A DNA stretch of 64,000 bases from NCBI RefSeq assembly GCF_040784935.1, contig NZ_CP160680.1:3814501-3878500 (forward strand). The letters run 5' to 3'. Numbering within the stretch: position 1 is the first letter of the stretch; each line of letters starts with the position of its first letter. A program made the position numbers and the translations under genes. Under the pieces are notes generated by a model. That model had not been told where the DNA came from. It worked only from the letters and a program-made list of their open reading frames with translations, and searched no databases. The DNA is from Lewinella sp. LCG006 (GTDB lineage Bacteria; Bacteroidota; Bacteroidia; Chitinophagales; Saprospiraceae). Below, piece by piece: positions 1 to 64,000 of the stretch.

Positions 1-2
1 CA

Positions 3-35
3 GCACTGTACAGCACACTCAAGGACTTGCTGTAA
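3..35 (+). CDS. 3' end of an upstream gene (unidentified)
   Basis: Frame 3 reads ten codons ending in a TAA at 33-35 (tail ALYSTLKDLL). The stop lies 18 bp before a good intrinsic terminator, which is why this frame is preferred; frames 1 and 2 are also open here. Too little is present to name the product. Confidence 0.35.
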   Translation, partial: ALYSTLKDLL

Positions 36-53
36 TGAGTGCACAAACATTTT

Positions 54-100
54 CATCCCGAATTTTGGCAGCTCAAAGTTCGGGATGTCTTTTTTATTTT
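54..100 (+). terminator. Intrinsic terminator
   Basis: A perfect 9-bp stem (CATCCCGAA at 54-62, TTCGGGATG at 79-87) is followed by a T-rich run (88-100). It ends the upstream gene. The run stops only 7 nt before the next ATG, so the following gene has almost no leader unless transcription reads through. Confidence 0.8.
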
Positions 101-107
101 AAGAAAT

Positions 108-491
108 ATGACCAATAAAGCATTTTTACTGCAACTAGGAGGAGTTGTCTTGATAACGGTAGCAGCACTACTTGGACTATATCAAGTACCCAAACTGGCC
201 CCGTATCAAGAACTGGGCTGGATCAGTCTTGGTGGCTTTGTCTTTCTGTCCGTCGTGATGTTTTTCTTGGGGCGGAGTGCTGCGAATAGTGCTAATAAAA
301 ACACTTTTACCAACACCATCATGGGCTTTACCATGGGGAAAATGATGTTGGCAATTATGATCGTTTACGCTTACCTGCAGCTCGCTGAGCCTACAGATAA
401 GTTCTTTGTCATTCCCTTCTTTTTGGTCTATTTTATCTTCACCGCTTTCGAGACCTATTTTATGATGAAATTAGGTAAAGCGGGGGTTTAA
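108..491 (+). CDS. Small four-span membrane protein, possibly ATP-synthase-associated
   Basis: A 127-residue hydrophobic protein with four probable membrane spans (about residues 5-26, 34-56, 68-90, 97-120) and a short basic end (MKLGKAGV). The ATG at 108 is preferred over a GTG at 39, because the upstream codons run through the terminator hairpin and add a polar segment. The size, four spans and aromatic FETYFMMKLGK end resemble the small proteins encoded ahead of the ATP synthase a subunit in Bacteroidota. No atp gene follows here, so that link is inference. A hypothetical membrane protein is the safe name. Confidence 0.6.
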   Translation: MTNKAFLLQLGGVVLITVAALLGLYQVPKLAPYQELGWISLGGFVFLSVVMFFLGRSAANSANKNTFTNTIMGFTMGKMMLAIMIVYAYLQLAEPTDKFFVIPFFLVYFIFTAFETYFMMKLGKAGV

Positions 492-492
492 T

Positions 493-551
493 CTCCGTAT
501 CTCCTCCGTAGCACAGGTTTTCAAACCCTGTGTTACGGAGGAGATACGGAG
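493..551. repeat. Long palindrome, copy A of the TCCGTA/GGGTTT family
   Basis: A 25-bp stem (493-517 with 527-551, one G-U pair) closes a 9-nt loop of TTTTCAAAC. It sits between convergent genes, so it could end transcripts from both sides, though it lacks a T-run. Related palindromes occur at about 4339-4378 and 57304-57356. Confidence 0.75.
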
Positions 552-560
552 CTACGGAGG

Positions 561-1076
561 TTAAAGCTCGAACAGCCCCTCTGGAAGATCCATCAATAAC
601 ACTCGTTTAGACTCATCTATTCCTTCAATCAGATCGGCATGTAGCGGGATCATGATGGTTTTTCCCTGATAGCTCACTTCGGCCAGGTAGTGCTCCGGTA
701 GGTCAACGATTTCATTGATTTTCCCTACAGGCCCGAATTCAGTATCACTGATAAGGTACCCGAGGTATTGCTCAAAAGGATTGTCGGCAGGAATATCTTC
801 AGTGGAGATGGTCAACAGATGAGCAGGCAGGTAAATCTCTCTTTGCTGGAGCATCTGCGCAGCTTCCTTATCGTCGATATCTTCCAACTTTACGAGGTTG
901 CCCCCGCTGCGCCAGGCTTCCACAAAGTGGGGGACGTATTGGCTGCCCACGGCAATCAATAAACTATCCTGCTGAACGACATCCTCGAAATATATCTCCT
1001 CGATACTGACCTTTAATTCTCCACGTAAACCATGAGGTCGACCCATCCGGCCTACTTTTGTCATCTCCTCCTTCAT
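561..1076 (-). CDS. rimM: Ribosome maturation factor RimM
   Basis: RimM binds S19 and helps late maturation of the 30S head. The 171-residue product has the N-terminal signature GRMGRPHGLRGELKV and the C-terminal PRC-barrel pattern EHYLAEVSYQGKTIMIPLHADLIEGID; E. coli RimM has 182 residues. Three in-frame ATGs (1088, 1076, 1064) precede the conserved part. 1076 is chosen because its ATG overlaps the stop of the upstream lipoprotein gene as ATGA, suggesting translational coupling. Last gene of the leftward mnmA group. Confidence 0.92.
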   Translation of the reverse strand: MKEEMTKVGRMGRPHGLRGELKVSIEEIYFEDVVQQDSLLIAVGSQYVPHFVEAWRSGGNLVKLEDIDDKEAAQMLQQREIYLPAHLLTISTEDIPADNPFEQYLGYLISDTEFGPVGKINEIVDLPEHYLAEVSYQGKTIMIPLHADLIEGIDESKRVLLMDLPEGLFEL

Positions 1077-1843
1077 TGGATCAGCCATTGTTTGATGATA
1101 AATCCTCCTTCGGCCTTCTCTCGCCAAGGCAAGTCGAGGCAGGCACCAGTATCGCCGTTGCAGCATTGCTGACACTGGGTTTCAAATACCTCCAACTCCC
1201 GGTAAACCAGTCCGATGTCTTTAGCGTAGCCTTCAATAGCAAGGCGCCGGTTGAGAAGATTCTCGTAGTCGGCACCTTCCACCAGCGTAAGTTGATCGTA
1301 AGTTTTATCCTGAACCGTTCCTGCTTGATCGAAGCTGAGATAGCGGTAATTCCAATCGACAAAAATCTGGACAGGCTGACCCGCGACTTCAATTTCCCGA
1401 AAGGGATCAAAAGCTACATGGCCATCCCAGTTTTGATCAGCCCTTAAAGGAAAGACCAGTTTTACAAACTCCAGGTTATCTTCCCTCCGATAGGCCCGCA
1501 GTTCATCCCGATGGAGGAGAAAGGTTTGGCTGAAACGCCAGGCAGTGCTGTCGACACGACGATCATACCGCTCTCCTCGGTACCATAGTTGGCCCTCTAA
1601 ATCACGTAAAGTATCCACCAGTATTTCTTGGACATCAAGACGTACCGAATCGTAGAATATTCCTCCTACCTGAGGGCGCAAGACGATACTGTCCATCAGG
1701 TAGTTCCATTCCTGACCCACTTCCAGCGGGAAATAGTCATACCCCTTATCTGCACGTGGCTCCGCCGTCTCACCTTCGCAAGTCAGCAAAAATAGCGTCG
1801 ATAGGAAAAGCAGACCAATAAGGAAAGTCTTGGTTCCTTTCAT
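1073..1843 (-). CDS. Lipoprotein of unknown function
   Basis: A 256-residue product starting MKGTKTFLIGLLFLS with a lipobox-like segment ending LLTC, so probably exported and lipid-anchored. The rest is mostly beta-type sequence beginning YDYFPLEVGQEWNY, a pattern common in Bacteroidota lipoproteins, with a cysteine cluster near the end (CQQCC, then C). An ATG 11 codons upstream (1876) is open but would put a polar stretch before the signal peptide. It lies between mnmA and rimM and overlaps rimM by 4 nt. No enzymatic motif was recognised. Confidence 0.75.
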   Translation of the reverse strand: MKGTKTFLIGLLFLSTLFLLTCEGETAEPRADKGYDYFPLEVGQEWNYLMDSIVLRPQVGGIFYDSVRLDVQEILVDTLRDLEGQLWYRGERYDRRVDSTAWRFSQTFLLHRDELRAYRREDNLEFVKLVFPLRADQNWDGHVAFDPFREIEVAGQPVQIFVDWNYRYLSFDQAGTVQDKTYDQLTLVEGADYENLLNRRLAIEGYAKDIGLVYRELEVFETQCQQCCNGDTGACLDLPWREKAEGGFIIKQWLIQ

Positions 1844-1863
1844 GGAGTCGGATTTTGTGTATT

Positions 1864-1888
1864 TACCATATACCAAGTACCAAACTAG
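1864..1888. repeat. GTACC-type dispersed repeat, copy 1
   Basis: The short stretch TACCATATACCAAGTACC at the mnmA/lipoprotein junction matches the TACCAAGTACC-rich sequences near 8045-8115 and 34748-34782. Confidence 0.45.
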
Positions 1889-2994
1889 TTCTCTCCGAAC
1901 TTGTGGCCACCATAAATGATACCTCCTCCCACAACATCATCACCTTCATAAAAAACGGCAGACTGTCCAGGGGCAACCCCCTTAACGTTGGCCATAAAAC
2001 TGACCGCTACGTGATCTCCCGTCTGTACCATGGTACTCATGGCACCAGCGTCTTTGTAACGAATCTTCGTCACCAGCTCCAGGTCACTGGGGATGATGGC
2101 GTATTTCTGATTGTTGACCTGACCAACATTCATGCCGTTGCGGATGAGTTCATCAGAGGTGCCTAACACTACGGTATTGGTTTCCGGCTGGATTTCCGTC
2201 ACAAACATCGGTTGCCCGAAAGCCATGCCGAGCCCTTTCCTTTGGCCAATGGTATAAAAAGGATAACCTTGGTGCTGACCAATGATTTCACCACTGGTGG
2301 TTACGAAGTTACCTCCGGTTACCTGCTCTTCCAATGTTGGTACGCGCCGCTTGAGGAAGCCCCGGTAGTCGTTGTCAGGAACAAAGCAAATTTCAAAACT
2401 TTCCGCTTTCTTGCTGAGTTCTTCATAACCAAAATCGGCGGCTAGCTGGCGAACTTCCGGTTTGGTCATGCCGCCCAATGGGAAGCGACTGCGAGCCATA
2501 CACTCCTGGCTCAGCCCCCAAAGAACATAGGATTGATCCTTGTTGAGGTCAGCACTTTTTTGGACAAAATAGCGATCGTTTTCGTGCTTAATTTTGGCGT
2601 AGTGGCCCGTAGCGATGAATTCACAATCGAGGGCATCGGCCCGCTTGAGCAGCGAATTCCACTTAATGTGAGTATTGCAAAGTACACAAGGATTAGGCGT
2701 ACGCCCCGCCAGGTACTCGTCGACAAAATTATCGATGACATAATCCCCAAATTCTTCCCGAATATCGACGATGAAATGGTGAAAACCCATCATTACGGCT
2801 ACCTCACGGGCATCGTTGATGCTGTCAAGGCTACAACAGCCGGTTTCCTTCTTGGAGCCACCGCTATTGGCGTAGTCCCAGGTTTTCATGGTAATCCCTA
2901 CTACCTCATAGCCTTCTTCGTGGAGTATCATGGCCGTAACGGTAGAGTCAATCCCTCCACTCATGGCAACCAGTACTTTTCCGTGCTTACTCAT
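1885..2994 (-). CDS. mnmA: tRNA-specific 2-thiouridylase MnmA
   Basis: MnmA places sulfur on C2 of the wobble uridine in tRNAs for Lys, Glu and Gln. The 369-residue product shows the PP-loop SGGIDS at residues 12-17. The catalytic cysteine is expected in NPCVLCN (C106) and the second, resolving/persulfide cysteine in FEICFVPDNDYRGF (C203). The TIGQRKGLG segment of the central domain is also present. Length matches the family. First gene of a leftward group with the lipoprotein and rimM, both tightly spaced. A promoter element lies just upstream. Confidence 0.96.
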   Translation of the reverse strand: MSKHGKVLVAMSGGIDSTVTAMILHEEGYEVVGITMKTWDYANSGGSKKETGCCSLDSINDAREVAVMMGFHHFIVDIREEFGDYVIDNFVDEYLAGRTPNPCVLCNTHIKWNSLLKRADALDCEFIATGHYAKIKHENDRYFVQKSADLNKDQSYVLWGLSQECMARSRFPLGGMTKPEVRQLAADFGYEELSKKAESFEICFVPDNDYRGFLKRRVPTLEEQVTGGNFVTTSGEIIGQHQGYPFYTIGQRKGLGMAFGQPMFVTEIQPETNTVVLGTSDELIRNGMNVGQVNNQKYAIIPSDLELVTKIRYKDAGAMSTMVQTGDHVAVSFMANVKGVAPGQSAVFYEGDDVVGGGIIYGGHKFGEN

Positions 2995-3018
2995 TCTCTC
3001 TATTTAAACATTGTGCTG

Positions 3019-3026
3019 CAAAAATA
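3019..3026 (-). promoter_or_regulatory. Bacteroidota -7 element (TATTTTTG) for mnmA
   Basis: On the minus strand TATTTTTG fits the TAnnTTTG consensus, 25 bp before the mnmA ATG. That implies a leader under 20 nt. No clear TTTG was found at the usual -33 spacing. Confidence 0.5.
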
Positions 3027-3144
3027 CAAATTAACCCCCGAAATAGTTCTTTGTGATAAGGCGTTAGCTCAATAACCAATACCTTTCGCAGGTAAATGAT
3101 CGAAAAATGACCGATATTGGCCAAATCAAAACATCCATACTGAT

Positions 3145-4074
3145 ATGAAATACCTATCCTTTAGCCTTTTTATTTGCTTGACACTACTGAGTAGTATGAC
3201 CTTCGCTCAGGAAGAAGAATACGGCTTAGCGTCTTATTATTCTGATGATTTTGAAGGCCGCTCTACCGCCTACGGCGATACTTACAACAAAGATGAACTG
3301 ACCTGCGCACACAAACGCTTCCCCTACGGCACCATGCTGAAGGTGACCCGTCTTGATAACAAAAAATCAGTAACGGTAAAAGTGATCGACAAAGGTCCCT
3401 ATATCAAAGGCCGCGTCGTAGACCTTTCCCGTCGTGCCGCCGATGTACTGGGGATCGTAGGGATGGGCTCCGTAGAAGTGAAAGTCGAAAAAGTGGGCAA
3501 TAGCACCAGTCGACCTGCAGACAAAGTGGAAGAGGTGACTACTGCACCTGCTGCTACTCCGCGAGCTTTTGAAGAACCAGCACCAGAAAGAATTACAACC
3601 ACACCTGCTGCCGAACCTCGTGCTACTACACCAGCGCCCGCCCCCGAAAAAGTTGCCGAGCGGTCGGTAGAGCCAGCAGCCAAGACGACCACGACACCCG
3701 CCGCAAAACCAGCGTCAACAACGCCTACCGTGAATGCTTCCAAAGATCGGTTTTCTCCCGTGGGCAAGGATTACAATCCCTACGGCCTCTACCGTATCGT
3801 ATTGGAAAAACCGGATGCTCAAACAGGGTTTGGTGTGCAGGTAGCATCTTTTACCAGCTACGAGAACGTCATGCAGCGAGTAGCCGATTTACAAGCCCAA
3901 TGGTTCGATAATATCCTCATCAGTATTGAACCCGGCGAAGGAGGCAAAAGTAGTTACAAGGTCATCCTTGGCCCTTTTGATGATCAAAAAACGGCCCAGC
4001 ATTACCAAGCCAGCCTGGCGAGCCGTTATAAAATCCGCGGTTTCGTCATTGATCTGGCGGGGCTGAAGTATTAG
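3145..4074 (+). CDS. rlpA: RlpA-family septal ring lytic transglycosylase with SPOR domain
   Basis: RlpA proteins cleave peptidoglycan strands lacking stem peptides. The 309-residue product has a signal peptide (1-21) and a double-psi beta-barrel domain (about 26-116). The residues corresponding to the catalytic pair are kept: H56 in CAHKRFPYGT and D82 in VIDKGPY. A Pro/Thr/Ala-rich spacer (about 120-205) leads to a C-terminal SPOR domain (about 225-305, GFGVQVASFTSYENV), which binds denuded glycan. A hairpin follows the gene. Activity is inferred from the family. Confidence 0.9.
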   Translation: MKYLSFSLFICLTLLSSMTFAQEEEYGLASYYSDDFEGRSTAYGDTYNKDELTCAHKRFPYGTMLKVTRLDNKKSVTVKVIDKGPYIKGRVVDLSRRAADVLGIVGMGSVEVKVEKVGNSTSRPADKVEEVTTAPAATPRAFEEPAPERITTTPAAEPRATTPAPAPEKVAERSVEPAAKTTTTPAAKPASTTPTVNASKDRFSPVGKDYNPYGLYRIVLEKPDAQTGFGVQVASFTSYENVMQRVADLQAQWFDNILISIEPGEGGKSSYKVILGPFDDQKTAQHYQASLASRYKIRGFVIDLAGLKY

Positions 4075-4093
4075 ATTTTAGTTAAAGCTCAAC

Positions 4094-4128
4094 AATTGGA
4101 AGGCATCTGGCAGAGATGTCTTCCAATT
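4094..4128 (+). terminator. Hairpin after rlpA
   Basis: AATTGGAAG-G-CATC pairs with GATG-T-CTTCCAATT around a 7-nt loop, 20 bp past the rlpA stop. There is no strong T-run, so termination is likely but not certain. Confidence 0.55.
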
Positions 4129-4434
4129 TGATGGTAGCATTACCTTGATTTTGTTCAAAAAAACAGTGTATTTCTTCGGGGATCGCCGTAGTATCGGAAA
4201 AGCATCAGATGGTACAGCTTACCGTTACCTTACATCCGCTTACTTCCTGTTTTTAGTACGGGTGGTGCGTAGGGCCAAGGCCCGAAGCTCGGCGCACCCG
4301 ATCTTCCATCGGGGGAGCAGGACCAGGAATGGGAAGGACTCCGCTCTGTAGGAGGGTTTTAAGCCCGATCTTACGGAGCAGAACGCAGTGTACAGCCCGG
4401 TGCTAATGACCGTTAGGGAAGCAGGTAGGGCCCA
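4129..4434. repeat. Non-coding stretch with palindrome copy B
   Basis: No credible gene between rlpA and the leftward membrane protein gene. A small open frame at 4145-4351 has no start context or recognisable product. Positions 4339-4378 hold an imperfect palindrome (CTCTGTAGGAGGGTTTT with its partner ending TTACGGAG) related to copies at 493-551 and 57304-57356. Confidence 0.5.
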
Positions 4435-5940
4435 TTAAAACCCTCCCCAGCGCTCTTCGCCCCATAGCCAGGGCCAGCCACTGATCGTTACCCTGGGTTC
4501 ACTGATGCTGTCGTTGGGGGCTAGTCTAAGGATGGTTAAAGAGGCTTGATTGGGTGCTACTTCGGTGGTGTTGCGGAGTTGGTAGCCGCTGCGTTGGAGA
4601 TAAGGTGCGAGGGGGAGTGTGAGCGGATCACGCTCATTTAGACCGACTTCTTTGGTATCGGGTAGGGTTTGTTCTATTTGGGTTTGTAGCCGTTGGGGCC
4701 AGTTGCGCTGGAGGTGGAGGAAGGGGTAGACTTGTATCCAGAAGAACAACAAGGCAAGCAAGCCAGCGAGCGTCATGCCGCCGAGTACATAATCTCTTTG
4801 TTTGCCATACAAGCCAATGACACCTACGAAGCTAAACATCCAATAAGCTGCTGAGCAACCCAGAACGGCGCGAAAGCCATCGTTTTGGAATTGGACGAAG
4901 CCGCCTAGTAAGGTGAGGGCAACCAGGAAAAAAACGACAATAATGTGCAACACTTGCCCTGTTTTTACCCAATCCTGCCAAGGGTAATTGGGGATCTTAA
5001 AGTAGTTTTCGAGTTGTTTGGCCGTCATCAAGATCAACAGGAAAGGGAAGACGAGTGATAGGGTAAGGAAGCTGCCCAGTAGCCCGATGAGTAGTAGCTG
5101 AGAAAACTCTTCTCCTCTTTTGACTTTGTAAAAGAGGTCTCGCAGCGCTGCCAATGTGAAGCCAATAAAAGGAGCGATACCCAGAAGGGCGTACAGGAAG
5201 AACTTGAGGTGACCCAAGCGTAGGAAATGGAAGTAATAAAAATCAGCAAGTGAGCCGTGGTAACCCAAAGCCCAATAAAGGAGGAAGGATAAACCAAAAA
5301 CGAGGTAGATGATAACAAAGGGTTTACCCAGTTGTTTTTTCAGGTCTTCTTTTTCTGCTACCAAGATGCGATAATAGGCCACTTGCCAGATGACCATCAG
5401 GACGAGGGTGGCCCAACTGCCCACCAGAATGGCCAGTGAACCGAGTATGCTGCTTCTCACCAACCACTTGCGGGTAGGCGTCTTGGTAAAATGCAGTAAA
5501 GCCAACCAAAAGCCCAGTTCCAGCCCAAAGCGCCAGATGTCGAGACTAGCCGTTTTGGCCAAGACGGGCAGTAGGAGGGAGGCTGCCCCAACAAGCAAGG
5601 TGATCTCAACCGAGCGCTTGCCAAATAGGGCACTGCCCCAAAAGAAAAACAAGCCTACGCCTAGCAGGTAAATCAAAAGGCCAGGCACCCGATAGGCGAG
5701 TAGCCAGTAAGGCGATTCGGTGGGGATGGTGCCCAGGAAAGCACTCACCCAGGTGTTTGCAGGTGCAGGCTGTACCCCCGACCAGATAAGCTCGGCCTCG
5801 GCAGCAGGCCAGATGTTGATATAATCCAAGCCTACCAACAATTGAGCCACCGCCAAAAAGGCCACTGCCCAACAAAAGAAACGATAACGAGAAGAAGGAG
5901 ATGTAGGGAGTGGTGGAGTGATTGTCTTGCCTTTACGCAT
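4435..5940 (-). CDS. Polytopic membrane protein, GT-C glycosyltransferase-like
   Basis: A 501-residue protein with 11-13 probable membrane spans and a soluble C-terminal tail of about 80 residues. After the first span comes an acidic loop (DYINIWPAAEAELIWSG), placed like the catalytic DE-type loop of ArnT/PMT (GT39/GT83) enzymes that move sugars from polyprenyl carriers. The loop lacks a textbook DD or DE pair, so the function is inferred from topology. Transcribed alone, leftward, divergent from the lipoprotein gene at 6051. Confidence 0.6.
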   Translation of the reverse strand: MRKGKTITPPLPTSPSSRYRFFCWAVAFLAVAQLLVGLDYINIWPAAEAELIWSGVQPAPANTWVSAFLGTIPTESPYWLLAYRVPGLLIYLLGVGLFFFWGSALFGKRSVEITLLVGAASLLLPVLAKTASLDIWRFGLELGFWLALLHFTKTPTRKWLVRSSILGSLAILVGSWATLVLMVIWQVAYYRILVAEKEDLKKQLGKPFVIIYLVFGLSFLLYWALGYHGSLADFYYFHFLRLGHLKFFLYALLGIAPFIGFTLAALRDLFYKVKRGEEFSQLLLIGLLGSFLTLSLVFPFLLILMTAKQLENYFKIPNYPWQDWVKTGQVLHIIVVFFLVALTLLGGFVQFQNDGFRAVLGCSAAYWMFSFVGVIGLYGKQRDYVLGGMTLAGLLALLFFWIQVYPFLHLQRNWPQRLQTQIEQTLPDTKEVGLNERDPLTLPLAPYLQRSGYQLRNTTEVAPNQASLTILRLAPNDSISEPRVTISGWPWLWGEERWGGF

Positions 5941-6050
5941 GCTTTTATGTATCTTGAATGTTGTTTTTTGTTGGTGCAGAAAAATGGCAGCAACCCGAAA
6001 CGAAAAAGCCTTATCAAACGTTAGAATAAGTATCTAAAAATAAACAGCTT

Positions 6051-7025
6051 ATGCGCTTCTTAACACTATTTTCTTTGCTACTCCTTTTTGTCGCATGTGA
6101 TAACAACACGGTTTTGCAAGAGGAGTTGACGAATAATTCTCCAATTGAAGTCCAGTTGTCGGAAAATCCGCAGTGGGAAAAGGATCATTTACGCCTCTTG
6201 CCCATTGTGGCCAGTGAGGCTTACCTGAACGAACAACAATCGGTGGCGCAATATAAGGTTTTAAGTGAAGCCCTGGAAAATGAGCGTTTCCGAGTTTCGG
6301 AAAAAAAGCCTTATGGCCGCTTTACGGATGAGGGTGCAGTAAATACCTTGACGGTACAGAATAAGACCGAAGACCCCATCTTTTTGATGGCGGGAGAAGT
6401 GGTACAAGGTGGCAACCAGGATCGCGTTATTGCGGAGGATGCGGTCATTGCCGCGCGTAATATCCAGGATATACCTGTTTTTTGTGTGGAACACGGTCGC
6501 TGGACTTACGAAGGTGACAAGGCTTTGAACGAAGGGGATAAAAAGATTTTTGCCTTTCGTGGCTATTACAACGTCGCTTCCAGTGAAGTACGCCGTTCAG
6601 TCGCTACGGGCAGTCAGCAAGCCGTTTGGGACCAGGTAGCCGATATTCGCACCCGCTACAGTCTGGATGGTGGCACCCAGGCTTACGCTGACTTGGAAAC
6701 CAATGAGAAATTTGTGAATGACCGTACCAACTACGAACGCTTCTTTGGTGACAAGCTGGCCAAAAATGAAACCATCATTGGCTTTGTGGCCGTGAGTGGT
6801 GATCAGATTCTGGGAGCTGACGTGTTTGGCCACCCTGCTTTATTGAACCGCCAGTTTGCCGCGGTACTGAGCAGTTACGCTACGGATGCACTCACGCTAG
6901 GCAATGACAAAGAACTGAAGCCTGCTCAACTGGCTGCATTTATTGCGGGCTTACAGGCTGATTTGGCGGACGAAAAAGGCTTTCGCCAGGATGGGAAGTT
7001 GGTGCATTATGCTAAGTTGCGGTAG
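6051..7025 (+). CDS. ARPP-1/DUF6569-like lipoprotein
   Basis: A 324-residue product with a signal peptide and lipobox (LLLLFVAC, C16), so probably lipid-anchored. The mature part contains LRLLPIVASEAYL, then NKTEDPIFLMAGEVVQGGNQDRV and IPVFCVEHGRW, which I recognise as the ARPP-1/DUF6569 domain. Its biochemical role is not known to me. The gene stands alone and ends at a very strong hairpin terminator. Confidence 0.75.
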   Translation: MRFLTLFSLLLLFVACDNNTVLQEELTNNSPIEVQLSENPQWEKDHLRLLPIVASEAYLNEQQSVAQYKVLSEALENERFRVSEKKPYGRFTDEGAVNTLTVQNKTEDPIFLMAGEVVQGGNQDRVIAEDAVIAARNIQDIPVFCVEHGRWTYEGDKALNEGDKKIFAFRGYYNVASSEVRRSVATGSQQAVWDQVADIRTRYSLDGGTQAYADLETNEKFVNDRTNYERFFGDKLAKNETIIGFVAVSGDQILGADVFGHPALLNRQFAAVLSSYATDALTLGNDKELKPAQLAAFIAGLQADLADEKGFRQDGKLVHYAKLR

Positions 7026-7045
7026 TGACTGCGGAATCCGATCCT

Positions 7046-7090
7046 AAAAATCGCATTATCGAATCTTTTCGATAATGCGATTTTTGCTTT
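7046..7090 (+). terminator. Strong intrinsic terminator
   Basis: An uninterrupted 18-bp stem (7046-7063 with 7068-7085) closes a 4-nt TCTT loop. The 3' arm ends in TTTTT and the 5' arm begins AAAAA, so it can work in both directions. It lies directly before the thioesterase start. Confidence 0.9.
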
Positions 7091-7102
7091 TATCTTCACA
7101 CT

Positions 7103-7960
7103 ATGAAAGAGGTAAGTCAATTGATTGAACTGCTCAAGATGGAGCAGCTGGAAGTTAATCTTTTCCGCGGACAGAGCAAGAGTGTAGGCAGTGAGCGGGT
7201 TTTTGGCGGGCAGGTAATGGCCCAGGCGCTGAGCGCCGCCATGCAAACGGTACCCAACGACCGGTTTGTCCATTCGCTCCACAGCTATTTCTTGTTGCCG
7301 GGGGATCTTGAAGTGCCCATTGTATTCGAGGTGGAGCGCATCCGCGACGGGGGGAGCTTTACCACCCGTAGGGTAAAGGCGATCCAACACGGCGCAGCGA
7401 TTTTTCACCTTTCAGCATCTTTTCAATTGCAGCAGGAGGGGTACGAACACCAGATGGAAAAACCGCGGGTCTCACTTCCCGACGATTTGCCTAGCTGGGA
7501 AGGGCTCGCCAAGCAGTTTGGTGATATGATTCCACCGAACTTGAAAAAGATGCTGGACATTGAACGCCCGCTGGATTTCCGACAGGTAGAGTTCATCAAT
7601 CCAATGGTGCAGGAGAAATACGATCCCGTCCGCCACGTCTGGATGAAGGCCAAGGGAGAGATGCCCGACGATCGCCGCTTACACGATCTGGTGTTGGCGT
7701 ATGCTACCGATTACAACCTGTTGACCACCGCGCTATTGCCTCACGGTTTCGCGGCCGATTTTCGCAGCCTGACCCTGGCTAGCCTTGATCACTCTATGTG
7801 GTTTCACCGTCCGTTTCGGATAGATGAGTGGTTGTTGTATGCGCTGGATAGCCCTTCGGCTTCCGGTGCAAGAGGGTTCACACGGGGTCAGATCTTCTCC
7901 CTGGAGGGAGAATTGGTAGCCAGTGTGGCCCAGGAAGGTTTGATGCGGCCGAGGAAGTGA
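7103..7960 (+). CDS. tesB: Acyl-CoA thioesterase II (TesB-like)
   Basis: Hydrolyses acyl-CoAs to free acid and CoA. The 285-residue double hot-dog protein carries the N-terminal signature VFGGQVMAQAL (33-43), SLHSYFLLPGD and FTTRRVKAIQ. The expected catalytic residues are present: D203 in AYATDYNLL, S227 in ASLDHSMWFH (Thr in E. coli) and Q277 in SVAQEGLMR. Length equals E. coli TesB. The start lies 17 bp after the preceding terminator stem. Apparently a single-gene unit. Confidence 0.93.
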   Translation: MKEVSQLIELLKMEQLEVNLFRGQSKSVGSERVFGGQVMAQALSAAMQTVPNDRFVHSLHSYFLLPGDLEVPIVFEVERIRDGGSFTTRRVKAIQHGAAIFHLSASFQLQQEGYEHQMEKPRVSLPDDLPSWEGLAKQFGDMIPPNLKKMLDIERPLDFRQVEFINPMVQEKYDPVRHVWMKAKGEMPDDRRLHDLVLAYATDYNLLTTALLPHGFAADFRSLTLASLDHSMWFHRPFRIDEWLLYALDSPSASGARGFTRGQIFSLEGELVASVAQEGLMRPRK

Positions 7961-8034
7961 GGTTTAGCTAGTGCTGCTACTTCGTGGTGCCTTTTTGTGT
8001 TTCTGAAAAGCGAGGGATGTCAAAGGCAAACCTC

Positions 8035-8116
8035 ACAGTACTAGGTACTTAGTACTGGGTATAGGGATTTTTCACCCCAAAGTCAATATTATACCAAGTA
8101 CCAAGTACCCTGTACC
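8035..8116. repeat. GTACC-type dispersed repeat, copy 2 (inverted pair)
   Basis: Between convergent genes, an AGTACTAGGTACTTAGTACTGG stretch is followed about 40 bp later by ATACCAAGTACCAAGTACCC. The two are roughly inverted copies. Similar sequence occurs at 1864-1888 and 34748-34782. Confidence 0.5.
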
Positions 8117-8118
8117 CC

Positions 8119-10518
8119 TTAAAACCTTCCCGGTTCTGCTTCTTCTACCATGGCAAATGCTGCGTCATAGATGTCTTCTACGCTGGGTTTGCTGAAGTAG
8201 TCGCCATCAGAGCCATAAGCAGGGCGGTGGGCTTTAGCGGAGAGTGTTTGCGGAGCTGCATCCAGGTAGCGGTAACCGTTTTGTTCTTCTACAATTTTTT
8301 GTAAAATATAGGCAGAAGCACCCCCAGGGACATCTTCATCGACGATCAGGAGACGGTTGGTTTTCTTGAGGCTGGCAATGATCCGGTGCTCCAGATCAAA
8401 AGGCAGCAAGGTTTGAATATCTACCAGCTCGGCACGGATGCCATCTTGCGCCAATAATTCACAGGCATCTTCCGCCAAGCGTACACAACTGCCGTAGGTG
8501 AGTATCGTGAGATCATCTCCTGTTAGCAAAGTTTCTGGTACTCCCATGGGGACGGTGTATTCTCCGATATTTTCGGGCATACGTTCTTTGCGGCGATAGC
8601 CATTCAAGCATTCGATGACCAAGCCGGGTTCGCCGCTTTGCAAGAGGGTATTGTACATGCCTACCGCCTGCACCATGCTACGCGGAACACATACGTACAT
8701 ACCACGCAGCGCATTGACAATCATACCCATGGGTGAGCCAGAGTGCCAGATGCCTTCGAGGCGGTGGCCACGGGTACGAATGATGGCTGGTGCTTTTTGT
8801 TGTCCATTGCTGCGCCAGCGTAAGGTAGCGAGGTCGTCAGATAAGGGCTCAAGGCCGTAAAGGAGGTAGTCGAGGTACTGGATTTCTGCGATAGGTCGTA
8901 ATCCTCTCATAGCCATGCCGATGGCTTGGCCCATGATGGTCCATTCACGGATACCAGTATCAAAGACGCGTTCCTCTCCGTATTTTTCTTGTAGTTTGGC
9001 AAAGCTTTGGTTGACCCCACCAATCTGCCCGACATCTTCACCAAAGGCATACAATTCTGGATATTTTTCCAGTGCGTAATCGAAGAAAGCATTCAGAATT
9101 TGGTAACCGTTGCTACTGGGGCTGTCGGGAGAGAAGCGAGGGCTTATGACAGGGACGCGAAGAGCAGAATCACTGCCTTCGCTGTAAAGGTGTTGGCCGT
9201 ATTTGTGATGAAAAGTTTTTTCTATAGGGTCGAGCCATGCTTTAATGGCAGGATACAAGGCGTGATTACTGCGGCGAAGTTGGTAAGCCAAGCGCCGGGC
9301 ATTACTACAAATTTCGTGAATCTGAGGATGGGTGTGGAGCTGTAAATCCTGATGAAGTTGTTGGATGACAGTATCAGGGGCTGTTATTTGCTGGTACCAG
9401 TTTTGGAGCTCGCCAGCGTAGGTACGAGCGGGTACATTGAACGCCTTCCAGGCGGCGTCACGACCTGCCTTTGCTGTTTTTTTGGCCTGCTTACGAATAT
9501 TACTGACTTCTTCTTCCGTAGCGATACCTTGATCAATGATCCACTTTTCCATTTGCAGGATGCAGTCATGGTCTTTCTCCCAGGCGAGACGTTCTTTAGA
9601 TTTGTAGCGTTCGTGTGAGCCAGAGGTAGAGTGTCCTTGGGGCTGGGTCAGCTCTTCAACGTGGAAGAGGGCTGGTTCCTGGCGGTCCCTTACGCGTTCA
9701 ATACCCAATTGGAATTGATCTACCAAACTGCTATAATCCCAGCCTTTTAGATTATAAATGGCAAATCCTGCCTTATCCTCTTCGGTAGCTAAGCCACTGA
9801 CGGCTGCCGAAATACTACTCTTTGCTGTTTGAAATTCTTTGGGTACACTGATGCCATAGCCATCATCCCAAACAAAAACGGCCAAGGGCACTTGTTGTAC
9901 GGCAGCAGCATTGAGGGTTTCCCAAAAAACGCCTTCCGAGGTACTGGCATCGCCAATCGTGCAAAAACTCACCTCCAGACCATTTTTTGAAAAATTGTTT
10001 TCTTGTAGTGCTTTGTTATTGCGGTATTTCTTGCTTGCTAAAGCCAAGCCGAGGGCGCGGGCCATCTGCCCGGCGGTAGGTGCAATATCTGCGCTTACAT
10101 TATACAAGGCGGTGGTATTTTGCCAATTTCCTGCCTCGTCAATTGTTGGCGTAGCGAAGTGAGCATTCATTTGCCGCCCGCCAGAGAAAGGGTCATTGCT
10201 GGTATCAGCGTACAATTGGGCAAAGAAAGCTTCTATGCTGAGGAGCCCCATGGCAAACATGAAGGTTTGATCACGGTAGTATCCCGAACGGAAATCACCT
10301 TTGCGAAAAGCACGAGCCATGGCTACTTGCGGAACTTCTTTGCCATCACCGCTAATACCAAATTTGGCTTTTCCGGTGAGTACCTCACGGCGAGCCAGTA
10401 AACTTACTTCACGGCTGGTACAGCAAATGTGGAAATCGTTCAGAATTTCTTCTTTACTAAGGTCTGCAGTAAGTCGTAGCTTGTTTTCTGATAGCGCAGC
10501 AAGATCGGGCTTAAACAT
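8119..10518 (-). CDS. Fused E1 alpha/beta subunit of a 2-oxoacid (branched-chain type) dehydrogenase
   Basis: Thiamine-diphosphate-dependent decarboxylase of a 2-oxoacid dehydrogenase complex, with both E1 subunits in one 799-residue chain. The alpha part (about 60-390) has the TPP motif start GDASTSEGVFWE (189-200) and ends the motif with WDDGYGIS, where most E1 alphas have Asn-Asn. The beta part (about 465-790) has FGEDVGQIGGVNQSF, DTGIREWTIMG and a transketolase C-terminal domain (GDDLTILTYGSCV...LVDIQTLLPFD). The substrate (branched-chain 2-oxoacids versus others) cannot be fixed from sequence. No E2 or E3 gene is nearby. Confidence 0.9.
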   Translation of the reverse strand: MFKPDLAALSENKLRLTADLSKEEILNDFHICCTSREVSLLARREVLTGKAKFGISGDGKEVPQVAMARAFRKGDFRSGYYRDQTFMFAMGLLSIEAFFAQLYADTSNDPFSGGRQMNAHFATPTIDEAGNWQNTTALYNVSADIAPTAGQMARALGLALASKKYRNNKALQENNFSKNGLEVSFCTIGDASTSEGVFWETLNAAAVQQVPLAVFVWDDGYGISVPKEFQTAKSSISAAVSGLATEEDKAGFAIYNLKGWDYSSLVDQFQLGIERVRDRQEPALFHVEELTQPQGHSTSGSHERYKSKERLAWEKDHDCILQMEKWIIDQGIATEEEVSNIRKQAKKTAKAGRDAAWKAFNVPARTYAGELQNWYQQITAPDTVIQQLHQDLQLHTHPQIHEICSNARRLAYQLRRSNHALYPAIKAWLDPIEKTFHHKYGQHLYSEGSDSALRVPVISPRFSPDSPSSNGYQILNAFFDYALEKYPELYAFGEDVGQIGGVNQSFAKLQEKYGEERVFDTGIREWTIMGQAIGMAMRGLRPIAEIQYLDYLLYGLEPLSDDLATLRWRSNGQQKAPAIIRTRGHRLEGIWHSGSPMGMIVNALRGMYVCVPRSMVQAVGMYNTLLQSGEPGLVIECLNGYRRKERMPENIGEYTVPMGVPETLLTGDDLTILTYGSCVRLAEDACELLAQDGIRAELVDIQTLLPFDLEHRIIASLKKTNRLLIVDEDVPGGASAYILQKIVEEQNGYRYLDAAPQTLSAKAHRPAYGSDGDYFSKPSVEDIYDAAFAMVEEAEPGRF

Positions 10519-10887
10519 GGTTTTAACTTATTTGGTCGGCTAAGAATAAACAATAAGCTCTTCACGCAAATAAATTGGTTGGTTAATCCAATTTGAAATA
10601 TTGGCAAAGAAGAGGTAGAATTAAAATATGTGATATTTTTATCGGCAAATAAACACTGTTTCAGAATTATGTTCCGAATGAATGTTTTTTATGCTTTCAA
10701 AAATAATTAAAATTCTGTTAAAATGCTATCGTTAGCACTGTTTAAATATTTTTCCTTCGTTTAGACTGCGGTGTTTTGAAAATAGTGACTCCTGGTGGAG
10801 CCTATCGTCAGAATCGAAAATAGCTTATTAACTAATCATTAACCCCTGTATTTGCTCTTCTGGTTTTTAAAATGGGTTTAATTCACC
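10519..10887. other. AT-rich divergent intergenic region
   Basis: No gene seen. It must hold the promoter of the leftward E1 gene and upstream sequence for the DUF1573 gene. A short hairpin (AAATTGG...CCAATTT, about 10571-10593) is the only local structure noticed. Confidence 0.5.
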
Positions 10888-10895
10888 TATTTTTG
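10888..10895 (+). promoter_or_regulatory. Bacteroidota -7 element (TATTTTTG) for the DUF1573 gene
   Basis: TATTTTTG matches TAnnTTTG, 44 bp before the ATG at 10940. A matching TTTG at the usual -33 distance is not obvious. Confidence 0.5.
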
Positions 10896-10939
10896 TGAAG
10901 AACAAATTACAATTGAAACCAATCAATAAAATTTAGCTC

Positions 10940-11422
10940 ATGAAGCGTATATCCCTTTTCTTAGTTTTAGCTCTAGGTCTGAGCATTTCTATGACTGCTC
11001 AGTCAACAGTAGCTCCAGTAGAACAAGCTGTTGAGACTCCTTCTACCGAAGGTCCTCAGATGGAATTCACAACCTTAGAGGTAGATTACGGTACCATTGA
11101 ACAAGGTTCTGATCCTTACCGTTTCTTCCAGTTTACCAATCCTGGTACTGCTCCGTTGGTAATTACCAATGCTAAAGGTAGCTGTGGTTGTACGGTACCT
11201 ACTTACCCTAAAGAGCCTATTTTGCCAGGTAATGCTGGAGAAATCAAAGTTCGTTACGACACTAATCGTGTAGGACCTTTCACCAAGCGTGTAACTCTTA
11301 CTACCAATGTAGGAGAAGAGCCTATCGTTTTGACCATCAAAGGAAAAGTAGAAAAGGCTCCAGAAGAACCAGCTGGTGTACCTACCAACGAAGGTGGTAT
11401 GTTCAACAGCGGTGGCAACTAA
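10940..11422 (+). CDS. Secreted DUF1573 protein
   Basis: A 160-residue exported protein: signal peptide to about residue 20 (...SMTAQ), a low-complexity linker, then a DUF1573 Ig-like domain (about 40-135) with FTTLEVDYGTIEQG, FTNPGTAPLVI and the cysteine pair GSCGCTVP. DUF1573 domains are ASH/MSP-like folds abundant in Bacteroidota; their role is unclear. The tail is Gly/Asn-rich. The gene has its own -7 element and a strong terminator. A second DUF1573-like domain ends the OmpA-family protein encoded at 15187-17766. Confidence 0.85.
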   Translation: MKRISLFLVLALGLSISMTAQSTVAPVEQAVETPSTEGPQMEFTTLEVDYGTIEQGSDPYRFFQFTNPGTAPLVITNAKGSCGCTVPTYPKEPILPGNAGEIKVRYDTNRVGPFTKRVTLTTNVGEEPIVLTIKGKVEKAPEEPAGVPTNEGGMFNSGGN

Positions 11423-11472
11423 GCTACCCCTCGTACAGCTTACTTGATCAGTTATTGCTGGTGAAGTAGCAT

Positions 11473-11517
11473 TCCCGGATAGGGCCATGAAAGTGGTTGT
11501 ATCCGGGATTTTTTTTG
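11473..11517 (+). terminator. Intrinsic terminator after the DUF1573 gene
   Basis: TCCCGGATA (11473-11481) pairs with TATCCGGGA (11500-11508), followed by nine T. Confidence 0.9.
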
Positions 11518-11557
11518 CCTTGTACTGACGTAAAAGAATATTCCTGAAAAAGAAAAA

Positions 11558-11891
11558 CCCTTGCTTCAAGGGAAGCAAGGGCCTCTAACCCAAACAAATA
11601 AACACAAAAACTACTTTTTGATAACACAATGATAAAGCCTTTTTTATTAGTATGCAACAATTTAAGCTATTTTATACATGGTTATTTTTGCATGGTTGTA
11701 TTTAAATTATTGATAATCAATACTTTATTTATATTTTATTATTTTTAATAATGTGTTTGCGTTGATTTTTTCGATGTCGATTTTTCTACATAAAAGGAAT
11801 TTTATTTTTTTTACATAAATTTATTAAAATGTGACATTGAATATCATTAATTTTGTTTTTAATAAATTGTTTTTCAGTGTGTTATAGATTG
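11558..11891. other. Small hairpin and very AT-rich non-coding stretch
   Basis: A hairpin (CCCTTGCTTC...GAAGCAAGGG, about 11558-11581) is followed by roughly 300 bp of very AT-rich sequence with no credible gene up to the convergent lipoprotein gene. Confidence 0.5.
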
Positions 11892-12440
11892 TTATTCTGT
11901 GAGTTTTTGATAGTCTTGTAACGTGATTCGGATTAAACTTCTGGTTTCCTCATCGGTAAACAGTAGAATGTGGGTACTATCTGGTATTATCAGCTGTAAT
12001 TGCTGACCCTTCAATAAAGCAGCATACAGCTGTTTCCCCAAATCATGCTGGCTCCCCCACGTCCAGTTCTCTATTGAGAAATACTGCTCACTGGAATTGT
12101 TAAATGCACGAATACGAAAAGGAGGCGTTGGTTGTTCTTCCATAGCAATCCAATGAAGTTGGAGATAGGCTTGATCATGGAGCCAATTATCAACAATGAC
12201 AGGTAACAGATAAGGAGTTGTTCCTGTGGTCGGCCATTTTCGGAGTTGGTAATGGTTGGTTTGGGTAGCTTCATCGGTTGTCATCGTATAAGCCGTACTA
12301 CGAATGTTGTTAAAATACAGCTTAGAAGGGGGCGTAGTCCGAAAACGTACATCAGCTGGAGGTGCGGGTGTTTTTGCTACTGGCTGGCAAGAAAAAAGGA
12401 GGATAAAAACAAGTTGAAAGAGGATTGATGAAAATTTCAT
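11892..12440 (-). CDS. Small lipoprotein of unknown function
   Basis: A 182-residue product with signal sequence and lipobox (VFILLFSC, C18), then a Pro/Ala-rich linker. The mature part has no motif I recognise; it is polar with many aromatic residues (WTWGSQHDLGKQLYAALL). Divergent from the Ntn-hydrolase gene at 12496, with 55 bp between the two starts. Confidence 0.65.
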   Translation of the reverse strand: MKFSSILFQLVFILLFSCQPVAKTPAPPADVRFRTTPPSKLYFNNIRSTAYTMTTDEATQTNHYQLRKWPTTGTTPYLLPVIVDNWLHDQAYLQLHWIAMEEQPTPPFRIRAFNNSSEQYFSIENWTWGSQHDLGKQLYAALLKGQQLQLIIPDSTHILLFTDEETRSLIRITLQDYQKLTE

Positions 12441-12495
12441 AAGTTTGATGGATTATTATTAACAAGGGGCATTGAAAAGCTAAAGCATAAACGGG

Positions 12496-14919
12496 ATGAA
12501 AAGCTTAAAGTTCTTGATTAGCGTAGTTGTACTCTTTGCGTTGATCTATCTGGGAGATACTTATGGCTTAGTAGGTTCCCGCATACCAGGAATGGCTGCA
12601 TTGTTGAATCCTTTTACCGGGGTATGGCAACAGGCAGAAGCACTGAAAGTAGCTGAAGATGAAGTGATCATCCCTGCCAGTGTTGCTGGTCAGGTCGTTA
12701 TCGATCAACGGGGCATCCCACACGTTTTTGCGGAAGATGAGTCTTCTGCACTTTTTCTACAAGGTTACCTGCACGCACGAGATCGCTTGTTTCAAATGGA
12801 AGTTTCTGCCCGCGCTACTAGCGGCCGTCTGGCGGAGATTCTGGGGCCGGATTTGCTGGAACGCGACCGTACGCAGCGTAGAAAAGGGATGCTGGTGGCG
12901 GCACAACGAACAGCGGCAGCATGGTTGCGTAATCCGGAAACTTCTGCGGCTATTAATGCTTATTGTGCAGGCGTCAATGCTTATATCTCAGCGTTGTCAC
13001 CTGAAGATTATCCCGTTGAGTTCAAGCTGCTTGGTTTTGCTCCTGAATTGTGGACACCGCTGAAAAGTGCACTCTTCTCCAAGAGTATGGCAGAAACGCT
13101 TTGTTTTCGTAACCGAGATTTAGCTGCCACCAATGCGCGAGCCTTATTAGGGGATACGCTCTTCCAGCATTTATATCCAGCATACAACCCAGACCAGTCG
13201 CCAGTTATCTCCACGGAACCTTGGCTCAAGCAGGAGCCGGTTATCAACCAAGTCACAAGTGGCACCACAATAGGCGCGCTTTCTTTTCCAGAGTTGGCAC
13301 AAGCACCCGAAGGGATAGGGAGCAACAACTGGGCATTGTCTGGCAGCAAAACTGCGAGCGGAGCTCCGCTATTGAGCAACGATCCTCACTTAAGCCTTAC
13401 CTTGCCTTCTATCTGGTACGAAATACACCTGGTTTATGAAGGGATCAATGTTTACGGGGTTTCTTTGCCTTCCTTGCCAAGTATCCTGATTGGCTTTAAC
13501 GAGGCTACGGCCTGGGGTATCACCAATGTTGGCCAAGACGTTGCCGATTGGTACAAAATCAACTGGACGGATACGACCCAAACCCATTACTGGCTCGATG
13601 GTGAAGCGGTCGCTGCCGACATCGTTAAAGATACCATCTATGTGCGTGGGGCAGCACCTACCATCATTGAGACACCCTGGACGGTCTTTGGCCCGGTTGT
13701 GTATGACCAGCCAGAAGATGAGTACTATAACCTGGCCTTGCGCTGGGTGGCCCATGATGCTCCTTTTAGAGAAGACTCAGATAACGTAGAAGCTTTCCTG
13801 AACATGGCAAAAGCCACTAGCTTGGAAGGTTACATTGCGGCTTTAGGAGCCTTTGATAACCCGGGCTCTAATGTTGTTTATGCCAATCAAGCCAATGATA
13901 TAGCCTTGACGGTAACAGGGCATTTCCCGGTTCGCCACCCACAGCAGGGGCGTTTTGTTCAGGACGGTAGCAAAAGTGCCAATGCTTGGTCTGGCTATAT
14001 TCCTTACGATGAGGTTCCGCGAGATGTCAATCCTCCCCGGCAGTTTGTAGCTTCGGCCAACCAAAGATCAGCGGCACTGAGTTATCCCTATTACTATCTA
14101 GGGAGCTTTGATGACTACCGTGGCCGTTACATCAACCGCCATTTGGAAGGAATAGAAAATGCACGCCCAGAGGATATGATGGCACTGCAGTACGATGCAC
14201 ACTCTTTGCGGGCGGAAGAAGCAGTGCCCCTGTTGTTAAAAGCACTGGCAGAAAGCCCAGCGCAAGGGAAAAACACCTCAAAAGGGATCGCACTATTGAA
14301 GGACTGGGATCTTGTTTACCGGGCAGAAGCCCAGGCACCCATTGTCTTTGACAGCTGGCTGGATAGCCTTTACAAGCTCACTTTTGATGAGGTGTATGCG
14401 CTGAATTCAGAAGATCGCCCGGTATTGTTTCCCGAGACATGGCGCTTTATCGAATTATTACGAGACCAGCCAGATGACTTGATCTTTGATCATCAATCTA
14501 CAGCGCAAAAGGAAACCGCCCAAGACTTGATACGTCAAGCCTTTGAGCAAACGATGGCCGCAGTGTCTCCTATACTCGAAGCTGGTACTACCTGGAGCGA
14601 GCACCGAGGTACGCATATCCGGCACCTGGCCAATCTCCCCGGTTTTGATTCTGGTTTGATCCATTCTGATGGTGCAAAAGAAACACCCAATGCACTTTCC
14701 AATAATTTTGGCCCTTCGTGGCGTATGGTGGTGTCATTAGAGAAGCCTTTACGGGCCTGGGGTGTTTTACCAGGTGGTTCTTCAGGCAATGCGGGCAGCC
14801 CTTTCTATACCGAAGGCATCGAAGAGTGGAGCAAGGGAGAATATTTCGAGCTCTCGCTTTACCGCAAAGCCGAAGAGGTACCCGCACGGCAGCGACTGGT
14901 GTTTAAACGAGAGCTTTAG
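12496..14919 (+). CDS. Penicillin acylase family (Ntn-hydrolase) protein
   Basis: An 807-residue precursor with an N-terminal hydrophobic anchor (5-22). The A-chain region has the family pattern GIPHVFAEDESSALFLQGYLHARDRLFQME (residues 73-102). The autocatalytic cleavage site is visible as G275-S276 in GIGSNNWALSGSKT; the new N-terminal Ser276 would be the nucleophile. The B chain follows with LLSNDPHLSLTLPSIWYE. Family members hydrolyse amides such as penicillins, N-acyl-homoserine lactones or acyl-peptides; the substrate here is unknown. Monocistronic, followed by a bidirectional terminator. Confidence 0.92.
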   Translation: MKSLKFLISVVVLFALIYLGDTYGLVGSRIPGMAALLNPFTGVWQQAEALKVAEDEVIIPASVAGQVVIDQRGIPHVFAEDESSALFLQGYLHARDRLFQMEVSARATSGRLAEILGPDLLERDRTQRRKGMLVAAQRTAAAWLRNPETSAAINAYCAGVNAYISALSPEDYPVEFKLLGFAPELWTPLKSALFSKSMAETLCFRNRDLAATNARALLGDTLFQHLYPAYNPDQSPVISTEPWLKQEPVINQVTSGTTIGALSFPELAQAPEGIGSNNWALSGSKTASGAPLLSNDPHLSLTLPSIWYEIHLVYEGINVYGVSLPSLPSILIGFNEATAWGITNVGQDVADWYKINWTDTTQTHYWLDGEAVAADIVKDTIYVRGAAPTIIETPWTVFGPVVYDQPEDEYYNLALRWVAHDAPFREDSDNVEAFLNMAKATSLEGYIAALGAFDNPGSNVVYANQANDIALTVTGHFPVRHPQQGRFVQDGSKSANAWSGYIPYDEVPRDVNPPRQFVASANQRSAALSYPYYYLGSFDDYRGRYINRHLEGIENARPEDMMALQYDAHSLRAEEAVPLLLKALAESPAQGKNTSKGIALLKDWDLVYRAEAQAPIVFDSWLDSLYKLTFDEVYALNSEDRPVLFPETWRFIELLRDQPDDLIFDHQSTAQKETAQDLIRQAFEQTMAAVSPILEAGTTWSEHRGTHIRHLANLPGFDSGLIHSDGAKETPNALSNNFGPSWRMVVSLEKPLRAWGVLPGGSSGNAGSPFYTEGIEEWSKGEYFELSLYRKAEEVPARQRLVFKREL

Positions 14920-15129
14920 GGAGGCTAAATAGGGGCATGATCATTTCACCCTTCAGGGGTGGGATGCTGGCATTAAGGTTTGTTGGGCATCCAAAATCCA
15001 ATCAACCCCGCTACTAGTGGCCTTATCACACAGCCACGACAGCCGCAAATCTCAAACCAATTAATTGGTTAACTGGTCTTTATGTTTTTTCATTCTTCGT
15101 AGCTAAAATATGCTCTAAACTCCCCCAAA

Positions 15130-15169
15130 CGAAAAAAGCCTTTTCCCGCAAAGGAAAAGGCTTTTTTCG
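15130..15169. terminator. Bidirectional intrinsic terminator
   Basis: A perfect 17-bp stem (15130-15146 with 15153-15169) around a 6-nt loop, with A6 and T6 runs in the two arms. It serves the convergent Ntn-hydrolase and OmpA-family genes. Confidence 0.92.
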
Positions 15170-15186
15170 TAAAAAACGGTAGGTTT

Positions 15187-17766
15187 TTAGAGCTTCAACC
15201 CGAAGCTGTAATTCAACATCTCCACGATCGGGTTGCCCTTGTTATCGTTGTTGCGAAGGTAGATATCGATGTCGATGGTCTCGTCTTCGTCTTTTTCGGA
15301 ACTGTCGAAAATAACGTTGATGGTACCCGACATGCCGGGCTTGAAGCGTTTGCCTACCAGCTCATCCTGGTTGGTCGTGGTACAATCACAAGCGGAGATC
15401 AGATCAATGATCAAATCCGTATCTCCACGATTGGTGAAGGTATAGCTGAAGGTACGTTTCTCACCTTTTTTCACCACACCAATTTTCTTAGTACGTTCGG
15501 TGAACTGCATGATAGGCACATTCTTCAGATTGGTCTGTCCATAAAGGGTAGACATCTGAGAAATTTTTACCGGATCATTTTGCTCTACCTGAGCACCAAT
15601 ATTGTTGCCGCGATTATTTTCATCCTGCTTTCTGAGTCGAGTAGATTTGACTTGGATACTGGTTGGTCCTTCCAGGATTTTGAATTCTGTGCGACGATTT
15701 AGCTGGAAAGCAGCTTCTTGTTGCTCTTCATTAGGTAATGCAAGAATAAATGCCTCAGTAAGAATATCTCCTTCTTTCAGGAAGGGAAACTGTTTCGCTA
15801 CCTTTGCCGATACCGTTTGTGGTACGGTTTCTCCATAACCTTGTGGTACAATGCGCGTGCGATCAATACCCTTACGCATCAACCAACGGCGTGCAGAATC
15901 GGCCCGGCGCTGACTGAGGTCTTTGTTGTAGTTGTCTTCTCCACGAGAATCCGTGTGCGACCCCAATTCTACTTTCATGTCAGGGTACTGCGTCATGAGC
16001 TCGTAGATCAAGGTAAGATCAATTTCTGCGGAGGTCGTAATACGGTCATCATCAAAATCGTAAAGGATATTCTCCATTACGATTGGGATATTATTTACAA
16101 GCGTATCGAATATAGGTTCTGGTTCACGAGGCTTGAGGAAGAAGCGCTCTTCAAAGGTTTTACTATCCACGACACCTGTGGTAGTGAAAGTAGTGGTGTC
16201 CGGGAAGAAATCAGGATGGCTAGCAATGACGGTATAAGACCGCTCGAAATTGAGACCAAAATCAAAGCGATTACCGCTGGCCATCGTCAGGGATTGTGTG
16301 CCTTCAGTGCCTACAGCCAGGGCATTGTCAATAAGTTGGACCGTTGCTCCTTTGAGGGGCTCACGCTTGGGCATTTTCTGTGCTTCGTCGATTTCATTGA
16401 ATACACCCACAACCAAGTCTACAAATTGACGGGCAATGGTGAAGCCATAAATGTCGTCACAGCAAGTTTTACCGCGAACGGAACGTCCTTCAGGGCGATT
16501 GGAGGTAAAGAACCCTTTGTATCCTTCGTCGTAAAGACGGAAAGAAAGCTCATCGGCTTCGGTATTGTAGGCTTTGCCCATGTTGTTAGGTTCCGACCAT
16601 TCTGTACCATTCCAAACCGCATAGAAAATGTCTAAACCTCCCAGTGATGGATAGCCATCGGAGCTGAAGTAGAGGGTGCCATCAAACCAGTAAGGCGTCA
16701 TTTCGTCGCCAGGGGTGTTGATGCCGGGGCCCAGATTGACTGGGTCGCCATAAACACCTTCGCCTTGGTGCGTAGCGTAGTAGATATCCATACCACCTTC
16801 GCCACCATCCATGTTGCTTACAAAGAAGAGGACCTCCTTGCCGTATAATTCACCTACAGTAGGCTGAAGCGCGAGGTAGTCACCGTTGACGCCAACCACT
16901 TCGTTGGCGCTTTTCCAGGCACCATCGCCCCCTTCGCTGAGGTAGATTTTTGATTCTGAAGGTACGTTGCCCGTCAGTAAAATCCGGTTGAAAAACATCC
17001 GGCGACCATCGGGTGAAAGCGAGACATTGGCACTGTGGTAGCCAGGGCGGTTGATCTCTACGCCAAGTGGTTCAGGATCGCCATATTCCACTACCTCTTC
17101 GCCTTCTCGGTTTGTTTCTACAGTAATCTGCGATTGGAAGATACGCGCAAATTTCTCGGGATCGTCATCATCGTCGGCTTCAATGACGTCTTTTCCTACC
17201 CAAGAGGCATAGTAAAGTGTACGACCAGAAGAATTCAAAGTGGGAGTGTACTGAGACACCGGCGTATTGATTTTCTTGCGATCCAGGGCTTCTACTGCTA
17301 CACCTTGCGCATTGCCAGGTAGCGACATGCCTAGTTCAGCACCCGCTAATTCCAACTGAGCCTGGCGCTTTCTTTCAGCATTGGTACTGGCTTCCAGGTA
17401 TTGCTGAAACTCCTGTATGGCTTCGTCGTATTTGCCTTGCATTTTGAGAACACGAGCAAAATTGTAACGCTGCTCAATAAACTTATTCTCAGGATCGCGG
17501 CGCAACAAACGCTTGTACCAGCGTTCTGCTTGGCGATAATCTCGCAACTGGTAGTTGAGCTCTGCTAGTAGGGGTACGAGTTCTTCGTCCTCCCGCTCTT
17601 CGAAGGCGAGTTCATACTGTTCCAGGGCGCGGTAATAATCATTACTGGCCATTGCGGTTTCTCCTAGTTCCAGCATGGTTTCATAGGAGGAAGTTCCAAT
17701 AGGTTGTGCTGAGAGAAAACTGGTTCCCAGCACAAGACAACAAATCAGGCTAAAAATATTCTTCAT
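15187..17766 (-). CDS. TPR-PD40-OmpA protein (PorE-like) with C-terminal DUF1573-like domain
   Basis: An 859-residue cell-envelope protein. Order of parts: signal peptide (1-20), TPR repeats (about 28-145), PD40/WD40-like beta-propeller repeats (about 180-450, for example LSPDGRRMFFNR), a carboxypeptidase-regulatory-like segment (about 470-555), and an OmpA peptidoglycan-binding domain (about 563-700, SHTDSRGEDNYNKDLSQRRADS and NRRTEF). It ends with a DUF1573-like domain (about 752-850, with ACDCTT). The TPR-PD40-OmpA layout is that of PorE-type type IX secretion proteins. The C-terminal DUF1573 is an unusual addition. It follows the PorP/SprF gene by 87 bp. Confidence 0.88.
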   Translation of the reverse strand: MKNIFSLICCLVLGTSFLSAQPIGTSSYETMLELGETAMASNDYYRALEQYELAFEEREDEELVPLLAELNYQLRDYRQAERWYKRLLRRDPENKFIEQRYNFARVLKMQGKYDEAIQEFQQYLEASTNAERKRQAQLELAGAELGMSLPGNAQGVAVEALDRKKINTPVSQYTPTLNSSGRTLYYASWVGKDVIEADDDDDPEKFARIFQSQITVETNREGEEVVEYGDPEPLGVEINRPGYHSANVSLSPDGRRMFFNRILLTGNVPSESKIYLSEGGDGAWKSANEVVGVNGDYLALQPTVGELYGKEVLFFVSNMDGGEGGMDIYYATHQGEGVYGDPVNLGPGINTPGDEMTPYWFDGTLYFSSDGYPSLGGLDIFYAVWNGTEWSEPNNMGKAYNTEADELSFRLYDEGYKGFFTSNRPEGRSVRGKTCCDDIYGFTIARQFVDLVVGVFNEIDEAQKMPKREPLKGATVQLIDNALAVGTEGTQSLTMASGNRFDFGLNFERSYTVIASHPDFFPDTTTFTTTGVVDSKTFEERFFLKPREPEPIFDTLVNNIPIVMENILYDFDDDRITTSAEIDLTLIYELMTQYPDMKVELGSHTDSRGEDNYNKDLSQRRADSARRWLMRKGIDRTRIVPQGYGETVPQTVSAKVAKQFPFLKEGDILTEAFILALPNEEQQEAAFQLNRRTEFKILEGPTSIQVKSTRLRKQDENNRGNNIGAQVEQNDPVKISQMSTLYGQTNLKNVPIMQFTERTKKIGVVKKGEKRTFSYTFTNRGDTDLIIDLISACDCTTTNQDELVGKRFKPGMSGTINVIFDSSEKDEDETIDIDIYLRNNDNKGNPIVEMLNYSFGLKL

Positions 17767-17853
17767 AGCTCGAAAGCTTTGACTTTTTGTAATAGTAGTA
17801 AAACGTTTTGACAGCTAATTTAGGGTGTCGCTGCTCCACTTTAAGACGCGCTT

Positions 17854-18903
17854 TTAGAAGCGAGGACACAAAATGGTCGGTGGCAACTCGGGCTGCTTGT
17901 AGATCTTGATGATGTAGTAAGCACCTATTTCAAAACCACTCTGATAATTGGTGATAGAGTTGGCGCTGCTAACAGTAAGATCATAAGCAAGTGCTGCACG
18001 TAAATCTTTGTAGTCAATGCCAAAAAGAATGTTGGCAGCATCGCCAGCACGGTAACCCAGACCAAAGTTGATTTTGAAATCAGGGTTCATCTGCTTTCCG
18101 GCCCAAGCCTGGATTTGTACTTCATTGCCACCTGCTTCGGTCGTTTGCCAGAAGAGCTTGGGGTTGATACTCCAGTCATTGTCGAGTTCTCTTTGGTAGA
18201 TCGCGTGGCCAATAGCGGTGATTTCCCGCTTGCTAGGAAGACCTCCTGCGGTTAGTAAGGCATTGTCATCCGTATTGAGGTGAAGACCAGCCAGACCAAT
18301 CTCCAGGCTGGAAATCTTGTCTATTTGCGTACGGTAAAGAAGCCCGACGTTGATGTCGGTAAAGTCCGTCATCTCTTCTTGCGTTTGGCCAAACTCACCA
18401 TCGGCGGGTGGTAGGCCACCGCCACCAGAATTGGCAGAGATGATTTGCTCATAGAGGGGGCTGTTGTAGTTGATGCTGCGTTGCATCCGACCGTATTGGG
18501 CACCTAAAGTCAGAACATTGGTTCTCTTTTTGTTAGCCAGGTGGTAACTTGCGGACAGTTGGCCACCGGAAGTCTGAAGGTCATTACTGCCGTACTTGTC
18601 ACTCATCACAAATAATCCTACTCCAATCCAGTCTTGTTGTCTGAAACCACGAATAATCGGGGCGTCAGCATAAAAGGAGGGAGTTCCGAATTCCGTTGCA
18701 TCACCTACCGTAAACCATTGGCTACGGTAAATACCACCAATACGTACAGAGCCTTCAAAAGCTCCAGTAAGTGCAGGGTTGCTGCGTAAGGGGGAATAGT
18801 CGAATAATGTGTAGTGTACATCTTGGGCAGAGAGGCCTTGCCAGCAAAAGAGCAGTACTAAAATGGGTAAAAGTCTGCTGAGCTTCATAGAAGGAATTTT
18901 CAA
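17854..18903 (-). CDS. PorP/SprF-family type IX secretion outer-membrane protein
   Basis: A 349-residue predicted outer-membrane beta-barrel with a signal peptide (to about residue 26, LSAQ). It has the family opening QDVHYTLFDYSPLRSNPALTG and ends in CPRF, typical of SprF-like proteins. PorP/SprF proteins work with PorE-like OmpA proteins in type IX secretion and gliding; many paralogues exist per genome, so the cargo cannot be told. First gene of a two-gene unit with the OmpA/DUF1573 protein. Confidence 0.9.
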   Translation of the reverse strand: MKIPSMKLSRLLPILVLLFCWQGLSAQDVHYTLFDYSPLRSNPALTGAFEGSVRIGGIYRSQWFTVGDATEFGTPSFYADAPIIRGFRQQDWIGVGLFVMSDKYGSNDLQTSGGQLSASYHLANKKRTNVLTLGAQYGRMQRSINYNSPLYEQIISANSGGGGLPPADGEFGQTQEEMTDFTDINVGLLYRTQIDKISSLEIGLAGLHLNTDDNALLTAGGLPSKREITAIGHAIYQRELDNDWSINPKLFWQTTEAGGNEVQIQAWAGKQMNPDFKINFGLGYRAGDAANILFGIDYKDLRAALAYDLTVSSANSITNYQSGFEIGAYYIIKIYKQPELPPTILCPRF

Positions 18904-18931
18904 GATTAGCGTAATTTATTTGCTCTAAGCC

Positions 18932-18960
18932 GAAAGATAAATCTTTTTAGCTAAAGCAAA
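18932..18960 (-). promoter_or_regulatory. Possible promoter of the PorP/OmpA pair
   Basis: On the minus strand TTTG (18957-18960) lies 17 bp from TATCTTTC (18932-18939), one base off the TAnnTTTG -7 consensus. The spacing is slightly short. It lies about 30 bp before the PorP start. Confidence 0.35.
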
Positions 18961-19039
18961 GACAACAATAGTGCAAATACCTTTACTGACCAACAATCTT
19001 ATTAAAATAGTGCGGGTAGATGACATATAATTAGCCAAT

Positions 19040-20035
19040 TTAGTTGGCCATTTTTTTTACAGCTTCTTGCGCAATGGCCTCGATGTCCTGTTGTAACATG
19101 CATTTAAAGTGCCCTTTTGGACAATGGGGATAGCCAATTTTGGAGCAAGGCCGACACCCCAGATCAGGCACTTCGAAGGAGGTATTCAAGGTTTGTTGAC
19201 CTGGTAAATAAGGATACATGCCAAAAGCAGGAACGGTATTCCCCCAAAGGGAAAGAATGGGCTTGCGCAAAGCTGCGGCCATGTGCATCAAGCCGGTATC
19301 ATGGGTAATGACTACCTCCGCCTGACGGAGAACATCTGCCGACTGGTGGAGGCGTAAGGCTCCACAGCTGTTGTGAACGTGATCCAGTCCGTGGGCAATT
19401 TTTTCACCAACATCTTTATCATCTGGCCCACCAAGTAAAACGACCGGAACAGGCAGTGTTACACAAAGCTCCCGCAACTTTTCCATCGGCAGCCTTTTGG
19501 TGGCATGGGCTGCGCCAATGACCAACGCAATAAAAGGAGTAGCTATTCCCAAAAGGGCAGGCGTAACGACGTCTTCGGCTGGAATAAAATGATCCAGACC
19601 ATTATTATCGTTGATAATTCCTAGTGGTGCCGCGGCCAATAAATAGCGATCCACAATATGCAGGTCGGGCATCCAGTTGATTTTCCACCGTGTCAGTAGC
19701 CACTTTTGCCAATTGAGTTTATTAAAGGTATAAGTGCGCACACCTAAAAGCCCAAAGCGGAGCCTGCGGGAGCGAAGATTGTTGTGGAGATCGATAATGG
19801 CCGAAAATTGCTGCGCCTTCAGTTCCGGGAGTACTTCACTTACCTTTTTTTGGATCGTCCAGATTTTGTGAAGGTAAGGATTTGCCTTAAGCACACCTGC
19901 AAAGGAAGCCTTGGTAAGGAAATGAACTTCAGCCCCAAGCTGTTGCTGCAAACAACGGATGACGGGGGTTGTGAGGACAATGTCTCCGATGGAGGAAAAA
20001 CGGATGATGAGAATTTTGGGAACGGAAGTAGCCAA
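19040..20035 (-). CDS. Family 9 glycosyltransferase (heptosyltransferase-like)
   Basis: A 331-residue GT-B enzyme of the ADP-heptose:LPS heptosyltransferase family, expected to add a sugar to the LPS core at the inner face of the inner membrane. Seen are the N-terminal ILIIRFSSIGDIVLTTPVIRCL, the acceptor-side DLHNNLRSRR, and the nucleotide-sugar-binding ITHDTGLMHMAAAL with LWGNT. The C-terminal Cys-rich segment GCRPCSKIGYPHCPKGHFKCM is common in Bacteroidota members. Sugar and acceptor are not predictable. Transcribed alone or after the response regulator (186-bp gap). Confidence 0.88.
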   Translation of the reverse strand: MATSVPKILIIRFSSIGDIVLTTPVIRCLQQQLGAEVHFLTKASFAGVLKANPYLHKIWTIQKKVSEVLPELKAQQFSAIIDLHNNLRSRRLRFGLLGVRTYTFNKLNWQKWLLTRWKINWMPDLHIVDRYLLAAAPLGIINDNNGLDHFIPAEDVVTPALLGIATPFIALVIGAAHATKRLPMEKLRELCVTLPVPVVLLGGPDDKDVGEKIAHGLDHVHNSCGALRLHQSADVLRQAEVVITHDTGLMHMAAALRKPILSLWGNTVPAFGMYPYLPGQQTLNTSFEVPDLGCRPCSKIGYPHCPKGHFKCMLQQDIEAIAQEAVKKMAN

Positions 20036-20188
20036 GCAGGAGGATTTTGTGCGAAGATAATCGAAGAAAAGAAATGAGGGGGCCTTAGGATGGATGAAAA
20101 TAGAAGTGAAAAAGTAGTTAGGTGAGCATGAACCATAATCCGCACGGCGGGCCCACCCTTAATAACTGATTAAATCCCAGTCCGGAGA

Positions 20189-20218
20189 CTGTTCACTTGG
20201 ATACACATTTTTGAACAG
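20189..20218. promoter_or_regulatory. Inverted repeat resembling the regulator's palindrome
   Basis: CTGTTCA and TGAACAG flank 16 bp just past the response-regulator stop. The segment CATTTTTGAACA is identical to 12 bases of the palindrome at 21669-21690. It may be a second, weaker binding site or simply a hairpin ending the regulator transcript. Confidence 0.35.
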
Positions 20219-20221
20219 CCG

Positions 20222-21601
20222 CTATAACTCATACTTCGCCATCCGTCGGTACAATGCCGCTCGAGTAAGCCCGAGTTCTTCGGCTGCCTTGCTGATGTTG
20301 CCGGCATTTTTGGTGAGGGCTTTCTGCACGGCCCAGCGTTCCAGTTCTTCCAAATTGACGGTATGGGGTTCGCCCTGGTTTTTGTTGTTGGTACTTGGGG
20401 CTTGCAAAATAAAGTCGCTGGCAGTAAGTTGGTTACCATCCGCGAGAATTACGGCGCGTTCTACGGCGTGGCGCAGTTCTCGAATATTTCCGGGCCAGGC
20501 GTAGGAGCGGAGAAGTGGATAAGCGGAATGGGCAATGTCCAGACTCCCTTTTTGGTATTTGCGGGCGTATTCTTTGAGGAAATGTTCGACCAAAAGCGGG
20601 ATATCCTCCTGGCGTTCCCGGAGCGGTGGCAACTTGATTTCTACAGTATTAATACGGTAGAGCAAATCCTGGCGAAAACCACCTTCATGAATCATGTCAT
20701 AAAGCGGCATGTTGGTAGCGCTGATGAGGCGAATATCAATGTCTACGGGTTCATTGGCCCCCACCCTGGTCACTTGTCGGGTCTGTAGCGCACTGAGCAG
20801 TTTGGATTGTAAAGGCTGCGAAAGATTGCCGATTTCATCTAAAAATAAGGTGCCAGAGGAAGCCACTTCGAAGCGGCCCGCCCGGTCTGTTTTGGCATCG
20901 GTAAAGGCACCTTTTTTATGACCAAAAAGTTCACTCTCAAATAAGCTCTCGGGGATAGCTCCCAAATCTACAGTGATAAAGACTTTATCGTGGCGCAGCG
21001 ATTGTCGGTGAATAGCTCTGGCAATGACTTCTTTACCCGTGCCGTTTTCGCCGAGGATCAGGACATTGGCATCCGTCTTGGCGACCTTCTCTACCAGCGA
21101 AAATACTTGCTTCATAGCGGGAGACTCACCAATGATCTCACTAAAAGGTTGTTCTAGATCATTGGCGAGTACCTGCTGCTGGTCGGTGAGTTGTTGGACT
21201 TTGCGGCGGGATTGGCTCAGCTCTAATCCGGCTTTGATGGTGGTGAGCAAGCGCTCGTTGCGCCACGGTTTTTCCAGAAAATCAATGGCCCCTATTTTCA
21301 CGGCTTCCACGGCAGTTTTGACATCGGCGTAGGCCGTCATCATGATCACGCCCGTTTCGGGAGACAGTTCGGTGATCTTCTCGAGCCATCGCATGCCCTC
21401 ATTGCCGGAAGTATCGCCGGTGCGGAAATTCATGTCCAGCATCACCAGATCAAAAGGCTTGCCTCGCAGGAGACGCGGCAGCTGGTAGGGGTTGTTTTCG
21501 GTAACAACTTCGCTGAAATGCCGCGATAAGAGTAGACGTAAACTGAGAAGAATATCTTCCTCGTCGTCGATGATAAGGATACGTGCTGTTTGCTTACTCA
21601 T
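20222..21601 (-). CDS. Sigma-54-dependent NtrC-family response regulator
   Basis: A 459-residue activator with a receiver domain (7-122, phospho-acceptor D56 in LVMLDMNF), an AAA+ domain (about 154-385) and a Fis-type HTH (about 415-457, NISKAAEELGLTRAALYRRM). The AAA+ part has Walker A GENGTGKE (184-191), the sigma-54 contact loop GAFTDA (231-236) and Walker B TLFLDE (251-256), so it should drive sigma-54 open-complex formation. It is divergent from the efflux locus, whose upstream region has a consensus -24/-12 promoter and a palindrome. No kinase gene is adjacent. Control of the efflux genes is a well-supported inference. Confidence 0.95.
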   Translation of the reverse strand: MSKQTARILIIDDEEDILLSLRLLLSRHFSEVVTENNPYQLPRLLRGKPFDLVMLDMNFRTGDTSGNEGMRWLEKITELSPETGVIMMTAYADVKTAVEAVKIGAIDFLEKPWRNERLLTTIKAGLELSQSRRKVQQLTDQQQVLANDLEQPFSEIIGESPAMKQVFSLVEKVAKTDANVLILGENGTGKEVIARAIHRQSLRHDKVFITVDLGAIPESLFESELFGHKKGAFTDAKTDRAGRFEVASSGTLFLDEIGNLSQPLQSKLLSALQTRQVTRVGANEPVDIDIRLISATNMPLYDMIHEGGFRQDLLYRINTVEIKLPPLRERQEDIPLLVEHFLKEYARKYQKGSLDIAHSAYPLLRSYAWPGNIRELRHAVERAVILADGNQLTASDFILQAPSTNNKNQGEPHTVNLEELERWAVQKALTKNAGNISKAAEELGLTRAALYRRMAKYEL

Positions 21602-21668
21602 AAAATATTATTACCTCGATAAAAACGAATGAGATAAAGATACACGATGAAAGTACAAAGTTGCAAAA

Positions 21669-21690
21669 GAGTGTTCATTTTTGAACACTC
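21669..21690. promoter_or_regulatory. 22-bp palindrome, likely enhancer site for the NtrC-type regulator
   Basis: GAGTGTTCA and TGAACACTC flank TTTT: a perfect 9-bp inverted repeat. It lies 82 bp upstream of the -24 element and 67 bp before the regulator's own start, a typical position for an enhancer-binding dimer. It could also allow autoregulation. Confidence 0.7.
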
Positions 21691-21772
21691 ATTGTCCAGT
21701 ATTGCACAATTTTTTAGCTCAATACGAGGAGTTGCTTGTGCTAAGTTGTTGATTATCAATGTTGTTGTTTTG

Positions 21773-21787
21773 TGGCACAAGCCTTGC
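21773..21787 (+). promoter_or_regulatory. Sigma-54 (-24/-12) promoter of the efflux locus
   Basis: TGGCAC (21773-21778), five bases, TTGC (21784-21787): a full match to the TGGCAC-N5-TTGC consensus, directed toward the efflux genes. The expected start of transcription is near 21799, leaving a leader of about 125 nt before the adaptor ATG. Confidence 0.8.
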
Positions 21788-21826
21788 CTTGAATAAGGAG
21801 AGTTTAATATACTGATTGCTATAGAC

Positions 21827-21909
21827 GTGTCGCCCGGTAGTGAAATGTCACCCGACCAAAGCATTTTTCACTCGCATGACCCCTTAAAACCCTACTGCCG
21901 GGCGGACAC
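21827..21909 (+). promoter_or_regulatory. Long-range stem in the efflux mRNA leader
   Basis: GTGTCGCCCGGTAG (21827-21840) can pair with CTACTGCCGGGCGGACAC (21892-21909), with small bulges, closing a loop of about 51 nt just before the adaptor start. Its role is unknown; it could affect translation or mRNA stability. Confidence 0.4.
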
Positions 21910-21924
21910 TTTTAACTGAAAACC

Positions 21925-23175
21925 ATGGATCGCAAAATAGAAAAGAAAACCTGGACCTGGCAACGACTCTCCTTGATTGGAGGAGGGCTTCTTTTGGCCA
22001 CCACCCTGATTGCTGCCATCTACCGCGATGCGGGTACCAGCCGGCTCAATGTAGAAAAAGAACGGCTGTTATTGGATACCGTAGAGCAGGGGGTGTTTAA
22101 AGAATACATTACCTTGTTTGGTGTGGTAGAGCCCATCAAGACCGTTTATTTAGATGCTATTGAAGGCGGACGGGTAGAAGAGGTGTTTGTGGAGAATGGA
22201 TCAATGGTGAAAAAAGGACAAGACATTCTGCGATTGTCTAATCTAGAATTACAGCTCAATGTACTCAATCAGGAAGCTCAGATTGTGAATCAGATCAATG
22301 ATATCCGGCAAACGAGTATCTTGATGGATCAGCAAAGCCTGAGTTTGAAAGATCAAGCATTGGATGTGCAATTCAGGATGGATTTGATCGCCAAGCGGAA
22401 CCGCCGCAACCAGGACTTGTACACTGATAAAGTGATCTCCCAGGTAGAATTTGAGGATACGCGCGATGAATTTGAGCACCTCAAACGCCGTCAGTTGCTG
22501 TTGGCAAATACCATCGAAAAAGATTCGCTTTTTCAAGTGATGCAGGAAAACCAGATGGTTTCGACCCTCGATTTGATGCAGCGCAACCTGAACTTTGCCC
22601 GCAACAGCCTCGAAAATCTGACCATCAAAGCACCCATCGACGGGCAGATTTCTTCGCTGGATACGGAAGTCGGCCAGCTGATTATCCGAGGAAACAGGAT
22701 TGCCCAGATTGATGTGCTGGAGCAATTTAAAATTCGTGCCAACATTGACGAGTTTTACATCAACCGAATTTTTCCACAGCAGGAGGGGACTTTCCTGATG
22801 GAAGGGCAGACCTACACCTTGCGGATCAACAAAATCTACCCTGAGGTGGCCAATGGTTCTTTTGCGGTCGATCTGGTTTTTGTGGGCGAACGCCCCGAAC
22901 GTATCAAGCGCGGGCAGACCATCTCACTGAAATTGTCGCTAAGTGATGATACCCAGGCGATGCTGTTGGCCAAAGGGGGCTACTACCAAAGCACCGGCGG
23001 AAATTGGGTGTATGTTCTTGATCCGGCAGCCGGCGTAGCGCGGAAGCGCAACATTACCGTAGGTCGTCAAAACCCTAACTACTACGAACTCATTGAGGGC
23101 TTGCAGCCCGGAGAGATCGTCATTGTCTCTAGCTATGAAAATTATGGGGATAAAGAGGAGTTGGTGTTGAAATAG
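21925..23175 (+). CDS. HlyD/MacA-type periplasmic adaptor of an efflux system
   Basis: A 416-residue membrane-fusion protein: one N-terminal membrane span (about 14-33), a split lipoyl-like domain (GGRVEEVFVENGSMVKKGQDILRLSN, and later IKAPIDGQISSLDTEVGQLI), a long alpha-helical hairpin between them (about 110-225), and beta-barrel/membrane-proximal domains at the C-terminus (LQPGEIVIVSSYENYGDKEELVLK). Such adaptors link an inner-membrane ABC permease to an outer-membrane duct. First gene after the sigma-54 promoter. No TolC-like gene is present in the window, so the duct must come from elsewhere. Confidence 0.92.
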   Translation: MDRKIEKKTWTWQRLSLIGGGLLLATTLIAAIYRDAGTSRLNVEKERLLLDTVEQGVFKEYITLFGVVEPIKTVYLDAIEGGRVEEVFVENGSMVKKGQDILRLSNLELQLNVLNQEAQIVNQINDIRQTSILMDQQSLSLKDQALDVQFRMDLIAKRNRRNQDLYTDKVISQVEFEDTRDEFEHLKRRQLLLANTIEKDSLFQVMQENQMVSTLDLMQRNLNFARNSLENLTIKAPIDGQISSLDTEVGQLIIRGNRIAQIDVLEQFKIRANIDEFYINRIFPQQEGTFLMEGQTYTLRINKIYPEVANGSFAVDLVFVGERPERIKRGQTISLKLSLSDDTQAMLLAKGGYYQSTGGNWVYVLDPAAGVARKRNITVGRQNPNYYELIEGLQPGEIVIVSSYENYGDKEELVLK

Positions 23176-23179
23176 GGGG

Positions 23180-23237
23180 AAGGGCATTTAGGCGAAGGGC
23201 GAAGGGCATTTAGGCGGAGGGGCTTTAGGGCATGGGG
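23180..23237 (+). repeat. GGGC-rich short repeats before the four-helix-bundle gene
   Basis: GAAGGGCATTTAGGCG occurs twice, followed by GGAGGGGCTTTAGGGC. Similar sequence in inverted orientation (GCCCCAAAGCCCTTAG...) lies at about 23823-23860, beyond the four-helix-bundle gene and the MITE-like element. Confidence 0.45.
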
Positions 23238-23269
23238 GTATAAATTTGGATAAAGAAAAGAATAATATA

Positions 23270-23632
23270 ATGAGTAGACATTTTCGATTCGAGAGCTTAC
23301 AAATTTGGCAGGAGGCGGTTGCCGTAGGCGATGACCTATTTAACTTGGCAGATACGCTTGAGAAAAGAAAGTATTTTCGTTTTGCCGAACAGTTGAGGGG
23401 GGCTACTCTGAGTATTAGCAATAATATCGCAGAAGGATCGGGCGATGATTCAGACAAAGAATTTAGAAGATTTCTAAAATATGCTCGTCGATCCGCCTTC
23501 GAATGTGCCAACATTGTCATCATTTGCCAACGAAGAGGATATTTGAATAAAGAGGAGAGAGAAAGTTGCTATGAACGTTTGGACATCCTTTGTCGAAAGA
23601 TTCAAAACTTCCGAAAAGCATTAAATAAATAA
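23270..23632 (+). CDS. Four-helix-bundle protein (23S rRNA intervening-sequence protein family)
   Basis: A 120-residue all-helical protein beginning MSRHFRFESLQIWQEAVAVG. The pattern LRGATLSISNNIAEGSG...EFRRFLKYARRSAFECAN is that of the S23/IVP four-helix-bundle family, first seen inside 23S rRNA insertions and common as stand-alone genes in Bacteroidota; their function is unknown. The ATG at 23270 matches the usual N-terminus; one at 23246 adds eight polar residues. It interrupts the adaptor and ATPase genes and is bracketed by GGGC-type repeats, so it looks like an insertion. Confidence 0.85.
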   Translation: MSRHFRFESLQIWQEAVAVGDDLFNLADTLEKRKYFRFAEQLRGATLSISNNIAEGSGDDSDKEFRRFLKYARRSAFECANIVIICQRRGYLNKEERESCYERLDILCRKIQNFRKALNK

Positions 23633-23772
23633 TTCGAGTGTGCTACAAATTAGTGGCTTTTGTAGTTATTGATGATTCTGTGATTTATAGCTAAAGGGGC
23701 TAAGGGCTAACCTTCATTTAATGGTACTCACCTATAGAGGTATCACAAAATTGTAGCACACTCAAATAATTC
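23627..23772. mobile_element. MITE-like element with 13-bp inverted ends and 9-bp direct repeat
   Basis: The element spans 23636-23763 (128 bp). Its ends are GAGTGTGCTACAA and the exact complement TTGTAGCACACTC. AAATAATTC stands immediately outside each end (23627-23635 and 23764-23772), as expected of a target-site duplication. There is no coding capacity. The left direct repeat overlaps the stop codon of the four-helix-bundle gene. The mobilising transposase is not in the window. Confidence 0.75.
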
Positions 23773-23887
23773 AAAATAATAACGGTGGACTAAGTATGGG
23801 ACGGTCAACCTTCTTGCAATACGCAAAGCCCTCTGCCCCAAAGCCCTTAGTCCTCCGCCACTGGCCGAAGGCCGAAAACAAACAACA

Positions 23888-24574
23888 ATGATAAAAACCG
23901 AAAACCTGACCAAAGTCTACCGTACCGATGAGGTAGAAACAACGGCGCTTAATGAGGTAAGCATCGAGATCAAAGCTGGCGAATTTGTTTCCATCATGGG
24001 GCCTTCTGGGTGTGGTAAATCTACCTTGATGAATATTCTGGGAATGATCGACAACCCTTCGGGCGGGAAATACAACTTCCTTGAACACGAGGTTTCCAAC
24101 TACTCGGAGCGTCAGCGTTCTGATCTGCGTAAAAACAATATCGGTTTCATCTTTCAGAGCTTTAATCTGATTGACGAATTGACCGTTTTTGAAAATGTAG
24201 AGCTGCCACTCATTTACACCAAAGTAGGCGGCGCGGAACGCAAACAACGCGTGGAGGAAGTATTGGAAAAAATGAACATGATGCACCGCCGCAACCACTT
24301 CCCCCAACAACTCTCGGGCGGACAACAGCAGCGGGTAGCTGTAGGGCGAGCCATCATCAACAACCCTAAGCTGATCCTGGCGGATGAACCCACCGGTAAC
24401 CTCGATAGCAACAACGGCGATGACGTAATGAAAACCCTCGTAAAACTGAACCAGGAAGGAGCTACCATCATTATGGTGACCCACTCGCAGTACTGTGCCG
24501 AATTTGGCAACCGCATCATCCGCATGCTCGACGGACAAGTGGTGACCGAGAATATCGTGCAGCAATATCTTTAA
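23888..24574 (+). CDS. ABC transporter ATP-binding protein (MacB/LolD type)
   Basis: A 228-residue ATPase powering the adjacent FtsX-type permeases. Motifs: Walker A GPSGCGKST (38-46), Q-loop FQSFNLIDELT, signature LSGGQQQRV (142-150), Walker B LILADEP (162-168) with E167, and switch H199 in VTHS. Length and the DELTVFENVELPL pattern fit the MacB/LolD/FtsE subfamily, which powers mechanotransmission rather than classical transport. It is the only ATPase gene for five permease genes. The ATG follows a GC-rich repeat region. Confidence 0.95.
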   Translation: MIKTENLTKVYRTDEVETTALNEVSIEIKAGEFVSIMGPSGCGKSTLMNILGMIDNPSGGKYNFLEHEVSNYSERQRSDLRKNNIGFIFQSFNLIDELTVFENVELPLIYTKVGGAERKQRVEEVLEKMNMMHRRNHFPQQLSGGQQQRVAVGRAIINNPKLILADEPTGNLDSNNGDDVMKTLVKLNQEGATIIMVTHSQYCAEFGNRIIRMLDGQVVTENIVQQYL

Positions 24575-24703
24575 GATGGTGTAAAAGTTGGATAGTGTAA
24601 AGGTGTAAAAGTTGATTTCTCTAAATAAGTATTGGTAATGAGTAATTATTTGAAAATCAATTATTTGTTTATTTTTTTACACCCTTACACCCTAAAAATC
24701 ACT
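24575..24703. repeat. GTGTAAAAGTTGG-type repeat between ATPase and first permease
   Basis: ATGGTGTAAAAGTTGGATAGTG followed by AAAGGTGTAAAAGTTG (24577-24613), and inversely TTTTACACCCTTACACCC (24677-24695). The sequence matches, in reverse complement, the TTTTACACCCTTACACTTTTCC part of the tandem array at 46320-46751. Confidence 0.55.
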
Positions 24704-24707
24704 CGAC

Positions 24708-27083
24708 ATGTTACAAATTATCCTAAAATCCGCCTGGCGGCAGCTGTGGAAAAACAAAGGTTACAGTGTCATCAATATCCTGGGTTTGGCCGTAGGTTTA
24801 GCGGTTGCGGTCCTTAGTGGATTGTGGGTACATCACCATTGGCAATACGATCGCTTTCATGCGGATGGTGACCGTATCTACCAGGCGATGCAAGATTATC
24901 TGCCTACGGACGGAGAAATGGGAACCTTTAATGCCGTTTGCCTACCCATCGTAAAGGTATTGCGTGAGGAAACTCCTGGGGTAGAACTGGTTGCGGTTAC
25001 TGATTGGGGGTCGGACTATAGCTTGGGTGTTGGTGAAAAACAACTGTTGAAAAGAGGGCTATACGTAGAGCCTGATTTTCTGAAAATATTCACCTTTCCG
25101 CTGCTGGAAGGAGATCAGGAGACGGTATTGGCAGCACCAAATCAAGTGGTGTTAAGTGCTTCTCTGGCGAAAGCCTTTTTTGGGGAGAAAAACCCCATTG
25201 GCGAAACCATCTCTCTGTCTAATACGGTGGATTTGCAAGTGACAGGTGTATTGCAGGATGTACCATTGACCTCTACTTTGCAATTTGATTTCCTACTGCC
25301 TTTCTCATTGAAAGAACAGGGCGAGCCCTGGGTGAAAGAGGCGAAAGAAAGTTGGGATAATTTCTCTTTTCAGGTCTATTTTAAAATTGAACCAGGGGCC
25401 GATATTGCGGGAATTAAGGCGCAAAATAGAAACCTACTGGCGGAGCACACATCAAATAAGACGTCCTTTATCAATGTGCACGCGCTAACCAATTGGCACC
25501 TTTACGGTGAATTTAAAGACGGCATAGCCACAACCGGGCTTATTCGTTATGTGAGACTCTTTGGCGTGATTGGGCTGTTAGTGCTACTTATTGCGTGTAT
25601 CAATTTTGTGAATATCTCTACAGCCCGGGCGGAGAAACGCAGCAAAGAGGTGGGCGTTCGTAAAGCAATTGGTGCAGGGAAAGCCAGTTTAATCTCTCAG
25701 TTTCTGGGCGAGGCTGGTGTGACGGTAATACTGGCATTTGGGTTGTCAATTTTGCTCGTACAGTTACTGCTGCCGCATTTCAATTTACTGGTGGATGAGG
25801 AAATACATTCTCCGTGGAGAGAACCGCTATTTTGGTTGTCTTCGTTGGGCGTTTTGGTGCTGAGTACGCTGATGGCAGGTAGCTACCCGGCATTTTTTCT
25901 AACCCGTTTCCAGGCCAAGGAGGTACTCCAGAAAACCCATCAGTTGGCAAATGGCCGCAACAATTGGAGCCGTAGAGCTTTGGTTGGCACCCAATTTGCG
26001 GTATCTATTGCCTTGATTGCGGGTAGTCTGGTAGTGCATCAACAGGTAAAATACGCGCAAAAAAGAGATTTGGGATACGATCAGGATCGTCTGATTAGCA
26101 TCATGAATACACCGGGTATCTATGAAAATTACGCAACCATCAAAAGAGAATTACTAGCGTCGAATAAGATAGAAAGTGTTACAGGGGCAGGTAGCCCAAT
26201 TACCTCGGTGTGGTCGAATATGAGCAATATTGGCTGGCCAGGAAAGCCCGCTGAAGAACAGGTGGGAATTGCTTTTATCGCCACCAGCCCTGATTATTTT
26301 GAGACCCTTGGCATTCGTTTTAACCAAGGGCGCCCTTTCCGAGATCACAAAGGGGCAGATACGTCCGCGATGATTATCAATCAGGCCGCTTTGGATCGTA
26401 TGGGACTAGAAGATCCATTGAGTAGCCAGCTTACCTGGGGGGATTCGAAATATAGCATTGTCGGCGTGGTCGAAGACATCATTATGGAGACGCCTTTTGA
26501 GCCGGTACGCCCTACCATTTTTGTCAATTTTCCAAATTGGTTGAGTGTGGTCATGGTTCGTATCAAAGAGGGCCAGCCTACCGATCAGGCACTGGCGAGT
26601 ATGAAGACCATATTTGAAACCCACGACCCGGCGACGCCTTTTACCTATGAGTTTGTAGAAGAGGATTACGCCCGTAAGTTTAAGGGCACCAATTTCATTG
26701 GCACCGTAGCCTTATTGTTTGCGGGACTAGCGATTTTTCTTTCAGCATTGGGGCTATTGGGCCTGGCTGTTTATCTGGCAGAACGCAGGGCCAAAGAGAT
26801 CAGCATCCGAAAAATTCTGGGCGCATCGGTGAGCCAGTTGTGGCTGTTGTTATCGCAAGAATTCGTCTGGATTATCCTCGTCGGCGGATTGATTGCCGTG
26901 CCATTGGGAGGGTATTTCCTGGAGCGTTGGTTGGATAATTTTAGCTATCGCATCGATTTGCCCTGGATGATGTTTGCCCTGGCGGCAGGGATTGCCCTGT
27001 TGATTGCCCTGGCGACCATCAGTTTCCAAAGCCTGAAAGCCGCCTTGGTAAATCCGGCGAAACGGTTACATGATAATGGTTGA
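24708..27083 (+). CDS. Double-FtsX ABC permease 1
   Basis: A 791-residue inner-membrane permease with an N-terminal anchor (about 20-42), a MacB-type periplasmic domain, a first FtsX block (about 280-440) carrying KEVGVRKAIGAG, a second periplasmic domain, and a C-terminal FtsX block (about 670-790) carrying KEISIRKILGAS. These cytoplasmic loops are the expected contacts with the ATPase. The substrate is unknown. The start at 24708 gives the usual opening MLQIILKSAWRQLWKNKGYS. Confidence 0.92.
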   Translation: MLQIILKSAWRQLWKNKGYSVINILGLAVGLAVAVLSGLWVHHHWQYDRFHADGDRIYQAMQDYLPTDGEMGTFNAVCLPIVKVLREETPGVELVAVTDWGSDYSLGVGEKQLLKRGLYVEPDFLKIFTFPLLEGDQETVLAAPNQVVLSASLAKAFFGEKNPIGETISLSNTVDLQVTGVLQDVPLTSTLQFDFLLPFSLKEQGEPWVKEAKESWDNFSFQVYFKIEPGADIAGIKAQNRNLLAEHTSNKTSFINVHALTNWHLYGEFKDGIATTGLIRYVRLFGVIGLLVLLIACINFVNISTARAEKRSKEVGVRKAIGAGKASLISQFLGEAGVTVILAFGLSILLVQLLLPHFNLLVDEEIHSPWREPLFWLSSLGVLVLSTLMAGSYPAFFLTRFQAKEVLQKTHQLANGRNNWSRRALVGTQFAVSIALIAGSLVVHQQVKYAQKRDLGYDQDRLISIMNTPGIYENYATIKRELLASNKIESVTGAGSPITSVWSNMSNIGWPGKPAEEQVGIAFIATSPDYFETLGIRFNQGRPFRDHKGADTSAMIINQAALDRMGLEDPLSSQLTWGDSKYSIVGVVEDIIMETPFEPVRPTIFVNFPNWLSVVMVRIKEGQPTDQALASMKTIFETHDPATPFTYEFVEEDYARKFKGTNFIGTVALLFAGLAIFLSALGLLGLAVYLAERRAKEISIRKILGASVSQLWLLLSQEFVWIILVGGLIAVPLGGYFLERWLDNFSYRIDLPWMMFALAAGIALLIALATISFQSLKAALVNPAKRLHDNG

Positions 27084-27136
27084 TTAAATGTCAATTTAGA
27101 AATCATCGACGAAAGTCGTTCAAGAAAATACCGATT

Positions 27137-29563
27137 ATGCTAAAACATACCTTAAAATCGATCCTGCGGCAGCTGAAGCGGCAGTCGCTCTTTACGGGGA
27201 TTCACCTGTTGGGGCTCAGTGTAGGGCTGTGTTGTGCGATGCTGTTGTTTTTGTACATCCGCCACGAAATCAACTATGATACCCACCATGCGGGAGCCGA
27301 CCGCATCTACCGCGTAACCCTGATTGGGACGGGCCAAGGCGAAGTAAATTACAGTGCGGGTACACCCTACCCACTGGTGAATACGCTAAGGACGGAAGTG
27401 CCGGAGTTGGAACTGGTGAGTGGTATCCATGGCAGCGGGCGCGGTATTGTTAGAGCAGAAGGAAAAGACCATTACCGCTTGCAGGAGGTCTATTTTGCAG
27501 ATGGTAGTTTCTTGGAGATGTTTGATTTTGGACTGGCGGAAGGCGTAGATCCGGCGGTGCTTACGCCCCCGGGTAAAGCGTTGTTGTCTAAGAAAACGGC
27601 GGAGCTGATTTTTGGGAACGAAAATCCTACGGGCAAGACGATCAGTTTGGATGGTAAACTGAATTTGACGGTGGTAGGTACCTACAGTGGCCAACAGCAG
27701 AGCCATCTGGCATCGGATATGCTGGTGTCATTGGCTTCATTGAACGAAGAATTTTTAGGATTTCCAACCGATAATTGGGGCGTAAGCGTGGGGGGAGCGG
27801 CCTACGTACGTCTTCAGGAAGGGCAACAACCCGAGCAATTGGCTGCCAGCCTGGCCGATGTGGTCAACAAGTATATGAATGGAGAAGAAGAGGGGATAGC
27901 CAACGAGTTGCGCCTGCAGCCCCTTGCTGAGGTTCACTTTGATACGCGCTACGACGAGGTGAGTTCGGTGCCGGCCATTGAGGCTTCGTACCTGTGGATA
28001 GCTGGCGCGACGGGACTGTTGATATTGTTGATGGCTTGTTTCAATTTTGTCAACCTATCGCTGGCACAGAACCTGAGCAAACAGCAAGAGGTTGGGATGC
28101 GTAAAGTGCTGGGAGCTAGTCGGAGCCAGCTGTGGGCGCAATATTGGGGGGAAGCACTGGTGCTGGCGTTGAGCGCGGGTGTGATCAGTGTGGTCTTACT
28201 ACAGGCAGCCTTGCCATATTTGCAGGAAAAGCTGCAACAGGAGATGGGGTTCCAAGGTTGGCAGGATTTTCCTATGATGGGTTTTATCTTCCTGCTGACG
28301 TTGCTCATTAGCGTGGTGGCTGGTGGATATCCGGCCTGGGTGGTCGCCAGAAAGAAAGCGCAGGAAGTACTGAAAGGCAGTAAGTTGGTAAGTGACAAAA
28401 GCCAGGTGAATCTGCGCCAAGGACTGATTCTGGCCCAATTTGTGATCACCTTGGTGATGATTTGCAGCGCAATCACGGTATCCCGACAGTTGGATTTTAT
28501 GCAGCATAAAGACTTGGGATTCCGCCAGGAAGCCATCTTGCAAGTGTCGCGTAATAGTGGAGGACTGGATCTTCAATTGCAAGAAGAATGGCAGCGAGAA
28601 ACAGGTGTAATAGCTGTTTCCTTCAACCTGGGGGCACCCACCTCCAGAAACAATATCGGTACAGATTATTACCCCAAAGGCCGTAGTCCGCAAAACGACC
28701 GGAGTGAGCTAGAACTAAAGGCGGCAGATGAGCACTACCTGGAGAATTATGACCTGGACCTACTCGCAGGGCGCTTCATCACGGCCAAAGAAACAGCCCT
28801 GATTGGTGAGCGTTTGCCAGAACAAGGAGAGGAGTGGCCCATCGTGATCAATGAATCCTTGGCCAAAGAGTTAGGCTATACAAATTACGAAGACGCCTTG
28901 GACAAACGTTTGATTCTGGGTTTTAATGATGCAGAAGCCTATATCGTTGGCGTCACCAAGGATTTTAATACCAGCTCTTTGCACGAGGGTGTGAAAGCCA
29001 CGGCGATAACACCCTTGCCATTTTTGTACTACCAAATTGGCGTCAAGCTGGTCCCTGATCAGATCGCCACAACGCTGCCACGGTTGGAGGCAAGTTGGAA
29101 GCAGTTTCATCCTGATGAGTATTTCGATTATTTCTTTCTGGAAGAAGATATTTTGAAACAATACCTGGCTGAACGCCGCACCAATGCCTTGTTGCAAGGC
29201 TTTGCCGGACTAGCCATTTTCATTGCTTGTTTGGGCTTATTCGGCTTGATGGCCATCATGGTACGCCAACGCCGCAAGGAGATCGGATTGCGTAAGGTAC
29301 TGGGGGCTTCGGTGGCGAGCCTGTGGGCCTTGCTTTCGTCGGATATGGTTCGCCTGATAGGTATATCCCTGCTGATCGCTGGACCACTGGCCTGGTGGTT
29401 GATGAACAACTGGCTGGACAACTTTGCTTACCGGATCACGATGAGCGTCTGGACGATTGCCATTGGTGGCATCGCGCTGCTGCTCATTGCATTGCTGACG
29501 GTGAGCGGGCAGGCGTTACGGGCAGCATTGAATAACCCGGTGGAAGCGCTGAAAAATGAATAA
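27137..29563 (+). CDS. Double-FtsX ABC permease 2
   Basis: An 808-residue paralogue of its neighbours. The ATG at 27137 (MLKHTLKSILRQLKRQ) is preferred over 27080, which overlaps the previous gene and adds 19 non-family residues. The two coupling loops read QEVGMRKVLGAS (about 316) and KEIGLRKVLGAS (about 713). The first periplasmic domain (about 50-280) is the most divergent part, as expected if the permeases differ in partner or substrate. It begins 54 bp after permease 1 and ends 26 bp before permease 3. Confidence 0.92.
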   Translation: MLKHTLKSILRQLKRQSLFTGIHLLGLSVGLCCAMLLFLYIRHEINYDTHHAGADRIYRVTLIGTGQGEVNYSAGTPYPLVNTLRTEVPELELVSGIHGSGRGIVRAEGKDHYRLQEVYFADGSFLEMFDFGLAEGVDPAVLTPPGKALLSKKTAELIFGNENPTGKTISLDGKLNLTVVGTYSGQQQSHLASDMLVSLASLNEEFLGFPTDNWGVSVGGAAYVRLQEGQQPEQLAASLADVVNKYMNGEEEGIANELRLQPLAEVHFDTRYDEVSSVPAIEASYLWIAGATGLLILLMACFNFVNLSLAQNLSKQQEVGMRKVLGASRSQLWAQYWGEALVLALSAGVISVVLLQAALPYLQEKLQQEMGFQGWQDFPMMGFIFLLTLLISVVAGGYPAWVVARKKAQEVLKGSKLVSDKSQVNLRQGLILAQFVITLVMICSAITVSRQLDFMQHKDLGFRQEAILQVSRNSGGLDLQLQEEWQRETGVIAVSFNLGAPTSRNNIGTDYYPKGRSPQNDRSELELKAADEHYLENYDLDLLAGRFITAKETALIGERLPEQGEEWPIVINESLAKELGYTNYEDALDKRLILGFNDAEAYIVGVTKDFNTSSLHEGVKATAITPLPFLYYQIGVKLVPDQIATTLPRLEASWKQFHPDEYFDYFFLEEDILKQYLAERRTNALLQGFAGLAIFIACLGLFGLMAIMVRQRRKEIGLRKVLGASVASLWALLSSDMVRLIGISLLIAGPLAWWLMNNWLDNFAYRITMSVWTIAIGGIALLLIALLTVSGQALRAALNNPVEALKNE

Positions 29564-29588
29564 TCACTCCCTGTAAAATCCCTCAACC

Positions 29589-31967
29589 ATGTTCCATACC
29601 TATTTCAAAATTGCCTATCGGCATCTGCGCAATAACAAATTTTTCACCCTGCTCAATGTCATGGGTTTGGGGGTAGGGATGGCGGTAGCTATCATTATTG
29701 GGGTCTGGATATGGGAGGAGGTATCCTTTGATAAATACCACGATAAATACGAGCGCATTGCCTGCGTGATGCAAAACCACACTTTCGAAGGGGTGATAGA
29801 AACCTGGTGGAGCCAGCCTATGCAATCGGCCGCCGTGCTGCGTGACGACTACGGAAGTCATTTTGATGCCGTGGTCATGACTTCTTTTAACAACGTAAAT
29901 ACCTTACGCAAAGGAGAGAAGCTACTCAATAAGAATGGCATTTTTAGTGAACCCGGTGGTCCGGAATTATTGGGTTTGAAAGTGTTGCACGGTACCCGTT
30001 CGGTATTAGACAATCCCAACGCCATCCTGGTATCGGAAACGACAGCGCGCAATTTTTTTGGCGTGGCAAACGCCGTCGGCGAAGTGTTGAATCTAAATGA
30101 AGAAAACCAGGTCACGATTGCTGGTGTTTATGAGGACTTGCCCAAAAATTCCAGCTATGCCGATATGGATTTTATGGGGAGTTGGCTGCTTTATGAACAG
30201 GGTCTTCCCGAATGGGTGAGCTGGGGCAACAGCTGGTTTCAGATACTGGTGGAGGTGAAAGCAGGTGAAACCTTTGCGGAAGTCTCCTCGGCCATTAAAA
30301 ACCTAAAACAGGAACGCATGAGCGAAGCCGAGGGGCTGCGTTTCAAGCCAGAGCTGTTTTTGCACCCGATGTCGCAGTGGCGCCTGTATTCTGAGTTTGA
30401 GAATGGCGTGAGTGCTGGTGGGCGGATTACCTATGTGCGCTCCTTTGCGCTGATCGGCTTTATTGTATTACTGTTAGCTTGTATCAATTTTATGAACCTG
30501 AGCACTGCCCGTTCAGAGCAGCGCGCCCGTGAGGTAGGTATACGTAAGACAATGGGCTCGCGCAGAGGCCAGCTGATTGGGCAGTTTTACAGCGAGTCGA
30601 TGCTCCTGGCTTTTGGTGGTGGTTTGGTAGGTTTAGGCTTGGTAACGGTGCTGTTGCCCTTCTTCAGTCAGTTGGCTGATAAAGAGTTGGTGGTGCAGTG
30701 GAACTCGCCCGTTTTTTGGCTGCTTTGTGCCGGATTCTGCGTTTTCACCGGCTTCCTGGCGGGCAGTTATCCAGCTTTGTACCTGTCGTCTTTTGCACCC
30801 ATTAACGCCATTAAAGGGATGATGAAAAAAGGTGCCGTAAACAGTCGCCCTCGGGAAGTATTGGTGGTCTTACAGTTTACCGTATCCGTGGTGCTGATCG
30901 TAGGTACTATTGTTGTTTTTCAACAAATAAATTTTGCCAAAAACCGCCCCATCGGCTTCAGTAACGAAGGTTTAATAGGCTTGAATCTGCGGAGCCCGGA
31001 ATTAGATAAACGATTCGACGCCTTCCGGCAAGACTTGCTCAATACGGGCCTGATTGAGGAGGTCGCCAAGTCGGAAGCACCTCTGACCAGCACCTTCGTG
31101 ACCAATAGCGGGCTATCCTGGCCGGGGAAAGCAGAAGGCTTTCAGGATGAGTTTGTCACCCTACGCGTCTCGCACGAATTTGGAAAAACCATGGGCTGGA
31201 ACATCGTAGAAGGCCGAGACTTTTCCCGCGAATTCGCAACCGACTCTATGGGCTTTGTGATCAACCAGGCAGCTCAGGAATACATGGGACTGACCGACCC
31301 AATCGGTCAAAAAATCAAGTGGGGAGAAGGCGAGACCTATACCATCGTCGGCGTGGTGGAAGACATGATCACCCAATCGCCGTATACGCCCGTAAAGCAA
31401 ACGATCTTTTTTATCGATTACGACCGCTCGCAGTACGCTACCCTCAAAATGAAACCCACTGCAGGTACGGAAGAAACGCTGGCTGCGGTTGAAAAAATCT
31501 ACACTAAATACGACCCCGTCAATGTATTCGACTATGGATTTTTGGACGAGATGCACGAACAAAAATTTGGCGAAGAGCAGCGGATTGGCCGCCTGGCGGG
31601 CTTCTTTACGATCCTAGCCATCTTCATTAGCTGCCTTGGTCTGTTTGGAATGGCGGCTTACGTATCCGAGCGTCGTTCCCGCGAAATCGGGATTCGCAAG
31701 GTATTAGGAGCAACCATTTACAGCATCGTCGAGTTGATTTCTGCTCACTTTTTGAGGCTGGTCATAGTGGCGCTGGTCATTGCTACGCCCATTGCTTATT
31801 GGCTGATGCAAAACTGGTTAGAAGACTACGTCTATCGGATAGAACTAAGTTGGTGGATGTTTGCCCTGGCTGGCGGGCTAGCCACCGGAATCGCACTGCT
31901 AACGGTAGGTGCGCAGAGCCTCCGGGCAGCGGTAGCCAATCCGTTGGATGCGATTAGGAAGGATTAG
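29589..31967 (+). CDS. Double-FtsX ABC permease 3
   Basis: A 792-residue permease opening MFHTYFKIAYRHLRNNKFFT. The coupling loops are REVGIRKTMGSR (about 314), with Ser-Arg in place of the usual Ala-Ser, and REIGIRKVLGAT (about 697). The second periplasmic domain shares WPGKAEGFQ, MGFVINQAAQEYMGL and IVGVVEDMI with permease 1, making these two the closest pair by eye. It is followed by the hairpin-rich stretch that splits the locus. Confidence 0.92.
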   Translation: MFHTYFKIAYRHLRNNKFFTLLNVMGLGVGMAVAIIIGVWIWEEVSFDKYHDKYERIACVMQNHTFEGVIETWWSQPMQSAAVLRDDYGSHFDAVVMTSFNNVNTLRKGEKLLNKNGIFSEPGGPELLGLKVLHGTRSVLDNPNAILVSETTARNFFGVANAVGEVLNLNEENQVTIAGVYEDLPKNSSYADMDFMGSWLLYEQGLPEWVSWGNSWFQILVEVKAGETFAEVSSAIKNLKQERMSEAEGLRFKPELFLHPMSQWRLYSEFENGVSAGGRITYVRSFALIGFIVLLLACINFMNLSTARSEQRAREVGIRKTMGSRRGQLIGQFYSESMLLAFGGGLVGLGLVTVLLPFFSQLADKELVVQWNSPVFWLLCAGFCVFTGFLAGSYPALYLSSFAPINAIKGMMKKGAVNSRPREVLVVLQFTVSVVLIVGTIVVFQQINFAKNRPIGFSNEGLIGLNLRSPELDKRFDAFRQDLLNTGLIEEVAKSEAPLTSTFVTNSGLSWPGKAEGFQDEFVTLRVSHEFGKTMGWNIVEGRDFSREFATDSMGFVINQAAQEYMGLTDPIGQKIKWGEGETYTIVGVVEDMITQSPYTPVKQTIFFIDYDRSQYATLKMKPTAGTEETLAAVEKIYTKYDPVNVFDYGFLDEMHEQKFGEEQRIGRLAGFFTILAIFISCLGLFGMAAYVSERRSREIGIRKVLGATIYSIVELISAHFLRLVIVALVIATPIAYWLMQNWLEDYVYRIELSWWMFALAGGLATGIALLTVGAQSLRAAVANPLDAIRKD

Positions 31968-32250
31968 TGCTCACTGCGTTCGCGGTTGTGTTCGCCCTTT
32001 GGGGCTCACGTAAGTGTTCGCTGGCGCTCACGGGGGGGTACTCGCTACGCTCGTGTGGGTGTTCGTTCCGATACCTCGGAACTCACGGGGGTACTCGCTT
32101 CGCGAGTGGGAGTGCTCGTCCTGAAGCCTCGGAACTCACGGGAGGCTTTGCCGACTTTTTGAGTTTAGACCATAGGTATTACAAAAAACCGCGATCCCGA
32201 CCTTTCGTCGGAAGAGCACCACCGTGAACCCGATTTATCGGGAGAACACT
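31968..32250 (+). repeat. Tandem short hairpins between permeases 3 and 4
   Basis: A run of about seven units built as GTTCG or ACTCG, a short stem-loop, then CTCACGGG (for example GTTCGCTGGCGCTCACGG, ACTCGCTTCGCGAGTG and TTCCGATACCTCGGAACTCACGG). Two further small hairpins follow (CCGAC...GTCGG and CCCGATTTATCGGG). Non-coding; the open frame across it is a by-product. A shorter relative lies at 60997-61075. Confidence 0.65.
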
Positions 32251-32263
32251 AAAAAAAAGAACC

Positions 32264-34699
32264 ATGAAAATCACCCTTCGCTACTTGTTGAAAAATCGCC
32301 GTACCACTTTGCTCAATGTCTTGGGTTTAGCGGTGGGGATGGCTACTTTTTTATTGATTACCGACCATGTTCAATACGAGCGGAGCTATGATCAGTTTTA
32401 TGAGCAGCCCGAAGAAATTTTTCGCGTAAATACCCTGTGGGGTTTTGAGGGCGAGGAGGAGCGTTACGCTACCACACCGCCACCACTGGCGGAGGCCATC
32501 AGGAATGAGATTCCAGAAGTAGAGGCCGTCTGTCGGGTGTTTTATTGGTCGGATTTCACCATGCGGGCAGACAATGACTTGGGAAAGGTCTTTCGGGAAA
32601 CGAAAGCTTACGCCGTTGATAAAGACTTTTTTGAGGTCTTGGACTACGGCTTGATAGCGGGTGATCCGGCAACGGCTTTTGTGGAGCCTGCCAGCGTAGT
32701 GTTGCCGCGCTCCACAGCGGTACGCTATTTTGGAGAAGCAGCAGTGCGCGATGGTAAAGTGCTGGGCCGCCAGTTGCTGGGAGGTAAAGATGCAGGCACG
32801 CCCTGGAAGATTACGGGGGTCATGGAAGATCAACCTGCCAACAGCCATCTGCAATTTACCATGCTGATTTCAGCCTGTACGTACCCTGATGATTTGTATC
32901 GGAATCAGGTATGGACCTGGAACGTCATGCACACTTACTTACGTACCAAAGCCCTTACGCCCGGCGCACGCGAGCAATTGCAAGCGAAGCTCAAAAATAT
33001 CGCGGAGACCAAAACACTCCCCAACATGCCGATGGCGGCATCGAACCCGGAGCTGTTGGCGAAGGCCAATTTTGATTTTCCGCTACAAGCGATCACGGCT
33101 ATTCATCTGACGTCGAATTACCTGCGGGAGATGCGGCCTAATGGGAATGTGACCTATGTGCAGCTCTTCCTCTGGGCGGCCTATCTGGTGTTGTTCATGG
33201 CTATCATTAATTTTATCAACCTGGCTACGGCCCAAGCTACACGTCGGGCTACCGAAACGAGTGTACGGAAAATCTTGGGGGCTAGCTATGGCAGCTTGGT
33301 GCGGCAGCATTTATCCGAATCGGTAGCTACTACTGTTTTGGCTGCTGGATTATCTTTGTTGCTGATTGTTGCCTGGCAAGAGGGGGCAGCACAGTGGATG
33401 GGTGCCACGATCAAGGGAGATGCTTTACTACAGCCAATATTTTGGACAAAACTACTGGGTTTGTGCTTGTTTACCGGTCTAGCCGCCGGTGCGTACCCAG
33501 CGCTATTTTTAAGCCGGTCAACCACCATGAATGCGCTGCGTGGTCGGCAGGTGAAACTGATTTCTGACTACAACTTACGCAATAGCCTGCTCGTGGTGCA
33601 GTTGGTACTTTCGATGGCGTTGATGGCGGGAAGTTGGCTCATCTACCAGCAGGTGGCATATTTTCAAAACAAAGAATTAGGCTTTGCTAAAAACAACCTG
33701 CTCGTTATCGAAAATGACCGGGAGATAGAAGAGCGCAAAGATGTTTTCAAAGAGGAGCTCCTGCGCCACCCAGGAATCACACAGGTAGGATTCTCGAATG
33801 GATTACCTGGCCAGCCGACCTACCAAATGCGTGACTTCCGTGCCGAAGGGAAATCGGAAGGTACTGGCCTGAACTGGATACTGGCCGATGCGACCTTTTT
33901 ACCAACCTTGGACTTGGAGTTGTTGGCGGGCACCAATTTCAAGCTTGGCAACAGCCGCGACTCTCTTGGTGTGATTCTCAATGAAGCAGCGGTAAAACAA
34001 CTTGAACTCACCAATCCCATCGGCCAAGTGCTCATCAAAAACGAAGGCAATGACGATGAGGAACGCTTGCAGGTAATAGGGGTTGTCAAAGACTTTCACT
34101 TGCAATCCTTGCACCAGGAAATCCAGCCGCTGGCTTTTTGTTATTTCAAAGATTTTGTCTACAAGGACTACATCAGCGTTCGGCTAAGTGATGAAGATAT
34201 CGCGGGAGCCATTGCCCATGTCGAAAACAGCTGGTCGGCTTTTGAGCCGGGAGTTCCCTTGCGCTACAGTTTTTTAGATGAGAATTACAATGAATTATTC
34301 AAATCAGAGGTACAGCTCAGTAAGCTATTTGGTGTCTTCACGCTGTTGGCTTGCTTTATTGCCGGCTTGGGCTTGTTTGGCTTGGTCAGTTTATTGCTCA
34401 CCGAGCGCGTTAAGGAAATCGGTATTCGCAAGGTATTGGGTGCCTCATTGGGGCAGATTGTGCTTTTGCTGAGCCGTCAGTTTCTGTTATTATTGTTGGT
34501 AGCCTTTTTGCTAGTAGTTCCACTTTTTTGGTACGGAAGTACCGAGTGGTTACAAAATTTCGCTTACCGAATCGATCTTACGCCCACGCCACTTTTAGGA
34601 GCAGGTATGGGCGTGCTGCTATTGGCGGCGGTTACGGTAGGTATTCGCGCCACGCAGGCAGCATTGGCCAACCCCGTTGAAGCTTTAAAAAACGACTAA
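32264..34699 (+). CDS. Double-FtsX ABC permease 4
   Basis: An 811-residue permease opening MKITLRYLLKNRRTTLLNVLG. The first coupling loop is atypical, TETSVRKILGAS (about 330); the second is standard, KEIGIRKVLGAS (about 716). It is also longer in the first periplasmic domain, with segments such as GRQLLGGKDAGTPWKITG. The hairpin array upstream may let it be expressed separately from permeases 1-3. Confidence 0.92.
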   Translation: MKITLRYLLKNRRTTLLNVLGLAVGMATFLLITDHVQYERSYDQFYEQPEEIFRVNTLWGFEGEEERYATTPPPLAEAIRNEIPEVEAVCRVFYWSDFTMRADNDLGKVFRETKAYAVDKDFFEVLDYGLIAGDPATAFVEPASVVLPRSTAVRYFGEAAVRDGKVLGRQLLGGKDAGTPWKITGVMEDQPANSHLQFTMLISACTYPDDLYRNQVWTWNVMHTYLRTKALTPGAREQLQAKLKNIAETKTLPNMPMAASNPELLAKANFDFPLQAITAIHLTSNYLREMRPNGNVTYVQLFLWAAYLVLFMAIINFINLATAQATRRATETSVRKILGASYGSLVRQHLSESVATTVLAAGLSLLLIVAWQEGAAQWMGATIKGDALLQPIFWTKLLGLCLFTGLAAGAYPALFLSRSTTMNALRGRQVKLISDYNLRNSLLVVQLVLSMALMAGSWLIYQQVAYFQNKELGFAKNNLLVIENDREIEERKDVFKEELLRHPGITQVGFSNGLPGQPTYQMRDFRAEGKSEGTGLNWILADATFLPTLDLELLAGTNFKLGNSRDSLGVILNEAAVKQLELTNPIGQVLIKNEGNDDEERLQVIGVVKDFHLQSLHQEIQPLAFCYFKDFVYKDYISVRLSDEDIAGAIAHVENSWSAFEPGVPLRYSFLDENYNELFKSEVQLSKLFGVFTLLACFIAGLGLFGLVSLLLTERVKEIGIRKVLGASLGQIVLLLSRQFLLLLLVAFLLVVPLFWYGSTEWLQNFAYRIDLTPTPLLGAGMGVLLLAAVTVGIRATQAALANPVEALKND

Positions 34700-34747
34700 A
34701 TTTCACGACATCAGTTAGTTGGTAGTGGTATTTACCCTCGGTGATGC

Positions 34748-34782
34748 CAATTACCAAATACTGAGTACCAAGTACTAAATTT
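34748..34782. repeat. GTACC-type dispersed repeat, copy 3
   Basis: ATTACCAAATACTGAGTACCAAGTACT lies just before the start of permease 5; related to 1864-1888 and 8035-8116. Confidence 0.45.
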
Positions 34783-37167
34783 ATGCTACACTTGAAATTA
34801 GCTTGGCGCCAACTGCGCAAACACCGCTTTTTTTCGCTCCTCAATCTGTTGGGGCTCACGGTAGGGATGACGGCAGCCATGGCATTGTTTCTCTACGTGC
34901 AAAAGGAATACGCCTTTGATCGCTATCATCACAATGCCGATCAAATTGTGAGGGTCAACCTCAAGGTGGCCGATGGTGCTATGGAGGAGAATTGGGCCTC
35001 CGCTCCCAATATTGCTGGCCCGGCACTTGCGGAGGCGATGCCCGAGGTAAAAGCATTTGTACGCTTGTTGCACCACAATTTTGGGCTTACTGCTTCGGTG
35101 GCTTACGGTGATAAACGCTTCAAGGAAGAGCGCCTCTTTTGGGCCGACTCTACTATGTTGGAGGTCTTTGATGTTTCCCTGGTCGAAGGAGATCGCGCCA
35201 CCGCGCTTGATCGCCCGGCAACGGCCATGCTCAATGCCAGTACCGCAAAACGCATCTTTGGCGAACAAAACCCCATTGGCAAACAACTCCTGATCGACAA
35301 TGAGTCAAGTGTAGAAATTACGGGTGTTTTTGCTGATTTTCCAGATCATTCCTCCTGGCAGCCAAACATTATTGGCTCTTTTAGCTCTGTGGGTTGGGCG
35401 TATAATAATTTGTATTGGAGCAATGCGAGTTATGAAACCTTTCTGTTGCTAAGGCCAGGGTTTGACCTAGCGAATATTAACACCAAAATTGAAGCTGTTT
35501 TAGACGAGGCAGTAGCACCCGAAAATCAATGGTTTACCCTTTGGGCACAGCCACTCACCGATATTCATCTGTATTCCTCGGGCATTTCCTCGGGGTACGC
35601 CACTCGTCTTGGTGATGCTAAACAAGTACGCCTGATGGGGATTCTGGCCCTGGTGGTTTTATTGCTGGCTTGTTTCAATTATATCAACCTGACAACGGCC
35701 CGTTCACAGCAACGACTCCGGGAAGTAGGGATCAGCAAGGCTGTAGGTGCTTCTACCCGACACATGGTGGGGCGATTTCTTTCGGAAACAGCCCTGCTCA
35801 CCGGTGTAGCGGTAATCCTTTCGATGGGATTGTTAACCGTCATTTCGCCCAGTTTGTCGGCACTCACCCAGCGTGATTTGCATTGGCAGCAGTTGCTGGA
35901 AAATGGGTGGTGGCTGATGGTGCCAGCTATTTGGCTGACGGTCACCGTGGTTGCGGGGATTTATCCCGCTTTGGCTTTAGGGATGAACAATGCCAAGCAA
36001 TTGCTACAACCGGTAGCGCAACAGGGGAGTGGGCACGCTGTTTTTAGGAAGTTTCTGGTCGTTGGGCAGTTTGTGGTGTGCATTGCGCTCATAGCTGGCG
36101 CCTTGCTTTGCCAAAAACAGATTACTTACTTGGGGCAAAAAAAGCTAGGCTACGGTGTTGATGCCGTGGTCGCTATCAACTTGGCAGGCTCGGACAGCGA
36201 AGCTGGTAAAACGGCACTTGAAAAGAATATCGCTCAACAAACAGGAATCGAAAAAGTAGCCCGGGCACAGGCTTATCCAGGTATTGGCACCAGTGGTTAT
36301 GCTATTTCTGATCCTGATAACCCACAGATTCCCCACCGGGTACTGGCCAGCCTTTCGGAGCCAGGGACGGAAGATTTGTTGGGGTTGGAGTTGTTGGCCG
36401 GAAAGTTCATCACCGCTCAAGCGGAAGGCGATACGACAATTGATGTGGTCGTCAATGAGCAGTTGATCAGTATTTTTGGTTGGACACCCGAAGAAGCCAT
36501 CGGTCAGACGCCCGGTAACTTGTTTGACTCCAGCACTAAAATCGTGGGCGTCGTCAAAGATTTTCATTTTGAATCCCTTCACCATCCCATCGGAGCTTAT
36601 GCCTTACACAACGATCAGAACAAGGCCAACCCCAACTTTTTACTGGTGCGCGTCCGCCCGGATGCGCTCAATGGGATGTTGCCAAAGTTAGAGCACCTGT
36701 TTCGGGAGCACCTGCCAGAAGCTGCTTTTGATTATACCTTCCTGGATCAGACCGTTGCGGGTTTTTATGACAATGAGACCCGACTTTCCAGAGTCGTATG
36801 GCTTTTTACTTTGCTAACGATTTTTATTTCTGCTCTAGGCTTGCTTGGCCTGGCTACTTTTGCTGCCGCACAGCGCACCAAGGAAATCAGCATTCGGAAG
36901 ATCCTGGGAGCGAGTGTTGGAGGTATTGTATTGCTCCTTTCTAAGGATTTTCTGTGGCTGGTGGCCATTGCGGTGCTTTTGGCAGTGCCGCTCGGCTGGT
37001 GGGCGATGCAAGAATGGTTGGCCAATTTCGCTTACCGTATTGATATCGAATGGTGGGTGTTTGGCCTTGCCGGAGGAACGGCCCTTCTGATTGCCTTTCT
37101 GACGATAGCGGGACAAAGTTGGCGGGCTGCCGTTCGCAATCCGGTGGATGCTTTGCGGAATCAGTAA
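34783..37167 (+). CDS. Double-FtsX ABC permease 5
   Basis: A 794-residue permease opening MLHLKLAWRQLRKHRFFSLLN. The first coupling loop reads REVGISKAVGAS (about 312), with Ser where the other four have Arg; the second is standard, KEISIRKILGAS (about 699). The central VVGQFVVCIALIAGALLCQ span carries extra cysteines. Last permease of the locus; the next gene begins 168 bp later. Confidence 0.92.
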   Translation: MLHLKLAWRQLRKHRFFSLLNLLGLTVGMTAAMALFLYVQKEYAFDRYHHNADQIVRVNLKVADGAMEENWASAPNIAGPALAEAMPEVKAFVRLLHHNFGLTASVAYGDKRFKEERLFWADSTMLEVFDVSLVEGDRATALDRPATAMLNASTAKRIFGEQNPIGKQLLIDNESSVEITGVFADFPDHSSWQPNIIGSFSSVGWAYNNLYWSNASYETFLLLRPGFDLANINTKIEAVLDEAVAPENQWFTLWAQPLTDIHLYSSGISSGYATRLGDAKQVRLMGILALVVLLLACFNYINLTTARSQQRLREVGISKAVGASTRHMVGRFLSETALLTGVAVILSMGLLTVISPSLSALTQRDLHWQQLLENGWWLMVPAIWLTVTVVAGIYPALALGMNNAKQLLQPVAQQGSGHAVFRKFLVVGQFVVCIALIAGALLCQKQITYLGQKKLGYGVDAVVAINLAGSDSEAGKTALEKNIAQQTGIEKVARAQAYPGIGTSGYAISDPDNPQIPHRVLASLSEPGTEDLLGLELLAGKFITAQAEGDTTIDVVVNEQLISIFGWTPEEAIGQTPGNLFDSSTKIVGVVKDFHFESLHHPIGAYALHNDQNKANPNFLLVRVRPDALNGMLPKLEHLFREHLPEAAFDYTFLDQTVAGFYDNETRLSRVVWLFTLLTIFISALGLLGLATFAAAQRTKEISIRKILGASVGGIVLLLSKDFLWLVAIAVLLAVPLGWWAMQEWLANFAYRIDIEWWVFGLAGGTALLIAFLTIAGQSWRAAVRNPVDALRNQ

Positions 37168-37335
37168 CTCGGGATTCATCCCGAGTGAGAAAAGAAATAA
37201 CATTCTTCACCTTACAAATAATCAACCTTCCCTAACACTCACGAGCCCAGGGTCTACACTTACGCATTGTTTTCCATAATAAGGATAAAGCATGCTTAGT
37301 TTTGAGTTATTCCTCACACAGAAAACTTCATTACT

Positions 37336-38280
37336 ATGCGTCAGTTATTGCTTGTTTTAATCGGATTAATTATCGCTTTACTCTGTTGCAGCTGTGGCCA
37401 AAAAACGGCTACCGAACGGACCGAACAGATTAGTGAAATCAGCTTTTCGGATGTACGCCTCGGAGATGGCGTGCCATTGAACATTAGCGTTGCCATTTAT
37501 TGGCAAGGTGAAAATACGGAAGTGGGCAAGGCTCGTCCGGATACCGTTTTGGCCCGGCTGCTATATGCTCGTGGCATGGAGACCATTCGCGATATTACCA
37601 ACCAGTTTGCTCCTGTTGATTCTGTTTTCAGTACGCGCAGGGATGATTTTATTGCTACCGTCAAAGAAGGGATGTTGATGCGGTTGCCGGAGCCTGATCT
37701 TACCGTAAGAGATGTTATCGTTTTAGATGTGCGCTTTCCGCAAGCTTTTACGCAAGCGCTGGAAGATATAGGGTTACAAGATTTACGAGAGGAACAGATT
37801 AAGAAACAAAATCAGTTGGCTTTAGCCCAAGCGGCAGCTAATGAGAAAAAAGCAGTAGCGGAGGGTGAGGTAGCAGTTGCTTTGGCGGAAGCAGAAGGCC
37901 GCCTGCAAGCTATCCAGGCGCGCACGGAAAGTAGCCGCCGCAAGAGTGAAATGGCCAAAGCCGAAACCGCTGCCGCAGTAGCCCGTACCCAGGCAGTAGC
38001 CGAAGCCGATCGCCTGCGTCAGCTCAAAGCAGTAGAAGTGGAGAAGCAACGGGAGTTGGAAATGATCGCGGTAGAAAAACAGCGAGCGATGGACAAGGTA
38101 GGGTTTGAACAACAGCTGGAACTTGCGCGTCTTTGCCAGGAAAATCCCACTTACGCCTCCTTTTTAGTCAATCGAGAATTAGCGGGTAATGTTGAGATAG
38201 CAGTGCTTCCCACAGGTACTGATATGAATGTTTTTGGTGGTTTACTACAATCCAAACTGCCCGGAAAAACCAATAATTAA
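37336..38280 (+). CDS. SPFH/band-7-like lipoprotein
   Basis: A 314-residue product with a hydrophobic leader and cysteine-rich lipobox region (IALLCCSCGQ). It continues as an SPFH-like domain (about 30-155; VPLNISVAIYWQ, FIATVKEGMLMRLPEPDLTVRDVIVLDVRFPQAF) and a long, charged Ala/Glu/Lys-rich coiled coil (about 155-270). SPFH proteins form membrane-associated oligomers. Here the anchor appears to be a lipid rather than a transmembrane helix, placing the coiled coil outside the cytoplasm. It lies between the permease row and the histidine kinase; no functional link is shown. Confidence 0.75.
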   Translation: MRQLLLVLIGLIIALLCCSCGQKTATERTEQISEISFSDVRLGDGVPLNISVAIYWQGENTEVGKARPDTVLARLLYARGMETIRDITNQFAPVDSVFSTRRDDFIATVKEGMLMRLPEPDLTVRDVIVLDVRFPQAFTQALEDIGLQDLREEQIKKQNQLALAQAAANEKKAVAEGEVAVALAEAEGRLQAIQARTESSRRKSEMAKAETAAAVARTQAVAEADRLRQLKAVEVEKQRELEMIAVEKQRAMDKVGFEQQLELARLCQENPTYASFLVNRELAGNVEIAVLPTGTDMNVFGGLLQSKLPGKTNN

Positions 38281-38331
38281 CATCTGTCGGTGCCTGAAAA
38301 ACGCGCTCTCTAAATTTATCAACATTTTCTA

Positions 38332-38339
38332 TATCTTTG
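38332..38339 (+). promoter_or_regulatory. Bacteroidota -7 element (TATCTTTG) for the histidine kinase
   Basis: TATCTTTG matches TAnnTTTG, about 105 bp upstream of the kinase ATG at 38444. No -33 TTTG was found at normal spacing. Confidence 0.5.
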
Positions 38340-38443
38340 TAGAACTTAAACTTTTATCCTGTCACTTACTTACCTGAAATTCCCATACCCACTTTATGTA
38401 AATAGTTATCTTGTTGTCTGTAATGCCGTTCGGAAAGATAATT

Positions 38444-40303
38444 ATGGGGAATATTTTTAAAAGCTACCTGTTTTTTGTTTGTTTACTACTGCATTGTGGA
38501 GTAGTAATGCAAGTATATTGTGCACCATTGGATTTGGTAGATTCCTTAGAAGTAGAACGTAATAATAAGGAAGCTTGGGATTACAAAAACACAGCACCTG
38601 ATACGGCACGTCAAAGAGCGCTGGCTGCGATTGAATTAGCCAATAAAATTAATTTTCCTAAAGGAGTTGCGGATGGACTACATATTCTGGGGATGGTCCA
38701 GTGGTCGCGTGGAGATCGTGCGGGTGCTTTGGATTATTACTTAAAGGCTTTAGCTATTCGCCAAGAAATTAATGATTCTTTGGGATTGGGTCGCTCTTTT
38801 AATAACATAGGTAACGTTTATTTTGCACAGGAAAATTATGATTCAGCCCTGGTCTATTACCAACAGGGAAGGGATATTCGAAGGTCGCTAAGAGACATTG
38901 TAGGCTTGATCTATTCGCTCAGCAATTTAGGCGATGTCGCGTTGGAACTGGATGATATCCCCAAAGCAAAACAATACTACCAACAAAGTGAACAGCTTGC
39001 CCGCAGGGAAAATGTAGCCACTGCCATTGCGCATGTCAAAGGTCGATTAGGGCGATTGTCCTTGCAAATGGGAGATAAAAAAGAAGCCCAGAACAACTGG
39101 GAAGAAGCGTTGTCGTTCGCCGAGCAGTCAACGGATCGCCGATTGATTTCGAGCTGCTTACTGGAGGTTGTTCGCTTGATGATGCTTAATAAAAAGACCG
39201 TACTCACTAAGCAAGAAGATTACGCGCGGCGTAGCTTGGAGCTAGCGGCAGCTACGGGAGCGCTGGATTTGCAAACAGAAGCAGCCATGGTATTGGCACA
39301 GTTGTCAGCCCTCAAAGGGGATTTCGACCAGGTGTTTTTTTACCAGGCGCATTATCGTCAGTTGGTCGAGGAGCTGGTAGAAAAAAGTAAGAATGAAGCG
39401 ATTACAGCGGTTCAGACCATATACTCACTCGAACGACAAGCCGAAGAAGAACTAGCAGCAGAAAAGCGGATTGGCGAAGAGTTGTCAAAGAAAAATAACC
39501 ACTTGTTATTTGGCCTGTTGCTGAGCGGGATATTATTGATGATCGTGTTGACTTTTAGCTTTTTCCGGGCTTATCGCAAACAATTCGCTTTCGCTCAAAC
39601 CTTGGAGGTGAAAAACAAGGAGCTGGCTGCTCGTTATGCTGATTTGCGAGAGTTTGCCAAAATTGCGTCCCACGACCTCAAAGAACCCGTGAGAAATATT
39701 GGCGCTTTTGCAAATTTGCTACAGCGTAGAAATGGCCAAACGCTTGACACGAATGCGCAAGAATATCTGGCATACATTGTAGCTGGTGCCAAAAATATGA
39801 ATGAGCTGTTGAGTGATCTACAGCTCTTTACTGATCTGGCGAGTCAGGCAAATACGGCCCATCATGTAGTCCTATTAAGGCCAATGCTACAGGAAGTTTT
39901 TAAAAAACAGGCCGACGAGCAAAAGAAACCCAATGCCCAATTGACGATTAGTGACCTGCCAGGGATCAGCGGTCATCCAGATTTACTGAAAATTCTTTTT
40001 GGGCATCTTTTTCAAAATGCGCTCAAATTTGATGCCGCCTCCGAACCCAAAGTGGAGGTGTCTTACCTGTTGCGTGGCAAAAACCACCAATTGTCCATCA
40101 AAGACCAGGGTATTGGTATCGAAAAAGAATACCAAACTCAAATTTTTGACATCTTCCAACGCCTCGACAAGCAACGTTTTGAGGGCACAGGCATGGGGCT
40201 GGCGATCTGCCGCCGCATCGTAGAACTTCACCAAGGGCGCATCTGGATGGAAAGCACGCCAGGGCAGGGGAGCACCTTTTTTGTGGAATTTCCGGCGTGG
40301 TAG
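38444..40303 (+). CDS. TPR-containing sensor histidine kinase
   Basis: About 619 residues from the ATG at 38444 (MGNIFKSYLFF; an ATG at 38411 adds 11 residues before the signal-like segment). Order: signal/anchor (to about 28), periplasmic TPR repeats (about 45-320, such as GRSFNNIGNVYFAQENYDSALVYYQQG), a coiled segment, a membrane span (about 353-375), then HisKA with phospho-acceptor H410 in IASHDLKEPVRNIG. The HATPase domain has FQNALKFD, DQGIGIE and GTGMGLAICRRIVE. No regulator gene is adjacent, so the partner is unknown; the NtrC-type regulator at 20222-21601 is a candidate. Confidence 0.92.
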   Translation: MGNIFKSYLFFVCLLLHCGVVMQVYCAPLDLVDSLEVERNNKEAWDYKNTAPDTARQRALAAIELANKINFPKGVADGLHILGMVQWSRGDRAGALDYYLKALAIRQEINDSLGLGRSFNNIGNVYFAQENYDSALVYYQQGRDIRRSLRDIVGLIYSLSNLGDVALELDDIPKAKQYYQQSEQLARRENVATAIAHVKGRLGRLSLQMGDKKEAQNNWEEALSFAEQSTDRRLISSCLLEVVRLMMLNKKTVLTKQEDYARRSLELAAATGALDLQTEAAMVLAQLSALKGDFDQVFFYQAHYRQLVEELVEKSKNEAITAVQTIYSLERQAEEELAAEKRIGEELSKKNNHLLFGLLLSGILLMIVLTFSFFRAYRKQFAFAQTLEVKNKELAARYADLREFAKIASHDLKEPVRNIGAFANLLQRRNGQTLDTNAQEYLAYIVAGAKNMNELLSDLQLFTDLASQANTAHHVVLLRPMLQEVFKKQADEQKKPNAQLTISDLPGISGHPDLLKILFGHLFQNALKFDAASEPKVEVSYLLRGKNHQLSIKDQGIGIEKEYQTQIFDIFQRLDKQRFEGTGMGLAICRRIVELHQGRIWMESTPGQGSTFFVEFPAW

Positions 40304-40359
40304 AAAAAAGGAAAGAGGGATGATGCCTGCAAAAGCACCACCCCTCTTCCCTTTTCTAC
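40300..40359. terminator. Hairpin between convergent genes
   Basis: GTAGAAAAAAGGAAAGAGGG (40300-40319) pairs with CCCCTCTTCCCTTTTCTAC (40341-40359), with small bulges, around a 21-nt loop. It lies between the kinase and DPP III genes and probably ends both transcripts. Confidence 0.65.
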
Positions 40360-40366
40360 GCTCTAC

Positions 40367-42433
40367 TTACTTCAAGAACGAGTACTTCTGACCATATTCC
40401 AACATCTGCTCCGTGAAGTTGTCAGGATATTCCACCTTGATGTCGGTGATGTTGCCTTGCGCATCTTGCACAGCCACCAATCGAGGATTGATGAAGCCAC
40501 CGTAAGGAGGGATGTTGAGGGATTCACTACGTTGCAACACTTCCTCGTGAATGGCTTTGTTGACTTGTACGCCGTAGTTTTCAATCAGATTTTTACCCGC
40601 TTCGTAGTCGCCTTGGCTTTTGATGCGCTGTACTTCTTTCAGTAATTCGCCGAAGTAGGTCCGTAGGGCACCATAATCTTTGATGTCAATGTAGGTTTTT
40701 CCATCACGTACCGGCATCACTACGGCACCGCTGGCCAGGGCTTTTTCCATTACCCAATTGCTCACCATCTGGCGGTTGCGCATGTGGGCTTGCTGAATGT
40801 TCTGTCCGGGCTCTATGCGCCGTAATTGAAGCATCAGGCCATTGCGGAGATAGTTGTCGTAAGCGGCTTTGCCCACTTCATCGGTCTCAATTAACCCCAG
40901 TTCCTGGAGTTTCGGATCGGTGATGTAATAGAGGGCAAAAAGGTCGGCGCGAGCTTCTTCCAACGGTGATGCGTAGTTGAGCAGCGTTTCTCCAGGGGTA
41001 GCTACTCCTTCTTCCAATTGCCCGGAAGCATGGCCGAGTACTTCGTGGAGGGCGGTAATCATTTTGCCAGCGACCTGGCCGTGTGCTATTGCCCGCGCTT
41101 TTTCTTCATCGTCGTTGACAAATTCGTTCAATAGTCCAGGGCCATCGGCCTCATTGTAGGCATGACTGATATTTCCCAGACTTACAGATTTGGAGCCGTG
41201 TTCTGCTCTGATCCAGTTGGCATTCGGCAGGTTCACGCCAATGGGAGTAGAGGGGCTGGCATCACCTGCTTCGCCCGCCACGGTCACCACTTTGTAGCTA
41301 ATTCCCGTAACGGTAGGCTTGCGGTGCTGGGGTAGTACGGGGCTGTTGTCTTCAAACCACTGCGCATTTTCTGCTACTTTGGCCATCCGGGAAGAGGCAT
41401 CAAAATCATCAATCTGAACGATGGTTTCGTAGCTGCCCTTGAGCCCCATAGGGTCGAGGTATACTTCGATAAAGGAGTTGATGTAGTCAATGTCTCCCTT
41501 AGTAGCTTTTACCCAGGCAATGTTGTATTCGTCCCAGGTCACGAGATCACCCGTACGGTAGTACTCGATGAGTTTGCGCAAGGCGTCGGCCTGGGGCTCG
41601 TTTTCGGCAACACTGACGGCTTTTTCCAGCCATTTGATGATTTCCTGGATGGCTTCACCATACAGACCATCGGCTTTGTAAACCTGCTCGTAGAGCTTTC
41701 CATCCTCTCCGCGAGCTACCCGGCTATTGAGGCCCATACTGACTCTGTCGTCTTTCAGACCTTTTTTCATCTTGGCGTAAAAGGCTTCCACCTCCGCCTG
41801 AGTGATATCGGGTGCATAAAAGTTGACCGCAGAAGCCAGCACCAGGTCGTCACCTTCCTGAGCCACTTTTTTATTGTCCTTGGCAGGATCGAAAATAGCG
41901 GCCAGTTCATCTTCGGTTAGCGTGACTCCAACATCACTTAATAAGCCTTCCAAATACGCTTGCGAAAAGCCAGGCTTGAACTTGTCATTGGAATAGTGGT
42001 GGTGAATGCCGCTGGCAAACCACACTTCCTTAGCGTAAAGCTCAAACGCTTCCCAATCGGCTCCATCACGCTGCCCCGAAAAATTGCCCATGATGGCATC
42101 AATGGCATGGCGAATCGCCAGATTGTGGCGGTAATTCTGATCGTAAATAATGTCACGACCAGCCAAACCTGCTTCGGTTAAGTAATACACCAGTTTTTTC
42201 TGACTGAGTGTCAATTGATCAAAACCAGGTATTTGATAACGGATGATTCGCTTGTCAGCGAAGCTTTCGGGGCTCCACAGAAAATCATCAACTTCCGTCA
42301 CCGCCGGAAATTCTTCCACCGTATCCTTGGACTCGGGAGCTGGTTGGCAGGCGAGTAGTGTTAATAGTGGCAATAGCCAAAGAGACGGAGAAAATAGGTT
42401 TATTTCCGTCAAAATGCATAGGTATTTTTTCAT
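40367..42433 (-). CDS. Dipeptidyl-peptidase III (M49 zinc peptidase), lipoprotein
   Basis: Removes dipeptides from the N-terminus of oligopeptides. The 688-residue product has the M49 zinc site HEVLGH (463-468) and downstream EEARAD (492-497), in which E493 is the likely third ligand. The N-terminus is a signal sequence with lipobox LLTLLAC (C29), so the enzyme is probably anchored outside the cytoplasm. Length fits bacterial M49 enzymes. It is third in a leftward series after the tricorn-like and DUF4112 genes, but 110 bp from the latter. Confidence 0.92.
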   Translation of the reverse strand: MKKYLCILTEINLFSPSLWLLPLLTLLACQPAPESKDTVEEFPAVTEVDDFLWSPESFADKRIIRYQIPGFDQLTLSQKKLVYYLTEAGLAGRDIIYDQNYRHNLAIRHAIDAIMGNFSGQRDGADWEAFELYAKEVWFASGIHHHYSNDKFKPGFSQAYLEGLLSDVGVTLTEDELAAIFDPAKDNKKVAQEGDDLVLASAVNFYAPDITQAEVEAFYAKMKKGLKDDRVSMGLNSRVARGEDGKLYEQVYKADGLYGEAIQEIIKWLEKAVSVAENEPQADALRKLIEYYRTGDLVTWDEYNIAWVKATKGDIDYINSFIEVYLDPMGLKGSYETIVQIDDFDASSRMAKVAENAQWFEDNSPVLPQHRKPTVTGISYKVVTVAGEAGDASPSTPIGVNLPNANWIRAEHGSKSVSLGNISHAYNEADGPGLLNEFVNDDEEKARAIAHGQVAGKMITALHEVLGHASGQLEEGVATPGETLLNYASPLEEARADLFALYYITDPKLQELGLIETDEVGKAAYDNYLRNGLMLQLRRIEPGQNIQQAHMRNRQMVSNWVMEKALASGAVVMPVRDGKTYIDIKDYGALRTYFGELLKEVQRIKSQGDYEAGKNLIENYGVQVNKAIHEEVLQRSESLNIPPYGGFINPRLVAVQDAQGNITDIKVEYPDNFTEQMLEYGQKYSFLK

Positions 42434-42543
42434 ACGAAAAGGTTTAAATTATTAGTTACGCTTTATAACGGGAGTGCTCATGGCATAGGGACTATTTACG
42501 GTATCTTTTCCAACAAGCTCCTGCTGGACTTCATATACACCCC

Positions 42544-43023
42544 TTATGTTGTTCCGGTAATCAAGGCCCAAAAGGTACCTAAAATCCAGCCAATCAGGTA
42601 AATGGCAGCGATAATTATTCCGATAACAAACAAGAGTACCACAATGACAACAAAGGTTGCACTCCCTTGGTGTTCGCCTTCCTCATAGTGTTCTTTGAGA
42701 AGTGTCAGGTTCCGTCGATTGGCACGGTAAGAAAGATCAAAGATATCACCAAGTATCGGAATGGATCCGATGACCCCATCGAGGAGGATGTTCCACAACA
42801 TCTTTACGATCACCATGCCACTAGCGCCTTTTCGCGCCATCACACTCACCAGCATACCACTGATGCCTAAGGAAACCACGTCACCAACTCCGGGAACCAG
42901 TCCAATGATAAAATCAAATCCAAACCGGATTTCTGTTCCGGGAATTCTAAACTGGTTGTCCAATAGCTTGGTGGTGGTGTCCAACCATTTTAATTCCGGC
43001 CGGTCCTGGTTTTTTTCTTCCAT
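42544..43023 (-). CDS. DUF4112 membrane protein
   Basis: A 159-residue protein with the DUF4112 pattern: LDTTTKLLDNQFRIPGTEIRFGFDFIIGLVPGVGD near the N-terminus, GVIGSIPILGDIFDLSYRANRRNL in the middle, and a final hydrophobic helix (about 122-150). The family has no known function. The ATG is clear. Encoded 88 bp after the tricorn-like gene, with a very long palindrome between them. Confidence 0.85.
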   Translation of the reverse strand: MEEKNQDRPELKWLDTTTKLLDNQFRIPGTEIRFGFDFIIGLVPGVGDVVSLGISGMLVSVMARKGASGMVIVKMLWNILLDGVIGSIPILGDIFDLSYRANRRNLTLLKEHYEEGEHQGSATFVVIVVLLFVIGIIIAAIYLIGWILGTFWALITGTT

Positions 43024-43044
43024 GGTTTACTTCAATTCTAATTC

Positions 43045-43098
43045 GGGCAAATTCAGGGTAGGGCAAATTCATGAATTTACCCTACCCTGAATTTACCC
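43045..43098. repeat. Nearly perfect 26-bp-arm palindrome (AAATTC family)
   Basis: The arms (43045-43070 and 43073-43098) mirror each other except at two positions, with only AT between. Each arm holds two GGG(C/T)AAATTC modules. Single modules of the same type occur at 50347-50368 and 57141-57166. It may end the tricorn transcript or be a repetitive element. Confidence 0.8.
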
Positions 43099-43111
43099 TG
43101 TGCGGATTGAT

Positions 43112-46100
43112 CTATTTCAATTCTGATAACAAAACTTCAACCGCCTTTTGCAATTGCTCATCACGACCTTCGGCCTTGCTGTTTTGACTGTTTTCTATCT
43201 GCACATCAGGAACAGCAGGCCCCAATTCCATGTTCTCACCAGTGGCTTTAACGTACCAGGCCCGGAAAGGCATCCGCACAAAGCTGCCATTGATCAGGCC
43301 CTGGCCTCCGGTAGAGATCACCGCCCCAAAGGTAGGCATTCCTACGAGGGTGCCATGATCTAGCGTCTTAAACGCGTGGGAAAATATTTCGGCATTAGAA
43401 TAGCTGGTCTGATTGCAAAGTGCGATACTGGGTTTGGTAAGTGCTGCTTGTGGCAAGCGTTCTCCGTAAGGGTAGTGATCGGCAAAATCAGGATGCTTAC
43501 CCTCCAACTTATCTACTGCTCCGCGGGGTACGGTGTAGGCGTGTTGGCGTACGTTGAGTACGGTCATGAGCATATCCGTGGTCCAGCCGCCGCCATTGTA
43601 GCGCACGTCAATAACGATACCTTCTTTGCCCAACCCGCTGGCGGTCAGCTCGCGTTCGAAGCGCTCGAAGCTTGGCCAGTTCATGCCCTGGATGTGAATA
43701 TAGCCCAAGCGCCCACCCGAATATTCTTCCGTCAGTCGTTTGCGTTCGGCTACCCATTCTTCGTACAATTCATCCCGCAAACTACTGGCTGGGCGGATCA
43801 CTACCTCGCGTGTTTTACCCGTTGCGTCCATGATGTTTAAGAGGGTACGATCATCGGCAGTACCTTGTAGGAGGCTGTACAGATTGGTGTTGCCATTCAC
43901 AGTTGTGCCATTGACTGCCAGGATGGTTTCTCCAACGGCCAGGCTACTCTTCTCCCGGTCGGCTGGCGAGCGGCTGACGATACGGGTGATCTTCACACCA
44001 TTGGTCGCAGGTTCTACTTCTACGCCTAGCAAGCCAGTACGATCGCGCTGGGTTTCTTCAGGATTAGATCCATACATGCCCATGTGGCTGGCATTGAGCT
44101 GACCGAGCATGGTGTTAAACAAGTCACGGAAATCTTGTTCGGTAGAGGCTGCCATTGCTAGCGGCTCGTACTTAGCGCGGAGTTTGTCCCAATCCTGGCC
44201 ATGGAAATTAGGGTCGTAAAACCCATCCCGCAATGCTCGCCAAGCTTCATTAAATACCTGCTGGCGTTCTTGCTGATAATCAATGGCCATGTTGGCGGAG
44301 AAGCCAAGGTTGTCGGCTTTTTTGCCGTCTACTTTCATGCTAGCTAAGGTTCCCCCTGATTTGAGTAGATACAGGGTTTTACCATCTTTGCCAACGATAA
44401 GGCTCCTGAGTTCGGTGTCTTCCAGCAAAGTGGTGGCTTCGGTGCCGTCCCATTTGATGCTTTGTAGGCCACCTCCACCAGGTGAGCCATTACGACCACC
44501 ATTGTTAGTGGTGAAAAAGAAGGTTTCTCCATCGGTACTGATACCCAGGTCTCCTTCGTCACCAGGTAAACGGGTTACTTGCACCAGGCGCTCGTGAATA
44601 TGCTTTAAGTCGATGACCGTAATAGAATCTTTTTCTGCTTTTTTATCGTCTTCCTGATCCTCTTCTTCCCATTCCCAGTCTTGTTTGGTGTTTTGCCAAT
44701 CGGCATCTCGCAACCAGGCAAACCACACATCGGTATCACCGTTGTTACGAATAGAAAGGAAGCCCAGCTTACTGCCATCAGCACTCCAGAATGGGCTGCT
44801 GTCGGAGCGCGGGTGCATACTTACGTTGACGGGTTTTTGACTGCCATCAGCTGCGTGGATATAGATTTCTGAATTGAAATCCAAATCAGAAAGCGAATAA
44901 GCCAACCACTGGCCGTCGGGGCTCCACCTTACACTTCGCGCTGTTGACCAACCATCGAGCAAGGTTTTTTCATTACTCAAACCTTCTGCCGTGATATCGG
45001 CCACGACCAATTGTCCACGACCTCGATTGATCGCAATTTTTTTGCCGTCGGGCGAAAGGCTAATGCTTTCTTCGTCAATGGGCGTATTGGTGAGTCGCTT
45101 GGTGGTTCTTTTTAAAGTACGGTAAAGATCGGATTGGTCGGGATCGGCAGAGTGCAGCACATAAAGTTCTTTGTTACCATCTCTATCGGAAATGAAAACC
45201 ACGGTACTGTCGTTCAACCACTGTGCATCTTGATCGCGGTAGGCGTGGCGGGTCAGTTGTACCACCCCTTTCTTATCTTTATCATTGACCCGCAGGAAAA
45301 TTTCACCACGGACACCAAAGAGGAGGTAGTTACCATTAGGAGAAACCGCCATTTCGGTAGCACCCCGGCTGAGGGTCTCCTGTTTTACGGGGTCAAAACG
45401 GTAGTCGGCCGTTACTTGGATATTCACCTTTTGGGCTTTGGAACTGCCATCCGTAGAGAGCGTGTAAATGCCGTTGCCGCGTTCGAAAACAAGCTGCTTA
45501 CCGTCGGCACTGACATCGAAATAGCGAATACCTTCGTCTTTGAAATTGGTCAATGGGCGAGCCAGGTCCTTGGTCAATACCCCGTTTTTACGGTATATAT
45601 TATAGCGACCATTGGCTGCGCTAAGGTAAAACAACTGCTGATCAGTGCCCCAGGCGGGGTGGCTTTCTTGGGCATCCTGAGCAGCCAAAGCCATGTAGTT
45701 TTTACTTTGAGTATCATACACCCAAATATTGCGATTGGCTGGCCCAGTGTAAGCTTCCCGAACGAAGCGGCAATTACCCGCTACGTAAGCTACATAACGC
45801 CCATCATTAGAAACACTGGCCATACTTCCGAAAGCATCCATCATGCGCTGAGGGGTTCCGCCCCTTGCAGAGACCTTGTAGATTTCATCATCGCGTTCCA
45901 CCTGGGTAAACATACGCGAACTAATGAAAACGATCTCATCATTGCCGTTCCACTGCGGGAAATTATCGCTCCCGGAGTAATAGGTAAGCCGTAATGGCAT
46001 TCCTCCCTGGGCATCCATTACAAAAATATCGTCGTTGCCGTAGCGGTTGCCTTCAAAAACAATGCGGCTGCCATCAGGACTCCATTGAGGGTGACTCTCG

Positions 46101-46291
46101 TAGCTTTCGTGGATCGTCAGGCGGCGAGCAATACCTCCTTTAGTGGGCACTGTCCAGATATCACCCTGATAAGAGAAGGCGATTTGTTGCCCGTCGGGGC
46201 TCAATGAAGGAAAACGCAATAAGGGTTCTTCCTGTGCAGAAAGCCCCAAGGTCAATAAGAGAAAGGCGAAAGAGAAGATAAATCTATTCAT
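43112..46291 (-). CDS. Tricorn-like protease (S41 family), exported
   Basis: A 1059-residue serine protease. Signal peptide (1-19, LGLSAQ), a PD40/WD40 beta-propeller half (about 25-620, SLSPDGQQIAFSYQGDIW and many repeats), a PDZ domain (about 745-850) and a C-terminal S41 catalytic domain with NQTSYSNAEIFSHAF (nucleophile Ser before Asn) and GPAVPDVQIE. Layout and length match Thermoplasma tricorn, which trims oligopeptides, but the signal peptide places this one in the envelope. An ATG 22 codons upstream is open but precedes the signal peptide with polar sequence. Confidence 0.92.
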   Translation of the reverse strand: MNRFIFSFAFLLLTLGLSAQEEPLLRFPSLSPDGQQIAFSYQGDIWTVPTKGGIARRLTIHESYESHPQWSPDGSRIVFEGNRYGNDDIFVMDAQGGMPLRLTYYSGSDNFPQWNGNDEIVFISSRMFTQVERDDEIYKVSARGGTPQRMMDAFGSMASVSNDGRYVAYVAGNCRFVREAYTGPANRNIWVYDTQSKNYMALAAQDAQESHPAWGTDQQLFYLSAANGRYNIYRKNGVLTKDLARPLTNFKDEGIRYFDVSADGKQLVFERGNGIYTLSTDGSSKAQKVNIQVTADYRFDPVKQETLSRGATEMAVSPNGNYLLFGVRGEIFLRVNDKDKKGVVQLTRHAYRDQDAQWLNDSTVVFISDRDGNKELYVLHSADPDQSDLYRTLKRTTKRLTNTPIDEESISLSPDGKKIAINRGRGQLVVADITAEGLSNEKTLLDGWSTARSVRWSPDGQWLAYSLSDLDFNSEIYIHAADGSQKPVNVSMHPRSDSSPFWSADGSKLGFLSIRNNGDTDVWFAWLRDADWQNTKQDWEWEEEDQEDDKKAEKDSITVIDLKHIHERLVQVTRLPGDEGDLGISTDGETFFFTTNNGGRNGSPGGGGLQSIKWDGTEATTLLEDTELRSLIVGKDGKTLYLLKSGGTLASMKVDGKKADNLGFSANMAIDYQQERQQVFNEAWRALRDGFYDPNFHGQDWDKLRAKYEPLAMAASTEQDFRDLFNTMLGQLNASHMGMYGSNPEETQRDRTGLLGVEVEPATNGVKITRIVSRSPADREKSSLAVGETILAVNGTTVNGNTNLYSLLQGTADDRTLLNIMDATGKTREVVIRPASSLRDELYEEWVAERKRLTEEYSGGRLGYIHIQGMNWPSFERFERELTASGLGKEGIVIDVRYNGGGWTTDMLMTVLNVRQHAYTVPRGAVDKLEGKHPDFADHYPYGERLPQAALTKPSIALCNQTSYSNAEIFSHAFKTLDHGTLVGMPTFGAVISTGGQGLINGSFVRMPFRAWYVKATGENMELGPAVPDVQIENSQNSKAEGRDEQLQKAVEVLLSELK

Positions 46292-46319
46292 ATCAAGGTT
46301 GTTTTTTTGTTTTGTGCGT

Positions 46320-46751
46320 GCGTAGTGCAGAGTGCGGTAATACTTCCGACCTCCCACTTCCCACTTCCGACTTCCGGCCTTGAGCGTTAGGTGGTACTTT
46401 TACACCCTTACACTTTTCCAACTTTTACACCTTTTCGGGTGCGTAGTGCAGAGTGCGGCAATACTTCCGACCTCCCACTTCCGATTTCCGACTTCGGACT
46501 TCCGGCCTTGAGCGTTAGGTGGTACTTTTACACCCTTACACTTTTCCAACTTTTACACCTTTTCGGGTGCGTAGTGCAGAGTGCGGTAATACTTCCGACC
46601 TCCCACTTCCGACTTCCGACTTCGGACTTCCGGCCTTGAGCGTTAGGTGGTACTTTTACACCCTTACACTTTTCCAACTTTTACACCTTTTCGGGTGCCT
46701 AGTGCAGAGTGCGGCAATACTTCCGACCTCCCACTTCCGATTTCCGACTTC
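46320..46751. repeat. Tandem array of 121-128-bp repeats
   Basis: Three full units (46320-46440, 46441-46568, 46569-46696) and a partial one (46697-46751). Each begins GCGTAGTGCAGAGTGCGG (unit 4 GCCTAG), goes through a run of ACTTCCG heptamers, then GGCCTTGAGCGTTAGGTGG and TTTTACACCCTTACACTTTTCC. The units differ mainly in the number and sequence of heptamers. It fills most of the gap between the BNR-protein and tricorn genes. Open frames across it are by-products. Confidence 0.9.
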
Positions 46752-46801
46752 TAGTGCGGTGCGTAGAGACATTGCATTACAACGTCTCTACGACAACATC
46801 T

Positions 46802-49800
46802 CTACTGTCCGCTCCACTCCGGCCAGCGGCCAGGGGTATACGGTGCATTATTCATTTCAATTTGTTTCTCCAGGGCAGTTATTTCGTTGGCGATCAACTT
46901 CAATTCCTGAAGGACTGGGCCAAACTGCTTGGCGGCAATACGATAGGCATCCAGGTACACCTGCGTTGGTGCCGAGGTTACATCCCAAAGACCGTATTCA
47001 CAGCGACCAATGCGTTCGCCAATACTTGGTGGTGTCTCAAACTGGTGCCGCGCGAGGGTTCGGTCTCCGTTCATTTTGCGGCTGAGTTCGCTGAGCTGCT
47101 GCTTGAGTTCACTGGCTTTAGCCAAAAGCCCCTCTGGAGCCGCGGGCATATCAAGAATGGCGGACTGGATGTGGTTGAGGTTTCTAGATAATTCCCTTTG
47201 GATGTCACTAGCTGCACTGAAGGCTTTACGTATATCGGCCACCTTGCGAACAAAAGCATCGTATTCCGCCCAATCCGTTTCCGGCATAGAGGATTGATTG
47301 AGATAGTTGAGGTCGAAACTGACGGGCTCCGTGAGTGGGCTGACTTCGCCATTTTCAAATTTACTTAACGCAACGGTGTACGTTCCCGGCATGGCCAAGT
47401 GCCCCAATTCAGCAGAACCAAATAGAACATCAGGCGCAGGAGTGTACCTACCCACGACTGGCGCGGGGGTATTGTGGCGCATGTCCCAAGTGAGGCGCTT
47501 GAGGCCTTTGGTGGCGGGAGCCTTTAGGTGGCGAACTACCTCTCCCTGAGCATTGCGGATGGTGAAAATCAGATAGGGATCTTCTTCGGCATCCTCCTGC
47601 CGCAGCTGGTCCAGGGTAGGGTAGGGGTCATCTTTGCTTTCCTTTTCTTTTTCTTGCCGTTGTTTTTCAAGGGTTTGAATGCTTTCTTTTAAGTAATAAG
47701 TAAATACGGCACCGGGTTTGGGGTTTGGAGTTGTGAAATAGCTACTTCCCAAGTGACCTTTGTCCCGTAGACCAATATCGGTACGCTCTACATATAGCAA
47801 GGCATCTTTTACAGAGAAGATATGAGTATCTTTGGCCAGTGCCTCTGCTGTGATTTCCCGTAAAGGGCTGTAGTCATCCAACACGTAGAAGCCACGACCA
47901 AAAGTGCCCAGTACCAAGTCATTCTCCCGTTTTTGAATCTCCATATCTCTTACGCCTACTGTTGGTAATCCCGCTTTAAGCGGAATCCAATGCTTGCCAG
48001 CATCAGGACTGAAGAATGCCCCAAATTCGGTGCCGCAGAATAGCAGATTAGGCTGAACATGGTCTTCCGCAATGGTGTATACACTGCCGCGTTCGGGCAA
48101 GGTGGCGTGGATCGGTGTCCAGGTTTTTCCAGCATCGGTGGTTTTGAAAAGATAAGGCTTGAAATCTCCGTATCGGTGATGGTTGAACGCCGCGTAAGCC
48201 GTGTTCTTATTGTGCTGTGAAGCAATGATTTGATTGACGTAAGTCATTTCCGGTACACCGGCAATACTTGCTATCTTCTGCCAGTTTTTTCCGCCGTCGG
48301 TCGTCAGGTGCATGAGGCCATCATCGGTTCCAACCCAAAGCATATTCTCATCGATACTACTTTCGGCAATTGTCGTCAGCTGGCCGAAGATATCAGTAGA
48401 GCCGTTTTTGGAGATCGCATCAACACTCCACACCTGATCCATTACCTTGAGGGTGTTACGATTAATCTGCGCAGAAAGGTCGGGGCTGATGACTTGCCAG
48501 GAGTCGCCCTGGTCGTCGGTGCGGAACAGTTTATTGGCACCAAAGTAAAGTCTTTTGTGGTTGTGGCTGGAGATCAGTAATGGGGCATCCCAGTTCCAGC
48601 GAAGGGCGGGTTCGTTTTCCCCTTCCATCGGTTTGATGTAGTAGTATTCTCCGTTGCCCCGGTCGTAGCGGCTCAAAGCACCGTACTGCGCTTGCGCGTA
48701 GATGATGTTGGGATTGGTGGGGTCTACCTGGGTTTCAAAACCATCACCAGTAGAGGTCACAAACCAGTCGGCATTGACAATTCCGTTCATGCTGGTGGTA
48801 CGGCTGGGGCCGCCCAGGCTGAGGTTGTCTTGGGTGCCGCCGTGAATATTGTAAAACGGCGTAGCGTTATCGGTAGCTACTTTGTAGAATTGGGTTACCG
48901 GCAGGTTGGACTTGAAATGCCAGGTGCCAGCCAGGTCCCAGGTTTCGTACACGCCTCCGTCGCAACCCACGAGCAAGTGGTTGGTATTGTCGGGGTCAAT
49001 CCAGATGGCGTGGTTGTCGATGTGCTTGTTGAGTTCCCCCAGGTTGCGGGTGGTTTTGCCACCGTCGTCACTGATCTGGTAGTAGGTGTCGGTAATGTAA
49101 ATGCGATCTACATCTACTGGGTCACAGGTCAGTTCCTGGTAATAGTTGCCGCTGGTGTAGGTGCCACTTTGCTTACTCCAGCTAGCGCCCGCATCATCAG
49201 TGCGGTAAATACCTCCTTTTTTATCATCAGCTTCCACAACCGCATATAGCACATTGGGGTTGACGGGAGAAATATCCAGCCCAATCCGGCCCACATCTCC
49301 TCCGGGGAGGCCTCCTTTGAGCGGCGTCCAGGTAGCTCCACCGTCGGTGGTTTTGAATAAGCCCGACTCAGGGCCACCACCGATATAGGTGAATACCTTG
49401 CGTTGGCGCTGGTGAAAAGCGGCGTACAGTACGTTGGGGTTGCGTGAATCCATGACCAGCTCGTTGCAGCCCGTATATTCGCTGACCTCTTTAACACAAG
49501 TCCAGGTGTCCCCACCATCGGTACTTTTGTAGACACCGCGTTCGCCGCCATTGCTCCAAACGGGGCCATAAGCCGCAACCCAGATAATGTCGGAGTTGGT
49601 AGGATCGACAATGATGTCGCCGATGTGTTCGGAGCTTTTCAAGCCTTTGTGTTCCCAGCTTTGGCCGCCATCGGTGCTTTTGTATACGCCATCGCCGTAG
49701 CCAACGGATCGTTGGTTATTGTTCTCTCCAGACCCCACCCAGACGGTGCTGGGCTGCTGCGGATCAAGGGTGATACAACCAATAGAATAGGAGTTTTGCT

Positions 49801-50104
49801 GGTCGAAAACAGGGGTAAAGGTTGTGCCGTGGTTGACGGTCTTCCAAACGCCTCCAGATGCGGTAGCAACGTAGTAGACATCTTTATTATCGGGATGCAC
49901 GGCAAAGTCGGCAATACGCCCGGAAGTAACCGCTGGGCCTACCGAACGAAAAGCGAGCGCGGAATAGGTGCTGGATTGTAGATGAAGCGGAGTTTCTTCT
50001 TTGGCCGGAGCCGGATCGTTTTGTTTTTTGCGTTGGGCAAAGGCTTGACCACAGAGAACAAAGCTGAGGAATAGAAGCAGGAAAATACTTTTGTTGCTAG
50101 GCAT
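46802..50104 (-). CDS. Large exported BNR/sortilin-type beta-propeller protein
   Basis: A 1100-residue protein with a signal peptide (MPSNKSIFLLLFLSFVLCGQAFAQ) and many Asp-box/BNR repeats such as STDGGQSWE, STDGGDTWT, TTDGGATWT, TTDGGKNW, TTDAGKTW and SPDAGKHW, expected to form one or two propellers (about 50-720). The C-terminal third contains a Lys/Glu-rich region and helical segments (about 800-1090). Similar proteins are often labelled glycosyl hydrolase, but no catalytic residues could be identified. It probably binds glycan or protein outside the cell. The ATG at 50104 fits the signal peptide. Confidence 0.85.
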   Translation of the reverse strand: MPSNKSIFLLLFLSFVLCGQAFAQRKKQNDPAPAKEETPLHLQSSTYSALAFRSVGPAVTSGRIADFAVHPDNKDVYYVATASGGVWKTVNHGTTFTPVFDQQNSYSIGCITLDPQQPSTVWVGSGENNNQRSVGYGDGVYKSTDGGQSWEHKGLKSSEHIGDIIVDPTNSDIIWVAAYGPVWSNGGERGVYKSTDGGDTWTCVKEVSEYTGCNELVMDSRNPNVLYAAFHQRQRKVFTYIGGGPESGLFKTTDGGATWTPLKGGLPGGDVGRIGLDISPVNPNVLYAVVEADDKKGGIYRTDDAGASWSKQSGTYTSGNYYQELTCDPVDVDRIYITDTYYQISDDGGKTTRNLGELNKHIDNHAIWIDPDNTNHLLVGCDGGVYETWDLAGTWHFKSNLPVTQFYKVATDNATPFYNIHGGTQDNLSLGGPSRTTSMNGIVNADWFVTSTGDGFETQVDPTNPNIIYAQAQYGALSRYDRGNGEYYYIKPMEGENEPALRWNWDAPLLISSHNHKRLYFGANKLFRTDDQGDSWQVISPDLSAQINRNTLKVMDQVWSVDAISKNGSTDIFGQLTTIAESSIDENMLWVGTDDGLMHLTTDGGKNWQKIASIAGVPEMTYVNQIIASQHNKNTAYAAFNHHRYGDFKPYLFKTTDAGKTWTPIHATLPERGSVYTIAEDHVQPNLLFCGTEFGAFFSPDAGKHWIPLKAGLPTVGVRDMEIQKRENDLVLGTFGRGFYVLDDYSPLREITAEALAKDTHIFSVKDALLYVERTDIGLRDKGHLGSSYFTTPNPKPGAVFTYYLKESIQTLEKQRQEKEKESKDDPYPTLDQLRQEDAEEDPYLIFTIRNAQGEVVRHLKAPATKGLKRLTWDMRHNTPAPVVGRYTPAPDVLFGSAELGHLAMPGTYTVALSKFENGEVSPLTEPVSFDLNYLNQSSMPETDWAEYDAFVRKVADIRKAFSAASDIQRELSRNLNHIQSAILDMPAAPEGLLAKASELKQQLSELSRKMNGDRTLARHQFETPPSIGERIGRCEYGLWDVTSAPTQVYLDAYRIAAKQFGPVLQELKLIANEITALEKQIEMNNAPYTPGRWPEWSGQ

Positions 50105-50263
50105 AAGTTGGTTGATTTGGCGACTGAATTTGATTGACCACAAAAATTCTTAGAAAAGGTGGGTTTTTCGGAATCGAAAAATAGTGAAAATCATAGACCT
50201 AAGGAAGTGACGTGGATGCCTTGGAACGAAAGGGGGGAATTCTGCTGTGAAAAAGGGTTTCTT

Positions 50264-50368
50264 TTGAACCACTAAGGGCACTTAAAGGGTGGTTTTTTTT
50301 GAACCATACGAGGGATTATAAAGGAATTTAAGAGAGGCGATAGACAGGGGAAATTCACGAATTTGCCC
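50264..50368. repeat. Dispersed repeat with AAATTC palindrome, copy 2
   Basis: TTTGAACCA...TTTGAACCATA...ATTATAA..GGAATTTA and then GGGGAAATTCACGAATTTGCCC (50347-50368). The same order of blocks recurs at 57083-57166, and the palindrome module also at 43045-43098. Confidence 0.65.
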
Positions 50369-50434
50369 GACATGCGAATTTGCTCGACGTACACATTTGT
50401 TTAACACAAAACGGAATTTTACGTACATATCGAA

Positions 50435-50569
50435 GCCGACAGTATTTTCCTGGCGCATAACATGGGCTCCATTGATGGTGTAGGCTTTGATAGCTTCCGC
50501 AAGGCTCAGGTTTTGAGGGTCTCTGGTGACGGCATTCTGAATACCAATAAATGGATTCAATGCACTTAC
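50435..50569 (-). pseudogene. Remnant of an amidohydrolase (YtcJ-like) gene
   Basis: About 45 codons read on the minus strand as LNPFIGIQNAVTRDPQN, LSLAEAIKAYTINGAHVMR and QENTVG. This resembles the C-terminal part of amidohydrolase-3/YtcJ-type proteins (AVTR..., LSLEEAL-AYT-NGA pattern). The reading frame then runs into unrelated repeat sequence without the expected metal-binding or ADLVVL end, and there is no N-terminal part. It is a decayed 3' fragment, directly after the SET gene. Confidence 0.6.
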
Positions 50570-50574
50570 AGCCC

Positions 50575-50961
50575 TTACTTCTCTTTAAACCACAGCTCCG
50601 TCTGGTGAAATTCGCCGTCGGTATAATTGATGGTGACTTCTTCGCCGGGCTGGATGTCTCGCAAGGCAATGATTTCGATGGTGTTCATCTCTAGGTCCAT
50701 CTCGTAGTCAGCATTCGCTTTAGAGGAGTGGTTGTACAGCGAACCAAAACCCAGCGCAATAGCGGATTCCCCCTCGTCGCCCCAAAGGAAATAATAATCA
50801 TGCAGTCTGGTCTGATGGATAAGAGCGGTATCCTCTTCCGAAAGCACTAAGACCGGGCAGGACTCGATATGGCTACCTTCTGGAATCTCCTGAGCAGTAA
50901 AAATCCCGCGCCCTCGACCCTTGGTCGTTTTGATGTAGAGGAATGGTAATCGGGTGGACAT
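50575..50961 (-). CDS. SET-domain protein
   Basis: A 128-residue protein that is almost only a SET domain: GRGIFTAQEIPEGSHIE near the start, SLYNHSSKANADYE (the NH-S motif of the cofactor pocket) and GEEVTINYTD at the end. SET domains transfer methyl groups from S-adenosylmethionine to lysine; the bacterial substrate is unknown. The ATG at 50961 is chosen because upstream codons run through GGAAGTC-type repeats. It lacks the Cys-rich post-SET part, as short bacterial SET proteins do. Confidence 0.82.
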   Translation of the reverse strand: MSTRLPFLYIKTTKGRGRGIFTAQEIPEGSHIESCPVLVLSEEDTALIHQTRLHDYYFLWGDEGESAIALGFGSLYNHSSKANADYEMDLEMNTIEIIALRDIQPGEEVTINYTDGEFHQTELWFKEK

Positions 50962-50995
50962 AGGGGGATGCGGAATTATAAGTAAGGAAATAATT

Positions 50996-51141
50996 AAGTC
51001 GGAATTGGGAAATCGGAAGTCGGAAATAGGGAGATACACACAAAGACAGGGGATAGATTCTGCCATTGAATTAAAGTGTGGAAAGTTGCCACTAGCGAAT
51101 ACAAATACTTCCGAATTCCCACTTCCGATTTCCGACTTCTT
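50996..51141. repeat. Inverted GGAAGTCGGAAAT-type repeats
   Basis: AAGTCGGAATTGGGAAATCGG (about 50996-51016) and its extension face the oppositely oriented ACTTCCGAATTCCCACTTCCG (51108-51128) and its extension across about 80 bp between the SET and biotin-carrier genes. The heptamer is that of the 46.3 kb array and of 53142-53176. Confidence 0.6.
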
Positions 51142-51628
51142 AAGCCTCCATCTTCACCAACAACTGCCCTTTTTCAACGGCAGCGCCTTTCGAGACAGGA
51201 ATTTTAGCGATAACGCCATCGGCGACGGCTTTGATGACGTTTTCCATCTTCATGGCTTCGAGGATGAGAATAGGTTGTCCGGCGGCGACGCTGTCTCCTG
51301 CTTTGGCCATTACTTGCAGTACCAGCCCTGGCATGGGTGCCATAATGTCGGCCACTACAGTAGTGTTGATTGCACCCAAGCCGAGACGTTCCACCATCTG
51401 ATCATAGGCATCGGCTAACTTGATCTCGTATTTGCTGCCATTGATTTTGATGGTAAATAGTTTACGCTGGAAATTGCGACTAACGAGTTCTGCACGGTAG
51501 GATTTGCCATTGGAGAGGATATGAAAATTACGCTCATCAATGGGCGTGAAATCCAGTTGGTCGATTTCATCACTGTTAAACTCGAAACGGCCATTGACTT
51601 TAGCACTGATGTCTTCCAGATGTTTCAT
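51140..51628 (-). CDS. Biotin carboxyl carrier protein (acetyl/propionyl-CoA carboxylase type)
   Basis: A 162-residue biotin-attachment protein. The biotinyl/lipoyl domain (about 90-162) holds EAMKMEN with the lysine to be biotinylated, preceded by APMPGLVLQVMAKAGDSVAAGQPILIL. The N-terminal half is the short domain found in carrier subunits of Bacteroidota acyl-CoA or oxaloacetate-type carboxylases. No carboxylase or carboxyltransferase gene is in the window. The ATG at 51628 (MKHLEDISAKV) is preferred over 51667. A -7 element lies 28 bp upstream. Confidence 0.88.
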   Translation of the reverse strand: MKHLEDISAKVNGRFEFNSDEIDQLDFTPIDERNFHILSNGKSYRAELVSRNFQRKLFTIKINGSKYEIKLADAYDQMVERLGLGAINTTVVADIMAPMPGLVLQVMAKAGDSVAAGQPILILEAMKMENVIKAVADGVIAKIPVSKGAAVEKGQLLVKMEA

Positions 51629-51655
51629 GGTTGGGCAGTTGTTAATTGTTCTCCC

Positions 51656-51663
51656 CAAAAGTA
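51656..51663 (-). promoter_or_regulatory. Bacteroidota -7 element (TACTTTTG) for the biotin carrier gene
   Basis: Minus-strand TACTTTTG fits TAnnTTTG, 28 bp before the ATG at 51628. A small palindrome (TTTTAGA-AAAA-TCTAAAA, 51673-51690) lies just upstream between the divergent genes. Confidence 0.5.
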
Positions 51664-51710
51664 ACATTATTGTTTTAGAAAAATCTAAAAAAGCAGCTTA
51701 CCTTTAACGG

Positions 51711-52073
51711 ATGCGAAACCTACTCTATCTTTTTGGCCTGGTCTTAATGGCGGTGCTGTTACACCAGTTTTTACCCTGGTACGCTATTGTTATTGCGGGC
51801 TTGCTGTTTGGTGCTTTTGCGCCGGTAACTTCTTCGGGGAAGGCATTTGCCTATGGCCTTTTAGCTGGAGCTATTGTCTGGGGCTTTTACAGTGGTTTTC
51901 TTAATTACAACAATGACAGTATTCTGGCCACTCGCATTGGCAATATGTTTGGTGGCCTCAGTGCTTGGAGCATGGTGGTCATTACAGCGCTAGTGGGAGG
52001 TATATTTGGAGGACTGGGGAGTATCACTGGCTTTTGGGGTAGAGAGTTGTTTGATAAACAAAACAGCCGCTAA
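51711..52073 (+). CDS. Small membrane protein of unknown function
   Basis: 120 residues, mostly hydrophobic, with about four membrane spans (roughly 3-20, 22-42, 45-65, 85-108) and a polar C-terminus (RELFDKQNSR). Gly/Ala-rich spans give a compact bundle. No family recognised. It begins 82 bp from the divergent biotin carrier gene and ends 15 bp before the deaminase gene, so the two are probably cotranscribed. Confidence 0.7.
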   Translation: MRNLLYLFGLVLMAVLLHQFLPWYAIVIAGLLFGAFAPVTSSGKAFAYGLLAGAIVWGFYSGFLNYNNDSILATRIGNMFGGLSAWSMVVITALVGGIFGGLGSITGFWGRELFDKQNSR

Positions 52074-52088
52074 AAAAAGCTACATTTC

Positions 52089-53114
52089 ATGGATTCATCT
52101 GAACTGAAAAGCATCATCCAAGGCATTCCCAAGGCAGAACTTCACCTACACATTGAAGGAAGTTTTGAGCCCGAACTCATGTTCGAAATAGCCCATAGAA
52201 ATAATATAGCCCTGGATTATGATTCCGTCGAATCATTAAAGAAAGCCTACCAGTTTAATAACCTTCAAGAATTTTTAGATATCTATTATACTGGTGCACA
52301 GGTATTGCTCCATGAGAAAGATTTTTTCGACTTGACCTGGGCGTACCTCACCAAAGTGCATCGCCAAAATGTGGTTCATGTGGAGGTGTTTTTTGATCCG
52401 CAAACGCATACGGATCGGGGAGTTGCGTTTGAGGTTGTCATCAATGGTATCCATCGAGCATTAGAAAAAGCTAAAGAGGAATTAAATATTTCCTACCAAC
52501 TCATCATGTCTTATTTGCGGCATTTGAGCGAAGAGGCGGCATTTGAAACGCTTGAGTCATCACTGCCTTTCAAGGATTGGATCGATGGTGTAGGCTTGGA
52601 TTCCTCTGAAATGGGCAATCCTCCCAGCAAATTTGCCAAAGTGTTTCAAGCATCCGCAAGCCATGGTTACAAATTAGTGGCGCATGCTGGCGAAGAAGGC
52701 CCCGCTGCATATATCTGGGAAGCACTCGACCTTTTGAAGGTGGTGAGAATAGACCATGGCAACCGTTGCTTAGATGACGCAGCACTGGTTCAGCGCATTG
52801 TTGAACAAAACATACCGCTGACCTTATGCCCACTGAGTAATGTAGCTCTCAAAGTCATTCAAAAGATGGAGGAGCATCCTGTCGCAAAAATGCTCGACAA
52901 AGGAATTTTAGCCACTATCCATTCAGACGACCCCGCTTATTTCGGCGGCTATATGAATGAGAATTATTACGAAACGGCTAAAGCCTTAAACCTAACTAAG
53001 GATCAATTGATGCAATTGTCCATCAATGCCTTCGAAGCGAGCTGGTTGAGTCCTGAGGTAAAAGAAAAACACATTGCTCAAGTGAAAGACTATTTTAGAG
53101 CGTCTTCAAAATAG
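52089..53114 (+). CDS. Adenine deaminase (adenosine deaminase superfamily, type 2)
   Basis: Converts adenine to hypoxanthine and ammonia for purine salvage. The 341-residue protein has zinc ligands H19 and H21 in ELHLHIEGS, catalytic AHAGEEGP, and the metal-binding HSDDPAYFGGY. The segments FFDPQTHTDRG, SYLRHLSEEAAFETL, GLDSSEMGNPPSKF and DPAYFGGY are those of the adenine-specific (Aah1/PA0148-like) branch rather than true adenosine deaminases. Likely in one unit with the upstream small membrane protein. Confidence 0.88.
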   Translation: MDSSELKSIIQGIPKAELHLHIEGSFEPELMFEIAHRNNIALDYDSVESLKKAYQFNNLQEFLDIYYTGAQVLLHEKDFFDLTWAYLTKVHRQNVVHVEVFFDPQTHTDRGVAFEVVINGIHRALEKAKEELNISYQLIMSYLRHLSEEAAFETLESSLPFKDWIDGVGLDSSEMGNPPSKFAKVFQASASHGYKLVAHAGEEGPAAYIWEALDLLKVVRIDHGNRCLDDAALVQRIVEQNIPLTLCPLSNVALKVIQKMEEHPVAKMLDKGILATIHSDDPAYFGGYMNENYYETAKALNLTKDQLMQLSINAFEASWLSPEVKEKHIAQVKDYFRASSK

Positions 53115-53330
53115 GTTATCTCAAGGCTTGACCATCAACCATTCTGAAAGTCGGAAGTCGGAAGTGGGAAGTCGGACATTGCCATCAAACCATCAACCAC
53201 CAACAAACAACCATCAACCATCAACAAACGCCCGAACAAACAAACCCTCCAACCCTTACACCCATCCAACCAATTCAGTAGCCTTTTTCCTCAGTTCAGT
53301 CGAAAAAAGTAGCCCGTAGGTACCTTTTTA
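53115..53330. repeat. GGAAGTC heptamers and CATCAACC-type low-complexity repeats
   Basis: AAAGTCGGAAGTCGGAAGTGG and following bases (53142-53176) are the heptamers of the 46.3 kb array. They lead into CCATCAACC/AACAAAC tandem low-complexity sequence (about 53170-53235). No gene is supported here; the open frame across it consists of repeats. Confidence 0.65.
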
Positions 53331-53364
53331 GGCCATCTTTGAAGCAAATCAAAAACATTCAGAG

Positions 53365-53664
53365 ATGAAAGCTTGTCATAATTCTTATCAAGGCGATGAA
53401 AGCCGCGAGGCAAAATTCCGTAAAAGTCTACGTTCTTTCTTTGGCTACAATTTCGTTATCTTTATCCTGATGATCTTGGGGATGGGTGGTGTTTTCCTGT
53501 GGAAAATCAGTGTGATCTGGGGTGCTATTCTGGCCTTTAAAGGTTATGGCATTTATGGTAGTGAAGAGCGTGAAACACGCAGCTTTACCACCGAAGAAGA
53601 ACCTACCCGTGAGCAATATGGCCGCCCAAAACGCCCACAGTGGAAAGATAAAGACTTGGTGTAA
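53365..53664 (+). CDS. 2TM-domain protein, paralogue 1
   Basis: 99 residues: a basic N-terminal helix (REAKFRKSLRSFFGYN), two hydrophobic segments (about 30-47 and 49-64), then an acidic, Arg/Pro-rich tail ending WKDKDLV. This is the 2TM domain common in Bacteroidota, often in tandem and near LytTR-type regulators; none is here. First of three in a row (next 85 bp on) whose tails end alike. Function unknown. Confidence 0.75.
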   Translation: MKACHNSYQGDESREAKFRKSLRSFFGYNFVIFILMILGMGGVFLWKISVIWGAILAFKGYGIYGSEERETRSFTTEEEPTREQYGRPKRPQWKDKDLV

Positions 53665-53749
53665 GTAACCGTCGAATCATTGATGATGTGATGAGCATAT
53701 CTTCTGCATTCGACCAGTACTAACCAGCTATTGTAATACCAATTTCGCA

Positions 53750-54133
53750 ATGAACGAAGACCAACAGTTTGAGCAAGCGCGGCGCCGCGTCAAAGAGAAG
53801 AAAGCTTTTTATACTCACCTTACGACCTATCTCGTCATAGGTGGGTTTTTCTTCACCCTGAATATGCTTACCAGTCCTAGGACGTGGTGGTTTTACTGGC
53901 CCATGTTGGGCTGGGGAATTGGCGTAGCTATCCAGTATTTCAAGGTGTTCGGCCTGCCTGGTAGCGGCATAGGTTCAAAAGAATGGGAGGAACGCGAGTT
54001 GGAAAAAGAAATGAAACGACTTAATCCTAACCGAAAAAAAGCCGGGTTGGACTTGGATAGCCATCTCGAATTGCGAGAGCTGGATGCCAACCCGCAAAAA
54101 GAAGCTTCCTACCGTAAGGATGACTTGGTTTAA
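53750..54133 (+). CDS. 2TM-domain protein, paralogue 2
   Basis: 127 residues with the typical N-terminus QARRRVKEKKAFYTHLTTYLVI, two spans (about 24-42 and 47-67, WWFYWPMLGWGIGVAIQY), the 2TM signature KEWEERELEKEM, and a tail LDLDSHLELREL...YRKDDLV. Close to paralogue 3 along its whole length. Confidence 0.82.
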   Translation: MNEDQQFEQARRRVKEKKAFYTHLTTYLVIGGFFFTLNMLTSPRTWWFYWPMLGWGIGVAIQYFKVFGLPGSGIGSKEWEERELEKEMKRLNPNRKKAGLDLDSHLELRELDANPQKEASYRKDDLV

Positions 54134-54167
54134 TAGTCGTATATTAGAGGTTCAGAATTCCCGACTT

Positions 54168-54599
54168 ATGAGACGAAACAGAAGAAACGAGCCGGAACAC
54201 GTCCGGCAGGCCCGCCGCAAGGTGCGTTCCAAAAAGTGGTTCTTTCGCCACTTTTCCATCTATTTGGCTGCCAGCTTTTTCTTCTTTAGTATGAATTTGC
54301 TGGATGGTATCCATGATCCATGGTTTTTGTATCCGGTCATTTCCTGGGGTACTTTGGTAGCCATCCAATACCTATGGACTTTTGGTATGCCTTTCACCAA
54401 AGCAGGCACCCGTGAATGGGAGGAACGTGAATTGGCGCGGGAGTTGGCCAAAGCTGGTGTCCATTATGAAGAGGAACCCCTGCCACCAGCGCAGCAATTA
54501 ATGTCAAGCACCGTTAATATCGACGATCACCTTGATTTGAAGGAGGTCAGCAAAGAAAAATTAGCGGAACCTATTTATCGGAACGATGATTTGGTGTAG
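54168..54599 (+). CDS. 2TM-domain protein, paralogue 3
   Basis: 143 residues from ATG 54168 (MRRNRRNEPEHVRQARRKVRSKKWFFRHF). Spans at about 32-48 and 57-77, signature REWEERELARELAK, a Pro-rich insert, and a tail NIDDHLDLKEVS...YRNDDLV, matching paralogue 2 block for block. An upstream ATG at 54084 would overlap paralogue 2 and adds no family sequence. The stop lies 7 bp from the stop of the convergent gene. Confidence 0.82.
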   Translation: MRRNRRNEPEHVRQARRKVRSKKWFFRHFSIYLAASFFFFSMNLLDGIHDPWFLYPVISWGTLVAIQYLWTFGMPFTKAGTREWEERELARELAKAGVHYEEEPLPPAQQLMSSTVNIDDHLDLKEVSKEKLAEPIYRNDDLV

Positions 54600-54606
54600 C
54601 CTCTCC

Positions 54607-56124
54607 TTATCTTAAATACTTCAACAGTACATCCGCCCGGTGATCTAAATACGGATCAGTGGGCGATTCTTGTCGGCCCTGCTCAATGAAATTGAGTGCC
54701 TGGCGGAAGTCGTTTTGGCGATAGTAATAATTCGAAGCAGCCAAGTAAGCGGTTAATACCCAAGAGTTGTAGCGGGGTGTTCGGCTGCTGGATGTAGCCA
54801 ATCGTTTGAAATCGTCCAAATATTCAAGGCCTTTAATACGGTCATCTTGATCAAAGTAGTAGCGTACCTTTTCGGCTTGGTACATCAAGTGATGATCCAC
54901 AAAGATCGGATTGGTGGTCAGAAAGGGATACTTCCGGCTATAGATCACAATCTGTTCCAGGCCTGGCTCAAAGGCCCGCTCTTTGCGCAATGACCATACC
55001 AGCATACCCGCCAGCACTTCATGGATCGCAGTGTTATTGGGTTGGTAGCGATAGAGGCTATCCATATAGTTCATCACACTGGTGGTGTTGCCCTGCTGGG
55101 CGTACATTCGTGCGCTCTGTAAGTAATAGATTTCCCGCAGCTGGCCCAGCGCTCCCGGATAGTTCTTGAAACGTTGCTGAAATGCCATATAGGTGGAGTC
55201 GATCATCCAGCTATTGGGAGTTGGATGATCTCGAAGCAGATCGTTGAAGCGGTGGATAAGTTGTCCTTGCCAGGGCGCTCCCGGGCTGCGCTCCCAGATC
55301 TTCCACAGATAGTCTAGTGAGGTGGTCGTTTTAGTGTCTTCGGTAGCGAGCTGCAACCAAATGGCTCGCTGTAAAACTTCTTGCACGGGCCAGGGATGGA
55401 GCTGCCGTGCTAAATAGAGCCAGTCGAGTGAAGCGGCCCAAGCCCGATCGGTGTACGCACGTAAAGCTTGCCGATAGTATAAAAAACTGGCGAGCTGCCG
55501 CAGCGTCAGCTGTTGGTCACCGCCTAAATAATACCGATTAAAAAGCTGGTCGGGAGAATGGTTCCACTCTGCGTCAGGAATGTAACCAATGCTACGAAGG
55601 ACTTCAAGGTAGGCACTCTGAAACTGACGTTCTTTCTCTGCGTTGGGTTTTTCTGCTCCTTTTACACTAATCCGTTCGGTGTTTTTACCCAAGTCTACTA
55701 AAATAGAAACCTCCGTACCTTGTACTTGCAGGAGGTAAGGCAGCCCCAGGTATTCGAGTGTCAGCGCATAGACGGCCGAAGCCGTGGTCTGATCATACTG
55801 GCCTTGCGTAAAGAAAAATTGTATTTTAGAAAAAGGTTGATGTTTTTTTAGAAACTGTTCGCCCATTGCTTCCTTCAGCATGGCAAGGGCTTTGTGGGGT
55901 TTCTTTTTGCGGATATTTTGCGCTTCTAGCTGGGTGAGCATCTCGTTGAGGCGCTCCTTGGCGTAAGCGCGAACAGACTGTTCCTGAAGGCCCGTGCCCG
56001 GAAGCAGGAGTTGCAACTGTTGGTCCAGTTCCGCCGAGTGATCAGCAGCCGTTGGCTTAGCGTGTGCAGCAGTCAGCGTACTGCAAAAAAGGAGAATAAA
56101 GAGTAGTGTGGATAGTTGCTTCAT
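54607..56124 (-). CDS. Exported helical-repeat protein with transglutaminase-like segment
   Basis: 505 residues with a signal peptide (1-22, AAHA). Residues about 80-170 resemble the core of a transglutaminase-like fold (GQYDQTTASAVYALTLEYLGLPYLLQVQGTEVSILVDLG), but Thr occupies the place where the catalytic Cys is expected, so enzymatic activity is doubtful. The remainder is TPR-like helical sequence, ending YYRQNDFRQALNFIEQGRQESPTDPYLDHRADVLL. Function unknown. Confidence 0.7.
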   Translation of the reverse strand: MKQLSTLLFILLFCSTLTAAHAKPTAADHSAELDQQLQLLLPGTGLQEQSVRAYAKERLNEMLTQLEAQNIRKKKPHKALAMLKEAMGEQFLKKHQPFSKIQFFFTQGQYDQTTASAVYALTLEYLGLPYLLQVQGTEVSILVDLGKNTERISVKGAEKPNAEKERQFQSAYLEVLRSIGYIPDAEWNHSPDQLFNRYYLGGDQQLTLRQLASFLYYRQALRAYTDRAWAASLDWLYLARQLHPWPVQEVLQRAIWLQLATEDTKTTTSLDYLWKIWERSPGAPWQGQLIHRFNDLLRDHPTPNSWMIDSTYMAFQQRFKNYPGALGQLREIYYLQSARMYAQQGNTTSVMNYMDSLYRYQPNNTAIHEVLAGMLVWSLRKERAFEPGLEQIVIYSRKYPFLTTNPIFVDHHLMYQAEKVRYYFDQDDRIKGLEYLDDFKRLATSSSRTPRYNSWVLTAYLAASNYYYRQNDFRQALNFIEQGRQESPTDPYLDHRADVLLKYLR

Positions 56125-56210
56125 CTAGATTTGGGACCCCCCGTTGGTTACGATTGCTCGAAATTACGGATATTAGCTATTGATTAGGTTCTTCTGCAAA
56201 CATACAAATT

Positions 56211-57086
56211 ATGACTTTCACAGAATGGCATACCACCGGTCAATATTTCAATTACCGGCAGCAGAAAATATTTTACCAACAGGTAGGGAGTGGTCCGGTA
56301 CTGGTCTTATTACATGGTTTTCCTACTGCGAGTTGGGACTGGCACAAGGTATGGCCTTTACTGGCGGAGCATTATACCCTTATTGCACCTGATTTTGTTG
56401 GTTTTGGCTGGTCGGATAAACCGAGGAAATATCGCTATTCGCTGATGGATCAGGCGGATTTGGTGGAAGCTTTGCTGCGGGAAAAGGGTATTCCACATTA
56501 CCATCTGTTGGCCCATGATTACGGAGCCACGGTGGCACAGGAACTGCTGGCGCGGCACTATGAGCGAAAGGAGGAGCAAAGCTGGGACGGACATGCTGAG
56601 CTGTTGTCTTTATGTTTTCTCAACGGAGGCATTTTCCCAGGGACGCATCATCCTCGGCCTATCCAAAACGCGCTGGCCAGTCCACTGGGGATATTGCTTA
56701 CACCGCTTTTGAGCAAGGCCAAGTTGCGCAGAAATTTCAGTGCCATCTTTGGGTCAGCCACCCAGGCTACGGAGCAGGAGGTAGATGAATTTTATCAACT
56801 GATTCAGCACAAAAATGGCAAGTACTTGTTTCACCGCCTCATCCGCTACATGCGAGAACGGGAAGTGCACGAAGCCCGCTGGGTAGGCGCTACCGTGCGC
56901 GGAGAACTACCACAGCGGTTCATCAATGGGGTGTATGATCCCATCTCCGGTGGGCACGTCGCCGATTATTACGAAAAGACGGTCGCTAACGCTGACGTGG
57001 TACGGCTGCCCGAAATTGGTCACTATCCGCAAACGGAAGCGCCAGCGGCGGTGGTGGAGGGATATTGGGCCTTTCGGGGAGTTTGA
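56211..57086 (+). CDS. MEST/PEG1-like alpha/beta hydrolase
   Basis: 291 residues. Oxyanion-side motif HGFPTASWDWHKVWP (35-49), DFVGFGWSDKPRKYRYSLMDQADLVEALL, nucleophile elbow AHDYGATVAQELLAR with D103, SLCFLNGGIFPGTHHPRP, and catalytic-His region IGHYPQTEAP. Asp rather than Ser as nucleophile points to the haloalkane dehalogenase/epoxide hydrolase branch. The whole pattern closely follows vertebrate MEST (PEG1) as I remember it. The substrate is unknown. Confidence 0.82.
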   Translation: MTFTEWHTTGQYFNYRQQKIFYQQVGSGPVLVLLHGFPTASWDWHKVWPLLAEHYTLIAPDFVGFGWSDKPRKYRYSLMDQADLVEALLREKGIPHYHLLAHDYGATVAQELLARHYERKEEQSWDGHAELLSLCFLNGGIFPGTHHPRPIQNALASPLGILLTPLLSKAKLRRNFSAIFGSATQATEQEVDEFYQLIQHKNGKYLFHRLIRYMREREVHEARWVGATVRGELPQRFINGVYDPISGGHVADYYEKTVANADVVRLPEIGHYPQTEAPAAVVEGYWAFRGV

Positions 57087-57166
57087 ACCATTAAAGGCCC
57101 CACCGTTTTGAACCATATAAGTATTATAAGGGGATTTACACAGGGCAAATTCACGAATTTACCCTG
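57083..57166. repeat. Dispersed repeat with AAATTC palindrome, copy 3
   Basis: TTTGAACCATTAAAGG, TTTTGAACCATA, ATTATAAGGGGATTTA, then the palindrome CAGGGCAAATTC-AC-GAATTTACCCTG (57141-57166). Block order equals that at 50264-50368. Confidence 0.65.
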
Positions 57167-57226
57167 CGAAGACGTAATATTGCGGACACCCCGAAGCCGA
57201 CGCCGAATAAATATAGTGTTAGACGT

Positions 57227-57261
57227 GCCTCCCGATAGTTCAGATATGGTCTATCGGAGCG
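57227..57261. repeat. Small hairpin
   Basis: CCTCCCGATAG pairs with CTATCGGAGCG around about 11 nt, in the non-coding gap before the sigma factor gene. No function assigned. Confidence 0.4.
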
Positions 57262-57303
57262 CAGGCCTTTAAGCCGGAACGCGGACCCCCACGAGGATTG
57301 TAA

Positions 57304-57356
57304 CTGCTCCGCTCCGTAGGGGAGGGTTTCAAACCCGCCCCTACGGAGCGGAGCAG
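57304..57356. repeat. 53-nt near-perfect palindrome, copy C of the TCCGTA/GGGTTT family
   Basis: Symmetric around C57330, with a single mismatch (A57323/G57337): TGCTCCGCTCCGTAGGGG-A-GGGTTT, C, AAACCC-G-CCCCTACGGAGCGGAGCA. Shares the TCCGTA...GGGTTT core with 493-551 and about 4339-4378. Confidence 0.8.
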
Positions 57357-57536
57357 CGCGGCGGAAGGCACGGCCCCAAAAAAAATACTTCCCGAAAAAC
57401 TGTTACTTTCGAACCTCGTTTGCATTATGCTGATGAATGAAAGATCAAAACCCAGAGCATCGGGATGTTTAGTATCTTGCAGACGAGTAGCGTCGCGTTG
57501 CGTCGCGACAATACTAAAACGGTCAATAACAGGTTC

Positions 57537-58112
57537 ATGACGGAACCCCAAAAGACGGTGTCGGCAGCGGCTATGGAAGCCGAGTGGCTTGAAGTTCAGG
57601 CTGCGCAAGCTAATCCTGCGCGTTTCCGACCTTTATACGAACGTTATTACGAATCCATCTACCGTTTCGCCTATCGGCGTACTAGCGATTCCGATCTCTC
57701 GGCTGATCTTTCTTCTCAAGTGTTTTTGAAAGCTTTGCAGCGTCTTAGCGGCTACGAATATCGAGGTGTACCTTTTTCGGCCTGGTTGTTCCGTATTGCA
57801 AGTAACGAAATTGCCCAGCATTTTCGCGACTCTCGCAACCAACGAACCGTCAGTGTAGAAGACCATACCTTGGCGGAAGTAGCCGAAGAAATGGAACTGG
57901 ACGAAGACCTCTGGAAGGTAGAAGACCTGATCGGTGCCCTGGATCAGCTCAAACCCTCAGATATCGAAATTATCGAGTTGAGGTTCTTTGAGCAACGCCC
58001 CTTCAAGGAGGTGGCTGAAATTCTGGGGATCACTGAAAGCAATGCCAAGGTAAAGACTTACCGCATTCTAGAACGACTGAAAAAGCACTTAAGCACTAGC
58101 CAAACCAAGTGA
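57537..58112 (+). CDS. ECF-type RNA polymerase sigma factor
   Basis: A 191-residue sigma-70-family protein. Region 2 (about 30-100): FRPLYERYYESIYRFAYRRTSDSDLSADLSSQVFLKAL and YRGVPFSAWLFRIASNEIAQHFRD. Region 4 (about 130-185): ALDQLKPSDIEIIELRFFEQRPFKEVAEILGITESNAKVKTYRILERLKKHL. No anti-sigma zinc motif is present. The ATG at 57537 (MTEPQKT) is preferred over 57465. It ends 27 bp before a single-span membrane protein gene, its likely partner. Confidence 0.92.
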   Translation: MTEPQKTVSAAAMEAEWLEVQAAQANPARFRPLYERYYESIYRFAYRRTSDSDLSADLSSQVFLKALQRLSGYEYRGVPFSAWLFRIASNEIAQHFRDSRNQRTVSVEDHTLAEVAEEMELDEDLWKVEDLIGALDQLKPSDIEIIELRFFEQRPFKEVAEILGITESNAKVKTYRILERLKKHLSTSQTK

Positions 58113-58139
58113 AATTTTGACCTTTGAGAAGCGTCAGCT

Positions 58140-59828
58140 ATGGAAAGAAACTACAATTTTAAACGAAACCCGGAGGAGCCGAGCAATGAAGACATCCGAC
58201 AGCGGATGGACTTCGATGCTTTGCTACAGGAGTTTGAAGCCCAGCCAGCGGCCAAAGCCAATGGTGGTGCCCGAATACGTAGGTTGGTTTACCTCAGTAC
58301 GGCGGTGGCCGCTGCGGTAGCCCTACTGTTGCTGGTGCCTTTTCTGAGTGGCAACAAGCCGCTGAGTCCGGAGGCGTATTTTGCTCAGCAGGATTTCGTT
58401 CATATTCCCCTCCCTCAACAAGACCTGCAGGTGCCTTATACCACCGAGGCCGTAGCTGATGCTCATAAGGGTGGTGTGATCGATTACCCCAGTGGATCGC
58501 GGCTGGTAATTCCCGCAGCGGCATTTATGAACGATCGCGGCCGATTGGTGGGTGGTGAAGTGGCTATCCATTATCGTGAGCTGCACGACTATATCGATTT
58601 CTTTGTTTCCGGCATTCCCTTGGCCTACGATTCGGTAGGTATGCAACGCTACCTGACCTCAGCAGGTATGGTAGAGGTTTATGCAGAACAAAATGGCAAG
58701 CGCCTGAAGATGGCCCCTGGTAAGGCTATTCAGGTAGAACTCCGTAGTGAGGTGGTGGTGAAAGATTATTTCAGCCTGCCCAAGTACCACGTTTATCAAT
58801 TGGATACCGCATCGCGTACCTGGCAGTATCGCAACGTAGACATGCTGCAGTTTGTCGAAGAAGACCTTATAAGTGGTGGCACAAATACCCCGCAACAACG
58901 CTGGCAGCGAGAGCTGGGCAACCTGGAAGAAGAATACGAAAAAGCCTTACAGGACTTACAGATGGACTATCCATTGCCTTCTGCACCCGTAGCACCAACC
59001 CAAGCCAATGGCAACCGCCCGACTTTGGAGTTGGACTTTACACAGGGAGCACTCGCGCTGGATCCTGAAAGTGATCTACAGCCTGAAGATTTGGCCTACT
59101 TGCATGCTGGTACGATTTGGGAGATTGCTCCAGAGTCGCCAGCCGTTGATCCCCGTGCGTTTCGCGTAAGCTGGGAAACGGTAAAACTTCGCCGATTGAA
59201 TGCCCAACGCTTTGAATTGACCTTACAGCACCGGGATAATCAAGAAACATTGATCGTCGCTCCTGTACTTTTAGGTGCCAACTACCAGAAAGCACTGGCT
59301 AAATATCAGCAGGAACTAGCTGCTTATGATGCCATGGTTACCCTACGAGAAGAACAAGTTGGTAGCGAACGTGAACGCCTACAGATACAGTTTTCTGAGC
59401 GTAGAGAAGCATTGAAAGAACGCCTGGAACAAGAGTTTCAGAGCCAACCCGGTGAACTTCGCCGTCAGGTAGTCAATCGTTTTGTGGTTAGTGAATTTGG
59501 GGTGTGGAACTGTGCTCAAACCATCGACGCCCCCTCTACGGTACAAGGTGTACAATACCGTACGAAGGAAGGGCAGACCATTGAAAATATGACGGCCTAC
59601 GTCGTCAACCGGGAGTACAATACGGTCTTCAGGTACCTGGCTTCCAGCACAGCTCCGATCGGCATTGAACCCGCTTCAGACAACCTCCTCTGGGTGGTAG
59701 ATGAACGAGGAGAGATTTCTCGCATTGAGCTAAAGCAACTTTATGACGATGGCGCGGAGCTGGTGTTAGAAACAGTTACCCCGCCCGTGAAGAGTCGGGC
59801 AGACTTGCGCAAAGCACTCGAGTTTTAG
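58140..59828 (+). CDS. Single-span membrane protein, putative sigma-factor partner
   Basis: 562 residues: a short cytoplasmic N-terminus (1-46), one membrane span (about 47-68), then a large extracytoplasmic part. Residues about 105-205 resemble a ZU5-like beta domain (GGVIDYPSGSRLVIPAAAFMND, GGEVAIHYRE). A coiled, Gln/Glu-rich segment lies at about 395-465. Topology and position directly after the ECF sigma gene suggest an anti-sigma or sensor, but the cytoplasmic part has no recognised anti-sigma motif. Ends at a strong terminator. Confidence 0.65.
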   Translation: MERNYNFKRNPEEPSNEDIRQRMDFDALLQEFEAQPAAKANGGARIRRLVYLSTAVAAAVALLLLVPFLSGNKPLSPEAYFAQQDFVHIPLPQQDLQVPYTTEAVADAHKGGVIDYPSGSRLVIPAAAFMNDRGRLVGGEVAIHYRELHDYIDFFVSGIPLAYDSVGMQRYLTSAGMVEVYAEQNGKRLKMAPGKAIQVELRSEVVVKDYFSLPKYHVYQLDTASRTWQYRNVDMLQFVEEDLISGGTNTPQQRWQRELGNLEEEYEKALQDLQMDYPLPSAPVAPTQANGNRPTLELDFTQGALALDPESDLQPEDLAYLHAGTIWEIAPESPAVDPRAFRVSWETVKLRRLNAQRFELTLQHRDNQETLIVAPVLLGANYQKALAKYQQELAAYDAMVTLREEQVGSERERLQIQFSERREALKERLEQEFQSQPGELRRQVVNRFVVSEFGVWNCAQTIDAPSTVQGVQYRTKEGQTIENMTAYVVNREYNTVFRYLASSTAPIGIEPASDNLLWVVDERGEISRIELKQLYDDGAELVLETVTPPVKSRADLRKALEF

Positions 59829-59847
59829 GTGGTGGTTGATAAAATTT

Positions 59848-59888
59848 GAAAGCACGAAATATCTAATATTTCGTGCTTTCTTGTTTTG
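59848..59888. terminator. Bidirectional terminator overlapping the CoA-transferase 3' end
   Basis: A 15-bp perfect stem (59848-59862 with 59866-59880) around a 3-nt loop, with TTGTTTT following. The right arm and T-run lie inside the last codons of the leftward CoA-transferase gene (stop at 59863). Confidence 0.85.
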
Positions 59889-60978
59889 GAGGACTACAAT
59901 TCAAAAGTTCGAACACCACGCTTTTTACGCATTGGATGGGAGTGCCACTTTCGTCAAAAGTATTGACCAGGAGTGCTTGGGCCAGTGGTTGTGCAAAAAC
60001 ATCCGGCACATCCCTTACCGCGCCTGCGGGGATATGGTGGTTTTGAAACAAGGTCAACAGTTCTTTTCGGGTAGTAAAAGTGCCGATACGTTCCTGAAGC
60101 AGGGGGATCAACTCGGAACGATATTTTACCCGCTGAGCATTGGTCGCGAAGCGCTCATCGCTCACTAATGGTGCAATCTTCAAGACTTCACAGAGCTTTT
60201 TCCAGTGGGCCTCTACACCTACTGCCAAGACCAACTCCTGACCATCCGCCGTGCGGAAAAGATCGCCGTAAGGGGCAATGTTGGGGTGCTGACTGCCCAG
60301 GCGCTGGGGCGCAAAACCGGCAATTAGCCAGTTGGTGGCCTGGTTGGCGAGGCTGGCTAGTGCAGCAGCGTAGAGACTAGTGCTCACTTTGCTTCCTTGC
60401 CCCGTTTGTGCTCGCTGGAGCAGAGCCAGCAAGATACCTTCCTTGAGCTGATGAGCAGCAAGAATATCAATGAGGGCCACAGGCATCTTCACCGGTGGGC
60501 GGTCTGGTTCACCGGTAAGGTAAAGAAATCCACTTTCGGCTTGAAGCACAACATCAAAAGCCAAACGAGGATCATCAGCACCAAAGCCCGTAAGTTCGGC
60601 GTAAATAATTTTCGGATTCAAGCTTTTCAGGCTTTCATAATCCATCTGCAGTTTTTCAGCAGCTCCGGGGCGGTAGTTGACAATGACGATGTCCGCCGCC
60701 CGAATCAATGCTTCTACTTGCTCACGTCCCTCTTCCTCTTTCAGGTCAACAAATAAGGTCTTTTTTCCAAAATTTATACTTTGGTAGTAAGCAGAGTCAG
60801 TTTTTTCAGCGGCTTCGGTAGGTGCTTTCCAGCGGCGGGTAACATCGCCACCCGTAGCAGCATTTTCAATTTTGATGACCTCGGCACCAAGTTCCGCAAA
60901 GAACAAACCCACTGCTGGTCCGGCTAATACACTTGCGAGTTCTACTACTTTAAGACCCTGGAAAAACTGATTTTGCAT
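59863..60978 (-). CDS. Class III CoA-transferase (CaiB/BaiF family)
   Basis: 371 residues. Moves CoA between acyl groups through a covalent aspartyl intermediate. Opening LKVVELASVLAGPAVGLFFAELGAEVIKIE, GKKTLFVDLKEEEG, NYRPGAAEKL, AELTGFGADDPRLAFDVVLQAESG with catalytic D142, and the late segment PAGAVRDVPDVFAQP. Substrates vary in this family (formyl, carnitine, succinyl, mesaconyl) and cannot be told here. The last ten residues are encoded within a terminator arm, so the C-terminal tail (PPKQESTKY) is probably not conserved. Confidence 0.9.
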   Translation of the reverse strand: MQNQFFQGLKVVELASVLAGPAVGLFFAELGAEVIKIENAATGGDVTRRWKAPTEAAEKTDSAYYQSINFGKKTLFVDLKEEEGREQVEALIRAADIVIVNYRPGAAEKLQMDYESLKSLNPKIIYAELTGFGADDPRLAFDVVLQAESGFLYLTGEPDRPPVKMPVALIDILAAHQLKEGILLALLQRAQTGQGSKVSTSLYAAALASLANQATNWLIAGFAPQRLGSQHPNIAPYGDLFRTADGQELVLAVGVEAHWKKLCEVLKIAPLVSDERFATNAQRVKYRSELIPLLQERIGTFTTRKELLTLFQNHHIPAGAVRDVPDVFAQPLAQALLVNTFDESGTPIQCVKSVVFELLNCSPPKQESTKY

Positions 60979-60996
60979 CTTTTATTATTTTTATCT

Positions 60997-61075
60997 TGGT
61001 GCTCGTGGTGGTGCTCGTGGTGGTGTTCGCTTCGCTCACGGTGGTGCTCACTACCGCGAGCGAAGCGAGTACCAA
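60997..61075. repeat. GTTCGCTTCGCTCACGG hairpin repeats, second locus
   Basis: GGTGCTCGTGGT twice, then GGTGTTCGCTTCGCTCACGG, and an inverted partner GCGAGCGAAGCGAGTACC. Same style of modules as at 31968-32250. Located between divergent genes. Confidence 0.6.
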
Positions 61076-61087
61076 AAACAAAAAACA

Positions 61088-62380
61088 ATGCAAGATAAAC
61101 AACAGTCGTGGTTAGAGCGGCTTTCTATGGAAAGTTGGCAGGCAGAGATGGTGATTTCCGGGGTCGCGATTTTTGGGTCTTTTCAGTTGTTTGATGGTGT
61201 GAGCAGCTTGATTGACTGGCTCTACTTTCGACTGCCGGGGAGTTTTATGTACGTTGCCTACTTTTTGTGTTTTTATCTTTTTATAGCCGTAGCTATGTTG
61301 AGTATGAGCTTTTTGGGCCACTTTGTGGTGCGATCCATCTGGATAGCGTCCATTGGTTTAGAGAGTGTTTATCCGGAGATTCGCCGAGAAAATGCGACCT
61401 ATTCGCCTCATTTTATGGATCAATTTTTGCGGCGATTCCCCAGTTTTAAGGGATTCAACGAAGAGTTGGACCGTATAGGGAGTTCTATTCTGGCTTATGC
61501 CCTGATGTTGGTAATGGTTTTTATAGGTATAGGTTGTTTGATTGGCTTGGCTTTGCTGCTGGGAACAATGACGGCGATGTTTACTACCGAAGAATTAGGA
61601 CTTAACGTATCGCTGGGTTTATTGGGCATCGCTGTTGTCGTCATTTTTTTCAATGCGATTTTGAATAGTAAAGCTTTACAAAACCGTCCCTGGGTGCAGA
61701 AGATACATTTTCCATTGACCATTGGGATTAGCTATCTTTTTGCCAATGTGTTTTTTCGTCCTCATTCGTACCTGAGTTTCATTATTCGTACCAATCTAGA
61801 TCCCAAGCGTTACTGGAAGTTTATGATCATGATTGTGATTGGCGTCACCATTATTTCAGGTAGTGTTTTTCAGCGTACAAATCTGGTAGCGTTGCTGGAC
61901 GATGTTTATTTGCGCTTTGACCAGCGGACGGATCGTTTGTACAGCGGCAACTATTTGGATGAATCGGCAGGTCAGGAACTGGCTTTTATCCGCCCGCAGA
62001 TTCCTTCCATGGTGATCCATTCCGCGGCCGAATTAACACTTTTTTTACCCTTGCCAGAACGGGAAGAAAGAAAGATCTTTTTGAGGTGTTCTGAAAAAGA
62101 ACCCGCTGATATGGAGGATCGTGATGAAGCGCGTAATGCTACTTATGCGTATCGATTATCCTGTTATAAAGAACAGATAAAAGTAGCTATTGATGACCAA
62201 GCTGTGGAGTACGTTGTTAAAGTATATATTCACCCTCATGATGCAGAGCCGGGCTTGCAATATTTTTTCCCCAACCTGGATTTGTTACCTGGAGAACATC
62301 AGATTATCATTCAGCACCTTGCTATTGAGGGAGCGCAAGAAAAAACAGATCGTATTCCATTTATTTACCTGCCTAAGTAA
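61088..62380 (+). CDS. Polytopic membrane protein of unknown function
   Basis: 430 residues. About six probable spans (roughly 22-38, 52-80, 138-165, 176-196, 210-225, 243-262), followed by a soluble C-terminal region of about 165 residues rich in charged residues (for example PEREERKIFLRCSEKEP). No family recognised. The ATG is supported by the in-frame charged N-terminus MQDKQQSWLERLSMESWQ. Divergent from the CoA-transferase gene across hairpin repeats. Confidence 0.72.
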   Translation: MQDKQQSWLERLSMESWQAEMVISGVAIFGSFQLFDGVSSLIDWLYFRLPGSFMYVAYFLCFYLFIAVAMLSMSFLGHFVVRSIWIASIGLESVYPEIRRENATYSPHFMDQFLRRFPSFKGFNEELDRIGSSILAYALMLVMVFIGIGCLIGLALLLGTMTAMFTTEELGLNVSLGLLGIAVVVIFFNAILNSKALQNRPWVQKIHFPLTIGISYLFANVFFRPHSYLSFIIRTNLDPKRYWKFMIMIVIGVTIISGSVFQRTNLVALLDDVYLRFDQRTDRLYSGNYLDESAGQELAFIRPQIPSMVIHSAAELTLFLPLPEREERKIFLRCSEKEPADMEDRDEARNATYAYRLSCYKEQIKVAIDDQAVEYVVKVYIHPHDAEPGLQYFFPNLDLLPGEHQIIIQHLAIEGAQEKTDRIPFIYLPK

Positions 62381-62476
62381 TAGTCGCTTATTAGGTTTAA
62401 ATAATTTGTTAATCCTTGTTTTACTAAACATATTTTCCTAAATTTATTTTCAATTTTTCTCGCGACTAAATTGGGG

Positions 62477-62887
62477 ATGAAAGATTTTTTTCTACAACGA
62501 CTCTTGCAGCGTCTGGAAAAAGACGGTAATGACGACCTGGCCCTCATCATGGAGTTTGGGGCTAACAGTTATTCTACCCAAGAATTAAGTAATATTCTGC
62601 AGCAGGTAGGTGACCAAAAGGAAATAGCCGGCCGTTGGCAGCATCGCTTGTTTTTAGTCGGTTTTAGTGTTTCCTTCTGGATTGCTACCTCCTTTATCGC
62701 CGCCGCTTGTCAGGCGCAATTAATAAGTTTTCTCCTCCTCGCCATGGTACCTGTTTCTTTGCTGTTAGCCCTTGGTGGGCATTTTTATTTACGGCGTAGG
62801 TTTCCTGCTTATCGGAATATCCATCTGGTAGCTTCGATTATACAACAAGAATTGGATCGGCGTAAAAAAGACGCATCTATTTTCTAA
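62477..62887 (+). CDS. Small two-span membrane protein of unknown function
   Basis: 136 residues from ATG 62477 (MKDFFLQRLLQRLEKDG; a TTG two codons earlier is less likely). A cytoplasmic-looking helical N-terminus, two spans (about 59-79 and 84-105), then a basic helix ending IIQQELDRRKKDASIF. No recognised family. It precedes the M20 amidohydrolase gene by 26 bp and may be cotranscribed with it. Confidence 0.65.
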   Translation: MKDFFLQRLLQRLEKDGNDDLALIMEFGANSYSTQELSNILQQVGDQKEIAGRWQHRLFLVGFSVSFWIATSFIAAACQAQLISFLLLAMVPVSLLLALGGHFYLRRRFPAYRNIHLVASIIQQELDRRKKDASIF

Positions 62888-62913
62888 CTTGTCAGGAAAT
62901 AATCTTGACTAGT

Positions 62914-64000
62914 ATGAAAAATCTTTTAGCAATAGGCTTTTGCCTGTTTGCATTCACACTCCTAGGCCAGGGCGAATTCCAGGCACTTGTACACGAGCAG
63001 GCTGCTCAATTAGAAGAAAAGGTAATTGAATGGCGCCGTTATCTGCACGAGCACCCCGAATTGAGTAATCGGGAATTTGAAACAGCAGCGATGGTGGCTA
63101 AGCATCTTACTAGCTTGGGGATGGAGGTACGCACCAAGGTGGGCCTCACTGGTGTGGTAGGAATTCTTCGGGGCGGTAAGCCCGGAAAAACAGTCGCATT
63201 GCGTGCGGATATGGACGCCCTTCCCGTCACCGAGCGCGTCGATGTCCCTTTTGCAAGTAAAGTAAGAACGACTTTTTTAGGCCAGGAAACGGGGGTGATG
63301 CACGCCTGTGGCCACGATACCCACGTAGCCATGCTGATGGGTGCTGCTGAAATTTTGGCAGGCATGAAAGCGGAGGTACCGGGTACGGTGGTCTTTATCT
63401 TCCAACCAGCAGAAGAGGGTGCTCCTCCGGGAGAAGAGGGAGGCGCAGAGCTGATGGTGAAAGAAGGGGTACTGAAAGATCCTGCGGTGGATGCTATTTT
63501 TGGTATTCATATCAACTCAGAGACGCCCGTAGGCGAAGTGAGATTTAAACCTGGTGGTGCACTGGCGGCCGTCAATCGTATGGTCATCCGCGTAAAGGGT
63601 AAACAAACCCACGGTTCTACTCCTTGGACGGGCGTTGACCCCGTGACCATCTCTGCTCAAATTATTCTAGGCTTACAAACGATTGTGAGCCGCCAAACGG
63701 AATTGACCAAAGAGGCTGCTGTCATCAGTATCGGTAAAATCACGGGTGGGGTGCGCAGCAATATTATTCCGGAAGAAGTAGAAATGATCGGCACCATCCG
63801 CACCCTGGATCCAGAAATGCAACGAGAAATCCACGAACGTATTCGTCGCACCGTCACCCATATCGCCGAAGCATCCGGTGCCACGGCCGAGGTAGAGATA
63901 GAAAGAGGCTATCCTGTTACGTACAATGATCCAGAGTTGACGAGCATGATGGGCAAAACCATGCAGGCCGTTGCAGGGGTAGATAATGTGATTTTGACGC
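62914..64000 (+). CDS. M20-family amidohydrolase (partial, runs off the window)
   Basis: At least 362 residues from ATG 62914, open to the window end. Signal peptide (about 1-19), then the M20D peptidase/amidohydrolase pattern: EWRRYLHEHPELSNREFET, ALRADMDALPVTE, MHACGHDTHVAMLMGAAEIL and FQPAEEGAPPGEEGG. Relatives remove acyl or aminoacyl groups (hippurate, IAA-amino acid, N-acetyl amino acid hydrolases). The Cys and His residues of ACGHDTH, the Glu pair and a later His are the expected metal ligands. The signal peptide indicates an exported enzyme. The 3' end is missing. Confidence 0.9.
   Translation, partial: MKNLLAIGFCLFAFTLLGQGEFQALVHEQAAQLEEKVIEWRRYLHEHPELSNREFETAAMVAKHLTSLGMEVRTKVGLTGVVGILRGGKPGKTVALRADMDALPVTERVDVPFASKVRTTFLGQETGVMHACGHDTHVAMLMGAAEILAGMKAEVPGTVVFIFQPAEEGAPPGEEGGAELMVKEGVLKDPAVDAIFGIHINSETPVGEVRFKPGGALAAVNRMVIRVKGKQTHGSTPWTGVDPVTISAQIILGLQTIVSRQTELTKEAAVISIGKITGGVRSNIIPEEVEMIGTIRTLDPEMQREIHERIRRTVTHIAEASGATAEVEIERGYPVTYNDPELTSMMGKTMQAVAGVDNVILT

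Follow-up and report, generated by a model that had tools for sequence, protein, structure and literature searches.

The question raised by this locus is what separates a pair of ABC efflux genes in the window, the whole 64,000-nucleotide stretch of Lewinella sp. LCG006 DNA that was analysed, and which enzyme might have brought it there. An earlier note had described a MITE-like element 128 bp long, with 13-bp ends that are exact complements and a 9-bp direct repeat, and the sequence reads as claimed, with GAGTGTGCTACAA at 23636–23648 and TTGTAGCACACTC at 23751–23763, the two ends pairing over 21 bp if three mismatches are allowed (Table 1). The favoured reading, with a probability of about 0.95, is that this is a MITE of ISKra4 type, moved in trans by an ISKra4-family transposase and now orphaned.

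The element and its setting

The element is short and non-coding, as it contains no ORF of ≥80 aa, and it lies under the size limit of ∼300 bp for MITEs. Its ends are shared with an IS, it is flanked by a duplication, a sister copy has an empty site, and there are multiple copies, although in low number. Since no ISKra4-family transposase is encoded within it, the element is filed as a non-autonomous derivative and not as an ISKra4 IS.

Table 1. Features of the element and of the adjoining gene (window coordinates).
Feature	Position	Strand	Remark
Four-helix-bundle / 23S rRNA-intervening-sequence protein (IVP) gene	23246..23632	+	PF05635, TIGR02436; host sequence, not element
Left copy of the 9-bp target-site duplication, AAATAATTC	23627..23635	.	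contains TAA stop 23630-23632
MITE, 128 bp, non-autonomous, ISKra4-type ends	23636..23763	.	
Left terminal inverted repeat, GAGTGTGCTACAAATTAGTGG	23636..23656	+	identical to G069 ends
Right-hand 42 bp	23723..23764	+	86% match to second own-genome copy
Right terminal inverted repeat, inward, GAGTGTGCTACAATTTTGTGA	23743..23763	-	13 bp exact, 18/21 vs left end
Right copy of the 9-bp target-site duplication, AAATAATTC	23764..23772	.	

Within the efflux locus, the four-helix-bundle gene has the membrane-fusion gene on one side and the ATPase gene on the other. That the insertion lies exactly behind this gene, as had been proposed, is borne out by the left 9-mer, which includes the stop codon of the ORF, and the insertion therefore left the gene intact. 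It also follows that the element is probably younger than the four-helix-bundle gene, judging from the sequence of the junction.

The element is flanked by AT-rich sequence of low complexity, which might favour a chance combination of inverted and direct repeats. An exhaustive scan of the window, however, found 21 exact 13-bp inverted pairs, and only in this element were the flanking bases repeated at ≥8 of 9 positions, whilst among the 57 inverted pairs within 300 bp that arose in 200 dinucleotide shuffles, not one had 8 or 9 of its flanking bases repeated. In the host genome (G000; 7.5 Mb, single contig) the end 13-mer occurs 13 times with at most one mismatch, against once for a reversed control pattern, and the ends are also common to a complete IS and to other genomes. 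A chance origin can therefore be regarded as negligibly probable.

A second alternative is that the inverted repeats are mimicked by the long hairpin of a conserved structured RNA, or of a bidirectional terminator or attenuator. The intergenic site in a transporter locus agrees with this, as does the strong predicted fold of the single strand at 23620–23780 (−43.4 kcal/mol, z = −4.1), and a transcribed element could form a long hairpin between the two efflux-locus genes. An Rfam search, however, gave no match to the element (one chance snoRNA match, E 0.2, lies outside it), and the sole terminator-like match is a 5-pair stem (observed 1, expected 0.8). Unrelated loci carry the same ends together with 9-bp direct repeats, which a terminator does not need, and the element is missing from relatives at the window locus, making a structured RNA or terminator very improbable indeed. 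Scans with sigma-70 and Bacteroidota-type patterns found no convincing promoter adjoining the element.

A cognate autonomous IS and its transposase

When the 21-bp end was searched in 298 genomes of the taxonomic family, GAGTGTGYTACAAATTAGTGG was found to bound a complete IS of 1596 bp in one of them (G277:C252). This IS has perfect 21-bp ends (GAGTGTGTTACAAATTAGTGG), from which the left end of the window element differs by one base (C/T), a perfect 9-bp duplication (ATTTCATTT) and one ORF of 476 aa. The product of this ORF scores 227 bits against the NCBIfam model NF033572 (transpos_ISKra4), passing the cut-off of 205, so that the search suggested by the earlier note for a transposase gene bearing the same ends has yielded one. 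By this association, the ends of the window element appear to be of the kind on which an ISKra4-family transposase acts. Within such ends, the positions G5, T6, G7, T9 and C11 are invariant.

Relatives of the G277 transposase with 39–62% identity occur in three further genomes (G251, G021 and G234), all between similar GAGTG ends. Perfect 9-bp duplications (GAATAATTT, TTTTGAATT) are present at the G234 IS and at one of the three complete ISs of G251, the flanking repeats of the other two being poor (3/9 and 5/9 bases). In G069, each of eleven ends is found no more than ∼50 bp from where a contig stops, a pattern that multi-copy ISs produce by breaking short-read assemblies, and of the family transposase only a fragment was seen in this genome. 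The window element and the G277 IS have no clear sequence in common besides their ends, and the element therefore need not descend from that particular IS.

Upstream of the G277 transposase ORF (L068:1839–1900), a frame opening with ATG meets a run of eight A (GAAAAAAAAGAC) and then a stop, and a −1 shift at this run would connect it to the main ORF. The interruption may be a mutation, as the G251 relative is a single ORF of 494 aa, or may represent programmed frameshifting, which has been reported in the ISMich2 group.

No ISKra4 transposase was detected with the NF033572 profile in the host genome and three congeners (G000–G003), nor by a search of the same genomes with the G277 protein, which in the host genome alone was extended to E up to 1 (best E 0.05). 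The window element is therefore a non-autonomous orphan, and as far as the assemblies show the same is true of the elements of the genus Lewinella. It is probably a fossil that would be immobile unless a related IS arrives.

Further copies, empty sites and targets

Sequence searches of the host genome revealed a second full copy of 112 bp (C1:1073155–1073266), which shares the right 42 bp of the window element (Table 1) and lies between TTTTGATTT and ATTTGATTT, with 8 of 9 bases repeated. Single left ends are present at 956104 and 2198160, with weaker ones at 5605560 and 3508657, so that in all there are few, namely two complete copies, two good single ends and about two degenerate ones. At the site in G002 (L. 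cohaerens) that corresponds to the 112-bp copy (G002:C5), the element is missing but flanking bases differ as well, and the junction is not clean.

Two other repeats were observed in passing. One of ∼100 bp (GGGGCCTCCCTCCCTAAGGTCGGGCGCTAGG..., L003:1570–1672) adjoins the 112-bp copy and has ∼10 relatives in L. cohaerens. The other is a short repeat of GTGTAAAAGTGTAAGGGTTGG type (L077:1767–1804 and 2599–2636) with dozens of occurrences in the host genome and in G003; pieces of it lie in the window at 46399–46673 and 53248–53271, including three copies 128 bp apart.

Beyond the host genome, non-coding elements with such ends bring the number of genomes carrying short forms of 112–163 bp to six (G000, G002, G279, G277, G268 and the MAG JAFMDF), those outside the host genome measuring 130–163 bp. 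Several have flanking repeats of 9/9 or 8/9 bases, whilst the two JAFMDF elements have poor ones (5/9 and 6/9). The search for the same ends with 9-bp repeats, which the earlier note had suggested, has thus returned further copies both in the same genome and in relatives. The Lewinella elements fall into two interior types, one comprising the window element and the copy at 1.07 Mb, and the other, with a TTGGTTCCCCGTCATTTATGGCGG-like interior, occurring in G000, G002 and G003. No plasmid relatives were found at E 1e-5. Four exact 17-mer matches in viral contigs lacked a second end and were taken as chance, as was a match in G005 (L021) without the end motif.

These short forms bear on a further alternative, in which a full-length ISKra4 IS inserted at the window site and lost its transposase there by internal deletion. 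Internally deleted ISs do occur, and the low copy number would fit, but comparable short elements are present in other genomes too, and the 112-bp copy has both a shared interior and its own flanking repeat, from which it follows that the short form inserted at least twice. Deletion in situ is therefore considered very unlikely.

The earlier note had also proposed an empty-site comparison in a sister strain, and this was successful in part. In L. cohaerens a copy of 136 bp lies between CAAAGATTA and CAAAGATTT; the host genome has a sharp empty site for it, with both flanks meeting at one slightly shortened copy of the target. At the window locus, on the other hand, G002 and G004 have neither the four-helix-bundle gene nor the element, so that the comparison there is coarse and gives no one-step empty site. 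The gap between the membrane-fusion and ATPase genes is ∼15 bp in G002, the membrane-fusion protein of which is 96% identical, compared with 712 bp in the window. An empty site was also sought at other four-helix-bundle genes of the genus, but these are only 26–34% identical and their flanks do not correspond.

The 712-bp stretch without a counterpart in G002 and G004 (23176–23887) holds decayed G-rich repeats of AAGGGC type before the four-helix-bundle gene and a C-rich stretch after it. The gene itself may be part of an inserted unit.

The 9-mers flanking 38 ends are 90% A+T, mostly with T at position 4 and A at position 6, giving the palindrome WWWTNAWWW, to which AAATAATTC conforms. The pattern xxxTxAxxx fits 18 of 23 sites compared with 4.1 expected, the maximum in 10,000 trials with letters permuted within each site being 12, although this statistic is indicative, as sites from the same lineage are partly interdependent.

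The agreement of the ends, the duplication, the other copies, the cognate IS and the sister empty site upholds the original description of a transposed non-autonomous element. Under the preferred reading of a MITE moved in trans, the four-helix-bundle gene would originally have been followed directly by ...AAATAATTCAAAATAATAACGG, with one copy of the 9-mer. A DDE transposase of the ISKra4 family (Mutator-like, p-MULT 4) would have recognised both GAGTGTGYTACAAATTAGTGG-type ends and cut the AT-rich palindromic target with a 9-bp stagger, inserting the element over the stop codon of the gene. Repair of the staggered cut would then have produced the 9-bp direct repeats.

Comparison with known systems and significance

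The p-MULT 4 group comprises the ISKra4, ISMich2 and ISAzba1 groups and has been described as having IRs of 18–39 bp with a conserved terminal C, DRs of 8 or 9 bp and a presence in Bacteroidetes, with a circular intermediate considered probable and some members of the ISKra4 group inserting 13–17 bp upstream of a promoter (PMC3942029). The present elements are alike in IR length class, terminal C, 8–9-bp duplications and Bacteroidetes host, the cognate transposase in G277 passes the ISKra4 model, and all measurable features agree with those published. They differ in that the window element has no transposase, and the palindromic WWWTNAWWW target is not mentioned in the parts of the p-MULT 4 description that were consulted (PMC3942029).

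Other MITEs of Bacteroidota offer partial parallels. MITECca01 of Cardinium is likewise short and non-coding with ends in common with an IS, but it is derived from IS982, has its partner IS in the same genome and is present in high copy number (PMC9769881). BrickBuilt and other MITE-like elements of Porphyromonas gingivalis are also intergenic and non-autonomous with IS-shared ends, but these ends are of the IS5 family, and the elements contain minisatellites and number ∼19 copies (PMC4596501). No description of an ISKra4-family MITE was found in the open papers searched.

It is a tentative and rather unlikely proposition that these elements form an undescribed ISKra4-family MITE lineage of the Saprospirales, which would target WWWTNAWWW, would have outlived its transposase in Lewinella, would carry at least two interior types in several species and would possibly have had its hairpin co-opted between genes. 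Otherwise, the window element is ordinary genome debris, well preserved but of an ordinary kind. The analysis links an observation made blind, from sequence, to a defined IS family, and the ISKra4 family would gain from it a Saprospirales MITE lineage together with its target motif.
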